Positions 1 to 43,734 of a stretch of 43,734 nucleotides of DNA are shown piece after piece. Under the pieces are notes generated by a model that saw only the letters and a program-made list of their open reading frames with translations, was not told the origin of the DNA and made no database searches. This DNA comes from an uncultured Clostridia bacterium (GTDB taxonomy: Bacteria > Bacillota > Clostridia > Christensenellales > UBA1242): positions 1 to 43,734 of the forward strand of contig CANQIX010000006.1 of NCBI GenBank assembly GCA_947624105.1. The letters run 5' to 3'. The translations under genes were made by a program, and so were the position numbers. Numbering within the stretch: position 1 is the first letter of the stretch; each line of letters opens with the position of its first letter.

Positions 1-2
1 CA

Positions 3-1697
3 CTGCTTCTTGGATACAAAACATATTACAAAGCCATTGTGCTTTTAATTAAAGGGAAGATAAACGAAAATTTGCTACTTACAATTTCGGTTGTGGGCGC
101 TGCAATCTTAAAGAGTTATATGGAATCGCTTATGGTGATTGCGCTCTATTCGATAGGTAAGATATTTGAAGGACTTGCGGTTGAAAAATCCAGACGCTCA
201 ATTGCAAAACTTACAAACTTAAAGCCAGACTTTGCAACGATAGTTGAAAACGGCGAAGAAAAACAGGTCGATCCAAAAGAGGTTCAAATTGGGTCGATAA
301 CCATAGTGAAACCGGGCGAAAAGGTTGCTCTTGACGGAAAGGTTATCTCTGGCAGCGCTTCACTTGATATGCAAAGTTTAACCGGCGAAAGCGTCCCTGT
401 ATATGTTGAAAAGGGGAGTGAGGTGTTGTCGGGCAGCATTGTTTTAGACGGCGTTTTGAAGATTCAAACAACAAGCACAAGCAGTGAAAGCACTGTCAGC
501 AAAATTATGGATTTAATAGAGAACGCTGCAAGTAAAAAATCAAAGACGGAGACTCTCATTTCAAAAATTACAAAGTGGTATACACTTGGCGTAATCATTT
601 GTGCTCTGGCTGTTTTTGGAATTGTTTTTGCAATCAGCCACAACCTTGCGGAGTCTGTTTCGCGTGGGCTTATCTTCCTTGTTGTTTCTTGTCCTTGCGC
701 CTTTGCTATCTCTGTTCCGCTTTCCTACTTTTCCGGAATTGGCAACGCTGCAAGATTTGGTATACTTATCAAAGGTTCAAACTATCTCGATGCTTGTTCA
801 AAGTTGAATTTGGTTGCCTTTGACAAAACCGGAACGCTCACCACAGGGCAATTCTCCATCGAAAAAGTTGTAAGTAAAAACAAAGAATACAGCAAAAAAG
901 ACATCGTCTTTCTTGCAAGCATAGGCGAGCAAAATTCGTTGCACCCACTTGCAAAATCGATAGTTGCAAGTTGCGATGTTGACTTGCCGGAGGCTACAAG
1001 GGTAAAGGAAATTGCCGGCGAGGGAGTCTATTTTAATTACAACAAAGATAAATATTTTGTTGGGAGAAAGACAAAGGAGTTAAAAAACACGGTTGTCGAA
1101 CTCTTTAAAAATGAAGAAAAAATAGGCGAAATTCACCTTGTAGATGAGATAAAAGACACAGCAAAAGATGCAGTCAGCGCGCTAAATGCAATGAATGTAA
1201 AAACAGTTATGCTTTCGGGCGACAATGAGGCAAGCGTCAAAAAAGTTGTGAAAGAAATTGGGCTTGCGGAGGGATATAGCAATCTGCTTCCAGAGGACAA
1301 ATTTAATTGGATAAGGCAGCAAAAAGAAAACAACAAAACCTTTTTAGGCTATGTCGGAGATGGCATCAACGACTCTCCATCACTAATGCTTGCCGATGTT
1401 GGAATAAGTATGGGCATCAACGGAAGTGCCGCCAGCATTGAGGCTTCGGATATCGTGCTTGTAAACGACAATCCAGCAAAGGTGGCAACGGCAGTTAAGA
1501 TATCAAAATACACACAAAAAATTGTATGGGAAAACATCATTTTGTCGGCTGCGGTCAAATTTACAGTGCTTGCGCTTGGAACTTTTGGAATCACCGGTAT
1601 GCTCACTGCGGTGTTTGCAGATGTTGGGGTTACCCTGCTTGCTATTTTAAACAGTATGCGCGCACTTGCCTACTCGCCAGATAAAAAGAAAAAGTAA
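3..1697 (+). CDS. Heavy-metal translocating P1B-type ATPase, Zn/Cd/Pb type (5' end outside window)
   Basis: ATP-driven export of a divalent soft metal across the cytoplasmic membrane. The frame is open to the window edge, so the GTG at 39 is not the start; the N-terminus and any metal-binding domain lie upstream. Counting from that GTG, I see TGES near residue 115 (actuator), CPC near 218 in the metal-binding helix, DKTGT with the phosphorylated Asp near 262, HPLA, and GDGIND near 440. The last membrane helices carry an N...K pattern and ADVGVTLLAILN, which fits the P1B-2 Zn/Cd/Pb subgroup better than copper pumps; that subgroup call is inference. The tail ends in a lysine run. The next gene follows after 19 nt with its own strong ribosome-binding site. 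An ArsR-type regulator lies at the far end of the window, too distant to link. Confidence 0.93.
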   Translation: MLLGYKTYYKAIVLLIKGKINENLLLTISVVGAAILKSYMESLMVIALYSIGKIFEGLAVEKSRRSIAKLTNLKPDFATIVENGEEKQVDPKEVQIGSITIVKPGEKVALDGKVISGSASLDMQSLTGESVPVYVEKGSEVLSGSIVLDGVLKIQTTSTSSESTVSKIMDLIENAASKKSKTETLISKITKWYTLGVIICALAVFGIVFAISHNLAESVSRGLIFLVVSCPCAFAISVPLSYFSGIGNAARFGILIKGSNYLDACSKLNLVAFDKTGTLTTGQFSIEKVVSKNKEYSKKDIVFLASIGEQNSLHPLAKSIVASCDVDLPEATRVKEIAGEGVYFNYNKDKYFVGRKTKELKNTVVELFKNEEKIGEIHLVDEIKDTAKDAVSALNAMNVKTVMLSGDNEASVKKVVKEIGLAEGYSNLLPEDKFNWIRQQKENNKTFLGYVGDGINDSPSLMLADVGISMGINGSAASIEASDIVLVNDNPAKVATAVKISKYTQKIVWENIILSAAVKFTVLALGTFGITGMLTAVFADVGVTLLAILNSMRALAYSPDKKKK

Positions 1698-1716
1698 GAT
1701 GAATTTAGGAGGATAA

Positions 1717-2805
1717 ATGAAGGAATATTACAAAGCGTATGAGGAGAGATACAAAACAATCCATCGCGAAGAAAAGAAAGCGTGGGCAGGAGATTTGCCA
1801 TCGCATATATTAAAAGATGTGCTAGAAAGATACAACATAAGCAAAGACTGTAAGATTCTTGAAGTTGGGTGCGGCGAAGGGCAAAATGCAATCTATCTTT
1901 TGCAAAGTGGTTACAATGTGCACGCAAGCGATGTATCAAATGAGGCTGTTAAGTGGTGCAAAAGCGCTGCTAAAAAGGCAGGTGTGAGTGCAGATGGATT
2001 TTTTGTTTTAGACGTTTTAGACAACGATATGAGCGAAAAATTCGACTTCATTTATTCAATTTCCACACTGCATATGCTTGTAAAAGACGAAGATCGCAAA
2101 AAGTTTTTGGACTTTGTATACAATCATCTTACGCCAAATGGAGTTGCCTTCATAACGATTATGGGTGATGGCAAATTTGAAAAGAAAACGGACTATTCAA
2201 AGGCGTATGATGTTGTTGACAGGCCGTTTGGAGATAGGCTTGTAAAGGTTGCCGAAACAAGTTGCAGAATGGTAAGTTGGGAATACTTTTTGAAGGAACT
2301 TGAAGATTCAAATTTGTTTGTTTTGAAAAAATACAACTCCACAAAAATTTCCGGTTTTGAAAATTCAATGGTTGTCGAAGTGAAGAGAAAAATAAGGGAG
2401 AAAATCTCTTGTATGTCGATTGTATATGCAAAAAGCGAAGAAAAATTTATGCTTTTAAACAACGAAGGCGAGTGGGTGTTTCCAAAAGGGCATCTTGAAA
2501 GCGGAGAGACTTTTGTTGAAACTGCAATACGAGAGGCACGAGAGGAAAGTGGCGTAAAACTTTCGGCAAAAGATTGCGTTGGGCAAGTTGACGAATTTAG
2601 TTTTTATTTTGACGGAGAAGATGCTTTAAAAGTTATTAAAGTGTTTGGTTTTTGCATAGAAAAATGCCAAAAAATCAAATTAAACAGCGACGAGGGATTT
2701 TGTGATGGCGGTTGGTTTAGTGCAGAGGAAATATTAAAACGACTTGCACATCAAGATGCGAAAGATGCCTTTAAAAAGTTTTTAAAAAAATTAAATAAAA
2801 AATAA
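1717..2805 (+). CDS. Fused SAM-dependent methyltransferase and NUDIX hydrolase
   Basis: Two enzyme domains in one 362-aa chain. Residues about 1-215 form a class I methyltransferase, with motif I ILEVGCGEGQ near 48-56 and an acidic loop (SDVSNEA) after the next strand; it resembles TehB/UbiE-like small-molecule methyltransferases. Residues about 225-360 form a NUDIX domain with a complete box, GHLESGETFVETAIREAREE (258 onward), and FPKGHLESGE typical of Ap4A or nucleotide hydrolases. Substrates of both halves are unknown. The start ATG has an AGGAGG site seven bases upstream. It follows the P-type ATPase closely and could be co-transcribed; a bidirectional terminator follows. The single uninterrupted frame argues against an assembly join. 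Confidence 0.88.
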   Translation: MKEYYKAYEERYKTIHREEKKAWAGDLPSHILKDVLERYNISKDCKILEVGCGEGQNAIYLLQSGYNVHASDVSNEAVKWCKSAAKKAGVSADGFFVLDVLDNDMSEKFDFIYSISTLHMLVKDEDRKKFLDFVYNHLTPNGVAFITIMGDGKFEKKTDYSKAYDVVDRPFGDRLVKVAETSCRMVSWEYFLKELEDSNLFVLKKYNSTKISGFENSMVVEVKRKIREKISCMSIVYAKSEEKFMLLNNEGEWVFPKGHLESGETFVETAIREAREESGVKLSAKDCVGQVDEFSFYFDGEDALKVIKVFGFCIEKCQKIKLNSDEGFCDGGWFSAEEILKRLAHQDAKDAFKKFLKKLNKK

Positions 2806-2840
2806 AAGACGATTTTTTCGCCTTTTATTTTTCGTCTTTT
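2798..2840. terminator. Bidirectional terminator with two competing stems
   Basis: Between convergent genes. An 11-bp perfect stem (2798-2808 with 2822-2832) and an overlapping 9-bp perfect stem (2804-2812 with 2832-2840) cannot both form. Each has A/T-rich flanks suited to termination on either strand. The stop codon of the minus-strand gene lies inside the structure. Confidence 0.7.
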
Positions 2841-3262
2841 TCAACTTCGTTTAAAAATTTTTCTGTTATCTCTTTCTCTTCCTTTTTATCTTCTATTTCA
2901 GGAAGGACAACTTCGCCATTTTTTGCGGCTAATTTTTCGAGATATTTTTGATTTTTTTCGTCTTCGCTCTTTTGTTGCATCTCTGCTTTCTTATCTTGAA
3001 AAGCGGCTCTTTTACGTTTCTTTTCAAGTTCGCGTTCTAACTTTTGATTTTTTTCTTCAACAATTTGTTCGCGCTTTCTTGCCAAACGGTCGCGCTTTGC
3101 CTCACCTAAAAGTTCGTTGTGTTCGCGTGCAATTTGAACTTGAATTTTTACATTTTTTATCGTTGTAATCAAGTAACTTATTCCATTGATAAGCAAAATG
3201 CACAAAGCAAAGGCAACTACGATAATTCCAACTACGGCAAAACAATATATAACTGCGTCCAT
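2825..3262 (-). CDS. Small membrane-anchored coiled-coil protein, function unknown
   Basis: 145 aa. One hydrophobic segment at about residues 4-35 is followed by a long, highly charged region rich in Lys, Glu, Arg and Gln, with heptad-like spacing (residues about 45-120), and an acidic tail. The likely layout is a single N-terminal membrane anchor with a cytoplasmic coiled-coil rod. No catalytic motif is seen and I do not recognise the family. The start has a strong AGGAGG site and the gene has its own promoter (TTGACA, 18 nt, TATTAT), whose -35 box overlaps the stop codon of the upstream minus-strand gene. Expression is therefore probably uncoupled from that neighbour. Confidence 0.75.
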   Translation of the reverse strand: MDAVIYCFAVVGIIVVAFALCILLINGISYLITTIKNVKIQVQIAREHNELLGEAKRDRLARKREQIVEEKNQKLERELEKKRKRAAFQDKKAEMQQKSEDEKNQKYLEKLAAKNGEVVLPEIEDKKEEKEITEKFLNEVEKDEK

Positions 3263-3285
3263 ATTTCCTCCTAATTACATAGAAA

Positions 3286-3315
3286 ATAATAACATTAAAA
3301 GTGCCAAGATGTCAA
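3286..3315 (-). promoter_or_regulatory. Sigma-A-type promoter for the coiled-coil protein
   Basis: On the minus strand, TTGACA (3310-3315), 18 nt, TATTAT (3286-3291). The -35 box overlaps the TGA stop of the preceding gene. Confidence 0.7.
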
Positions 3316-4037
3316 CTTAATGCACCAAAAAGAATGTTGCAGTATGTGAATTTTATGAGTGAGGAGAGAGTTTGTGTTTCGTTTTGAAATTCGCCATTCA
3401 TTAAACTTGTTAAGTTGGTATTAAAATTTTCGAGCCGATTTTTTAATTTTGTTATTTCAACATCTCGATTTTCAGCAAAAAGAGTGGAAAAACTTGAATT
3501 TATCGAGATAAAATTTGCGACAAGTTCATTTATTTTTAATTTTGCGGTTGTTTCGGTGTAGATGTTTGTGTCTAGACTGAGGGAGATGTCATACAGCGTT
3601 TGAAAGGCGCTAGATTGAAAGTTTAATGCCTTTCTTAAAACATCTTCTTCGGTGCTTGAAAAACTGCCAACTAAATTTATCTGCTCAATTTTATATGGAA
3701 CAATAGTGTATGATTCGTTTTGGCTTGTCTTTTTTATTAAATCTGCGTCATTTTCATTTTTATACACATTATTTACAAGATAATATGTGTCGTCTTGCCT
3801 TAGGATATATCCAGCATCGCTATTTGCTTGCAAAACTTTTGCCTCTTCAAGCAGAGCGGATTTTTCAGTGCCACTTTTAGAGGATAGTGCATACACAATT
3901 AGTCGAAGTTGGTTGACCCCAGTGGTGTCAATCAGTGAGGTGGTTATGATAAAGGTGGAGATAGAATAGCCGACAGATATGCAGATGAGTGCTGCTAAAA
4001 TAATAAAAAATGTCGAAAAATACGGAAATTTTTTCAT
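3312..4037 (-). CDS. Membrane-anchored extracytoplasmic protein with a weak SPOR-like segment
   Basis: 241 aa, not assigned to a family. Residues about 7-30 are a hydrophobic anchor or uncleaved signal, and the rest is hydrophilic and probably outside the membrane. A segment near residues 75-125 (AGYILRQDDTYYLVNNVYKN followed by a DADLIKK-type helix) resembles the SPOR domain pattern that binds denuded peptidoglycan; this is a weak by-eye match. No ribosome-binding site precedes the ATG. An AT-rich -10-like TATATT lies five bases upstream, so a leaderless transcript is possible. It is divergent from the patatin-like gene. A sporulation or division role would be speculative. Confidence 0.65.
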   Translation of the reverse strand: MKKFPYFSTFFIILAALICISVGYSISTFIITTSLIDTTGVNQLRLIVYALSSKSGTEKSALLEEAKVLQANSDAGYILRQDDTYYLVNNVYKNENDADLIKKTSQNESYTIVPYKIEQINLVGSFSSTEEDVLRKALNFQSSAFQTLYDISLSLDTNIYTETTAKLKINELVANFISINSSFSTLFAENRDVEITKLKNRLENFNTNLTSLMNGEFQNETQTLSSLIKFTYCNILFGALS

Positions 4038-4106
4038 ATTTTAATATATTTTTAAAAAAAATTTTTTAGAATTAAAAATTAATTTTATTTTTCGGGGATA
4101 ATTTGT

Positions 4107-4118
4107 TATACTAATTAT
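4107..4118 (+). promoter_or_regulatory. -10 box directly before a start codon (leaderless-type start)
   Basis: TATACT at 4107-4112 lies six bases before the ATG of the patatin-like gene, and there is no Shine-Dalgarno sequence. The -35 region is poor. Confidence 0.5.
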
Positions 4119-4958
4119 ATGAAAACAGAAACAAGTCGAAAGAGAAAAATCGGTATTGCTTTTGGCGGTGGCGGGGCAAAAGGTATGGTGCATATTGGGG
4201 CGATAAAAGCCTTTGAAGAGTATGGACTAGATTTTGACTATGTTGCCGGAACAAGTGTTGGAAGCATTATTGGTGCTGCCTATGCGTATGGGCTTAAGTG
4301 GGAAGATATGTATGATGTTGTGCGCGGATTAAAAACCAAAGACATTGTAACAAGCAAATTTTTCCTCGTTCCATCGAAGTCTGACGGCATACAAGAGGTT
4401 ATGCGTTCAACTTTGGGCGATATCACTTTTGCCGATTTAAAAAAGCCATTTTCTGCGATAGCGGTTGACTTAAAAACGACAAAAGAAGTTTGCATTTCAA
4501 GCGGAAATCTTGCCAAAAGCGTTGCGGCAAGTTGTTGCGTTCCGGGAGTGTTTGCACCGGTTGAACTTGGTGATTATCTTTTGTGCGACGGCGGTCTGCA
4601 AAACAACATTCCAACAAACATACCAAGAATATTTGGTTGCGATTATTCTATTGGGGTGGATTGCAACAGCACACGGGCGTATGGGACGGATAGTCCTAAG
4701 ATGCTTGATGTTATCACTTGCTCGCTGAGGATTCTTATGCAGGCGAACTCGGTTAAGGGTTACACCAACAGCGACATCACAGTTGCTTGCGACACAAAAA
4801 AGTATAAGGCGACGCAACTAGATAGCATCGAAGAACTTATCGACCTTGGCTACCAAAACACAATCGACGCGATGCCACAGATTAAGAAGATATTTTCCGG
4901 AAAAGTGCCAAAAACTGCCAATAAAGATTTTGGGGCAAGGGAAATAATTTTTATATAA
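4119..4958 (+). CDS. Patatin-like phospholipase (lipid acyl hydrolase)
   Basis: A 279-aa serine acyl hydrolase, probably acting on membrane phospholipids or other acyl esters. It has the full patatin signature: an oxyanion-hole glycine run (FGGGGAKG, residues 15-22), the nucleophile elbow GTSVG with Ser46, and the partner Asp in DGG at about residue 157, giving the Ser-Asp dyad. It matches the RssA/YchK-type single-domain bacterial family. No signal peptide is seen, so it is probably cytoplasmic or membrane-associated. The ATG has no ribosome-binding site and sits six bases after a TATACT box. Substrate and physiological role cannot be read from the sequence. Confidence 0.92.
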   Translation: MKTETSRKRKIGIAFGGGGAKGMVHIGAIKAFEEYGLDFDYVAGTSVGSIIGAAYAYGLKWEDMYDVVRGLKTKDIVTSKFFLVPSKSDGIQEVMRSTLGDITFADLKKPFSAIAVDLKTTKEVCISSGNLAKSVAASCCVPGVFAPVELGDYLLCDGGLQNNIPTNIPRIFGCDYSIGVDCNSTRAYGTDSPKMLDVITCSLRILMQANSVKGYTNSDITVACDTKKYKATQLDSIEELIDLGYQNTIDAMPQIKKIFSGKVPKTANKDFGAREIIFI

Positions 4959-4999
4959 TTTCTTTTGTAAAACGCAAAATTATGATAGAATAATATTAT

Positions 5000-5473
5000 A
5001 TGATGACAGATAAGGTGAATAAGATAGTTGTTGTTTCATTGTGTGAAGGGTTCACAAACAAAGTTTGCAAAGCGCTTGCAGATAGTTTGGGAATGATGTT
5101 CTGCGGAGTGTCTGACCTTTTGGAGTATGAAATCATCGACAAAGACGCCGTTAAAAACAACGTTTCTCTCACCTATCTAAAGCAACTTGAAAAAAAGGCA
5201 ATAAAGCAGGCATCTACCTTTGAAAATATCTGTGTTGCAATTTCGTATGAACAGTTAGTGCCTAATATTTCATATTTTAAAGATAACAGCCTTATTGTGT
5301 TTGTCGACTTACCAAAAACATATATAAAACAAAACGCACCAGTCGATTATATAAGATATAACGACAGAAAAGAGGAACTTGAAAAAATTTCAACAACGGT
5401 GTTGTCAATAAGAAAAACAGAAACAGATGCAGTGGTTGCAAAAATTATTAAGGCTCTTGGAGGAGTTTTATGA
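5000..5473 (+). CDS. Shikimate-kinase-like protein lacking the P-loop (probable pseudokinase)
   Basis: 157 aa. The fold appears to be that of shikimate kinase (usually about 170 aa): a hydrophobic first strand, a helix matching the post-P-loop helix (CKALADSLGMMF), a later strand IVFVDLP and a C-terminal helix. Aligned to the usual GFMGAGKSTVGRALA segment, it reads SLCEGFTNKVCKALA. All Walker A glycines, the Lys and the Ser are replaced, and the downstream D-x-D substrate motif is also lost. It should not bind ATP in the normal way. Its TGA stop overlaps the transketolase ATG (ATGA), which implies translational coupling. The start is ATGATG without a clear ribosome-binding site, downstream of A/T-rich -10-like sequence. 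The family assignment is by eye; existence as a gene is more certain. Confidence 0.7.
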   Translation: MMTDKVNKIVVVSLCEGFTNKVCKALADSLGMMFCGVSDLLEYEIIDKDAVKNNVSLTYLKQLEKKAIKQASTFENICVAISYEQLVPNISYFKDNSLIVFVDLPKTYIKQNAPVDYIRYNDRKEELEKISTTVLSIRKTETDAVVAKIIKALGGVL

Positions 5474-7449
5474 ATTTAGTTCAAAAGTCAATAAATTATT
5501 TAAAGGCGATTTCCGCTGAAACAATTTCAAATGCAAAATCGGGGCACACAGGCATAGCGCTTGGGGCGTCGTCTATTTTGTTTGCACTCTTCAAAGATCA
5601 CTACAACTTCGATGTTTCTGACAGCGATTTTTTAAACAGAGACCGTTTTGTGCTTTCTTCTGGGCACGCAAGTGCACTTTATTACACACTCCTTTCAATG
5701 TTTGGATTTGATGTAAGTTTACAAGACTTAAAGGAATTTAGAAAATATAAATCAAAAACTCCAGGACACCCAGAGTATGGCGTTACAGATGGAGTTGAAG
5801 CATCGACCGGACCTCTTGGGCAAGGCGTTGCAAACGCAGTTGGTATGGCGATTGCTGAAAGCATAATGGAAGAGAGATTCAACACTGTTGGATTTGAAAT
5901 TTTCAATCACTACACTTATGTGCTTGCCGGAGACGGTTGTCTTATGGAGGGAGTTGCGCAGGAAGCGGTTAGTCTTGCAGGGACATTAAAGTTAAACAAG
6001 TTGATATTGTTGTATGACTGCAACGAGGTTACCATCGATGGCCCAGTGCAGATATCCAATCAAGAAAATACTGCACAAAAGTTCCATGCAATGGGGTGGA
6101 ACGTTATCACCGTTGCAAACGGAAATTCCTATACAAGTTGCACAAGGGCGATTGCAAGAGCCAAAAAGAGCACTCGTCCAACAATCATTATGTTTAAAAC
6201 GACAATCGGCATTGGAACTGACAAAGAGGGCACTTCGGCAATTCACGGTATTGCACTTAGAGCAAACGAACTTGCAAACTTTAAGGAAAAATTAAAGGTA
6301 AAAGAAAGTTTCTTTATTCCAAACGACGTGAGAGAACTTTGTATGGTGTCTACTAGACGTGGCAAACTTGAACGCGAAAAGTGGAATCAACAACTTGCAA
6401 TGTATAGCAGCACGCACCCAGAACTCTATAAATCCTTTGTGTCGTTCTTTGACAAGAAGAAGATAAATTACGAGCGTATTGTGCGCAACATATCTAAGTT
6501 TGACGGACAGAGTTTAAGAAAACTTAACCACTATGCCTTAAACGAACTTGCTTATCAAACCCCACAACTTATCGGCGGAGCGGCAGACGTTGCGGCATCG
6601 TCTATGGCATCTATCGACAACGCAGGCAAGTTTTCTTCGAGATATAGAAGAGGTAAAAACATCTGCTTTGGTGTTAGAGAACACGCAATGGGGTCAATCA
6701 TCAACGGAATCTCTTTGTATGACAACTTTATCGCGTTTGATTCAACGTTTTTGGCGTTTTCAAACTATATGTTGCCAGCGATAAGAATGAGATCGTCAAT
6801 GAAGTTGCCAATTTTAAGTTTCTTCACACACGATTCTCTCTACGTTGGGGAAGATGGACCATCGCACCAACCAATCGAACAAATCGGTCAACTTAGAAGT
6901 ATAATTGGCAACACAGTTTATCGCCCTTGCGACTATAGAGAACTTGTTGCAGGATACGAGTATTGCATAAAGAACAGAACGCCAGTTTCGATGATCCTTT
7001 CAAGGCAAGATTTTCCAAGCATAATGACGGCAAGTTACGAAAGAGCGCTGCTTGGCGGATACACAATCTACGAAACGGAGAAGCCAAACTTGATTTTGGT
7101 TGCTTCAGGTAGCGAAGTTTCTCTCTGCATTGACACAGCAAAGGAACTTGCAAAGAAGATAAACATAAATGTTGTAAGTATGCCATCACTTGAAATTTAC
7201 AACGAGCAGCCAGCATCTTACAAAAGCAAACTCTTCCCAAAGGATTTGCCGGTTATTTATGTTGAAGCATCAAACGACGCAAAACCTCTTAAAATTCTTC
7301 CTAAAAACACCAGTTTGTATGGAGTGGAAGAATATCAGTTTAGCGGTCCAGGAACAGTTGTTGCAGAAAAGGCAGGTTTCACTGTAAGGGCACTCACAAA
7401 ATTTGTTGAAACAAAGTTAAAACAACAAAATTCGACAAAAAACAACTAA
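5470..7449 (+). CDS. tkt: Transketolase
   Basis: Thiamine-diphosphate enzyme of the non-oxidative pentose phosphate pathway, moving two-carbon units between sugar phosphates. At 659 aa it is full length (the family is usually about 660-670). Visible features are SSGHASALYY and TPGHPEYGVTDGVEASTGPLGQG in the N-terminal domain, the ThDP/metal motif GDGCLMEG with the following Asn in DCNEVTIDG, and the pyrimidine-domain segment HDSLYVGEDGPSHQPIEQ. The ATG overlaps the stop of the preceding pseudokinase-like gene and has a GGAGG site inside that gene. A strong terminator follows. A ribulose-phosphate 3-epimerase gene of the same pathway lies 25 kb away. Confidence 0.97.
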   Translation: MNLVQKSINYLKAISAETISNAKSGHTGIALGASSILFALFKDHYNFDVSDSDFLNRDRFVLSSGHASALYYTLLSMFGFDVSLQDLKEFRKYKSKTPGHPEYGVTDGVEASTGPLGQGVANAVGMAIAESIMEERFNTVGFEIFNHYTYVLAGDGCLMEGVAQEAVSLAGTLKLNKLILLYDCNEVTIDGPVQISNQENTAQKFHAMGWNVITVANGNSYTSCTRAIARAKKSTRPTIIMFKTTIGIGTDKEGTSAIHGIALRANELANFKEKLKVKESFFIPNDVRELCMVSTRRGKLEREKWNQQLAMYSSTHPELYKSFVSFFDKKKINYERIVRNISKFDGQSLRKLNHYALNELAYQTPQLIGGAADVAASSMASIDNAGKFSSRYRRGKNICFGVREHAMGSIINGISLYDNFIAFDSTFLAFSNYMLPAIRMRSSMKLPILSFFTHDSLYVGEDGPSHQPIEQIGQLRSIIGNTVYRPCDYRELVAGYEYCIKNRTPVSMILSRQDFPSIMTASYERALLGGYTIYETEKPNLILVASGSEVSLCIDTAKELAKKININVVSMPSLEIYNEQPASYKSKLFPKDLPVIYVEASNDAKPLKILPKNTSLYGVEEYQFSGPGTVVAEKAGFTVRALTKFVETKLKQQNSTKNN

Positions 7450-7498
7450 ATTCGAGCAAATTTTATTATAAAATTGCACATTTTTAAAATTAAAATAG

Positions 7499-7530
7499 AT
7501 ATGAGAAAGATTTCTTTCTCATATTTTATT
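7499..7530 (+). terminator. Intrinsic terminator after transketolase
   Basis: An 11-bp perfect stem (7499-7509 with 7514-7524) with a four-base loop, followed by a T-rich tract. Confidence 0.8.
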
Positions 7531-7576
7531 AAGACAATAAATTTGTTTTAATCATATTAAATTTTAGGAGTGTTTT

Positions 7577-8500
7577 ATGTTGAATAAGAAGAGTTTAGTT
7601 TTAAGTGATGTAAATAATTCGTCAAACAAGAAGGCAGTGCTAACGATTCAAAGCGATAACAACGATGTGAGTGGAACTCTTAGGCTATACAACTTTGAAA
7701 ATGACACCGGACTTTTGACACTTGGATTCTATATAGATGGCAAGGTGATAAAGAGTGGACTTACAAAAAAATCAAATATGTTTTACGGATTTTTTCTGCC
7801 AGAAGACATCTTAACAAAAAGGTTCTCTTGCGCAGTTATCGAATTTAAAAATGGCGATGCCGTTCCGCTTTTGTATGGCGTAAGCGAGGGAAGAGGAGAA
7901 GATGTTTATGCAAGCATCATTGACGAACTCTCTGCCGACTTTTCAAGCAGCAAGGTGCAAAGCGTGTTAGATAAGTATGGCGTCGACTATGGCGAAGAGG
8001 AGAAAAAAGAGATAGACGAAGAAATAGACAGGTGTATGAGCAAAGAATGCGAAAATTGCTATTACAAAAAATATTTCTACGAAAATTCGACCAAAGAAAA
8101 TGTCGAGAGCGAAGAAAATACCAAAGACAATCAAGTGGAAGAGGTGGAGGAGGAAGTTAGCGAGAGTTTTGTCAGCAAACTGAAACCACAGATTGACAAA
8201 CTCTTTGAAAACAATCCAATCGAAAAGAATTTGGAGGAGATTTTTCCAAACTCAAAATTTGTGAAAATTGAATATGAAGATGACGGCGATTTCTATGTTT
8301 TTGGGCTTTTGTATGAGGGCGAAAAGATAAAATACGTCTGCTATGGCATTCCTGCTGTCTATGAAGAAGAGCCACCAAAGGAACTTTCCGGTTATCCAAT
8401 TTTTGTGCCATTAGACAAGGAAAAAGCGGGCGGATTTGGGTATTGGCTTACCTATCAAGATGCAGAAACCGGCGAGCCAATCAAGGCGTCTATCGAGTAA
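7577..8500 (+). CDS. Uncharacterised cytoplasmic protein with a Cys cluster and acidic linker
   Basis: 307 aa, not recognised. The N-terminal part (about 1-115) looks like a beta-rich domain (repeated strand patterns such as GTLRLYNF and LTLGFYIDGKV). A middle segment holds C-x4-C-x2-C (Cys153, 158, 161; CMSKECENC), which could bind a metal or form disulphides. Residues about 175-205 are a Glu-rich linker. The C-terminal domain (about 205-307) is compact and ends in a Gly-rich stretch (GGFGYWLTYQDAETGEP). There is no signal peptide or membrane helix. The ribosome-binding site is AGGAG, eight bases from the ATG. It is followed after eight bases by a membrane-anchored hydrolase gene and is probably co-transcribed with it. 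Confidence 0.7.
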   Translation: MLNKKSLVLSDVNNSSNKKAVLTIQSDNNDVSGTLRLYNFENDTGLLTLGFYIDGKVIKSGLTKKSNMFYGFFLPEDILTKRFSCAVIEFKNGDAVPLLYGVSEGRGEDVYASIIDELSADFSSSKVQSVLDKYGVDYGEEEKKEIDEEIDRCMSKECENCYYKKYFYENSTKENVESEENTKDNQVEEVEEEVSESFVSKLKPQIDKLFENNPIEKNLEEIFPNSKFVKIEYEDDGDFYVFGLLYEGEKIKYVCYGIPAVYEEEPPKELSGYPIFVPLDKEKAGGFGYWLTYQDAETGEPIKASIE

Positions 8501-8508
8501 GGAGAAAT

Positions 8509-9441
8509 ATGAAGATTGTCGCGTGGGTCATTTTGGGAGTTTTGGGCATAAGCCTACTTGCACTTTTATATTACCTGGTTGTCGGCGAAATTTTGTTTAG
8601 ATTTGCCCTTGGAAAGAAAAATTTAAAGCAGAAAAAGAGAGATAAGCAAATTAAAAAGAAAGCGGAAGAGTATAACATAGACTTAGATTGGTGGAAAGTG
8701 GTCGACTTTCAAAAGGTAAACATACAAAACGAGGAAACTACTCTTGTGGGGCATTATCTCAATCAGCATTCTGGCAGAAGTGTGATTTTGGTTCATGGAT
8801 ATTGTGGCGACTATCAAGAGATGCAACCTTATGCAAAATATTTCTACACTCACGGCTACAATGTTTTGTGCGTTGAAAACAGAGCGCACGGCGAAAGCGG
8901 TGGCGAGTGTGTTGGAATGGGCTATCTTGATAGACTTGATGTGATTAAGTGGATAGAGTATTTAAATTCAAAGAAAGTTACCGACATCGTTTTGTTTGGA
9001 ATTTCGATGGGCGCAGTTGCAGTGTGCTGTGCTGCCGGCGAGGAACTTCCGCTAAATGTGAAGTGCGTGGTTGCGGATTCGCCTTTTGAAAGCACGGTGG
9101 CGCAGATTGGATATGTGATAAAAAAATATAAGGTGTTTGGAAAAGTGATGTTAAAACACCTTTTGTGCTATGCAAAACACACAAAAAAGATTGACCTTAT
9201 GCAGTGGAACACGATAAGATGCATACAAAACATCAAACTTCCAACCCTTTACATTCACGGGAAAGCGGATAGATATGTATCGCCAAAATCCTCGCTTAAA
9301 CTTTATAACTCTACACCTTCCAACTTGCGCGAGTTGTATCTTGTTGACGGCGCAGAGCATATCAAGTGCTATAAGGTTGCGGGAAATATGTATGAAAAAA
9401 AGATAAATATGTTCTTTAACAAATACAAAGTGTTTAAATAA
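8509..9441 (+). CDS. Membrane-anchored alpha/beta hydrolase
   Basis: 310 aa from the ATG at 8509, which has a GGAG site; the ORF-track start at 8443 lies inside the upstream gene and has no such signal. One N-terminal membrane segment (about 5-28) is followed by a basic stretch and a catalytic domain. This shows VHGYCGDYQEM (oxyanion region), RAHGES, the nucleophile elbow GISMG (Ser), an Asp in HGKADRYVS and the His in GAEHIK, so the Ser-Asp-His triad is complete. It resembles the YqkD/BAAT-like family of anchored hydrolases. The substrate is unknown. It ends at a bidirectional terminator. Confidence 0.88.
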   Translation: MKIVAWVILGVLGISLLALLYYLVVGEILFRFALGKKNLKQKKRDKQIKKKAEEYNIDLDWWKVVDFQKVNIQNEETTLVGHYLNQHSGRSVILVHGYCGDYQEMQPYAKYFYTHGYNVLCVENRAHGESGGECVGMGYLDRLDVIKWIEYLNSKKVTDIVLFGISMGAVAVCCAAGEELPLNVKCVVADSPFESTVAQIGYVIKKYKVFGKVMLKHLLCYAKHTKKIDLMQWNTIRCIQNIKLPTLYIHGKADRYVSPKSSLKLYNSTPSNLRELYLVDGAEHIKCYKVAGNMYEKKINMFFNKYKVFK

Positions 9442-9465
9442 AAAACGGCATTGCCGTTTTTTTTT
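9441..9465. terminator. Bidirectional terminator
   Basis: Inverted repeat AAAAACGGC-ATT-GCCGTTTTT between convergent genes, with T runs on both strands. Confidence 0.8.
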
Positions 9466-10831
9466 AAGCGTGTTTGTTTTCTTCCTCAGGTGTAACTGGA
9501 TCGTCATCTACAAGCGCCTTAGATTCAAGTTCTTTAAGTTCTTGTTCATTCAAGTTTACATTGTGAGGAATTGGTTTCCATTCAACTTTTGTGAAGAGTG
9601 CGATGTAGTTTGAAATGTCGCCAATCACGTCAAATAAGAAGAATAAAAGGGAATATTTTAAGGATTTGAAGAAACTATAGTTTAAGATGCGTTTTCGGTA
9701 GAATATGCTGACATACATCGAATAAACAAGTCCAATCGCAAACTTTTTAAGAATGTCATAGAGTATGCTCAGCCCAATAGCACCTAAAACTCCCCAAACC
9801 TGAAAACCGATAATTCCAACGATGATTCGCAATATCCAAGAAAGCAACTTTCTTGCGGCACTTTCGATTGGGCGAGGGAAGTTCAGCCAGAAGCAGTCGT
9901 AACTCTTTACAAAACTGCTGTCAAATTTGGTCAAGTTTTTAAGCAGTTTTGGGCAATTTTCAACCGAAGAAAGCAAATGCCCTTTTGCCCATCTAATACG
10001 TTGTCTAAAGGCGACTTTAAGTTGATAAGGTTGTTCGTCATAGAAAACCGCTTGTTCGCAATAGGTGATGTTGTAGTTTTTGATTGTTGCATCAGAGCAA
10101 AACGCTCTGTCTTCTGTTAAGGTGAGGTATTTCCAGCCGTCCTTAACAAGTTCGTTTGCAAACAGAAATCCCGTGCCTTGCACACGACAAGAAAGTCCCC
10201 CCCCGGCGGTCAAAATGCTCTTACCTCTGTTTTCCGCAAGGCAGGTGCGCATCCAGTGTATCGCATACTGAAAGGAGATCCAATTTTGATAGATGTTTTT
10301 TGAATTTCTAAATGAAGTAATAATTTTATTTCCAGAAGCAAAGGCTTCGTTCATACGGGTTATGTAGTCTGTGTTAAGCACATTGTCGGCATCGAAGACG
10401 AAATATCCATCAAAACCTTCAATTGTGTAGTCCTCTTTTATCTTTTCAAACAGATATTTAAGGGCATAACCTTTTGTGCGTTCATCTTTGTTGTTATATT
10501 CATAAACTACAACATTTAAGTCGTTATATCTTGAAAATTGTCTGCACACTTCTGCGGTGTTATCGGTGCAGTTGTGGGCGATTACAAACACGGTCAGCAT
10601 ATCGAGGGGATAATCTTGCTTTGCAATACTTTGAAGCAGATTTTCGATAACCTTTTCTTCGTTTCGTGCTGCGATGCAAATTCCATACTTAAAACGCTTG
10701 TCAGTCTTTGGATATTTTCTTGTCTTAAAAAATCCTGCAAGAAAGATAATTACCCTATGAAATTGCAAAACAAGCAGAACTGTTCCTATGATGCTGAGAA
10801 CCTTTATAGCAATATTAAGCGCGGCTTCCAT
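9464..10831 (-). CDS. Membrane glycosyltransferase, family 2 (processive type)
   Basis: 455 aa. A family 2 inverting glycosyltransferase of the cellulose synthase/IcaA style, probably building or elongating an envelope polysaccharide from a nucleotide sugar on the inner face of the membrane. It has an N-terminal membrane segment (about 5-35), then a GT-A domain with AARNEEKVIENLL, the DAD metal motif (FDADNVLN, near 148), TED (near 240) and QRIRW (near 278), followed by about three C-terminal membrane segments. All key motifs are present, so it looks functional. Codons in the segment LTAGGGLSC contain a run of eight G on the coding strand, notable beside the G10 frameshift two kilobases away. 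The start has an AAGGA site and a good promoter. Confidence 0.9.
   Translation of the reverse strand: MEAALNIAIKVLSIIGTVLLVLQFHRVIIFLAGFFKTRKYPKTDKRFKYGICIAARNEEKVIENLLQSIAKQDYPLDMLTVFVIAHNCTDNTAEVCRQFSRYNDLNVVVYEYNNKDERTKGYALKYLFEKIKEDYTIEGFDGYFVFDADNVLNTDYITRMNEAFASGNKIITSFRNSKNIYQNWISFQYAIHWMRTCLAENRGKSILTAGGGLSCRVQGTGFLFANELVKDGWKYLTLTEDRAFCSDATIKNYNITYCEQAVFYDEQPYQLKVAFRQRIRWAKGHLLSSVENCPKLLKNLTKFDSSFVKSYDCFWLNFPRPIESAARKLLSWILRIIVGIIGFQVWGVLGAIGLSILYDILKKFAIGLVYSMYVSIFYRKRILNYSFFKSLKYSLLFFLFDVIGDISNYIALFTKVEWKPIPHNVNLNEQELKELESKALVDDDPVTPEEENKHA
10197..10204 (-). repeat. Homopolymer tract, G8 on the coding strand
   Basis: Eight C on the plus strand (eight G in the coding sense) inside the GT2 gene, in frame here. 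A change of one or two bases would truncate the enzyme before its TED and QRIRW motifs. Confidence 0.85.
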
Positions 10832-10863
10832 ACAAATTATCCTTATAAAATTTGATATAATTT

Positions 10864-10892
10864 ATAATACCACAAAAAAGAGGTATTATCAA
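10864..10892 (-). promoter_or_regulatory. Sigma-A-type promoter for the GT2 gene
   Basis: Minus strand TTGATA (10887-10892), 17 nt, TATTAT (10864-10869), placing a start about 25 nt before the coding region. Confidence 0.7.
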
Positions 10893-10921
10893 GCAAATTG
10901 ACAAGTTAGAAGTATAGAAAG

Positions 10922-11641
10922 TTATACCTTTTTCTTTTTATTTTTCATAAACAGCAGAGCGGTGATTATTCCAATGCAGCCAAGTGCGATGGTTATGGCG
11001 TAGATAATCATTGGGTTGATTCCGTCCGGCTGGATTGCCTCAGTTTTAACATATCCATACTGCAAATCGCCGTCAACAACAGCAGCAATAGCGGTGAAAC
11101 TGCGCGAAAAATCGTAGCCTTGATAGAGGTAGATGCGCGTGCCAAAACTAAGCGTGCCCGTTGCAAACGCCTTTGTGCCATCGTCAAGAGTTGTCTCTTC
11201 GCCATCGCCATTTTTTTGATAAAAAACGACATCTTCGGAGTTTATTTCAGCGTTAAATGATGGAGTGATTTGAACATAAGATGCTTTTTGGGTTACAGCA
11301 CCGGCGTATATGTAAGCCTCGCAAACTTGTGCGTCCTCTTCGGCGGAATCATAGTAAGTGGTGTCTGTAAGTTTGTAAAACTGTGCATTTTCATTGCCAT
11401 AAACTACGGGAGCATCGTCCTCACACTCAACTTTGACAATATCTTTGTGAAAGACCTTTGCGAGAGTTTTTGAAGTTGTGTATACCTTTGCGGAAGATGT
11501 CGATGGCGCACTATAAAGATAGCAATAGTTTACGATGCAGACAAAATCAGCAGAAGCAACCTCTGCGTTTACGCAATTTGGGCTTATTGCAACCGATATA
11601 AAGGCAACAAGCAATGCCAAAAACATCACAACTTTTTTCAT
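10922..11641 (-). CDS. Exported SH3-like protein with C-terminal membrane anchor
   Basis: 239 aa from the ATG at 11641; the ORF-track start 84 nt earlier adds a stretch unlike a signal peptide. Residues 1-26 are a classical signal sequence (MKKVVMFLALLVAFISVAIS, cleavage near VNA-EV). The body looks like two bacterial SH3-type modules (NYCYLYSAPSTSSAKVY, and RIYLYQGYDFSRSF with a later YGYVKTEAI). A membrane helix near the end (MIIYAITIALGCIGIITALLF) is followed by a lysine-rich tail, so the protein should be anchored facing outward. SH3-like modules often bind cell wall, but this is inference. The start appears leaderless: TTGACT, 17 nt, CATAAT, six bases, ATG. It is divergent from the GT87-like gene. 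Confidence 0.78.
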   Translation of the reverse strand: MKKVVMFLALLVAFISVAISPNCVNAEVASADFVCIVNYCYLYSAPSTSSAKVYTTSKTLAKVFHKDIVKVECEDDAPVVYGNENAQFYKLTDTTYYDSAEEDAQVCEAYIYAGAVTQKASYVQITPSFNAEINSEDVVFYQKNGDGEETTLDDGTKAFATGTLSFGTRIYLYQGYDFSRSFTAIAAVVDGDLQYGYVKTEAIQPDGINPMIIYAITIALGCIGIITALLFMKNKKKKV

Positions 11642-11647
11642 ACCTAA

Positions 11648-11676
11648 ATTATGAAATAATTTTAAAATAAAGTCAA
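11648..11676 (-). promoter_or_regulatory. Promoter placing the start site at the ATG (leaderless type)
   Basis: Minus strand TTGACT (11671-11676), 17 nt, CATAAT (11648-11653), then six bases to the ATG at 11641. Confidence 0.65.
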
Positions 11677-11719
11677 GAAAATTAAAGTCGATAAAATTTT
11701 GTGCATATTGCAAAATCGT

Positions 11720-11748
11720 TTGCAAAAATTTGTTTAATGTTATAAAAT
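11720..11748 (+). promoter_or_regulatory. Sigma-A-type promoter for the GT87-like gene
   Basis: TTGCAA (11720-11725), 17 nt, TAAAAT (11743-11748), about 23 nt before the ATG, which has an AAGGAG site. Confidence 0.6.
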
Positions 11749-11771
11749 CGTTTTTGAACTAAGGAGTAAAT

Positions 11772-12164
11772 ATGGAAGAACAAGTTACAAAACGCTCATT
11801 CGACTTAAAGACTTTTCTGAAGTGGGCATTCATCGTTGGAGCAATCGGCTTTGGAATCTACCTTTTGGTAGTAATCATCGTTGCTTGTGTTGCGCCAAAT
11901 CATATCAATGTAGTTATTTCTAACACACTTTTTTCTGATTTTGCCGAAACGTTGGCTTACGCCAGTGTGCCAAACGCATATAACGGCGCTTATGGGATAA
12001 GAACCTTCTATCCACCATTATCATTTTTGATTTTCTGGCCTTTCACCCTGTTCTGCAGCGGACAACTTAAAGCATATGTGGGGGGGGGGAGATGTCGCTT
12101 GCCCAATTATCAGCGACACCAGGGTTCATCTGCGCTTACCTTCTCTACTTTGCAATTAACTTAG
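11772..12164 (+). pseudogene. GT87/DUF2029-like membrane glycosyltransferase, N-terminal part, frameshifted at poly-G
   Basis: The first 106 or so codons encode the start of a polytopic membrane protein: a cytoplasmic N-terminus, a membrane helix at about 17-42, and the luminal loop SDFAETLAYASVPNAYNGAYG, then FYPPLSFLIFWPF, typical of GT-C glycosyltransferases. At ten consecutive G (12080-12089) the frame is lost; the remaining residues (RCRLPNYQRHQGSS) are nonsense before the stop. The true continuation is the ORF at 12092-13189. Removing two G (G8) or adding one (G11) would join the two into about 472 residues. Ribosome-binding site and promoter are intact. This could be a phase-variable OFF state or a sequencing error in the homopolymer. 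Confidence 0.85.
12080..12089 (+). repeat. Homopolymer tract G10 at the frameshift junction
   Basis: Ten consecutive G in an AT-rich genome, exactly where the glycosyltransferase frame breaks. Together with the C8 run at 10197 it is the longest G/C homopolymer I noticed in the window. Confidence 0.9.
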
Positions 12165-13189
12165 CAATAATTTTGTATGTTGTTGCAAGAATGTCGAAAC
12201 TCAAAGGAATAAGCCTATTCTACTTACTTTCACTTGTTGTGTTCTGTGGGCCACTTCTTTTTGAATTTGTAAGAGCAAACAACACTCTGTCAACCTGTGT
12301 TTTTGCTTTGTTGTTCTTCTATTTCAGCGGAAGAAAAGACGAAGAAACCAAACTTTGGAGACGTGAACTTTCGTATGTTTTCTTGGCGCTGGCAATTTGT
12401 ATGAAGATATATCCAGCCGTTTTAATCCTCTTCCTTATTTGGAGAGAAAAGGGTTGGAACAAACTTTGGGCTGTGCTTCAAACAATTGCATTTGCCCTTG
12501 CATTTGTCTTTTTACCATTCTTGCTTACAGAGGGCGGATTTAGCAATATCAGTGAAATTTGGAAAAACTTCCGCGGATTTTCTGGCGCAAGTGTAAGCGC
12601 TGCTAAGTGGAGCGACAATCTCGACTCTCTTGGCGGACAGGCAGGTGATTATCTTGCCGAATCTGTAAAATGGGGCACAAACATCTCTATCGAAACGATA
12701 ACTTTCTATATATGCTACGTTTTAAGTATTATGTTTGGTGGCGTAAACCTCAGCGGTATGCAGCACATTTTAAGTATGATTCTTCGTTTCAGTTTGCTGA
12801 TTTGTGCAGTTGTTTTGCCTTGTATCAGTTTCAAATCAAAGAAATATAAAGAATTTGTTGCTCTTGCTGTTGGAACATATATGTTGTTCCCAGGCGTTTG
12901 CAATGGTTACTGCTTAACCCTTATGATTATTCCTTTTGTCATCACAATCCTCGATTGGAACAATATGTCAAAGGGCAACAAGATTTTCTACTCGATATTC
13001 TATGGACTTCTTATGTTTGCACCTCTATACACATACGGAATATACGTGCCATCTGCAATCGCAACCCTTGTGATTGTTACAAAATCGATTGTAGATATAA
13101 TCATTGACGATGTAAAAACTTTCAAGCAGATGCACCAAGAGAAAAAGGCAAAAAAAGTTAACGAATCATCAACACAAAAAGAAGACTAA
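12092..13189 (+). pseudogene. GT87/DUF2029-like membrane glycosyltransferase, C-terminal part
   Basis: 365 codons in the frame opened by the G10 tract. It has about nine hydrophobic segments and the GT87 signature region FEFVRANNTLSTCVFALLFF, followed by the basic, proline-containing helix ALAICMKIYPAVLILFLIW, as in polyprenyl-phosphate-sugar mannosyl/arabinosyl transferases. The tail is cytoplasmic and charged. Catalysis would take place on the outer face using a lipid-linked sugar; the acceptor is unknown. The ATG at 12092 lies immediately after the G run and has no properly spaced ribosome-binding site, so this half is probably translated only when the tract length restores frame. It is not degraded otherwise, which argues for recent or reversible inactivation. 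It ends at an intrinsic terminator. Confidence 0.85.
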
Positions 13190-13196
13190 TAAAAGG

Positions 13197-13223
13197 CAGT
13201 TGCAAATTTGCAACTGTTTTTTT
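13197..13223 (+). terminator. Intrinsic terminator
   Basis: CAGTTGC/GCAACTG stem with an AAATTT loop, followed by seven T. Confidence 0.8.
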
Positions 13224-13298
13224 ACGCAAATTTTCGTCAAGATAGTTTATTTTTTTAAATTTTGTGATAAGTGAGTGCTTTTAAAAATAAAATACTAT

Positions 13299-14006
13299 AT
13301 GTTTTCAAAAGGGCATAAGTTTTTTGTTTTAAAAAAGAGATGGGTTGCTGTCATTTTATTAGCCCTCTTAATTGTTTTTGGCTGTGTAATCTGCACCTCT
13401 GCCATAAAAACAAGCATTCAGCCTAAGCCTACGCGCTGCATAGTGATAGACGCCGGACACGGTGGCATTGATGGTGGAGCAATTGGCGAAACGACTGATG
13501 TAACTGAGGCGTATCTAAATTTGCAGTTTGCCTTAAAACTTAAAAAACTGTGCGAAGAGTATGGATTTAAGGTGGTGTTAACTCGCAAAGATATGAAAGG
13601 CTTATATTCTCTATTTGCTAAAAACAAAAAGAAGAGCGAGATGCAAAAGAGAAAGGAAATCATCGAAAAATCGGCTGCCGACCTTGTTGTCAGCATTCAT
13701 ATGAACAGTTTTGGGTTGTCAACTGCACGAGGGGCGCAGGTATATTATGCTCCAGAGAGTGAAAGCGGCAAAAAACTTGCAACAAGCGTTCAAGTTGCCC
13801 TTCACGACGAGATTGAATACGCCAAACTCACTCCAAAAGAGGAGGAATTTTATCTCTTACTCTGCAGTTCCGCTCCAAGCATACTTGTGGAGTGCGGATT
13901 TCTGTCTAATCCAGAGGAAGAGCAACTTTTAAGCAGTCAAGACTATCAAACAAAGTTTTGCTATGCACTTTTATATGGAATATTAAAATATTTTGCAATA
14001 AATTAA
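13299..14006 (+). CDS. N-acetylmuramoyl-L-alanine amidase (Amidase_3, CwlD-like)
   Basis: 235 aa from the ATG at 13299 (the track uses a GTG eight codons earlier). A zinc amidase cleaving the bond between muramic acid and the stem peptide of peptidoglycan. One N-terminal membrane segment (about 15-40) puts the catalytic domain outside. The motifs are DAGHGGIDGGA (zinc His), a Glu in DVTEAYLN, SIHMNSF (second zinc His) and the catalytic Glu in LVECGFLSNPEE. Size and single-domain layout fit CwlD, which makes muramic delta-lactam in spore cortex, and spoIIE is next door; the CwlD assignment is inference. There is no clear ribosome-binding site, and a -10-like TAAAAT lies five bases before the ATG. 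Confidence 0.88.
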   Translation: MFSKGHKFFVLKKRWVAVILLALLIVFGCVICTSAIKTSIQPKPTRCIVIDAGHGGIDGGAIGETTDVTEAYLNLQFALKLKKLCEEYGFKVVLTRKDMKGLYSLFAKNKKKSEMQKRKEIIEKSAADLVVSIHMNSFGLSTARGAQVYYAPESESGKKLATSVQVALHDEIEYAKLTPKEEEFYLLLCSSAPSILVECGFLSNPEEEQLLSSQDYQTKFCYALLYGILKYFAIN

Positions 14007-14075
14007 TTTATTATTTTTTTAATAAATAATTTTGAAAATAAAAAATAATTAAAAAATAATTGAAAATGCGGAAAA

Positions 14076-14096
14076 TACGACAAATAAAGACAAAAA
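14076..14096 (+). promoter_or_regulatory. Possible Spo0A-binding boxes upstream of spoIIE
   Basis: Read on the minus strand, 14076-14084 is TTTGTCGTA, one mismatch from the 0A box TTTGTCGAA. A weaker TTTTGTCTT lies at 14088-14096. They sit about 60-80 nt before the spoIIE start, whose promoter has TAAAAT but no good -35 box, as in Spo0A-activated promoters. The surroundings are very AT-rich, so chance is possible. Confidence 0.4.
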
Positions 14097-14156
14097 AATA
14101 TTTTCTTCTTAATTTTTTTATTTAATTTTTTGGAATTTTTATTTTAAAATTAAATT

Positions 14157-16454
14157 ATGAATAAATTAAGAAAAATTAACAAATTTTTATATCCAATTCT
14201 CTCTTTGGTGTTCTTTACGCTTTTGTTCTATATTCTTTTAAACGCAAGCATAAATGGACGCCTTTTTCCGTTTGCTTTTGGTATGCTTTTTGCTCTTACT
14301 TGGGCAAATCAACCGGTCTACTTTCTTGCACCGGCATATATTGTGGCGGGGCTTTTGCACAATCTGTCGGTTGGCTATGCAATCGAACTTTTAGTTACCA
14401 TCTTTGTGCTTGTTGTCCCATACTTTATTCACGTGCTTGCAAAGAAAAACATCAAAAAGTGGGAACTTGGAATCTATGCGGTGTTAAGTCAAGTTGCAAC
14501 GGTGGTGCTTAAGTCGCTTGCAGATGGACTTGTGGTGCTTAACATCTTAAATGTCTTTGTTGGACTTGCCTTTATGTATGTTTGCATTGTCTTTTTTGAA
14601 GCGATGATAATACGAGGACTTACAAGCAAGTTCACAGTTTTAGAAATCATCTCGATGTTTGTGATTGTTATGAGCCTTTGCGCCGGACTTGTCAATTTGA
14701 ATCTGTTTGGATTTTCTTTCTTAAAATTGTTTGTGGCAATCTTAATCTTTGTGTTTGCATCGGCATCTACGCCGCTTCTTACAATGCTACTTGCAATCAC
14801 CTCAGGGCTTGGGGCATTGATTTCGACAAACTCCGCTCTATTTGTTGCACCGTTTGCCTTGTGGGCGCTTGTGTGTTTGGTGTTTAAAAGCAAGCATCGA
14901 ATTTTTATGGCGATAAGTGTGCTGTGCATCGAAGTTGTGATAAGTCTATATTTTAACATCTACGCATTTGGGCTTGTCGAAATTATGCCGGTTGCCTTGT
15001 CGTGCCTTATCTTTTTGATTATTCCAAAGCGCTTGCTAGAAAATTTGGCAACGATATTCAACTTCTCCAAAGATCGACTCGCTATGAAAAATGTGGTAAA
15101 CAGAAACAGGGAACTTTTGCATAAACGACTCTCAAATTTGTCGGAAGTGTTCAACGATATGAACATAATCTATCGCAATATGCTTAAAAAAGGTATGACA
15201 AAAGAGGACGTTATTGAGATTTTGATTGGCGAAATCAAAGAAAAGATTTGTGCGTTTTGTCCAGAACAAAATCACTGCCATTGCACTTTTGCCGAAAACA
15301 CGAGAAAGGTGTTTGCGGAGTTGATAAGCATCGCCTTTGATCGTGGAAAGGCAACGATACTAGATTTGCCGTCCTATCTAACTTCGCGTTGCAAACAGAC
15401 TGCCGGCATCTTGGGAGGAATAAACTCACTTACTGCGCAGTATAAAAAGTATATTTCTATGGCGGGCGATGTTGACACCAGCAAACTGATTATCGCCGAT
15501 CAACTGCTTGGCATCTCCAAAGTTTTGTCGGCGCTTGGCAAAGAAGTAAACAGCAACATCTCATTTGAAACGGTTAGAGAGAACAAAATCATTGATGACC
15601 TCACATATCACAACATCGTCTGCATTGATGCCGTCGTTTTTGAACAGGATATTCACACACAGAGCGTTTCGCTTGTTGTTAGAAATGAAGATAAAGACAA
15701 AGTGAGGATTGTCGACTGCGTAAGCAAAGTTTGTGGCAAAAAGATGACACTGTGCGAAAGTTTTTCAAGTTCGCGTCCAAATTACACCGTTTTAAACCTA
15801 AAAACTGCACCGCGCTTTGATTGTATGTTTGGTGTTGCGCAAAGGACTAAAAATGGTTCTAAGGTAAGTGGCGACACATATTCCATTCTTAAACTTGATG
15901 GCGAGCGAATTTTGTTTGCAATAAGTGATGGAATGGGGAGTGGCGAGAAGGCAGAAAAAATCAGCGAACTTTCGATTTCGCTTGTCGAAAATTTTTACAA
16001 GGCAGGTTTTGACAACGAACTTATTTTGTCGACCATCAACAAACTTTTAAATCTTCACAAAGAGGACATCTTCTCTGCGCTTGACATAGGAATCTTAGAC
16101 CTTAAAAACGGAATTGTTGACTTTATTAAGATGGCAAGTCCAACTTCGTTTATCCTTAACGCCGACTCGATTTCGGCGATAAAATCCACTTCACTTCCAA
16201 TGGGAATTGTGAGCGATGTTATGCCGGTTGTTCAAAAGAAAGTTATTAGCGGGACGGATTTAATCATTTTGGCGTCGGACGGAGTGAGCGACAGTTTTGA
16301 AAGCGATGAAGCGTTTGAAGAATGCGTGAAGGAGATAAAGACGAAGAACCCTCAAGAGTTTGCTGATGAACTTTTAGAGAGGGCGCTTTCAAACAACAAT
16401 GGCTATGCAGTTGACGATGCAAGCGTGCTGGTTATTAAATTGTTTGAAAATTGA
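14157..16454 (+). CDS. spoIIE: Stage II sporulation protein E, PP2C-type phosphatase
   Basis: A membrane-bound serine phosphatase that dephosphorylates SpoIIAA to release sigma-F in the forespore, and that localises to the polar division septum. At 765 aa it is near the usual length of about 800. There are roughly ten hydrophobic segments in residues 10-300, then a central cytoplasmic region with Cys-rich CAFCPEQNHCHC, then a PP2C domain from about 560 with ISDGMGSGEKA (metal Asp), DIGILDL, ILASDGVSDSFE and a final DDASVLVI. The gene is followed by tilS, as in other endospore formers. It starts at an ATG six bases after TAAAAT with no ribosome-binding site. It is the main evidence that this organism is, or descends from, a spore former. 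Confidence 0.95.
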   Translation: MNKLRKINKFLYPILSLVFFTLLFYILLNASINGRLFPFAFGMLFALTWANQPVYFLAPAYIVAGLLHNLSVGYAIELLVTIFVLVVPYFIHVLAKKNIKKWELGIYAVLSQVATVVLKSLADGLVVLNILNVFVGLAFMYVCIVFFEAMIIRGLTSKFTVLEIISMFVIVMSLCAGLVNLNLFGFSFLKLFVAILIFVFASASTPLLTMLLAITSGLGALISTNSALFVAPFALWALVCLVFKSKHRIFMAISVLCIEVVISLYFNIYAFGLVEIMPVALSCLIFLIIPKRLLENLATIFNFSKDRLAMKNVVNRNRELLHKRLSNLSEVFNDMNIIYRNMLKKGMTKEDVIEILIGEIKEKICAFCPEQNHCHCTFAENTRKVFAELISIAFDRGKATILDLPSYLTSRCKQTAGILGGINSLTAQYKKYISMAGDVDTSKLIIADQLLGISKVLSALGKEVNSNISFETVRENKIIDDLTYHNIVCIDAVVFEQDIHTQSVSLVVRNEDKDKVRIVDCVSKVCGKKMTLCESFSSSRPNYTVLNLKTAPRFDCMFGVAQRTKNGSKVSGDTYSILKLDGERILFAISDGMGSGEKAEKISELSISLVENFYKAGFDNELILSTINKLLNLHKEDIFSALDIGILDLKNGIVDFIKMASPTSFILNADSISAIKSTSLPMGIVSDVMPVVQKKVISGTDLIILASDGVSDSFESDEAFEECVKEIKTKNPQEFADELLERALSNNNGYAVDDASVLVIKLFEN

Positions 16455-16530
16455 TTTTCTATAAAAATGCAAAAAAATTGCGAAAAAATTAGAAAAAATC
16501 AAAAAAATAATTAAAATTTTCGCAAATCTA

Positions 16531-16559
16531 TTGTTTTTTTCTCTTTGTTAGTGTAAAAT
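16531..16559 (+). promoter_or_regulatory. Sigma-A-type promoter for tilS
   Basis: TTGTTT (16531-16536), 17 nt, TAAAAT (16554-16559), 27 nt before the ATG. Confidence 0.6.
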
Positions 16560-16586
16560 CTATTTCGTTGCAATTTGAGGAAATAG

Positions 16587-17921
16587 ATGAGAGATATTAC
16601 TGAATTTATTAAAGAAAACAATATGATTAGACCCGGCGATGTTGTTGGAGTTGGCGTAAGTGGTGGCATCGATTCGATGTGTTTGCTGCACTACCTTAAC
16701 TCGATAAAAGACAAGTTAGACATCGAAGTAGTTGGGATTCATATCAATCACGGAATAAGAGAAGAAAGTGCCGATGAGGCAAAATTTGTTGCAAGTAAGT
16801 GCAGAGAATGGGGTGTAAGAGTCTACACATTTAAGATCGATTCACTTAAGATTGCCAAAGACAAAAAACTCAGCGTTGAAACGGCAGCAAGAGAGGGGAG
16901 ATACGGAATTTTTGACGCCCTTATACGAAAGGATATTGTTGATAAGATTGCGCTTGCTCATCATCAAAGCGATCAAGCAGAAACAATCTTGATGCATATC
17001 TTCCGCGGTGCTGGCCCAAGTGGAGCAAAAGGAATGGAGCCTGTGCACAATCAGGTGTTTATTCGTCCATTTCTTGATGTGTCTAAGCAAGAGATAATTG
17101 ATTACGCATCTTACAATGACATTGAATATGTTGAAGACAGCAGCAATGGCGACAACAGTTACAACCGCAATTTTATGCGCAATGTTGTTATGAAAGAAGT
17201 TTTAACACGCTGGCCAAATGCAATCGAGGCAATCAACAACTTCTCTAAATCGGTGGTAGATGACGACGAATTTATCACAAAGTCGCTTGATACAAACAGT
17301 TTGATTGTCGATAACAAGTCCGTTCAAATGCCTTGCAACATCTTCCGTCTGCACAGATCGGTTTACACACGTATGGTGTTTAAGGCCCTTTCGCTTGTGG
17401 GCGTAACAAAAGACATTGAACGTAAACATATCGATATAATCAAAGATTTGGCACTTAATCTCGACAGCGGAAAGAAAGTAAAATTTCCTCTTGATGTTGT
17501 GGTGTTTAAAGATTATGGATTTTTAACCTTTGAAAACTGCCACGTAGAGAAACCAGAGTTAAGAAAGCCAAACAAATGTATGACTTTTGAAGTTGAAAAG
17601 TTTGGAAGTGTAACAATCAACCGCGTTAAAACAAGCAATCCACGTGAAGAGGGGGTTTTGTATTTTGACTACCGAAAAGTTCCTAAAGATGCCGTTTGGC
17701 GCTTTAGAGAAGACGGAGATGTGTTTGAAAAGTTTGGTGGCGGAACAAAGAAACTTAAATCTTATCTAAACGACAAGAAGATTCCAGCAAGAAAGCGTGA
17801 TTTTATACCGGTGCTTGCAAGCGAAAACGAGGTATATGTTATTGCAGGGGTTGAGATAAGCGACAAAGTTAAAGTAGACGACGACGTTCAAACTTGCTTC
17901 TCAGTAAGAGTTCAAAAATAA
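16587..17921 (+). CDS. tilS: tRNA(Ile)-lysidine synthetase
   Basis: Attaches lysine to C34 of tRNA-Ile(CAU), changing it to read AUA. 444 aa. The N-terminal PP-loop ATPase motif SGGIDS is at residues 25-30, followed by IHINHGIREES and LAHHQSDQAETILM, all typical of TilS. The C-terminal domain begins near 340 and ends with DGDVFEKFGGGTKKLKSYLNDKKIPA, the tRNA acceptor-binding module. The ribosome-binding site GAGGAAATAG is just before the ATG. It has its own promoter and ends at an intrinsic terminator, so it is a single-gene unit. The spoIIE-tilS order is conserved in Firmicutes, although hpt and ftsH, which often follow, are absent here. Confidence 0.96.
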   Translation: MRDITEFIKENNMIRPGDVVGVGVSGGIDSMCLLHYLNSIKDKLDIEVVGIHINHGIREESADEAKFVASKCREWGVRVYTFKIDSLKIAKDKKLSVETAAREGRYGIFDALIRKDIVDKIALAHHQSDQAETILMHIFRGAGPSGAKGMEPVHNQVFIRPFLDVSKQEIIDYASYNDIEYVEDSSNGDNSYNRNFMRNVVMKEVLTRWPNAIEAINNFSKSVVDDDEFITKSLDTNSLIVDNKSVQMPCNIFRLHRSVYTRMVFKALSLVGVTKDIERKHIDIIKDLALNLDSGKKVKFPLDVVVFKDYGFLTFENCHVEKPELRKPNKCMTFEVEKFGSVTINRVKTSNPREEGVLYFDYRKVPKDAVWRFREDGDVFEKFGGGTKKLKSYLNDKKIPARKRDFIPVLASENEVYVIAGVEISDKVKVDDDVQTCFSVRVQK

Positions 17922-17925
17922 AATT

Positions 17926-17951
17926 AAAGGCATCGTTAAGATGCCTTTTTT
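17926..17951 (+). terminator. Intrinsic terminator after tilS
   Basis: Nine-base stem AAAGGCATC/GATGCCTTT with a five-base loop and a T run. Confidence 0.85.
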
Positions 17952-17971
17952 GACAAAAAATTTTAAAAAAT

Positions 17972-17981
17972 ATGGTATACT
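17972..17981 (+). promoter_or_regulatory. Extended -10 promoter for degV
   Basis: TGGTATACT (extended -10 form TG-n-TATACT, with TATACT at 17976-17981). A TTGACA at 17950 is 20 nt upstream, longer than ideal, so the extended -10 probably matters. Confidence 0.5.
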
Positions 17982-18035
17982 TTCTTTGAAAAATTGAACA
18001 AATTTGATAAAATTTAATTAGATTAAGGAGAAATT

Positions 18036-18887
18036 ATGTCAAAAATTGCAATATCAGCAGAAAGCACAATAGATTTGCCAAAAGAACTGCTTCAAAAATA
18101 CAACATTGAAATTTTGCCATACACTGTTATTTTGGGCGATGTCGAAAACTTAGACGGAGAGATAAAGCCACAAGATATCTTTGACTATGTAGCAAAAACG
18201 AAAAAATTGCCAAAGACTTCGGCGATAAACAGAGAACAATATTCTGTTCATTTTAAGAAATTATTAGAAAATTATGACGCTGTGATTCACCTTACACTTT
18301 CAAGTCAAATTTCCTCCTCTTGTGAGCACGCAAAAGAGGTTGCATCGCAGATGGAAAATGTGTATATTGTCGACACAAAATCGCTGTCCACCGGAATTGC
18401 TCTGCTTGCTATTTATGCAAGAGAACTTGCAGATGGTGGAAAGAGTGCAAGAGAGGTATATGAGGCCGTTTTAAAACGCGTTCCTTTCGTTCAGGCAAGT
18501 TTTGTTTTGAAAAAACTCGACTATCTTTATAAGGGTGGAAGATGCTCGGCACTGAAGTTTTTTGGTGCAAATTTGCTAAAAATAAGACCACAAATCATTA
18601 TGAAAGATGGCAAAATGGGGCCAAATCACAAATACCGCGGAACGATGGAAAAGGTTGTTGCAAACTATTGTAAAGACACCTTGCAAGACTTCAACACTCC
18701 AGATTTGTCAGTTGCGTTTGTAACATACACAACGGCATCGCAGGAGATGGTTGATATCGCCACAAATGCTCTTAAGGAGAGAGGTTTTAAGCAAATCTAT
18801 GTAACTGTTGCAGGATCAACGATAACAAGCCACTGCGGAGAAGATACGCTTGGAATTTTGTATATAAATGACGGCGAAGCAAAATAA
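18036..18887 (+). CDS. DegV family fatty-acid-binding protein
   Basis: 283 aa, a two-domain DegV protein. Relatives (FakB) bind a fatty acid and present it to the kinase FakA for phosphorylation and entry into phospholipid synthesis. Visible features are the start pattern IAISAESTIDLP, HLTLSSQISSSCEHA in the binding cleft, the central YLYKGGRCSALKFFGANLLKIRP (family hallmark) and a C-terminal ITSHCGEDTLGILY. A strong AAGGAG site precedes the ATG. No fakA-like gene is nearby. It is a single-gene unit with an extended -10 promoter and a terminator. Confidence 0.94.
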   Translation: MSKIAISAESTIDLPKELLQKYNIEILPYTVILGDVENLDGEIKPQDIFDYVAKTKKLPKTSAINREQYSVHFKKLLENYDAVIHLTLSSQISSSCEHAKEVASQMENVYIVDTKSLSTGIALLAIYARELADGGKSAREVYEAVLKRVPFVQASFVLKKLDYLYKGGRCSALKFFGANLLKIRPQIIMKDGKMGPNHKYRGTMEKVVANYCKDTLQDFNTPDLSVAFVTYTTASQEMVDIATNALKERGFKQIYVTVAGSTITSHCGEDTLGILYINDGEAK

Positions 18888-18908
18888 TTTATAATTTATA
18901 AAAACGAT

Positions 18909-18937
18909 AAAAAACCGAGAAAAACTCGGTTTTTTTG
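18909..18937 (+). terminator. Intrinsic terminator after degV
   Basis: AAAAAACCGAG/CTCGGTTTTTT stem with an A5 loop and a T run. Confidence 0.85.
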
Positions 18938-18971
18938 TATATTTTTGCCACAAATTACAGAAAATAACAGA

Positions 18972-19082
18972 ATGAAAAAGAGAAAAAAGAAATTTCAAAG
19001 CAAAACTGACCCATTAGGTTCTTACACCGGTGTGCCACGAAATCCATACGACTTACCACAGCAAGATGCCGATGATCTTTAA
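18972..19082 (+). CDS. Conserved-looking 36-aa protein ending in QDADDL (absent from ORF track)
   Basis: An ORF of 36 codons, too short for the supplied track. It has a basic N-terminus (MKKRKKKFQ), a centre DPLGSYTGVPRNPY and the C-terminus LPQQDADDL. I recall small clostridial hypothetical proteins with the pattern DP-GS-TG-P ... QDADDL, so I think this is a real member; that recollection needs a search. No hydrophobic segment is present, so it is probably cytoplasmic and disordered. There is no strong ribosome-binding site. It lies between the degV terminator and the promoter of the TtcA-like gene. Function is unknown. Confidence 0.65.
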   Translation: MKKRKKKFQSKTDPLGSYTGVPRNPYDLPQQDADDL

Positions 19083-19101
19083 GTTTTAATTGCAAATTCT
19101 G

Positions 19102-19130
19102 TTGAAAATTTTTTATAAAAGTAGTATTAT
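19102..19130 (+). promoter_or_regulatory. Promoter placing the start site at the ATG (leaderless type)
   Basis: TTGAAA (19102-19107), 17 nt, TATTAT (19125-19130), then six bases to the ATG at 19137. No Shine-Dalgarno sequence. Confidence 0.7.
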
Positions 19131-19136
19131 GCTTTT

Positions 19137-19979
19137 ATGAAAAAAGAGTTGACGAAGGCGCAAGAGGTAGAGCGCAGTTTGATTAAAAGGTTCAGAAAAG
19201 AAATCTGGACAAAGTTTATTTTGGCGCTAAAGCGTTACGATATGATTGCTGAAGGCGATAAAATTGCGGTTTGTATATCGGGTGGAAAGGACAGCGTTTT
19301 GCTTGCCAAGTTGTTTCAAATGTTGAAGAAGATTAGCGATGTAAATTTTGATGTCGAATATATCTCAATGAATCCGGGTTACAACGAGGAAAATTTGAAA
19401 CTGCTCAAAGAAAATGCTGAAAAACTTGAAATTCCTCTCACGATATTTGAAACTAACATCTTTGATTCGGTGTATAAGATGGACGGTTCGCCTTGCTATG
19501 TCTGTGCGAGAATGAGAAGAGGATATCTCTACAAAAAGGCGCAGGAGTTGGGTTGCAACAAGATTGCGCTTGCTCATCACTTTACTGACGTTGTTGTAAC
19601 AACTGTGATGGCGATGTTCTATGGGGCACAACTGCAAGCGATGCCACCTAAGGTTGTGTCTAAAAACTTTGAAGGAATGGAGATAATTAGGCCACTATAT
19701 TGCATCGACGAAGAGGATATAATCAAATGGAAAAACTATAACAACCTACAATTTTTGCAGTGTGCGTGCCGATTTACTGAGGCGTGCGAAGTCGACGAAT
19801 CTCTCTCCGCGCGCGCAAAAGTAAAAGCATTGCTTAAAAACTTAGAATGGGATATTCCAGCACTAAAAGCACACATCTTTAAAAGCGTGCACAATGTCGA
19901 TGTAGATACGATGGTTGGAGTGAAACACAAGGGAGAATATTACGACTTTGAAAAATTGTTTAACGACAGAAAAAAATAA
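19137..19979 (+). CDS. TtcA-family tRNA thiolation enzyme (2-thiocytidine-type)
   Basis: 280 aa. A PP-loop ATPase of the TtcA/TtuA group, which activates a tRNA base with ATP and replaces oxygen with sulphur using an iron-sulphur cluster; TtcA acts on C32. The PP-loop SGGKDS is at 48-53. Cys120 and Cys123 in CYVCARMRRG match the cluster motif, and a further Cys lies in LQCACRFTEAC near 207. LAHHFTDVVVTTVM corresponds to the family helix after the central motif, although the usual HH..D..ET reads HHFTDVVVT here. Target base and position are not certain. It is a leaderless-type start, ending at a bidirectional terminator shared with galU. Confidence 0.88.
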   Translation: MKKELTKAQEVERSLIKRFRKEIWTKFILALKRYDMIAEGDKIAVCISGGKDSVLLAKLFQMLKKISDVNFDVEYISMNPGYNEENLKLLKENAEKLEIPLTIFETNIFDSVYKMDGSPCYVCARMRRGYLYKKAQELGCNKIALAHHFTDVVVTTVMAMFYGAQLQAMPPKVVSKNFEGMEIIRPLYCIDEEDIIKWKNYNNLQFLQCACRFTEACEVDESLSARAKVKALLKNLEWDIPALKAHIFKSVHNVDVDTMVGVKHKGEYYDFEKLFNDRKK

Positions 19980-20008
19980 AAAAACGAAGAAAAATCTTCG
20001 TTTTTTTT
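19980..20008. terminator. Bidirectional terminator between ttcA-like gene and galU
   Basis: AAAAACGAAGA/TCTTCGTTTTT stem with an AAAA loop and T runs on both strands. Confidence 0.85.
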
Positions 20009-20028
20009 GATATTTTTGCTTAAAAAGA

Positions 20029-20904
20029 CTATTTTTTGTTTAAAACAGTTTCCATATATTCCAAAAGCCCTTTGTTTACGCTGTCATCTTTTAATGCCAT
20101 ATCTATGCAGCACTTCAAAAATTCAAGTTTGTTGCCGCAATCATAGTATATGCCATCAAAGTTGTAGCAGCCAACCTTTCCTTGTTTTGCAAGGGTGTTA
20201 AGGGCATCAGCAAGCCACACTTCGCCATTTACAGGAGGAGTTTTTTCAAGCACATCGAAAATCTCTGGATTTACGATATATCTTGCAAGGCTTATCAAAT
20301 TGGTTGGGGGATTCTTTGGTTTTTCAATGATTCCATCAATCAAATAGCATCTGTCAAACAACTTTTTGTTTACGATGGTAGAGGAATATATTGGCACAAC
20401 TTCGATTGGCTTTTCTGTGCAAGCGGTGAAGTTAAGTCCGGTTTTTTCGTAGGCCTTAATAAGTTGACCTATAACCGGCTTCTCTTCGTTATAGCACAAA
20501 TCATCGCCAAACAAAATTCCAAAAGGTTTGTTCTGTGCCCATTCTTTTAGACTGTATATTGCGCCACCAGAACCACCCATTTCTCCTTGATAGATGTATG
20601 AGATTTCAACGTTGTCGATTATCTCATTTAGTTCGTCAAGAAGGTGGATTTTTTCAGTTCCTTTTAGGCTTTTTTCAAGTTCAACATTGTGAGACAGAAA
20701 ATTTTTTACAAGATGTTCTTTTTCTTTTGAAATGACAATTGCAACTCTTCTTACTCCACTTCTGTAGATTTCGCTAAGTTGATAGAGGAGGGTTGGTTTG
20801 TTGAAGATAGGAAAAACCTCTTTTGCAACGGCCTTTGTTGCTGGTAAGAAACGTGTTCCTTTTCCAGCCATTAAAATTGTGCATTGTGTAATTGTTCTGC
20901 TCAT
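20029..20904 (-). CDS. galU: UTP-glucose-1-phosphate uridylyltransferase
   Basis: Makes UDP-glucose from UTP and glucose-1-phosphate, the donor for envelope polysaccharides and glycolipids. 291 aa, usual length. Motifs are the nucleotide-binding LMAGKGTRFLPATKAVAKEVFPI (here LMAGKGTRF instead of the commoner PVAGLGTRF), KPTLLYQLSEIYRSG, GGSGGAIYSLKEW and LFGDDLCYN. The start has an AGGAGT site only 11 nt after the stop of the GGGtGRT gene, so it is the third gene of that minus-strand operon. UDP-glucose could serve the glycosyltransferases upstream; this link is inference. Confidence 0.95.
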   Translation of the reverse strand: MSRTITQCTILMAGKGTRFLPATKAVAKEVFPIFNKPTLLYQLSEIYRSGVRRVAIVISKEKEHLVKNFLSHNVELEKSLKGTEKIHLLDELNEIIDNVEISYIYQGEMGGSGGAIYSLKEWAQNKPFGILFGDDLCYNEEKPVIGQLIKAYEKTGLNFTACTEKPIEVVPIYSSTIVNKKLFDRCYLIDGIIEKPKNPPTNLISLARYIVNPEIFDVLEKTPPVNGEVWLADALNTLAKQGKVGCYNFDGIYYDCGNKLEFLKCCIDMALKDDSVNKGLLEYMETVLNKK

Positions 20905-20915
20905 ATAACTCCTTT

Positions 20916-21884
20916 TTATTTAGCCAGTGCAACTGCAACAGCAAGCGAAACGGTTGCGCCAACCATAGGGTTGTTGCCCATTCCAATAAAGCCCATCATT
21001 GCAACGTGTGCTGGAACGGAACTGCTTCCGGCAAATTGTGCATCACAGTGCATTCTGCCCATTGTGTCGGTCATACCGTAACTTGCAGGGCCACATCTCA
21101 TATTGTCTGGGTGAAGGGTTCTTCCTGTTCCGCCACCAGATGCAACAGAGAAGTATTTTCTTCCGTTTTCATTGCACCACTTTTTGTATGTTCCAGCAAC
21201 TGGGTGTTGGAAACGAGTTGGGTTAGTTGAGTTACCGGTGATTGAAACGTCAACTTGTTCGTGCTGCATAATTGCAACGCCTTCACTTACATCATAAGCG
21301 CCATAAATCTTTACGGCAGAGCGTTCTCCCTTTGAAAATGCTTGTTCTCCTAAGATTTTAAGAGTTTGACTTTCTTTATCAAACACGGTGTTTACATAAG
21401 TGAATCCGTTTACTCTTGCAATGATGTAAGCGGCGTCTTTTCCAAGACCATTTAAAACTACCTTAAGTGGAGTTTTTCTTGTTTTGTTTGCAGTGCGGGC
21501 AATGCCCATAGCGCCCTCTGCAGCAGCAAAACTTTCGTGCCCAGCAAGGAAGCAGAAGCACTTTGTTTTTTCATCAAGAAGTCTAGAAGCAAGGTTGCCG
21601 TGTCCAAGACCAACTTTACGTTCGTCTGCAACAGAACCTTTTACGCAATATGCTTGAAGACCAATGCCGATTTTTTCAGCGGCTTCGCAGGCATTCTTTG
21701 CCTTTTCAGTAAGGGCGATTGCAGTGCCAAGTGTGTAGGCTTCAACAGCGTTGTCAAAGCAGATTGGTTGAATATCTCTTACAATTTTTTCTACATCAAT
21801 TCCTGCCTTTGTGCAAACTGCTTTCGCGTCGTCTAAACTTTTCCAATTATACTTTTTTAAAGTTACGTTTACGTTATTGTCCAT
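20916..21884 (-). CDS. GGGtGRT protein, conserved clostridial protein of unknown function
   Basis: 322 aa. It belongs to the family named for its motif GGGTGRT, seen here as SVASGGGTGRTLHPDNMRCG about 90 residues from the end, followed by DTMGRMHCDAQFAGSSSVPAHVA and a Gly/Ala-rich tail. The glycine-rich loop and conserved Cys residues suggest a cofactor or nucleotide site, but no reaction is known to me. The ATG overlaps the stop of the preceding NifU-like gene by one base (TAATG), so the two are translationally coupled, and the pair probably works as one unit. galU follows after 11 nt. There is no signal peptide. Confidence 0.85.
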   Translation of the reverse strand: MDNNVNVTLKKYNWKSLDDAKAVCTKAGIDVEKIVRDIQPICFDNAVEAYTLGTAIALTEKAKNACEAAEKIGIGLQAYCVKGSVADERKVGLGHGNLASRLLDEKTKCFCFLAGHESFAAAEGAMGIARTANKTRKTPLKVVLNGLGKDAAYIIARVNGFTYVNTVFDKESQTLKILGEQAFSKGERSAVKIYGAYDVSEGVAIMQHEQVDVSITGNSTNPTRFQHPVAGTYKKWCNENGRKYFSVASGGGTGRTLHPDNMRCGPASYGMTDTMGRMHCDAQFAGSSSVPAHVAMMGFIGMGNNPMVGATVSLAVAVALAK

Positions 21885-22546
21885 TATAAACTCCTTGGAT
21901 TTACATAACTTACAGCTTCGTCAAATCTTCCATAAGTCTTTTTCGACTTTTCAATAGCATCTTTGCAAGTTCTTTCTGTTTCCATATTCTTAAGAAGAAG
22001 TCCAAGGTTGATATATTCATATCCAATAACTTCTCCATTCTTATCAAGTGCCATTCTGGTGATGTATCCTTCTGTTAAGTTGAGGTATCTTACACCTGTT
22101 TTGTCAGTTGAAAAGATTGTTGCAACTTGGCTTGCCTTATACTTTCCAAGGTCTTCAAGTGATGTTCCAACTTCAAGTCCACCAAGTGAGAAAGCAGATT
22201 GACTTCTTCCATAAACAAGTTGCAAGAAGATGTTTTTCATTGCATCGTTTATCGCATCGCAAACAAGGTCTGTGTTCAATGCTTCAAGCAATGTTTTTCC
22301 AATTAAAATTTCTCCTGCCATTGCTGCTGAGTGGGTCATACCACTGCAACCGATTGTTTCTACTAGCGCCTCTTTAATAATTCCGTTCTTCACGTTGAGG
22401 GTAAGTTTGCAAGCACCTTGTTGAGGAGCGCAAGTTCCACAGCCGTGAGAGAATCCGGAAATTTGAGAGATGTCTTTTGTTTGAGTCCATTTCCCTTCCT
22501 GAGGAATTGGAGAAGGCCCAAAACCGCACATGTTTTTTACTTCCAT
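21884..22546 (-). CDS. NifU-like iron-sulphur scaffold-type protein paired with GGGtGRT
   Basis: 220 aa. The middle resembles the IscU/NifU N-terminal scaffold fold, with Cys residues at HGCGTCAPQQGACKL, ETIGCSGMTHSAA and DLVCDAINDA, so a bound iron-sulphur cluster is likely. It is longer than IscU (about 125 aa), and the C-terminal part (GVRYLNLTEGYITRMALDKN onward) is specific to this family. A strong AAGGAGA site precedes the ATG; the start MEVKNMCGFG places a Cys near the N-terminus. It is the first gene of the scaffold-GGGtGRT-galU operon, with its own promoter and a structured 5' leader. No sulphur donor (nifS/iscS) is nearby. Confidence 0.82.
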   Translation of the reverse strand: MEVKNMCGFGPSPIPQEGKWTQTKDISQISGFSHGCGTCAPQQGACKLTLNVKNGIIKEALVETIGCSGMTHSAAMAGEILIGKTLLEALNTDLVCDAINDAMKNIFLQLVYGRSQSAFSLGGLEVGTSLEDLGKYKASQVATIFSTDKTGVRYLNLTEGYITRMALDKNGEVIGYEYINLGLLLKNMETERTCKDAIEKSKKTYGRFDEAVSYVNPRSL

Positions 22547-22570
22547 TATGTTCTCCTTTAAATTTTGGTC

Positions 22571-22597
22571 TTAGAAAAAGTTGAGGTAACTTTTCTA
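22571..22597 (-). promoter_or_regulatory. Hairpin in the 5' leader of the NifU-like/GGGtGRT operon
   Basis: TTAGAAAAAGTT and AACTTTTCTAA form a stem of about 11 bp with one bulge and a five-base loop. It lies between the predicted transcription start (near 22607) and the ribosome-binding site. No T run follows on the minus strand, so it is not a simple terminator. Confidence 0.5.
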
Positions 22598-22613
22598 ATC
22601 TTAAACCAAAAAT

Positions 22614-22641
22614 AGTATAACAAATTTGTTTTCATTTTCAA
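22614..22641 (-). promoter_or_regulatory. Promoter of the NifU-like/GGGtGRT/galU operon
   Basis: Minus strand TTGAAA (22636-22641), 16 nt, TATACT (22614-22619). Confidence 0.6.
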
Positions 22642-22651
22642 AACGAATTAC

Positions 22652-22680
22652 TTGACAAAAAAAATATTATGTGTTAAGAT
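22652..22680 (+). promoter_or_regulatory. Sigma-A promoter of the T-box/tyrS unit
   Basis: TTGACA (22652-22657), 17 nt, TAAGAT (22675-22680). It is divergent from the NifU-like operon promoter, with about 10 bp between the two -35 boxes. Confidence 0.8.
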
Positions 22681-22686
22681 TTTCGC

Positions 22687-22910
22687 ATAATCAAGATGGT
22701 GGGTTAAACCCAGTAAGTTTTGGCGCATAATTTAGAGAGAGATTGGCTGCTGAAAAATCTATGAGCGTTAAAACCGAATTACACTTAACTCAAGTTTTGC
22801 GCAGTCCTGCGAAAAGGCGATAATAAGGAATTCCGCATCTGGAATTTGAATTTAGGTGGTACCACGAAAGCATACTTCGTCCTAAAGCGTTGTATGCTTT
22901 TTTATTTTTT
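22687..22910 (+). promoter_or_regulatory. T-box riboswitch, tyrosine (specifier TAC)
   Basis: Leader RNA that senses uncharged tRNA-Tyr and controls tyrS by antitermination. The base of stem I pairs 22700-22707 with 22785-22792. The 5' strand has AGTA (S-turn) and the upper part has AGAGAGATTGGCTGCTGAAA, as in other T-boxes. The specifier loop reads GAAT-TAC-A with TAC at 22780-22782, a tyrosine codon. Stem III is AATTCC/GGAATT near 22830-22846. The T-box sequence TTAGGTGGTACCACG is at 22852-22866, with GGTGGTACC able to pair with the tRNA NCCA end. The terminator follows immediately. Together with the promoters, it fills the only gene-free stretch over 300 nt in the window. Confidence 0.93.
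22867..22910 (+). terminator. T-box regulated terminator
   Basis: Nine-base stem AAAGCATAC (22867-22875) with GTATGCTTT (22892-22900), then a T-rich run. Its 5' side abuts the T-box sequence, allowing the exclusive antiterminator. Confidence 0.85.
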
Positions 22911-22922
22911 GTGAGGTGAGGT

Positions 22923-24152
22923 ATGGTTGATACAAACTTGTTTAACGAACTAAAAGAAAGAGGGCTTTTATATCAATGCACCGATGAAGAGGCTCTTAAA
23001 AAGATGCTGGAAAGCGGAGAACCTATAACGCTTTATGAAGGTTCTGACCCAACTGCAGACAGTTTGCACATAGGACACTGCGTGCCATATTGTATTTTAC
23101 GCCGTTTTCAAAAGGCAGGACACAAAGTTTTGGTGCTTATGGGCGGAGCAACTGCTTGCATAGGAGATCCTTCCGGCAAAAGCGATATGAGGCCGATGAT
23201 GACCAAAGAACAGATTGACAAAAACATCGAAAAGATAAAGAAAACTCTCAGCGTTTTTCTTGACTTTGACGGCGAAAATCCAGCGATAATTGTCAACAAC
23301 GCCGATTGGTTTAAGAACTTAAATTACATCGACTTTATGCGCGAAATTGGGGTGCATTTCAATATAAATAAGATGCTTTCAAACGAGATTTATGCAAACA
23401 GAATAAGCGAAGGTGGACTTTCGCTGTTTGAACTTGGATATATGCCTATGCAGGCGTATGACTTTGTGCATCTTAACAGAGAGTATGGTTGCACACTTCA
23501 ATATGGCGGAGCAGACCAGTGGGGAAATATCGCCGCCGGGGTGGAACTTGCGCGCAAACTTAACTATGTAAACGGCACAAATGTAAATTTGGTGGGCGCA
23601 ACAAATCCACTGCTTTTAACTCCAGAGGGCAAGAAGATGGGCAAAACCGAAAGGGGAGCAATTTGGATTGATAAAGACAAAATCTCCGCTTACGACTTCT
23701 ATCAAGGCATCTACCAAACGCCAGATGCGTGCGTAAGAATGATGTTTGCACTCTTCACCGACCTTCCTATGAAGGAGATAGACGAACTTATCAAAACGGA
23801 CATTGTTGCAGCGAAAAAGAGATTATCCTATGAACTTACAAAATTTGTTCGTGGAGAGGAAGATGCAAAGAAAGCAGAGGAGGCATCAAACGCTTTGTTT
23901 AGTGGCGCAGGAAGTTTGGAAAACGCTCCTACACTTAAAGTAAACTTGCCTTGCCAACTTGTTGACGTTCTGTTTGAAAGCGGACTTGTTGCATCAAAGT
24001 CAGACGGGCGCAGAATGTGTCAGCAGGGTGCTGTTTTGATAAATTCTCGTCAAGAGAACAACTTTGCATACCAAATCACAGAGAGCGATTTTGTGGACGG
24101 AGTTTGCATACTTAGAAGAGGCAAAAAGAACTTTGTTAAACTTGAAAAATAG
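22923..24152 (+). CDS. tyrS: Tyrosyl-tRNA synthetase
   Basis: Charges tRNA-Tyr. 409 aa, class I synthetase of the TyrS group. Visible are the HIGH-type motif in PTADSLHIGHCVPY, YMPMQAYDFVHL, GGADQWGNI (tyrosine pocket), the KMSKS-type loop KKMGKTERGAIW and a C-terminal S4-like RNA-binding domain (VDVLFESGLVASKSDGRRM). The start has GTGAGGTGAGGT upstream. It is controlled by the tyrosine T-box, so uncharged tRNA-Tyr should raise expression. Confidence 0.97.
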   Translation: MVDTNLFNELKERGLLYQCTDEEALKKMLESGEPITLYEGSDPTADSLHIGHCVPYCILRRFQKAGHKVLVLMGGATACIGDPSGKSDMRPMMTKEQIDKNIEKIKKTLSVFLDFDGENPAIIVNNADWFKNLNYIDFMREIGVHFNINKMLSNEIYANRISEGGLSLFELGYMPMQAYDFVHLNREYGCTLQYGGADQWGNIAAGVELARKLNYVNGTNVNLVGATNPLLLTPEGKKMGKTERGAIWIDKDKISAYDFYQGIYQTPDACVRMMFALFTDLPMKEIDELIKTDIVAAKKRLSYELTKFVRGEEDAKKAEEASNALFSGAGSLENAPTLKVNLPCQLVDVLFESGLVASKSDGRRMCQQGAVLINSRQENNFAYQITESDFVDGVCILRRGKKNFVKLEK

Positions 24153-24173
24153 TTTTAGCAAGGCTTAATAATA

Positions 24174-24207
24174 AGGGATTGTAAAACGATTTACAATCTC
24201 TTTTTTT
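24174..24207 (+). terminator. Intrinsic terminator after tyrS
   Basis: A 12-bp stem (24174-24185 with 24190-24201, one G-T pair), ACGA loop, T run. Confidence 0.8.
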
Positions 24208-24227
24208 AACAGATATATAAAAATAAA

Positions 24228-24256
24228 TTGCTTTAATCCATCTTTTTTGATAAAAT
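24228..24256 (+). promoter_or_regulatory. Promoter placing the start site at the ATG (leaderless type)
   Basis: TTGCTT (24228-24233), 17 nt, TAAAAT (24251-24256), then seven bases to the ATG at 24264. No Shine-Dalgarno sequence. Confidence 0.6.
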
Positions 24257-24263
24257 TAAAACG

Positions 24264-24620
24264 ATGAAAGAATTTGATAACACAATTGAATTTGTCGAAA
24301 AAAAGTCAAGATTTATCGCATACAAACTAAGTTGCACAAAGTTAGACGAAGTTGAAAGCGCGCTTGCAGAACTAAGGGCACAGCACAAAAAAGCCACGCA
24401 TATTTGTTTTGCCTATTCGCTTAAAAATCCGTTCTTAGAGAAGGCGGTTGACGACGGAGAGCCTTCAAGCACGGCAGGCAGACCAATTTTGTCGGTGATT
24501 CAAAAGAAGGGACTTACAGATGTTTGCGTGTTTGTTGTTAGATATTTTGGCGGAATAAAATTAGGTGCTGGCGGACTTGTTAGGGCTTATACAAAATCGG
24601 CAAGTGAGGTTTTAAAATAA
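24264..24620 (+). CDS. YigZ/IMPACT family protein, single-domain form
   Basis: 118 aa. It matches the N-terminal UPF0029 domain of YigZ/IMPACT: KKSRFIAYKLSC, THICFAYSL, DDGEPSSTAGRPIL, VCVFVVRYFGGIKLGAGGLVRAYTKSA. Bacterial YigZ is normally about 200 aa with a second ferredoxin-like domain (DUF1949), which is missing here because a stop follows the first domain directly. No remnant of the second domain is seen, since the recX ATG begins one base after the stop. The protein may be a genuine minimal form. Function in bacteria is uncertain; eukaryotic IMPACT regulates translation through GCN2. Confidence 0.9.
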   Translation: MKEFDNTIEFVEKKSRFIAYKLSCTKLDEVESALAELRAQHKKATHICFAYSLKNPFLEKAVDDGEPSSTAGRPILSVIQKKGLTDVCVFVVRYFGGIKLGAGGLVRAYTKSASEVLK

Positions 24621-24621
24621 A

Positions 24622-25251
24622 ATGACAATTACAGAGATAAAAAAGACGACAAATAGTATGAGATATAAACTTTATGTAGACGACGAGTTTACAGGTTTTT
24701 TTATCGACGAAATTCTGGCAAAATATCACCTTAAAACGGGGCAAGAAATTGGGGAAGATGAGTTTAAAGAGATAAAGAAAGAGAATGACGGAAAACTTGC
24801 CTTTGATATGGCGCTTGGTTACTTAGAAAAGTATAATGTGTCGGGAAGCGGATTAAAAAACTATCTAAAAAGAAAGATGTTGTCGCAAGGGGCGATAGAC
24901 GATGCGTGTAAAAAACTTAAGGAATATGGATATATCGACGACAGAGCGTTTGCGAAGTCATATTTTGAAAGTTTAACGGCAAGCCACGGCAAACGTGCAA
25001 TAATTAGAAAGTTAAAGGATAAAGGTGTAAGCAGTGAGGTTATCGATGAGGTCGTTTCAAACATCGATGACGAAAGCGAAGAGGAAAACGCCTTAGCCCT
25101 TGCTAAAAAATTCGCCAAAAATCGCGAAAATAACCTAAAAAACAAGCAAAAGTGCCTTGCTCATTTAATTTATAAAGGGTATGATTATAGTGTGGCACAA
25201 AAAGTGGTAAACAAATTATTTACGGAGAGAGAAATCGATGATTGGGATTGA
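24622..25251 (+). CDS. recX: Regulatory protein RecX
   Basis: Binds RecA filaments and limits or reshapes recombination activity. 209 aa, with the three tandem three-helix repeats of the family: GLKNYLKRKMLSQGAIDDACKKLKEYGYIDD, then AFAKSYFESLTASHGKRAIIRKLKDKGV, then KNKQKCLAHLIYKGYDYSVAQKVV. An N-terminal beta hairpin (RYKLYVDDEFTGFFID) precedes them. It starts one base after the yigZ-like stop and overlaps acpS by 14 nt, so the three genes form a tight operon. No recA is in the window. Confidence 0.93.
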   Translation: MTITEIKKTTNSMRYKLYVDDEFTGFFIDEILAKYHLKTGQEIGEDEFKEIKKENDGKLAFDMALGYLEKYNVSGSGLKNYLKRKMLSQGAIDDACKKLKEYGYIDDRAFAKSYFESLTASHGKRAIIRKLKDKGVSSEVIDEVVSNIDDESEEENALALAKKFAKNRENNLKNKQKCLAHLIYKGYDYSVAQKVVNKLFTEREIDDWD

Positions 25252-25573
25252 TATCGAAAAGATTGAAAGAATTAAAGATGACAAAATGCTAGACAAAATT
25301 GCGGTTCAAAGCGAGATAGACTACATAAACAAGTTTAAGAATCGCAAAGAAAAAATCGCAACACTTTGGGCGGTTAAAGAGGCTACTTTTAAGGCGCTTA
25401 ACACAAGTGCCGGCTCGCTTTCTTACAAAGAGATAGAGTTGCACCACAGTGAAAGCGGAAGACCATACCTCGTTTTAAGTGGCAGTGCAAAAGAACTTTT
25501 AAAAGGCAAAAGCATCGACATCTCCATTTCTCACACCGAAGACACCGCTTGCGCAGTTGTTTTAATTATTTAG
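25238..25573 (+). CDS. acpS: Holo-[acyl-carrier-protein] synthase
   Basis: Transfers 4'-phosphopantetheine from CoA to acyl carrier protein, activating fatty acid synthesis. 111 aa, slightly shorter than the usual 120. Signatures are GIDIEKIERI at the N-terminus (metal-binding Asp), LWAVKEATFKAL (catalytic Glu and Lys), SESGRPYLVL and SISHTEDTACAVVL. It overlaps recX by 14 nt. In Bacillus, acpS lies upstream of alr and the ndoAI-ndoA toxin-antitoxin genes; here a toxin-type gene also follows but alr is missing. Confidence 0.95.
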   Translation: MIGIDIEKIERIKDDKMLDKIAVQSEIDYINKFKNRKEKIATLWAVKEATFKALNTSAGSLSYKEIELHHSESGRPYLVLSGSAKELLKGKSIDISISHTEDTACAVVLII

Positions 25574-25642
25574 AGTGCCAAAAATCTAAAGATAAATTTC
25601 GATTTTCGTCGAAAAAAGTTACTAATGAATAAAAAATAATCA

Positions 25643-25672
25643 CTTTCGCAAGATAATTCGAAAGAATTTTTC
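25643..25672 (+). terminator. Weak terminator-like hairpin after acpS
   Basis: CTTTCG/CGAAAG six-base stem with a ten-base loop followed by AATTTTT. A weak signal. Confidence 0.35.
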
Positions 25673-25694
25673 TGCAACATATTTAGGGGTGATT

Positions 25695-25925
25695 ATGCTT
25701 TTTGAATATCAAAAATTATTAAAAAAAGCGATAAAATTAGAGAAAAAATACGGATCTTTAGAAAAATTTGCTCTTTTAACAACTTATGGGGCAAATGAAC
25801 ATAAACTGAAAGTAGAGGATTCAGTTTCTTTGTCTGCAGTCTATTTGGAACTTGCAGACCTTGAAAGGGCGGATCTTATCGACTATAAAAATTTGTTTGG
25901 AAGTGATAATGGAGAGTGCTTTTAG
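25695..25925 (+). CDS. Unrecognised 76-aa protein in the antitoxin position before mazF
   Basis: 76 aa from the ATG at 25695, preceded by AGGGGTGAT. It overlaps the mazF start by 17 nt, the arrangement expected of an antitoxin. It lacks the ribbon-helix-helix start of NdoAI and the AbrB fold of E. coli MazE. The sequence is mixed: a basic amphipathic helix ([21 protein letters not shown]), then a middle segment ending in [20 protein letters not shown]. Its role as a MazF-neutralising partner is inference from position only. Confidence 0.6.
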
Positions 25926-26262
25926 AAGAGGAGAAATATATTATGCCGATCTAAGTCCTGTTGTGGGAAGCGAACAGGGCGGAATTAGACCGGTGCTTAT
26001 CATTCAAAACAATGTCGGCAACAAATATTCTCCAACCGTGATTGTTTCGGCAATCACAAGCCAACTTACAAAAGCAAAACTTCCAACACACATCGAACTA
26101 TCCTCACAAAAATATATGCTACCAAAGGATTCGGTTGTCCTTTTGGAGCAAATAAGAACGTTAGATAAAAGAAGGCTAAAAGAAAAAATTTCAAGCGTAG
26201 ACGAAAGCAAAATGAGGGAGATAAACAGAGCAATTTTAATTTCGTTAGGCTTTGTTAGTTAA
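25909..26262 (+). CDS. MazF/NdoA-type endoribonuclease toxin
   Basis: 117 aa from the ATG at 25909 (the track starts 57 nt earlier inside the upstream gene). Sequence-specific mRNA interferase of the PemK/MazF fold: [30 protein letters not shown] (catalytic Arg in the GGIRP loop), [18 protein letters not shown] and [17 protein letters not shown], with the conserved Glu-Gln-Ile-Arg. It closely resembles Bacillus NdoA (EndoA), which cuts at U^ACAU; the site in this organism is unknown. It overlaps the 76-aa gene and lies downstream of acpS as in Bacillus. Confidence 0.92.
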
Positions 26263-26288
26263 AAAATTGCCTAAAATAAAAAAAATAC

Positions 26289-26317
26289 TTTACAAAATGT
26301 TTAGTATGTGTTAAAAT
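26289..26317 (+). promoter_or_regulatory. Sigma-A-type promoter for rpoZ
   Basis: TTTACA (26289-26294), 17 nt, TAAAAT (26312-26317). Confidence 0.65.
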
Positions 26318-26349
26318 ATGTGCATTGAAAAATAGGAGATTTAAGTATT

Positions 26350-26562
26350 ATGATGAATCAACCACCAATCGATGAACTCACATACAAAACTGGCAAAAAC
26401 AAATATATTTTGTCAATTGTTGCATCAAAACGCGCAAAGGAAATCGAAGCAACAAGAAGACAAGAACTTGCTACTGCAGACAAAAAAGCAATCTCACTCG
26501 CACTAGAGGAGATATACAAAGACGAAGTAACTTTCAAGGGAGTTGCTGAAGATGAAGATTAA
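26350..26562 (+). CDS. rpoZ: RNA polymerase omega subunit
   Basis: Small subunit that helps assemble and stabilise beta-prime. 70 aa, with PPIDELTYKTGKNKYILSIVASKRAKEI and an Ala/Glu-rich tail, the standard omega pattern. The start is ATGATG; either codon could be used, with AGGAG 11-14 bases upstream. gmk and coaBC, which often flank it in Firmicutes, are absent; priA, a common third partner, follows. Confidence 0.93.
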   Translation: MMNQPPIDELTYKTGKNKYILSIVASKRAKEIEATRRQELATADKKAISLALEEIYKDEVTFKGVAEDED

Positions 26563-26564
26563 GT

Positions 26565-26594
26565 TTGATTTTTAAACTTAAACTATGCTATAAT
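26565..26594 (+). promoter_or_regulatory. Promoter upstream of priA
   Basis: TTGATT (26565-26570), 18 nt, TATAAT (26589-26594) with an extended TGC before it. Confidence 0.6.
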
Positions 26595-26596
26595 TT

Positions 26597-26626
26597 CACT
26601 ATCGTTAAGATAGTGATTTTTTATTA
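26597..26626 (+). terminator. Terminator-like hairpin between the priA promoter and priA
   Basis: Eight-base stem TCACTATC/GATAGTGA with a GTTAA loop, then a T-rich tract. It can terminate rpoZ transcripts but also lies downstream of the predicted priA promoter, so it could attenuate priA. Confidence 0.65.
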
Positions 26627-26637
26627 AGGAGAGGTAG

Positions 26638-28812
26638 ATGAAGTTTGCGAAAGTCATAATCGATCAAGATGCAAAAGCAATCGACAGAGAGTTTGAATAC
26701 ATAATTCCAGATGATCTTGACTTGTCGCAAGGGGAAAGGGTAAATGTGCCTTTTGGCAACCGAACTCTCCAAGGCTTTGTGGTGGAAATTAAAGACACCG
26801 CAGAATATGATGTTAAAAAACTTAAAAAGATTATATCCAGAATCGACAACTTTGCTGTAATAAAAAAAGAGATGCTGGAACTTATGAAATATATGGCAGA
26901 ACACTTGCATTTGAAACTTGCAAGCATTCTTCGATTGTTTCTTCCAGCGGAGATGAGAACGGGCAAAGTTAAGGAACTTATAGTTAGATATGTCGACCTT
27001 GCGCAAAACTATGAACTTCCAAGCAAAAACGCAAAAAAGCAAATTGAAATTGTCGAATATTTAAAGGCAAACGGAAGAACTGAATTTAGCAAAATATCGA
27101 ATGAATTTGGCTATGCGGCGCTGTCTGCTCTTGAAAAGAAGGGAAGTGTTGTTATCTCTACACAAGAGAAAAAACGCGCTGTTGAATTTGATAAAATAGA
27201 GAAGGAAAGAAACAAACTTACGCCTCTGCAACAACGTGCAGTTGAAACGATATCGCAAAACAAAACATACCTTTTGCACGGCGTTACAGGAAGCGGAAAG
27301 ACAGAAGTTTATATGAACCTTATCGACAGGTGTTTAAGTCAAAACAAAACGGCACTTATGCTTGTTCCGGAAATATCCTTAACACCACAGGTGCTTGCAA
27401 ACTTTAAGGCAAGATTTGGCGAAGAGGTTGCACTTATTCACAGCGGACTTTCTGCAGGAGAGCGTTTTGACGAGTGGCGCAGAATCTTTTTTGGCGAGGC
27501 AAAGGTGGTTGTTGGGGCTCGCTCTGCCATCTTTTCGCCAATCGAAAATTTGGGAATTATCATAATTGACGAAGAGCACGAACAGAGTTATGTTTCTGAA
27601 AACAATCCAAGATATGACACTCACGACATTGCAGAGTTTAGGCGAAGTTACAACAATTGCACGCTTGTTTTAGGCAGTGCAACTCCAAGTATCGAAAGTT
27701 ACACAAAGGCGCTAGACGGTGAGTATGTTTTGGTCGAAATGCCGGTGCGTGTAAACGGAATGGAGATGCCAACAATCAAAGTTATCGATATGATGACAGA
27801 ACTTAGGCAGGGCAACAGCGAGATTTTTTCGGTGTCGCTTTTGGCAGAACTAGACAACGTTGTAAAGCAGAAAAAACAGGCGATGATCTTTATTAACAGA
27901 AGGGGATTTGCGTCTTTTCAAAGGTGCAGAGATTGTGGATATGTTGCAAAATGTGCTGACTGCGATGTTTCACTTGTCTACCACCAAGCAGAGAACAAAC
28001 TTAAATGCCACTACTGTGGAAAACGCTATCGCGCACTTGACATCTGCCCAAGTTGTGGAAGTAAAAACATAAAGCAAGGGGCTGTTGGAACGGAACGTGT
28101 TGTAAGTGAACTTAAAAAGTTTTTCCCAGAGGTAACAATCTACCGAATGGACAACGACACCACTTCCACCAAAAATTCTCACAGAAGCATTTTAAGTCAG
28201 TTTAGAGAAACGAAACCGGCGATTCTTGTTGGCACGCAGATGATTGCAAAGGGGCACGATTTTGAAGATGTTATATTGGTGGGAATTATCGATGCCGACC
28301 AAAGCCTCTATCAAGCCGATTATCGTTCGATTGAAAAGACTTTTCAACTTGTTACGCAGGTCAGCGGACGGGCAGGACGAAGTAAACAGCAGGGGAAGGT
28401 TATTTTGCAGACCTATTCTCCAAGGCATTATGTTTATAGATTTGCTCAAAACTATGACTTTAAGGGATTCTTTCAAAAAGAGGCAAATTTAAGAAAAGTT
28501 ACAAACTTTCCGCCTTACACGAAGATTATTCGCATTTTATTTCAACACGAGAACGAAAATATAGTAGCAAAAGAAATCAAAGTATGCTATAATAAAATTC
28601 AAGAACTTAAAGAAAAACACCCAGACGATTTTGTCTATCTTGATGCGATGAAGTCGCCATTAAATCGAATTAAATCGCAATATAGATATCAAATTTTGAT
28701 GAGATTGAAATTAGATAATATCGATGAAATTGAAAAGGAAGTGTATTCTTGCATTGACAACAACTTAAAATCGTCGGTGTTCTATGAAATAAATCCATCA
28801 TCGTTAAGTTAA
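26638..28812 (+). CDS. priA: Primosomal replication helicase PriA
   Basis: Reloads the replisome at stalled forks. 724 aa. An N-terminal DNA-binding region (PFGNRTLQGFVVEI), then a superfamily 2 helicase core with Walker A HGVTGSGKTEVYM and DEAH-type IIDEEHEQSY, and a zinc-binding insert of paired Cys motifs (CRDCGYVAKCADC, CHYCGKRY, CPSCG). Later helicase motifs are GTQMIAKGHDFEDV and QVSGRAGR. The start has an AAGGAGAGG site. It is the first gene of priA-def-fmt-rlmN-rsgA, with only 11 nt before def. Confidence 0.97.
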   Translation: MKFAKVIIDQDAKAIDREFEYIIPDDLDLSQGERVNVPFGNRTLQGFVVEIKDTAEYDVKKLKKIISRIDNFAVIKKEMLELMKYMAEHLHLKLASILRLFLPAEMRTGKVKELIVRYVDLAQNYELPSKNAKKQIEIVEYLKANGRTEFSKISNEFGYAALSALEKKGSVVISTQEKKRAVEFDKIEKERNKLTPLQQRAVETISQNKTYLLHGVTGSGKTEVYMNLIDRCLSQNKTALMLVPEISLTPQVLANFKARFGEEVALIHSGLSAGERFDEWRRIFFGEAKVVVGARSAIFSPIENLGIIIIDEEHEQSYVSENNPRYDTHDIAEFRRSYNNCTLVLGSATPSIESYTKALDGEYVLVEMPVRVNGMEMPTIKVIDMMTELRQGNSEIFSVSLLAELDNVVKQKKQAMIFINRRGFASFQRCRDCGYVAKCADCDVSLVYHQAENKLKCHYCGKRYRALDICPSCGSKNIKQGAVGTERVVSELKKFFPEVTIYRMDNDTTSTKNSHRSILSQFRETKPAILVGTQMIAKGHDFEDVILVGIIDADQSLYQADYRSIEKTFQLVTQVSGRAGRSKQQGKVILQTYSPRHYVYRFAQNYDFKGFFQKEANLRKVTNFPPYTKIIRILFQHENENIVAKEIKVCYNKIQELKEKHPDDFVYLDAMKSPLNRIKSQYRYQILMRLKLDNIDEIEKEVYSCIDNNLKSSVFYEINPSSLS

Positions 28813-28823
28813 GTGAGGGGAAA

Positions 28824-29312
28824 ATGGCAGTTAGAAATGTGATTAAAATAGGCAACCAAACGTTGCGCAAAAAATCGAAAGAAGTGGTAAGTTTTGACGA
28901 AGAACTTGGCACTCTTCTTGACGATATGAAAAAGACTATGATTGAAAAAAATGGGTTGGGCATCTCCGCAGTGCAAGTTGGAGTGCTAAGACGCGCCATT
29001 GTTATCGACCTTGAAGATGGCGAATATCTTGAAATAATAAATCCAGAAATAATAAAGACAAAGGGTTCAAAGGTGGCAGACGAGGGGTGCTTGTCTGTTC
29101 CAGGGTTTTATTGCGAAGTGAAAAGACCTAAATATGTGATGATTAAGGCGCAAGATAGAAATGGAGAAACATATACTTTTGAAGCAGAAGATATGACGGC
29201 AAGATGTATTTGCCACGAAATCGACCACCTCAACGGAATCTTGTTTGTCGACCACACAAAACAGGGGCAGGAATATCGCAGCCAGGTTGAAAAGAACTTT
29301 AAAGCAGAGTAG
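28824..29312 (+). CDS. def: Peptide deformylase
   Basis: Removes the formyl group from new polypeptide N-termini, as a metal hydrolase. 162 aa. Motif 1 reads GLGISAVQVG (residues about 44-53; commonly GxGxAAxQ, with Ser here at the first Ala), motif 2 is EGCLSVPG (metal Cys) and motif 3 is HEIDHLNG (two metal His and catalytic Glu). The site GTGAGGGG precedes the ATG. It is paired with fmt eight bases downstream, the enzyme adding the same formyl group. Confidence 0.96.
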   Translation: MAVRNVIKIGNQTLRKKSKEVVSFDEELGTLLDDMKKTMIEKNGLGISAVQVGVLRRAIVIDLEDGEYLEIINPEIIKTKGSKVADEGCLSVPGFYCEVKRPKYVMIKAQDRNGETYTFEAEDMTARCICHEIDHLNGILFVDHTKQGQEYRSQVEKNFKAE

Positions 29313-29320
29313 GAGGGAAG

Positions 29321-30232
29321 ATGAAGATTTTGTTTTTTGGAACTCCGCTGTTTGCTGAGATAGTCCTAAAAAAAGTGATGCAAAAACACGAGGTTGCTGG
29401 GGTTGTTTGTCGAAGTGATAAGCCGGCAAATCGTGGGAAGAAGATGGTTGCACCGGAGATAAAGAACTTTGCACTTGCAAACGGCATTCCGGTATACCAA
29501 TTCGAAAAATTAAAGCCAGAACTTGACACTTTTAGAGCGATTGATTGTGATATCTTTGTTACCGCGTCCTACGGAAAGATTTTGCCTAAGGATTTGCTAG
29601 ATATCAAAATGTGCATAAATGTGCACCCATCACTTTTGCCAAAATATCGCGGTGCAACGCCAATCCAAAACGCCCTCTTAAATGGCGACACTTTAACAGG
29701 CGTAACCATAATGAAGACGGAAGTTGGAATGGACGATGGAGATATTTTGCTTCAAGAGGAAGTTAAAATCGCCGAGGACGACGATTATAACACTCTCTTG
29801 CCAAAACTTGCAGAAGTGGGCGGAGAGATGCTTATTAAGGCGCTTGAACAGATTGAAAATAAAACGGTGAAATTTCAAAAGCAAGACGAATCGCAGGCAA
29901 CCTTTGTGAAACTTATACAAAAGGAAGACGGACTTTTGGATTTCTCCCTTCCAGCCGAAAGATTAAAAAATATGGTAAGAGCCTATGTCGATTCTCCAGT
30001 CGCGTATTTTAATTTGGGCGACGACAGAATAAAGGTCTATAAAGCGGAAGCGGTTAGTGGCTTTGATAATCTTGAAGTTGGGGAAATTTACACCACAAAA
30101 AAAGAGTTCTATGTCAAAGCACAGGAGGGCGCTTTAAAAATTTTGAAGTGCCAATGCGCCGGCGGAAAAGTGCTTGACGCTCCAAACTTTTTGAACGGAT
30201 ACAGATTTAAAGATAAAAAGGTTACAGTATGA
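29321..30232 (+). CDS. fmt: Methionyl-tRNA formyltransferase
   Basis: Formylates initiator Met-tRNA using 10-formyltetrahydrofolate. 303 aa, usual length. Motifs are FFGTPLFAEIVL at the N-terminus, the folate-binding and catalytic segment NVHPSLLPKYRGATPIQNAL (His, with Asn just before), GVTIMKTEVGMDDGDILLQE with the catalytic Asp, and a C-terminal OB-like domain from about 205. The GGAGGG site is just upstream. Its stop overlaps the rlmN ATG (ATGA), implying translational coupling. Confidence 0.97.
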   Translation: MKILFFGTPLFAEIVLKKVMQKHEVAGVVCRSDKPANRGKKMVAPEIKNFALANGIPVYQFEKLKPELDTFRAIDCDIFVTASYGKILPKDLLDIKMCINVHPSLLPKYRGATPIQNALLNGDTLTGVTIMKTEVGMDDGDILLQEEVKIAEDDDYNTLLPKLAEVGGEMLIKALEQIENKTVKFQKQDESQATFVKLIQKEDGLLDFSLPAERLKNMVRAYVDSPVAYFNLGDDRIKVYKAEAVSGFDNLEVGEIYTTKKEFYVKAQEGALKILKCQCAGGKVLDAPNFLNGYRFKDKKVTV

Positions 30233-31257
30233 TTCTTGATTTGACGCTTGGGGAAATTTATGAATATGTGGAGAAACTCGGTTTGCCTAAATTTAGGGGT
30301 AAGCAGATTTTTGACGCCCTTATGCAGTGCAAAACGCTGGAAGAGATAACAAACATTCCTCAGGTGGTGAAAGACAAGATTGAAAAGGATTATCCAAAAT
30401 ATAACATCTTAAAATTACTTGAAAGCAAAGACGGAACAAAAAAGATGGCGCTTGAACTTGCCGACAAAAGCATAGTTGAAAGCGTGCTACTTAAATATAA
30501 ATATGGTTACACAGTGTGCGTGTCCACTCAAGTTGGGTGCAGAATGGGTTGCAAATTTTGCGCCTCTACAATCGGCGGACTTCAACGCAATCTATCTGCT
30601 GGCGAAATACTGCTGCAAATTTTGGTGTTTAACAAACTTTTAGGCGGTGGAAGTAAGGACGAAAGAAAGGTTACAAACGTTGTGCTTATGGGGGCAGGAG
30701 AACCTCTTGACAACTATGAAAATGTAATATCGTTTCTAAGACTCGTTTCAAATCCAGACGGACTTAACATAAGTCAGCGCAACATTTCGTTGTCGACCTG
30801 CGGAATCGTGCCAAAGATAAGGCAACTTGCCGATGACGGCTTCAATGTTACGCTTACAATTTCTCTGCACGCACCAAATGATGAGATAAGAAAGACAATT
30901 ATGCCAATTGCAAACGCCTTTACAATCAAAGAGATTCTCTCTGCGTGCGATTATTATTTTGCAAAGACGGGGCGAAGAGTGATATTTGAATACTCCCTCA
31001 TTGACGGCGTGAATGCAAGCGAAGAAAATATGCGAGAGTTATCTAAAATTCTTAAAGGGAAGGCGTGCCACGTCAATCTTATTCCACTAAACTCTGTCAA
31101 AGAGAAAAATCTCATAGGGGTAAATCGCAAAAAGGCTTATGTTTTGTGCGGACTTCTTGAAAGGCTTGGAACAAGCGCAACGGTTAGACGCACTATGGGC
31201 GAGGATATCGAAGGCGCGTGCGGACAACTTAGGAACAAACTTGGAGGCGCAAGATGA
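30229..31257 (+). CDS. rlmN: Dual-specificity 23S rRNA/tRNA methyltransferase RlmN
   Basis: Radical SAM enzyme that methylates C2 of A2503 in 23S rRNA and A37 in some tRNAs. 342 aa. The cluster motif is C-x3-C-x2-C in GCRMGCKFCAST (residues about 103-114), followed by MGAGEPLDNYENV, SLHAPNDEIR and the C-terminal catalytic Cys region in GQLRNK. It overlaps fmt at the start and rsgA at the end, each by four bases. rsmB, usually between fmt and rlmN in Firmicutes, is not here. Confidence 0.97.
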   Translation: MILDLTLGEIYEYVEKLGLPKFRGKQIFDALMQCKTLEEITNIPQVVKDKIEKDYPKYNILKLLESKDGTKKMALELADKSIVESVLLKYKYGYTVCVSTQVGCRMGCKFCASTIGGLQRNLSAGEILLQILVFNKLLGGGSKDERKVTNVVLMGAGEPLDNYENVISFLRLVSNPDGLNISQRNISLSTCGIVPKIRQLADDGFNVTLTISLHAPNDEIRKTIMPIANAFTIKEILSACDYYFAKTGRRVIFEYSLIDGVNASEENMRELSKILKGKACHVNLIPLNSVKEKNLIGVNRKKAYVLCGLLERLGTSATVRRTMGEDIEGACGQLRNKLGGAR

Positions 31258-32099
31258 TTGAAGGACTTGTGCTTAAAAAGAATGCCGATAAGTTTGATGT
31301 GCTTTTAGGCGGAGAGGTTCACACTATTGTTGCGCGAAATCTAAAAAAAGATGGCGTGTTTGTGGGCGACAGGGTGATGGTCGATGAGGCGACTATGGCA
31401 ATAGGCGAAGTTTGCAAGCGTAAGAATCTTCTCATAAGGCCGCCAATGGCAAATCTCGATTCTATGATTATTGTGATTGCGCAAAAACCTAAGCCAGATT
31501 TTTTGCTTGTCGATAAGTTGCTCATCTTCTGCGTGTTAAACGGAATAAAACCTGTTCTGTGCGTCAATAAAGCCGATTTGGGCGAAGATTTTGTCAATTT
31601 TGTGAAGGAAAATTATCAAAACATAACCGACCTTGTTGTCATCTCCACACTAGATAACAGCGTTGAAAAGATAAAGAAACACATAAGTGGCATAACCGCT
31701 TTGGCAGGGCAGAGCGCAGTTGGAAAGTCATCGATAATAAATGCTCTTCTTGGAGAGTCAAAAACGGTGATAGGGGAATTTAGTAAAAAGGTGGAAAGAG
31801 GCAAGCAGACAACCCGCATTGTCGAATTGTATATGCTTGGAAAAGACAATTTTATCGCAGACACTACCGGTTTTTCAAAACTAGATGCATCACTACTTGA
31901 ACTTGACGAGCGAGATTTAAAGCGATATTATCCAGAGTTTTTGAAATACGCCGAAAAATGCAAATACAAAAGTTGTGTGCATTTAAGCGACAAAGATTGC
32001 GGAGTTGTTGACGCGTTAAAGCGGGGCAAAATCACCGAACTAAGATACAAAAATTATGTTGCACTATACGAAAATTTAAAAAGCATCAAAAAGTTTTGA
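31254..32099 (+). CDS. rsgA: Ribosome small subunit-dependent GTPase RsgA
   Basis: Circularly permuted GTPase that checks late 30S subunit maturation. 281 aa. An N-terminal OB domain (about 1-65), then a G domain in permuted order: G4 NKAD, G1 GQSAVGKSS, G2/G3 region TTRI and DTTGFSK, and a C-terminal zinc domain with C-x4-C-x-H-x5-C (CKYKSCVHLSDKDC). The ATG overlaps the rlmN stop. In many Firmicutes, prpC and prkC lie between rlmN and rsgA; here they are absent. Confidence 0.96.
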   Translation: MIEGLVLKKNADKFDVLLGGEVHTIVARNLKKDGVFVGDRVMVDEATMAIGEVCKRKNLLIRPPMANLDSMIIVIAQKPKPDFLLVDKLLIFCVLNGIKPVLCVNKADLGEDFVNFVKENYQNITDLVVISTLDNSVEKIKKHISGITALAGQSAVGKSSIINALLGESKTVIGEFSKKVERGKQTTRIVELYMLGKDNFIADTTGFSKLDASLLELDERDLKRYYPEFLKYAEKCKYKSCVHLSDKDCGVVDALKRGKITELRYKNYVALYENLKSIKKF

Positions 32100-32145
32100 T
32101 TTTTTATCGCTTTTTGATATCCTAATAATATTGTAAGGAGCGAAT

Positions 32146-32853
32146 ATGAAAAGAGGGGTTGATATAGCACTGTCAACTGATCCAATAAAGGAAGGGTTGC
32201 AAAATATCGTAGACTACGCAAGAGAAATGCAAGACTATGCGGAGTTTCTTCACTGCGACATTATGAACAGCAATTTTGTTAAAAAGACAAATTTTGATTA
32301 CACTGTTGTAAGCGCGGTTAACTCTGGAAGTGCAATTATGCTTGACTGCCACTTGATGGTCAACGAGCCAGCAGAGGACGTTATTAAGTATATCGAAGCC
32401 GGCGCAAATGTTGTTACGGTGCATTACGAGGCGTTTCAAAACAAAGAACAACTTGCAAACACCATCTCTTTCATTAAAGAAAACAATACCCTTGCCGGAA
32501 TTTCGCTTAAGGTAACAACGCCATTTAAAGAGATTAGGGCATACGCATACAACTGCGACATCGTGCTTGTTATGGGAGTTGAAATTGGCGCAAGTGGGCA
32601 GTCGACTTTTAAAGAGGCGTATGAAAAAGTTGCCGAAATCGACAAGTTTAGAAGAGATAACAACCTACGCTTTAAAATTGAATTTGACGGCGGAGTAAAC
32701 GAGACTAATGCAGGGCTTTTAAAGGAACTTGGAGTTGATATTCTTGTTTCAGGTTCTTATGTATATAATTCTAAGGATAGGAGCAAGGCTATTGAAAAGT
32801 TAAGACAAGCACCTCCTATAACCCTTGAAGAATTTAACGAAAAAAACGCTTAA
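32146..32853 (+). CDS. rpe: Ribulose-phosphate 3-epimerase-like protein (divergent)
   Basis: A TIM-barrel enzyme expected to interconvert ribulose-5-phosphate and xylulose-5-phosphate. 235 aa. The metal and catalytic residues all appear present: His and Asp in FLHCDIMN, His in DCHLMV, and Asp in FDGGVN; GSYVY matches the phosphate-binding GSA(I/V)F. It is divergent elsewhere: the usual HxDVMDG reads HCDIMNS and the loop NPGFGGQ reads EIGASGQ. Substrate could therefore differ (for example allulose-phosphate epimerase-like). It lies after rsgA as rpe does in Firmicutes, with AAGGAG before the ATG. Confidence 0.85.
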   Translation: MKRGVDIALSTDPIKEGLQNIVDYAREMQDYAEFLHCDIMNSNFVKKTNFDYTVVSAVNSGSAIMLDCHLMVNEPAEDVIKYIEAGANVVTVHYEAFQNKEQLANTISFIKENNTLAGISLKVTTPFKEIRAYAYNCDIVLVMGVEIGASGQSTFKEAYEKVAEIDKFRRDNNLRFKIEFDGGVNETNAGLLKELGVDILVSGSYVYNSKDRSKAIEKLRQAPPITLEEFNEKNA

Positions 32854-32861
32854 TATGCTTA

Positions 32862-32901
32862 AAAATAATGCAAATTTGTCTATTGACTATTGCATTATTT
32901 T
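32862..32901. terminator. Inverted repeat: rpe terminator overlapping the ankyrin gene promoter
   Basis: Perfect 12-bp arms AAAATAATGCAA (32862-32873) and TTGCATTATTTT (32890-32901) around a 16-base loop. The loop and right arm contain the -35 box and spacer of the next promoter. Confidence 0.6.
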
Positions 32902-32911
32902 ATGTTATAAT
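32883..32911 (+). promoter_or_regulatory. Strong sigma-A promoter for the ankyrin-repeat gene
   Basis: TTGACT (32883-32888), 17 nt, TATAAT (32906-32911). Confidence 0.8.
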
Positions 32912-32941
32912 TCAAACGTAAATTTATTTTAGGAGGGCAAT

Positions 32942-34207
32942 ATGCTTAGAATCAATTCATCAGCATGGACACCTGCTCACGCAGAACTTGAACGTTTAAT
33001 GGAAAACGGCGACGTAATGTCGTTTAAAGTAATGTTAACTCAACTTTCAAAAAGGCCAGATTTCGACATCAATGCTCGCGCTTACAACGGAAATAGTTTG
33101 CTTCATATGGCAGCAAGACTTTCCGCTTTTCACGAGGCCGAATGTGTTGAAATGGCAGACGAACTTGTAAACCTTGGCGCAGATATCAATTTGCAAAACG
33201 CTTACCACAACACACCAGTTTGCGAGGCAATCAACAGACGCTCTAAGGGAATGATAAAGTTTTTGATTGAAAACAAAGCAGACTTATCAATCCAGGGCGA
33301 AAGAGGAAAATATCCACAAGAACTTGCCGAAGAACTTCCAGCAAAAACTCTTGCAGAAACCGGACACAACAAAGAAGTTGTTTCACTTGTAAGAGCAGGA
33401 CACGCAAAACAAGGTGTTTATGTTTACAAATGGACAGGTGAGCATAGAAAACTTTCAAAACTTTTAAGCGAAGAAAAATATGACGAATTTGTTGATGAAT
33501 TAGATAAGGCTCTTGACGACCCATACTTCTCAGTAAACGCAAAAGACGCCATTGGATATTCTCTTCTTCATCAAGCAACTTACACATCAAACGAGGGCGC
33601 AGTAAAAGCCATCGATGCACTTCTTGTAAGGGGCGCAGATGTAAATTCGAGAAACGAAAATGATGTTACTCCAGTTCTCAACGTTTGCAGAACAGGTTCA
33701 AGAGCAGCATTAAAACGCATATTCAAAGAAAAGCAAGCAGATGTAAACCTTATGGATAGAGAAAGAGGATATTCTGCTGCACACGTTTTGGCAGGAAGTT
33801 TTAGATTAGACGAAGAGGCAGTTGACTTACTTAAAAAGCACGGCGCCGACTTAAACGCAAAGGCTTTTAGAGGGGAAACACCACTTATGATAACTGCAAG
33901 TGTCGAACTTGAAAAGGCCGCTTACGACAAACTTCCAGAAGTTGTTGCAAAGCGCATAACATATCTTGGCAAAAACGGCGCAAAAGTAAATCAAAGAGAT
34001 GACAACGACGACACCGAACTTCACTATGCTGCATATTACTGCTACGCACCAATTATCGAAGCACTAAAAAGATTAGGCTCAGATGTAAATGCCAAAAACC
34101 ACGATGGACTCACTCCACTTAGAGTAGCAAAAAAAGAAAACGTTGATGAAAAATCTTTGAAACTTCTTGCAACCGAAAATACAAAATCTGACGAAGTTCA
34201 AATTTAA
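32942..34207 (+). CDS. Ankyrin-repeat protein
   Basis: 421 aa made mostly of ankyrin repeats, a protein-binding scaffold. Clear repeats are GNSLLHMAARLSA...LVNLGADINLQN, NTPVCEAINRRS...LIENKADLSIQ, GYSLLHQATY...LLVRGADVNSRN, GYSAAHVLAG...LKKHGADLNAKA, GETPLMITAS...LGKNGAKVNQRD, DTELHYAAYY...LKRLGSDVNAKN and GLTPLRVAKK. There is no signal peptide or membrane segment, so it should be cytoplasmic. It has a strong promoter, an AGGAGG site and a terminator, so it is a well-expressed single-gene unit. The partner is unknown. Confidence 0.92.
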   Translation: MLRINSSAWTPAHAELERLMENGDVMSFKVMLTQLSKRPDFDINARAYNGNSLLHMAARLSAFHEAECVEMADELVNLGADINLQNAYHNTPVCEAINRRSKGMIKFLIENKADLSIQGERGKYPQELAEELPAKTLAETGHNKEVVSLVRAGHAKQGVYVYKWTGEHRKLSKLLSEEKYDEFVDELDKALDDPYFSVNAKDAIGYSLLHQATYTSNEGAVKAIDALLVRGADVNSRNENDVTPVLNVCRTGSRAALKRIFKEKQADVNLMDRERGYSAAHVLAGSFRLDEEAVDLLKKHGADLNAKAFRGETPLMITASVELEKAAYDKLPEVVAKRITYLGKNGAKVNQRDDNDDTELHYAAYYCYAPIIEALKRLGSDVNAKNHDGLTPLRVAKKENVDEKSLKLLATENTKSDEVQI

Positions 34208-34227
34208 TAAATAGAAATTTTAAAATA

Positions 34228-34258
34228 AAAAATATCGCCAAAGTAGGCGATATTTTTT
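34228..34258 (+). terminator. Intrinsic terminator after the ankyrin gene
   Basis: AAATATCGCC/GGCGATATTT stem with a six-base loop, then a T run that reaches the 3' end of the tRNA gene on the other strand. Confidence 0.85.
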
Positions 34259-34259
34259 T

Positions 34260-34335
34260 TGGTAGTCCCAAGGAGAATCGAACTCCTGATTCTGCCGTGA
34301 GAGGGCAGCGTCTTAACCGCTTGACCATGGGACCA
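34260..34335 (-). tRNA. tRNA-Glu, anticodon CTC
   Basis: 76 nt with encoded CCA. On the minus strand it starts TGGTCCCATGGTC. The acceptor arm pairs TGGTCCC with GGGACTA (one G-T), the D loop contains AAGCGGTTAAGAC, the anticodon arm is CTGCC-CTCTCAC-GGCAG with anticodon CTC, and the T arm is AGGAG-TTCGATT-CTCCT. CTC reads GAG; the organism presumably has the usual TTC tRNA elsewhere. It lies convergent with the ankyrin gene. Confidence 0.95.
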
Positions 34336-34346
34336 ATCACGCAGTG

Positions 34347-34376
34347 AGTATAACATAGAAATTGCCACAAAGTCAA
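34347..34376 (-). promoter_or_regulatory. Promoter of the tRNA-Glu gene
   Basis: Minus strand TTGACT (34371-34376), 18 nt, TATACT (34347-34352), with a start about five bases before the mature 5' end. Confidence 0.75.
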
Positions 34377-34433
34377 GGGATTTTCGACTAGAAAGTTTTT
34401 TAAGCGATATTTTTATTGGTAAAAAGAGAAATT

Positions 34434-35732
34434 TTATATTTTTAGCACAAAAGATTTTATCTCTTTTGCGTATTTTTTTGCTTTGTTTAAATTTTGATGT
34501 TCCACCATAATTCTTATTTTGCTTTCTGTTCCGCTTGCACGCACAAGCACACGCCCGTTTGGAGATATTTTGTTGCAGATTGCAGAGGTTAGGTCGCGCA
34601 GTTTTTCGTTGTTAATGACTTTAATTTTGTCCTTTACAACAACGTCCATATTTGCCTGTGGGAGAAGTTCGGCATCGAAAAGTTGGGAGAGGGAAGAGTG
34701 CGTTTTGAACATCGCTTTGCTTAGTTGTAGAGCGGTCAAAATGCCATCTCCGGTGTTTAGATAGTTGCGAATTATTATATGCCCAGATTGTTCTCCACCA
34801 AGCGAGAGATTCATATTTTCCATCGCTTCAATCACATATTTGTCGCCGATATCTGTGCGAATCAAGTTTATTTTGTTTTGGTTTAGCGCTGTCATTATGC
34901 CACTATTGGTGTGGCTTGTTCCAACAACTGTGTTTGAATAAAGCCTGCCTTCCCCTTTAAGCATCTTCGCCAAAATATACAGAACTTTGTCGCCGTCAAA
35001 AACTTCCAAATTTGAATCGACTGCAATCAATCTGTCGGCATCTCCATCGAAGGCGAAACCAACATCTGCCTTTTTTGATTTTACAAGTTTTATCAAATTT
35101 TCGATATGTAAACTGCCACAATTTTCGTTTATCTTTTGACCTAAGTTTTTGCAAGCGGTGGTGTATACCGTTGCGCCTAACTTTTTAAACACCTTTGGAG
35201 CGATTTTGTAAGATGCTCCGTTGCTGCCGTCAAGACATATTTTAAACCCACTAAGGTCGATTTTTGCTGTTGAAAGCAGAAAATCTATGTATTTTTTGCT
35301 CAAATCTCTCTGCGTGTATGTGCCGTAGTTTGTGTTTTCAACAAGGCACGAAAAATACGATTCGAGGTCGTTTTCTTCGGCATCGTTCATTTTTTGACCA
35401 TTTGACTTAATTACTTTTATGCCGTTATATTCGGGTGGATTGTGTGAGGCGGAAATCATCACTCCATAGTCAAAGCCGAGTTCGGTTGTTAGGTATGAAA
35501 TGCAGGCGGTTGGAACGATTCCGCTGTCAACAACTTCTCCTCCGCCAAGCATAGCCCCACAGGCGAGGGCAACTTTAAGTATACCAGAAGAAACGCGGGT
35601 GTCAGAGCCAATCAAAATTTTAGGATTTTTAATTTTTTGCGTAAGTGCATTTCCAACACTTTCTGCAAGATTTGCCGTCAAAGTTTGATTAAATATCCCT
35701 CTAATTCCGTCAGTTCCAAAAAAATTTGCCAT
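34434..35732 (-). CDS. glmM: Phosphoglucosamine mutase
   Basis: Converts glucosamine-6-phosphate to glucosamine-1-phosphate for peptidoglycan precursor synthesis. 432 aa. The start MANFFGTDGIRG is the family signature; the phospho-Ser is in MISASHNPPEYNG (near residue 97), the metal loop is AFDGDADRLIAVD, a sugar-binding GGEQSGH follows, and the phosphate-binding loop is RASGTESKIRIM. AGGAGC precedes the ATG. It is divergent from plsC. There is no clear terminator between its 3' end and the tRNA promoter. Confidence 0.97.
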   Translation of the reverse strand: MANFFGTDGIRGIFNQTLTANLAESVGNALTQKIKNPKILIGSDTRVSSGILKVALACGAMLGGGEVVDSGIVPTACISYLTTELGFDYGVMISASHNPPEYNGIKVIKSNGQKMNDAEENDLESYFSCLVENTNYGTYTQRDLSKKYIDFLLSTAKIDLSGFKICLDGSNGASYKIAPKVFKKLGATVYTTACKNLGQKINENCGSLHIENLIKLVKSKKADVGFAFDGDADRLIAVDSNLEVFDGDKVLYILAKMLKGEGRLYSNTVVGTSHTNSGIMTALNQNKINLIRTDIGDKYVIEAMENMNLSLGGEQSGHIIIRNYLNTGDGILTALQLSKAMFKTHSSLSQLFDAELLPQANMDVVVKDKIKVINNEKLRDLTSAICNKISPNGRVLVRASGTESKIRIMVEHQNLNKAKKYAKEIKSFVLKI

Positions 35733-35792
35733 AATTTGCTCCTATTTTTTACTTATGAAGGGCGGAAATAAAATGATAATTTGTTTTTTTGC

Positions 35793-35821
35793 TTGATAAA
35801 ACATTTTATGAGTAGTATAAT
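35793..35821 (+). promoter_or_regulatory. Promoter for plsC (very short leader)
   Basis: TTGATA (35793-35798), 17 nt, TATAAT (35816-35821), 11 bases before the ATG. The predicted leader is only about five bases, and no ribosome-binding site is seen. Confidence 0.7.
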
Positions 35822-35832
35822 ATTGTTATACT

Positions 35833-36618
35833 ATGATAGATCAAGACGGAATCGAAAGACCAGATGACTTAAATGCGCACGGCAGAAAGTTGACAGAAGG
35901 CACTCGCAAAATCAAATTCGATGAAAAATACAACTATTGTCCTAGAAATATTTTCTTTCGCATTTGGATGCTTGTGTTTAAATGTGTCGCTGGCGTTATT
36001 TTTTGCCCAATTTTCTATATAATGTATCGTGTAAAAGTTTATGGCAGAGAAAACTACCGAAAATTAAGGAAAAAACCATTCGTTGTAACATCAAATCACG
36101 TGCACGTCTTTGATATTTTTGGTGTAGGCGCAGCGGTTATGCCATTTAGAAGAATGTATACAAGCGTTCTGCAGACATCGATAAAACGACCACTACTTGG
36201 CTTTTTGATGCGTTCGGTGGGCTGCATACCAATTCCAAACACCTCTGTTGAGGGAATGCAGAAATATGAAGCCGACCTTGCCTACATACTTGAAAAGAGA
36301 AAAAATCCAATTATGTATGCTCCAGAAGGTTCGCTTTGGCCAAACTATAGGGGAATAAGACCATTCAAAAAAGGTGCGTTTGCCCTTGCAGTAAAGGACA
36401 ATGTTCCAATTCTTCCAGTTGCAGTTGTGTTTAAAAGAAAACAAAAACGCAATAAAAAATATAAATACTATCTAAATTACATAGTTGGCGAGCCTATCTA
36501 TCAAGACGAAAAGATAGAAGAAAAAACAGTGCGCATAGATGATATGCGAAACAGAACATTCAAGTGGTATGAAGATACTCTAGACAAGTGGTATGAAAAT
36601 AAAAGTTGCGGATTTTAA
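35833..36618 (+). CDS. plsC: 1-acyl-sn-glycerol-3-phosphate acyltransferase (PlsC family)
   Basis: Adds the second acyl chain to lysophosphatidic acid in phospholipid synthesis. 261 aa. A membrane segment at about 40-62 precedes the catalytic domain. The H-x4-D motif is NHVHVFD, the substrate loop is APEGSLWPNYRGIRPFKKGA (EGS in place of the common EGTR), and the later segment is VPILPVAVVFKRK. The protein is basic at both ends. It is a single-gene unit with a strong promoter, almost no leader and a terminator. Exact acyl donor is unknown. Confidence 0.93.
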   Translation: MIDQDGIERPDDLNAHGRKLTEGTRKIKFDEKYNYCPRNIFFRIWMLVFKCVAGVIFCPIFYIMYRVKVYGRENYRKLRKKPFVVTSNHVHVFDIFGVGAAVMPFRRMYTSVLQTSIKRPLLGFLMRSVGCIPIPNTSVEGMQKYEADLAYILEKRKNPIMYAPEGSLWPNYRGIRPFKKGAFALAVKDNVPILPVAVVFKRKQKRNKKYKYYLNYIVGEPIYQDEKIEEKTVRIDDMRNRTFKWYEDTLDKWYENKSCGF

Positions 36619-36620
36619 TC

Positions 36621-36650
36621 AAAAATAGCAGTTTTTCTGCTATTTTTTCT
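36621..36650 (+). terminator. Intrinsic terminator after plsC
   Basis: AAAAATAGCAG/CTGCTATTTTT stem with a T5 loop and T run. Confidence 0.85.
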
Positions 36651-36677
36651 TTTAAAACTGGCGATTTTGATTATAAG

Positions 36678-36707
36678 TTGACGATTTGAAACTTTTTATG
36701 CTAATAT
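36678..36707 (+). promoter_or_regulatory. Promoter placing the start site at the ATG (leaderless type)
   Basis: TTGACG (36678-36683), 18 nt, TAATAT (36702-36707), then six bases to the ATG at 36714. An alternative -10, TATGCT, lies at 36697. Confidence 0.6.
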
Positions 36708-36713
36708 AAAAAT

Positions 36714-37298
36714 ATGAAAATAACCAGTGCAAAATATATGACATCGGTGGTCGATGCAAAAAATATTTTGGCAGATGACATCGTTGAATTTGCTTTTGTT
36801 GGGAGAAGTAATGTTGGAAAATCTTCGCTCATAAACTCTCTCACGGGCGTAAAAAATTTGGCAAAAACATCTTCAACTCCGGGGCTTACCAAAATGATAA
36901 ACTACTTTTTGATAAACGAGCAGTTTAAGTTTGTAGATTTACCGGGGTATGGCTATGCTAAAAGCGGACACAAACACATTGCAAACTGGGCTGGGCTTAT
37001 GGAAAAATATCTAACAAAATCGCAACTTTTGAAAACCGTTTTTGTGCTGGTGGACATTAGACACGAACCAAGCGAGTTAGATAAGATGATGCTTGAATTT
37101 TTAAATCATTATCAAATTCCATATCTTGTTATCGCAACAAAGGCAGATAAAATTGCAAAATCTAAGATAAAACAAAACATCTCAGTGATTGCAAAAGGCT
37201 TAAATATAAGGGCGGAACTGATTGTGCCATATTCAAGCACAGCACAGATAGGAAAGACTCAACTTTTGGAATATATCGAAAACACTTTGGCTATATAA
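36714..37298 (+). CDS. engB: Ribosome biogenesis GTPase YsxC/EngB
   Basis: An essential GTPase for 50S subunit assembly in many bacteria. 194 aa, usual length. The G domain shows G1 GRSNVGKSS (residues about 30-38), G2 region KTSSTPGLTK, G3 DLPGYGYAK, G4 ATKAD and a G5-like PYSST. The start has no Shine-Dalgarno sequence. In Bacillus, ysxC follows lonA; here it is alone between plsC and rpsF. No clear terminator follows before the rpsF promoter. Confidence 0.96.
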   Translation: MKITSAKYMTSVVDAKNILADDIVEFAFVGRSNVGKSSLINSLTGVKNLAKTSSTPGLTKMINYFLINEQFKFVDLPGYGYAKSGHKHIANWAGLMEKYLTKSQLLKTVFVLVDIRHEPSELDKMMLEFLNHYQIPYLVIATKADKIAKSKIKQNISVIAKGLNIRAELIVPYSSTAQIGKTQLLEYIENTLAI

Positions 37299-37326
37299 TT
37301 ACTATATATTATATACTTAATTTTAC

Positions 37327-37355
37327 TTGACAAACTTAGTTTATTATGTTAATAT
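37327..37355 (+). promoter_or_regulatory. Strong sigma-A promoter of rpsF-ssb-rpsR
   Basis: TTGACA (37327-37332), 17 nt, TAATAT (37350-37355). Confidence 0.8.
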
Positions 37356-37360
37356 TTACA

Positions 37361-37407
37361 CCGATAGTAAATCACTATCCTTGTTTTTGCGTGTAAAAAG
37401 CAAAAAC
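37361..37407 (+). promoter_or_regulatory. Structured rpsF leader, candidate S6:S18-binding autoregulatory RNA
   Basis: A CCG precedes the hairpin GATAGT/ACTATC (37363-37368 with 37374-37379), followed by the stem GTTTTTGC/GCAAAAAC (37383-37390 with 37400-37407), then the AAAGGAGG site. Known S6:S18-binding leaders carry a CCG element and control this operon. The match here is by position and a short motif only. Confidence 0.4.
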
Positions 37408-37430
37408 CATTAGTCCAAAAGGAGGTAGGT

Positions 37431-37712
37431 ATGAATAAGTATGAACTTATGTTTATCATTTCAGCAGACACAACTGATGAAAAGAGAGAAGAACTTATTG
37501 CAAAGTTTAAAGCGTATGTAGAATCTCACAACGGCACAGTTGAAAATGTTGAAAAGATTGGAATGAAAAAGTTTGCATACCCTATCAACTTCAAAACAGA
37601 AGGTTTCTATGTTTTGTTTAACTTAACTATGGAAGCAAAAGAAGTTGATGCTATGAACAAACTTATGACAATCACTGATGGCATTGTTAGACAAATGTTT
37701 GTCAGAAAATAA
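37431..37712 (+). CDS. rpsF: 30S ribosomal protein S6
   Basis: 93 aa. Ribosomal protein of the 30S platform that pairs with S18. Standard pattern: MNKYELMFIISADTTDEKREEL, GMKKFAYPINFKTEGFYVLF and DGIVRQMFVRK at the C-terminus. The ribosome-binding site AAAGGAGGTAGGT is very strong. First gene of rpsF-ssb-rpsR, with ssb 10 bases downstream. Confidence 0.97.
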   Translation: MNKYELMFIISADTTDEKREELIAKFKAYVESHNGTVENVEKIGMKKFAYPINFKTEGFYVLFNLTMEAKEVDAMNKLMTITDGIVRQMFVRK

Positions 37713-37722
37713 GGAGTAAATT

Positions 37723-38145
37723 ATGAATAAAGTTGTTTTAATTGGAAACTTAACAAGAGATCCAGAACTTACAACAACAAACAGTGGGGTTTCTGTTTGC
37801 AGATTTTCACTAGCAGTTACAAGAAGATTCCAAAGTTCTGATGGTGAAAGAGAAACAGATTTTATCAACATTGTAGTATGGCGTGCACAAGCAGACAATT
37901 GCCATAAATTTTTGAAAAAAGGTTCAAAATGTGCAGTGGTTGGACGTCTTCAAACATCAAGTTATGAAGCACAAGATGGCACTAAGAGATACACAACAGA
38001 TGTCGTTGCAGATGAAGTTGAATTTATTTCTTCTGGACGCGGTGGTGATGGCTCTTCGGACTATCAAGTTCCACAAGAATCAAAACCTCAAGAGAAGCAA
38101 ACAACTGAACTTGAAGAGATTGATGATGACAGTTTGCCATTTTAA
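37723..38145 (+). CDS. ssb: Single-stranded DNA-binding protein
   Basis: 140 aa. Coats single-stranded DNA in replication and repair. The OB fold begins MNKVVLIGNLTRDPEL, with RFSLAVTRRF, ETDFINIVVWRAQADNCHKFLKKGS and GRLQTSSYEAQDG. After an acidic linker the C-terminal tip is DDDSLPF, the usual partner-binding tail. Located between rpsF and rpsR as in most Firmicutes; AAGGAG precedes the ATG. Confidence 0.97.
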   Translation: MNKVVLIGNLTRDPELTTTNSGVSVCRFSLAVTRRFQSSDGERETDFINIVVWRAQADNCHKFLKKGSKCAVVGRLQTSSYEAQDGTKRYTTDVVADEVEFISSGRGGDGSSDYQVPQESKPQEKQTTELEEIDDDSLPF

Positions 38146-38181
38146 ACTTAAAGAATTTAAAATAGTTTAAAAGGAGTTAAT

Positions 38182-38445
38182 ATGAGCGAAGTTAAAACCG
38201 AAGAAAAGGTTGTTACTACAAAAAAATATCGTAAGCCTTCTAAGAAAAAAGTTTGTGCTTTTTGCGTAGCAGGTGAAAAATATATCGATTATAAAGATAT
38301 TGCAAAGATAAGAAAATATATCACTGAAAGAGGTAAGATTTTGCCTAGACGTCAAACAGGAGTTTGCGCTTTCCACCAAAGAGAAATCACAAATGCTGTA
38401 AAGCGTGCTAGAAATATGGCATTACTTCCATACGTTGGTGACTAA
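38182..38445 (+). CDS. rpsR: 30S ribosomal protein S18
   Basis: 87 aa. Core S18 sequence: [47 protein letters not shown]. It has CAFC near the start and a third Cys in GVCAFHQ, so it is the cysteine-containing form, likely to bind zinc. A Lys/Thr-rich extension of about 25 residues precedes the core. AAGGAG site present. rpmE follows after 18 bases. Confidence 0.96.
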
Positions 38446-38463
38446 TACTAAAAGGAGATAGTT

Positions 38464-38670
38464 ATGAAAAGTAATATACATCCAGATTACCACGAAGTTA
38501 CTGTTGTATGTGCTTGCGGAAACACTTTTAAGACCGGTTCTTGCATAAAGGGCGACACTCTTAAAATCGATATCTGCAACAAATGTCACCCATTCTTCAC
38601 AGGAAAGAAGAAGATTGTTGACGCTAGTGGTAATGTTGAAAAGTTTAACCAAAAATATCGCAGAGGTTAA
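38464..38670 (+). CDS. rpmE: 50S ribosomal protein L31
   Basis: 68 aa. Zinc-type L31 (C+): [22 protein letters not shown] with C-x-C, then [13 protein letters not shown] with C-x2-C, the four zinc ligands. An AAGGAGAT site precedes the ATG. A terminator follows, separating it from the DUF1385-PrmC gene, although rpmE-DUF1385-prmC-prfA is a common Firmicutes order. Confidence 0.97.
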
Positions 38671-38688
38671 TTTTGATTTAAAAATATT

Positions 38689-38715
38689 AAAACAGCAGAT
38701 TTTGCTGTTTTTTTA
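38689..38715 (+). terminator. Intrinsic terminator after rpmE
   Basis: AAAACAGCA/TGCTGTTTT stem with a five-base loop and T run. Confidence 0.8.
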
Positions 38716-38740
38716 TTGTTATTTTGTCAATAATCACATT

Positions 38741-40429
38741 ATGAAAAATATCTTTTTCCCAACTGCAAATGGTGTGATGTGTCAAAAGGAAGACGTAAGT
38801 GTTTTGTCGCTTGTAAAATGCGATGGAGGTAAGAAACTTATAAGCCAAAAGACGAAAAACAAAATAATCTTTTGGCACTTTCCATTTGTTAGAGGTTTGC
38901 AATTCTATTTTTGCGGGCTCTATGCACTGTTAAAAACGCTGTTTGTTGCGGAAAAAATTTGCGACAAACAACGCACTTCAAACAAAAAATTAGATGCAGC
39001 CCTCTATATTCTTTCGTCCGTGATTGGAATTATCGTCGCAGCAATACTTATTGGACTTGTGCCGGGAAAACTTGGATATCTCATTGTGGGGAAAACAGGC
39101 TCGACTTTTTTAAGGAATTTTATTATTGCCTTTTTCAAAATGATTGTGCTTGCACTTTTGTTTGCGTCGCTAAAACTCTTCCCAGTGATGCGCGAGTTTT
39201 TTAGATTCAACCGTGCTTGCGACATCGTAAGCATATACGGGGAAAATTGGCGTAGCAAGACAAAAAATGGACTATGCGAACCGCTAAATTTTTTAAATTT
39301 CTTTGTTTTTATTTCGTTTTTATCCATCTTTGTGATAACATTGATTGGTATAAGTGTGAATTTTATTTTAAATTTATTCTTTAACGTAGCAATATTTTTG
39401 CTGTGCATTATGCTTGGATACGAACTTTTAAACCTCATCGACAAAAGCAAACTTTCACACTTAAAGTCGCTGTGCTTTGTTACGGCAAGTTTTGTTTGCC
39501 TCACTCCTTCGATAACGCATATCGAAGTTGCACTTTCGGCACAGATGGAGATGAATCTTATGACAACTCAAACAGACAGAACATTTATCACAGAGGGTAA
39601 CAATATTCCTTTTTCGGTTGTGTATACAGAAGTTAGAAACAAATTGCTTAGCGCCAAGATAACCGACAAAAGCGACGCCGATTGGATAATCGCGACCGTG
39701 CTTGGCAAAAACAGAGCCGAAGTTAAACTTGTTGAATATGTAAGCGAAAAGGAATATAAGGAGATTTTAAAGGCAACTAAGCGCAGAATGAATGGCGAAA
39801 GCGTGGACAACATCTTTGGATTTACCGAGTTTTATGGGCTTAGGTTTGATGTAAACAAAAATGTGTTAACCCCAAGAATGGATACTGAGATTTTGGTGGA
39901 ACACGTAATCAACAGCACCTATCCAAAAGCGCGCGTGCTTGATATTGGCACAGGCAGCGGGGCGATTGCGATTGCGGTTGCCAAAAAGACAAAGGCGCTG
40001 GTTACTGCTGTGGATATAAGCAAATCTGCCCTTATCACAGCACAGAATAACGCAAAGAAAAACGATGTGAAGATTGAATTTGTTAATTCAAATCTATTTG
40101 AAAACTTGAAAAGGAAGAAAAAGTTTGATATAATAGTGTCGAATCCGCCATATATTCCATCTGCAGAGATAGAAAAACTTGATGCAAATGTCAGGCAGTG
40201 CGATCCAAAATTGGCACTTGATGGGGGAGAGGACGGCTTAGATTTTTACCGAGCAATCAGCAAAGGTGCGAAAGAGCATTTGTGCAAAGGTGGGCTTATC
40301 TTCTATGAAGTGGGAAAAGGCCAAGCGCCTGCCGTTAAAAAAATATTAAAGGACAACGGATTCACAGAGATAAAAGTTTTTAAAGATTACAATAAGATAG
40401 AAAGGGTGGTTTGTGGAAAATACGTATAA
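38741..40429 (+). CDS. prmC: DUF1385 membrane protein fused to release factor glutamine methyltransferase PrmC
   Basis: 562 aa from the ATG at 38741; the track start at 38615 lies inside rpmE. Residues 1 to about 270 are a DUF1385-type membrane protein (GVMCQKEDVSVLSLV, FPFVRGLQFYFCGLYALLKTL, about four membrane helices). Residues about 285-562 are PrmC, which methylates the Gln of the GGQ motif in release factors: LTPRMDTEILVE, LDIGTGSGAIAIAVA, and SNPPYIP with Asn near 468. In relatives these are separate adjacent genes. An in-frame ATG at 39560, ten bases after GGAG, would give a 290-aa stand-alone PrmC, so both forms may be made. It overlaps prfA, its substrate's gene, by 17 nt. Confidence 0.9.
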   Translation: MKNIFFPTANGVMCQKEDVSVLSLVKCDGGKKLISQKTKNKIIFWHFPFVRGLQFYFCGLYALLKTLFVAEKICDKQRTSNKKLDAALYILSSVIGIIVAAILIGLVPGKLGYLIVGKTGSTFLRNFIIAFFKMIVLALLFASLKLFPVMREFFRFNRACDIVSIYGENWRSKTKNGLCEPLNFLNFFVFISFLSIFVITLIGISVNFILNLFFNVAIFLLCIMLGYELLNLIDKSKLSHLKSLCFVTASFVCLTPSITHIEVALSAQMEMNLMTTQTDRTFITEGNNIPFSVVYTEVRNKLLSAKITDKSDADWIIATVLGKNRAEVKLVEYVSEKEYKEILKATKRRMNGESVDNIFGFTEFYGLRFDVNKNVLTPRMDTEILVEHVINSTYPKARVLDIGTGSGAIAIAVAKKTKALVTAVDISKSALITAQNNAKKNDVKIEFVNSNLFENLKRKKKFDIIVSNPPYIPSAEIEKLDANVRQCDPKLALDGGEDGLDFYRAISKGAKEHLCKGGLIFYEVGKGQAPAVKKILKDNGFTEIKVFKDYNKIERVVCGKYV

Positions 40430-41504
40430 CGACATTTTGTCAAAGACAAAAAAATCTAAAGATAGATATGATGAACTTACAGAACTTGTAATGAAACCTG
40501 AGGTCATTGCAGACAATCGCGAATGGAAAAAACTTGTTAAAGAAAGAAGTTCTCTTGAAGAGATTGCCGAGGCTTATACCTCGCTTTCAAAACTTGTTGA
40601 AGATTACGAAAGGTGCGAAACAGACATCAAAACGGAAACAGATGCCGAAATGAAAGCACTCTATCAAACTGAAATAGAAGAACTTAAGGAAAAGATAGAT
40701 AAAAAGGTGGAAGATTTAAAAATCTTGCTGCTTCCAAAAGATGAAAACGATGAAAGCAATGCCATTCTTGAAATCCGTGCGGCAGCAGGGGGAGAGGAGT
40801 CAGCACTTTTTGGCTTGGAATTACTTAGAATGTATACTCACTATGCCGATAAAAACCGTTGGAAAACAGAAATAATGGATATAGAAGAAACTGAACTTGG
40901 GGGAGTGAAATTCTGCACTGTTTTGTTTAAAGGAAAAGGGGCTTTCTCAAAGTTGAAATATGAGAGCGGAGTCCACAGAGTGCAACGCGTTCCAGAAACC
41001 GAAAGTCAAGGACGTATCCACACCTCAACAGCAACGGTTGCAGTGTTGCCAGAAGTTGAAGATATCGACTTTGAAATACTTGATAGCGACATTAAGATTG
41101 ACACCTATCGAAGCGGTGGTGCTGGCGGACAGCATATCAACAAAACCGAGTCGGCAATTAGAATAACACATATACCTACCGGAATGGTTGTAACTTGCCA
41201 AGACGAACGCTCACAACTTAAGAACAAAGAAAAGGCGATGAACACCTTGAAAAGTAAGTTGTATGAATTCTATAAGGAACAACGCGACAGCGCATACGAT
41301 GAAAACAGGAAGAGTCAAGTTGGAAGTGGAAACCGTAATGAACGCATAAGAACATACAACTATCCTCAGGGGAGGGTAACAGACCACAGAGTGAACATAT
41401 CTTCATACGATCTTATCGGCGTGCTAAACGGAAACATCGACGAGTTTATTGAAGCGATGACACTTAAAGAGCGCACCGATTTACTTGCTAAACTTGGAGA
41501 ATAA
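40413..41504 (+). CDS. prfA: Peptide chain release factor 1
   Basis: Terminates translation at UAG and UAA. 363 aa, usual length. The start is GTG (MENTYNDIL) inside the prmC end. The PxT codon-recognition element is RVPETESQGRIHTS, as in Bacillus RF1. The GGQ peptidyl-release loop is RSGGAGGQHINKTESAIR, whose Gln is the PrmC target. The C-terminus has RIRTYNYPQGRVTDHRV. Coupled translation with prmC is likely because of the 17-nt overlap. A strong terminator follows. Confidence 0.97.
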   Translation: MENTYNDILSKTKKSKDRYDELTELVMKPEVIADNREWKKLVKERSSLEEIAEAYTSLSKLVEDYERCETDIKTETDAEMKALYQTEIEELKEKIDKKVEDLKILLLPKDENDESNAILEIRAAAGGEESALFGLELLRMYTHYADKNRWKTEIMDIEETELGGVKFCTVLFKGKGAFSKLKYESGVHRVQRVPETESQGRIHTSTATVAVLPEVEDIDFEILDSDIKIDTYRSGGAGGQHINKTESAIRITHIPTGMVVTCQDERSQLKNKEKAMNTLKSKLYEFYKEQRDSAYDENRKSQVGSGNRNERIRTYNYPQGRVTDHRVNISSYDLIGVLNGNIDEFIEAMTLKERTDLLAKLGE

Positions 41505-41537
41505 AAAAAAGAACCTTACTCAAAGGTTCTTTTTTTA
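41505..41537 (+). terminator. Intrinsic terminator after prfA
   Basis: AAAAAAGAACCTT/AAGGTTCTTTTTT stem with an ACTCA loop. Confidence 0.85.
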
Positions 41538-41552
41538 CATCTATTAAAAAGA

Positions 41553-41579
41553 AAAAACCTTGGACAATCCAAGGTTTTT
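41553..41579. terminator. Terminator for the minus-strand pilin-like gene
   Basis: Perfect 12-bp stem AAAAACCTTGGA/TCCAAGGTTTTT with a CAA loop; T runs on both strands. It lies 10 bases beyond the stop of the minus-strand gene. Confidence 0.85.
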
Positions 41580-41589
41580 ATATATGCTA

Positions 41590-41964
41590 TTATTTTCTGA
41601 GGAGTAATGAAAGTGCAGAACCGGCAGTCCCAGATTCAACGATACCATCAAATATGTCGAATGCATTAAGGATGACAGGTAGCAAACTATTGAAGAACAA
41701 AATTAAAGCAATTACAACAACAATAGATACGATAACGTTAATCAAGTGTTTCTTTGCTTCTTCTCTTTGTTCAGCGGATTCAGCTCTTGCCATTTTAATT
41801 CCTATAAAGATTGCATAAATTGATCCGACAGCACCTACAAGGATTAACCCTACCCACAATACCCAAGAAATAGAACTGAGTATATCGCTAATCCAACCAC
41901 CACCGAGTTTACCGGCAACAGAGTTCCAGTCAGAAATCCCATCAATTTGTAGAAGATTAATCAT
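41590..41964 (-). CDS. VirB2/TrbC-like pilin-like small membrane protein
   Basis: 124 aa from the ATG at 41964, which has GGAGGAGG eight bases upstream; the track start 18 nt earlier would put that site inside the coding region. Two membrane helices (ISWVLWVGLILVGAVGSIYAIFIGIK and LINVIVSIVVVIALILFF) flank a short charged loop, MARAESAEQREEAKKH. This matches the pilin-like conjugation proteins (VirB2/TrbC, Mbov_0395-like) of Gram-positive bacteria and Mollicutes. It has its own promoter and terminator and no other type IV secretion gene nearby. It may be an orphan pilin or a membrane protein with another use. Confidence 0.72.
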   Translation of the reverse strand: MINLLQIDGISDWNSVAGKLGGGWISDILSSISWVLWVGLILVGAVGSIYAIFIGIKMARAESAEQREEAKKHLINVIVSIVVVIALILFFNSLLPVILNAFDIFDGIVESGTAGSALSLLLRK

Positions 41965-42041
41965 CGTTTTTTCCTCCTCCATAATTTATTATTTTCATCC
42001 AAAAGACAGAATTTATACTCTTCCGCCTTTCTTATATGCAT

Positions 42042-42070
42042 ATATTAACACATATTGGGAAAAATTACAA
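42042..42070 (-). promoter_or_regulatory. Promoter of the pilin-like gene
   Basis: Minus strand TTGTAA (42065-42070), 17 nt, TAATAT (42042-42047), giving a leader of about 70 nt. Confidence 0.6.
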
Positions 42071-42200
42071 ATGTTTTTACAAAAAAAATTAAAATTTTTA
42101 AAAATATTTTTAAATTATAAAAATTCAATTTTAAAAACATTTTTTGTGCCGTGCATATTGATTTTTAAATTATATTGGAGAAATTAAAGAAAAACGATTT

Positions 42201-42389
42201 TTAAATAAATTGTCTAGCGCCAGAGCAACAGCAAGTATTTGGGTTATTAAAACCATTATTATTTGAATTGTTGTAGCCAGAAAGCCCAAGCAAAAGCAAA
42301 AGAAGAATGTTGGTGTTTGTGGCAAGGTTAGTGTCGTTGTTAGAACTTAAAACCGACAGCAAAAATACTAATAAAAATTCTTGACTCAT
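42201..42389 (-). CDS. 62-aa Leu/Asn-rich small protein with a CCC motif
   Basis: 62 aa, likely real because a GGAGG site sits seven bases before the ATG. Residues about 4-16 (EFLLVFLLSVLSS) and 28-36 (ILLLLLLGL) are hydrophobic, separated by an Asn/Thr-rich stretch. The C-terminal part is SGYNNSNNNGFNNPNTCCCSGARQFI. It is not recognised. The style recalls small sporulation or spore-coat peptides, but this is only an impression. It is divergent from the arsR-type gene, with an inverted repeat between them. Confidence 0.62.
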   Translation of the reverse strand: MSQEFLLVFLLSVLSSNNDTNLATNTNILLLLLLGLSGYNNSNNNGFNNPNTCCCSGARQFI

Positions 42390-42407
42390 ATAGATCCTCC
42401 ATTTTTA

Positions 42408-42441
42408 GTCAAAATGCGACAGAAAGTGTAGCATTTTCGAC
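42408..42441. repeat. Inverted repeat between the small protein and the arsR-type gene
   Basis: GTCAAAATGC and GCATTTT(C)GAC arms (one bulged base) around 13 nt. On the minus strand an extended -10-like TGCTACACT lies within it. A possible operator. Confidence 0.45.
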
Positions 42442-42442
42442 T

Positions 42443-42471
42443 TTGCATTTACGTTATGTATCATTTAAACT
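42443..42471 (+). promoter_or_regulatory. Probable promoter of the arsR-type gene
   Basis: TTGCAT (42443-42448), 17 nt, TAAACT (42466-42471). A 10-bp palindrome CATATATATG (42490-42499) just after the predicted start could be the operator. Confidence 0.45.
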
Positions 42472-42535
42472 AGCATTAGATGTTCTAAGCATATATATGT
42501 GCATTTTTTCACTAGGGTTACAAAAGGAGAAAGAT

Positions 42536-42886
42536 ATGGAAAAACTTATTAGAATAAATGAACGTAAAAAATATGAAGTGCAAAAACTTTTGCCAGATAA
42601 CAACAGCATATCACGGCTTGCACTCTATTTTCAAAACTTCTCTGATGAAACAAGGATTAAGATTCTTTCGTGCTTGTCCATTATGGATATGTGCGTAAAC
42701 GACATTGCAAGCACGCTTAACATCAACCAAACGACAATCTCTCATCAACTTAAAACGCTGAAGGACCAAGGGATTGTAGAGTATCGCAGAGAGGGAAAGG
42801 TGCTTGTCTATCGTTTGAAGGCGAGTGGCGTGGGAGATATTATGATGTATGCGATAAGTGGAGTGGAAAGCGCAAGAGGATTTTAG
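42536..42886 (+). CDS. ArsR/SmtB-family winged-helix regulator
   Basis: 116 aa from the ATG at 42536, which has AAAGGAG; the track extends 31 codons upstream without support. Winged helix-turn-helix: DETRIKILSCLSI, then MDMCVNDIASTLNINQTTISHQLKTLKDQGIVEYRREGKVLVYRL (recognition helix TTISHQLKTL, wing RREGKVLVYRL). The metal motif of ArsR/SmtB, ELCVCDL, reads MDMCVNDI here with one Cys left, so the signal may not be arsenic or cadmium. No efflux gene is adjacent; queH follows with its own promoter. It probably represses its own promoter. Confidence 0.9.
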   Translation: MEKLIRINERKKYEVQKLLPDNNSISRLALYFQNFSDETRIKILSCLSIMDMCVNDIASTLNINQTTISHQLKTLKDQGIVEYRREGKVLVYRLKASGVGDIMMYAISGVESARGF

Positions 42887-42903
42887 AAACCCTCCACACT
42901 TTC

Positions 42904-42932
42904 TTGACAAATTGTTGCGATTTTGCAATAAT
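42904..42932 (+). promoter_or_regulatory. Promoter placing the start site at the ATG (leaderless type)
   Basis: TTGACA (42904-42909), 17 nt, AATAAT (42927-42932), then six bases to the ATG at 42939. No Shine-Dalgarno sequence. Confidence 0.7.
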
Positions 42933-42938
42933 ATAACT

Positions 42939-43484
42939 ATGAAAAAATTATTGCTACATTCTTGCTGTGGACCGTGTTCAACCGTCTGTATAGAGCGCCT
43001 TAAGGATAACTATGACGTAGTTGTATTTTATTACAATCCAAACATCTATCCTTACGAAGAATATGAAAGGCGCAAGGCGGAGCAGAAAAAGGTGTGCGAG
43101 CATTTTGGAATCAAGTTTATCGACGGAGATTATAACGAAGAGAAGTGGCTTGAATATGTAAAAGGGCTTGAAGCAGAGCGCGAGGGTGGTGCTAGATGTG
43201 AAAAATGCTTCTTCTATCGCTTAGAAGAAACGGCAAGAAGGGCAAAGGCACTTGGATTTGACATCTTTGGCACAACGCTTACAGTCAGTCCGCACAAAAG
43301 CACGCCAGTTATAAATATGGTTGGAAAACAAATCTCTGAAAAGTGTGGAATAGAATTTTTGGAAGAGAGTTTTAAGAAAAAAGACGGCTACTTAAGAAGC
43401 ATAAATCTTTCTAAAGAACTCTCGCTTTACAGACAAAACTATTGCGGGTGCAGATTTTCGGTGAGGAGCGATGGAGAAGGTTAA
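42939..43484 (+). CDS. queH: Epoxyqueuosine reductase QueH
   Basis: Last step of queuosine formation in tRNA, reducing epoxyqueuosine; a replacement for QueG. 181 aa from the ATG at 42939; the track start 81 nt earlier lies within the arsR-type gene. DUF208 signatures are LLHSCCGPCST (residues about 4-14), FYYNPNIYPYEEYERRK, GGARCEKCFFYRLEETA and a C-terminal YCGCRFS. The Cys pairs bind the iron-sulphur cluster and a second metal in this family. The signal peptidase ATG overlaps its end by 14 nt. Confidence 0.93.
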   Translation: MKKLLLHSCCGPCSTVCIERLKDNYDVVVFYYNPNIYPYEEYERRKAEQKKVCEHFGIKFIDGDYNEEKWLEYVKGLEAEREGGARCEKCFFYRLEETARRAKALGFDIFGTTLTVSPHKSTPVINMVGKQISEKCGIEFLEESFKKKDGYLRSINLSKELSLYRQNYCGCRFSVRSDGEG

Positions 43485-43734
43485 AAAAGAGGGCAAAGAA
43501 CTTACTGCGTTAGGCGTGTTTTTTACGGCATTAGAATATACCGTTTTGTTTTTTGTTTTCGTAATAATGTGCTGGCTTATCGCGTTCAATGTAAGGTATA
43601 AATGCTACGTCATTGAAGGGGCGTCGATGCAACCATATCTCAATCCGTCCCTTGCTCGAAATTCACAAGATGGCACGGAAGATGGCGCATACATCGATAT
43701 ATATGGGCATATCGATGTCTATGACGCCGATATG
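43471..43734 (+). CDS. lepB: Signal peptidase I (3' end outside window)
   Basis: An open frame of 88 codons runs off the window, so it is absent from the ORF track. An N-terminal membrane helix (about 20-42, ALEYTVLFFVFVIMCWLIAF) is followed by YVIEGASMQPYLNP, the catalytic-Ser motif of type I signal peptidases (normally EGxSMxPTL), with the nucleophile near residue 54. The Lys of the dyad would lie downstream. It overlaps queH by 14 nt, with GAGGAG three bases before the ATG, an unusually short spacing. It removes signal peptides from exported proteins such as the SH3-like protein in this window. Confidence 0.82.
   Translation, partial: MEKVKKEGKELTALGVFFTALEYTVLFFVFVIMCWLIAFNVRYKCYVIEGASMQPYLNPSLARNSQDGTEDGAYIDIYGHIDVYDADM

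Follow-up and report, generated by a model that had tools for sequence, protein, structure and literature searches.

Ten consecutive guanines on the plus strand of the window, the 43,734-nucleotide stretch of DNA analyzed here, lie where the reading frame of a GT87-like membrane glycosyltransferase gene breaks. The DNA belongs to Candidatus Caccovivens (GTDB UBA11517, family UBA1242, order Christensenellales; PMC8035907), a genus of uncultured gut Clostridia with genomes of about 1 Mb. Members of UBA1242 have reduced genomes and are thought to be symbionts or parasites of other cells (PMC12306168). The G10 tract is very probably a translational phase-variation (contingency) switch and part of a phasome that extends across the genome and the genus.

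The G10 tract and the GT87 gene

The N-terminal part of the gene (11772–12077, plus strand; 102 codons) encodes the first membrane segment and the first outer loop with the motif SDFAETL. The tract follows at 12080–12089, where the plus strand reads ...AAAGCATATGT-GGGGGGGGGG-AGATGTCGC..., and directly 3′ of it an ATG at 12092 opens the remainder of the gene (12092–13189, plus strand; 365 codons) in a frame that differs from that of the upstream ORF. Read through the tract, the upstream frame extends from the ATG at 11772 to a stop at 12164 (11772–12164, plus strand; 130 codons), yielding a truncated product of 130 aa, the predicted OFF form. The downstream half is a hydrophobic, multi-pass sequence and matches the Pfam GT87 profile over residues 10–162 only, with 43.1 bits against a cut-off of 25 (E 5.6e-11). 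Profile match and multi-pass hydrophobicity are shared with the GT87 polyprenyl-phosphate-sugar-dependent membrane glycosyltransferases, the transfer activity being predicted. An alignment revealed that FSDFAETL is conserved in the N-terminal half of the window gene and of its orthologues in the genomes G043 and G011; presumably, the acidic catalytic residue of GT87 enzymes resides in the first outer loop, which fits the position of this motif and a putative catalytic role. A PDB sequence search with the G043 orthologue returned no solved relative. Neither half contains another stop or shift, leaving the 467 codons free of any further lesion, as the preliminary description had maintained. Its proposal that a tract of G8 or G11 would rejoin the halves also holds: by arithmetic on the sequence, either length produces a single frame, of 471 or 472 residues. 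A G10 run arose in none of 100 dinucleotide-preserving shuffles of the window; in the window itself, GGGGGGGG occurs four times against 0.17 expected. An Rfam search of the window yielded one tRNA and nothing else.

Among the 112 genomes of the genus, only four hold the gene, the three others being G011, G015, and G043; a search with the GT87 half against named genomes gave no match. The G043 and G011 copies are unbroken, with 479 and 506 open codons. The N-terminal half of the window gene is 57% identical to residues 5–100 of the G043 orthologue and the C-terminal half 54% identical to the same protein; the two halves are equally conserved, and their alignments meet at the tract. Two frames thus flank the tract, and each half can be aligned over its full length with unbroken relatives, which confirms that the tract splits a single glycosyltransferase gene at its frame break. 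Conservation of the tract among orthologues, a comparison that the preliminary description had suggested, was not borne out: the corresponding sites read GCGGGAAAC, GCGGAAAC, and GCGGGACT, with only GG or GGG in G011, G015, and G043 and no long tract in any of them. Since the orthologues lack a long tract at this site, the tract was apparently acquired in the line of this species. Judged by the criterion of the preliminary description, its absence elsewhere weakens the case for the GT87 locus taken alone, but is expected if tracts come and go; the set of phase-variable genes commonly differs between strains and species (PMC11868660). G015 and G043 are about 97% identical over the GT87 locus. 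The G015 copy (L013, G015:C6, approximately 7838–8824) is one G shorter and frame-shifted at the codon of the window's tract, with two Gs only at the shift site, whereas the near-identical G043 copy is intact.

Tracts elsewhere in the genome

The genome is a 50-contig draft assembly of 0.96 Mb. Its G/C runs number seven of exactly 6, none of exactly 7, six of 8, two of 9, and one of 10, whereas a first-order model based on the composition of the window expects about 46 runs of exactly 6 and 8.7 of exactly 7. G/C runs are therefore avoided in this genome, yet lengths of 8–10 reappear, with nine tracts of at least 8 observed versus approximately 2.1 expected. The second tract of the window, a G8 on the coding strand of a GT2 membrane glycosyltransferase gene (9464–10831, minus strand; 455 aa; Pfam PF13641, E 1.1e-22), lies at 10197–10204 (minus strand), 1.9 kb from the GT87 tract, and is in frame, leaving the gene intact (ON). 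It resides in a short four-residue insertion (GGGL) absent from the orthologue L078; in GT2 proteins, tracts have been gained at two different loops, three others carrying a Gly-rich insertion in another loop. Because GT87 and GT2 proteins are both membrane glycosyltransferases, the obvious guess is that they build a surface glycan.

Further coding tracts include a G9 out of frame on contig C1 and a G8 in frame on contig C11, both located in genes for membrane proteins that, on a reading of their sequences, are probably acyltransferase-like; Pfam Acyl_transf_3 accounts for four matches in the pooled set of tract genes, not resolved to single genes. In C21, a tract at codons 6–8 of a lipoprotein gene is in frame. 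In C15, a C8 tract (L009:1421–1428) lies a few codons from the C-terminal end of a membrane-protein ORF (L009:576–1451) and may vary the C terminus instead of switching the protein ON or OFF, since a change in length would alter only the tail. C-terminal phase variation known from Helicobacter canadensis and Neisseria is similar, the C15 tract being the single case in the genome.

Three tracts occupy promoter spacers. In C12, the promoter TTGACT-A-C9-GCGAGA-TATAAT precedes a lipoprotein ORF by 42 nt; in C40, TTGACA-AAAATTCGC-G8-TAAAAT lies 5′ of a membrane-protein gene; and in C10 (L006:3878–4012), TTGACT-A-C8-GCGAGAC-TATAAT has no downstream ORF. This layout is that of the Neisseria fetA and porA promoters, in which a poly-C or poly-G homopolymer between −10 and −35 varies spacing and expression (PMC5320596); the effect on expression in the present genome is predicted. 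About 100 nt 3′ of the near-consensus promoter of C10, a hairpin followed by a T-run was noted at L006:3976–4012. A putative small RNA under phase-variable control could start from this promoter; alternatively, the hairpin may only terminate a convergent recombinase gene. An invertible promoter at C10 was considered and rejected, as no convincing inverted repeats frame the tract.

Tracts across Candidatus Caccovivens

GGGGGGGG was found in 101 of the 112 genomes of the genus, in 2,353 overlapping sequence windows. The total is estimated at about 1,200 tracts of at least 8 against 187 of exactly 7, with a mode of G9; each genome has some ten contingency loci of poly-G/C. From some 40 of these genomes, 127 distinct tracts were classified, their lengths being 8 in 34 cases, 9 in 70, 10 in 20, and longer in three. 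The flanks match TTGACA/TATAAT without mismatch in ten, with one mismatch in 34, and with two in 11, against 0.05, 0.25, and 3.45 expected from shuffled flanks; 44 of the 127 thus have at most one mismatch where 0.3 are expected, mostly with spacers of 15–18. By class, 55 tracts are of the promoter type (45 of them with an ORF 6–160 nt downstream), 38 lie in coding frames, 32 at frame breaks, and two are unclassified; the assignment is rule-based, and some coding assignments, short ones especially, will be wrong. A G or C run of at least 7 occupies the spacer in 126 of the 149 exact promoter matches listed for the genus, compared with a clear homopolymer of at least 7 in one of about 150 matches listed for the order outside the family, a list drawn from a small number of families. 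Searching the order with the S7 promoter pattern was uninformative, the non-family matches listed representing mixed G/C spacers of GC-rich genomes. Since such mixed spacers also match the pattern, the contrast of 257 versus 11 promoter matches for the genus partly reflects ordinary promoters, and the homopolymer-specific counts are relied on instead. In the family outside the genus, 157 promoter matches were obtained versus 24 for a reversed control, with clear G9–C13 spacers in some genera. G143, from another genus of UBA1242, features promoter spacers with G10–G11 and C13 runs, and the tract system may be older than Caccovivens.

Tract genes encode glycosyltransferases, acyltransferases, lipoproteins, and large repeat surface proteins; their neighbors are largely housekeeping genes. 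Pfam assignments for 99 tract genes include Flg_new (List_Bact) repeats in 17, GT2 families in six, acyltransferase 3 in four, and DUF285 in four, alongside GLUG, collagen, LRR, UDP-galactopyranose mutase, and pyruvyl transferase families. Among 102 neighbor genes, TMEM164-like proteins, sigma factors, tRNA synthetases, and other core functions are commonest, and Flg_new occurs in two. An N-terminal hydrophobic segment occurs in 80% of promoter-tract genes versus 30% of neighbors. Six paralogs in G015 (L059–L064), encoding secreted proteins or lipoproteins, each bear a G9 just after the signal region. Although all six tracts are G9, between them they show every one of the three possible frame relations, and the ON or OFF state therefore cannot be read from tract length alone. 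In Candidatus Caccovivens faecavium (L056, G119), tracts occupy the same places as in G001, a genome of the window's genus; around trigger factor, no conservation of tracts was seen in named relatives. Several tracts in G001, G008, and G009 are no more than a few hundred bases from the end of a contig, which suggests that assemblies break near tract loci.

Tract lengths differ between copies and between relatives. Promoter copies within one genome, with identical boxes and spacers and differing in the tract alone, read G8/G9 in G021 and G030, G7/G8 in G041, and G9/G10 in G066. The sister genomes G015 and G043, 89–92% identical around three promoter loci, differ by one G at two orthologous promoters and retain a run of 9 at the third; slippage may not account for both differences, as one of them could be a base substitution at the edge of the run. 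Such variation is thus observed at other loci of the genus, the GT87 tract being represented by one strain. Loss of mismatch repair was rejected as the cause of the tracts because mutS1 is kept in 111 of the 112 genomes.

Competing explanations and known systems

Slipped-strand phase variation is a textbook mechanism. Projected from the present data and from established systems, slipped-strand mispairing at replication would add a G to the G10 tract or remove one, at a rate likewise to be surmised from those systems; one frame would then give the full GT87-like membrane glycosyltransferase of about 471–472 aa (ON) and the two others a truncated product (OFF). The tract would be among about nine contingency loci of the genome, within a phasome that spans Caccovivens and parts of the family and takes two main forms: poly-G within the coding frames of genes for lipoproteins and surface-sugar enzymes would switch translation, and poly-G or poly-C between −35 and −10 of surface-protein promoters would switch transcription through spacer length. 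Its purpose may be to diversify what the cell displays on its surface, as a response to phages, host immunity, or partner cells. The preliminary proposal of a phase-variable poly-G switch gains its support from the genome- and genus-wide set, with its bimodal lengths, its occurrence within promoter spacers and genes for surface components, its mixture of ON and OFF frames, and its length differences at promoters. Positions, frames, statistics, and gene classes, as well as length differences between copies and related species at other loci, are direct observations: the repeats exceed what composition predicts, they lie where a change in length alters a frame or a promoter spacing, and the genes concerned mainly specify surface structures. 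Against this explanation stand the absence of the tract from all three GT87 orthologues, the shift in G015 at a site without a tract, and the retention of mutS1, which would make single-base tracts less mutable.

The switch reading does not rest on the OFF state of the assembly, which could be a base-count error. Poly-G lengths in draft metagenomes are unreliable, the present assembly is a 50-contig draft, and the gene is conserved along both halves, so that the tract at 12080 might in truth be in frame and the GT87 gene simply intact. Miscounting, however, creates no tract of at least 8, similar tracts occur in genomes that differ in source and assembler, and preferentially in promoter spacers, and an in-frame length would merely represent the ON phase; a mere counting error is accordingly considered very unlikely. 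It is similarly improbable that GT87 is a young pseudogene whose G run reflects passive decay. The gene is out of frame in the assembly, its G015 orthologue is shifted at the same place, and only 4 of the 112 genomes hold it; yet the 467 codons bear no other lesion, decay does not favor G runs of 8–10, and intact genes of the same genome carry tracts in frame. A G10 run could also permit transcriptional slippage, and an ATG directly follows it at 12092, so that programmed slippage of polymerase or ribosome might supply some full-length protein without any change in DNA. This has equally little to recommend it, since both the promoter-spacer tracts and the length differences in sister species and paralogous promoters would be left unexplained and, with the tract missing from the orthologues, there is no conserved slippery design.

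A close parallel to the proposed phasome is Campylobacter jejuni, whose capsule and LOS glycosyltransferase loci likewise carry poly-G of 8–11 inside coding frames for surface glycans, with many loci per small AT-rich genome and lengths centered on G9–G10 (PMC8355987). Mutational bias keeps the C. jejuni tracts mainly at G9 and G10, and the genus mode of G9 is close to that equilibrium. C. jejuni lacks functional mismatch repair (PMC8355987), whereas Caccovivens retains mutS1; unlike C. jejuni, 55 of 127 Caccovivens tracts are of the promoter type, in a Clostridia lineage with no known link to disease. Three transcriptional loci are described for N. gonorrhoeae NCCP11945 (PMC5320596), compared with a main, genus-wide class in Caccovivens. 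The mechanism is known, but seems undescribed in this lineage: a literature search combining phase variation with Christensenellales, which left most subscription journals outside its range, found no report, and the papers searched on UBA1242, among them PMC12306168, do not describe it. We give about even chances to the broader claim that a genome-reduced, apparently non-pathogenic gut Clostridia family maintains a multi-locus phasome of Neisseria or Campylobacter scale, with a main promoter-spacer mode despite mutS and possibly a small-RNA promoter (L006:3878–4012). If true, it would constitute a counter-example to the confinement of multi-locus phase variation to pathogens, and would give a presumed symbiont a means of changing the surface presented to hosts, partners, or phages. 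More than 100 sequenced Caccovivens species make the matter directly testable with existing metagenome reads. Seemingly broken genes in Caccovivens assemblies may only be in the OFF phase. Separately, the window contains a gene for the sporulation phosphatase SpoIIE (14157–16454) in a genome of 0.96 Mb; sporulation genes have been termed unexpected in the reduced family UBA1242 (PMC12306168).
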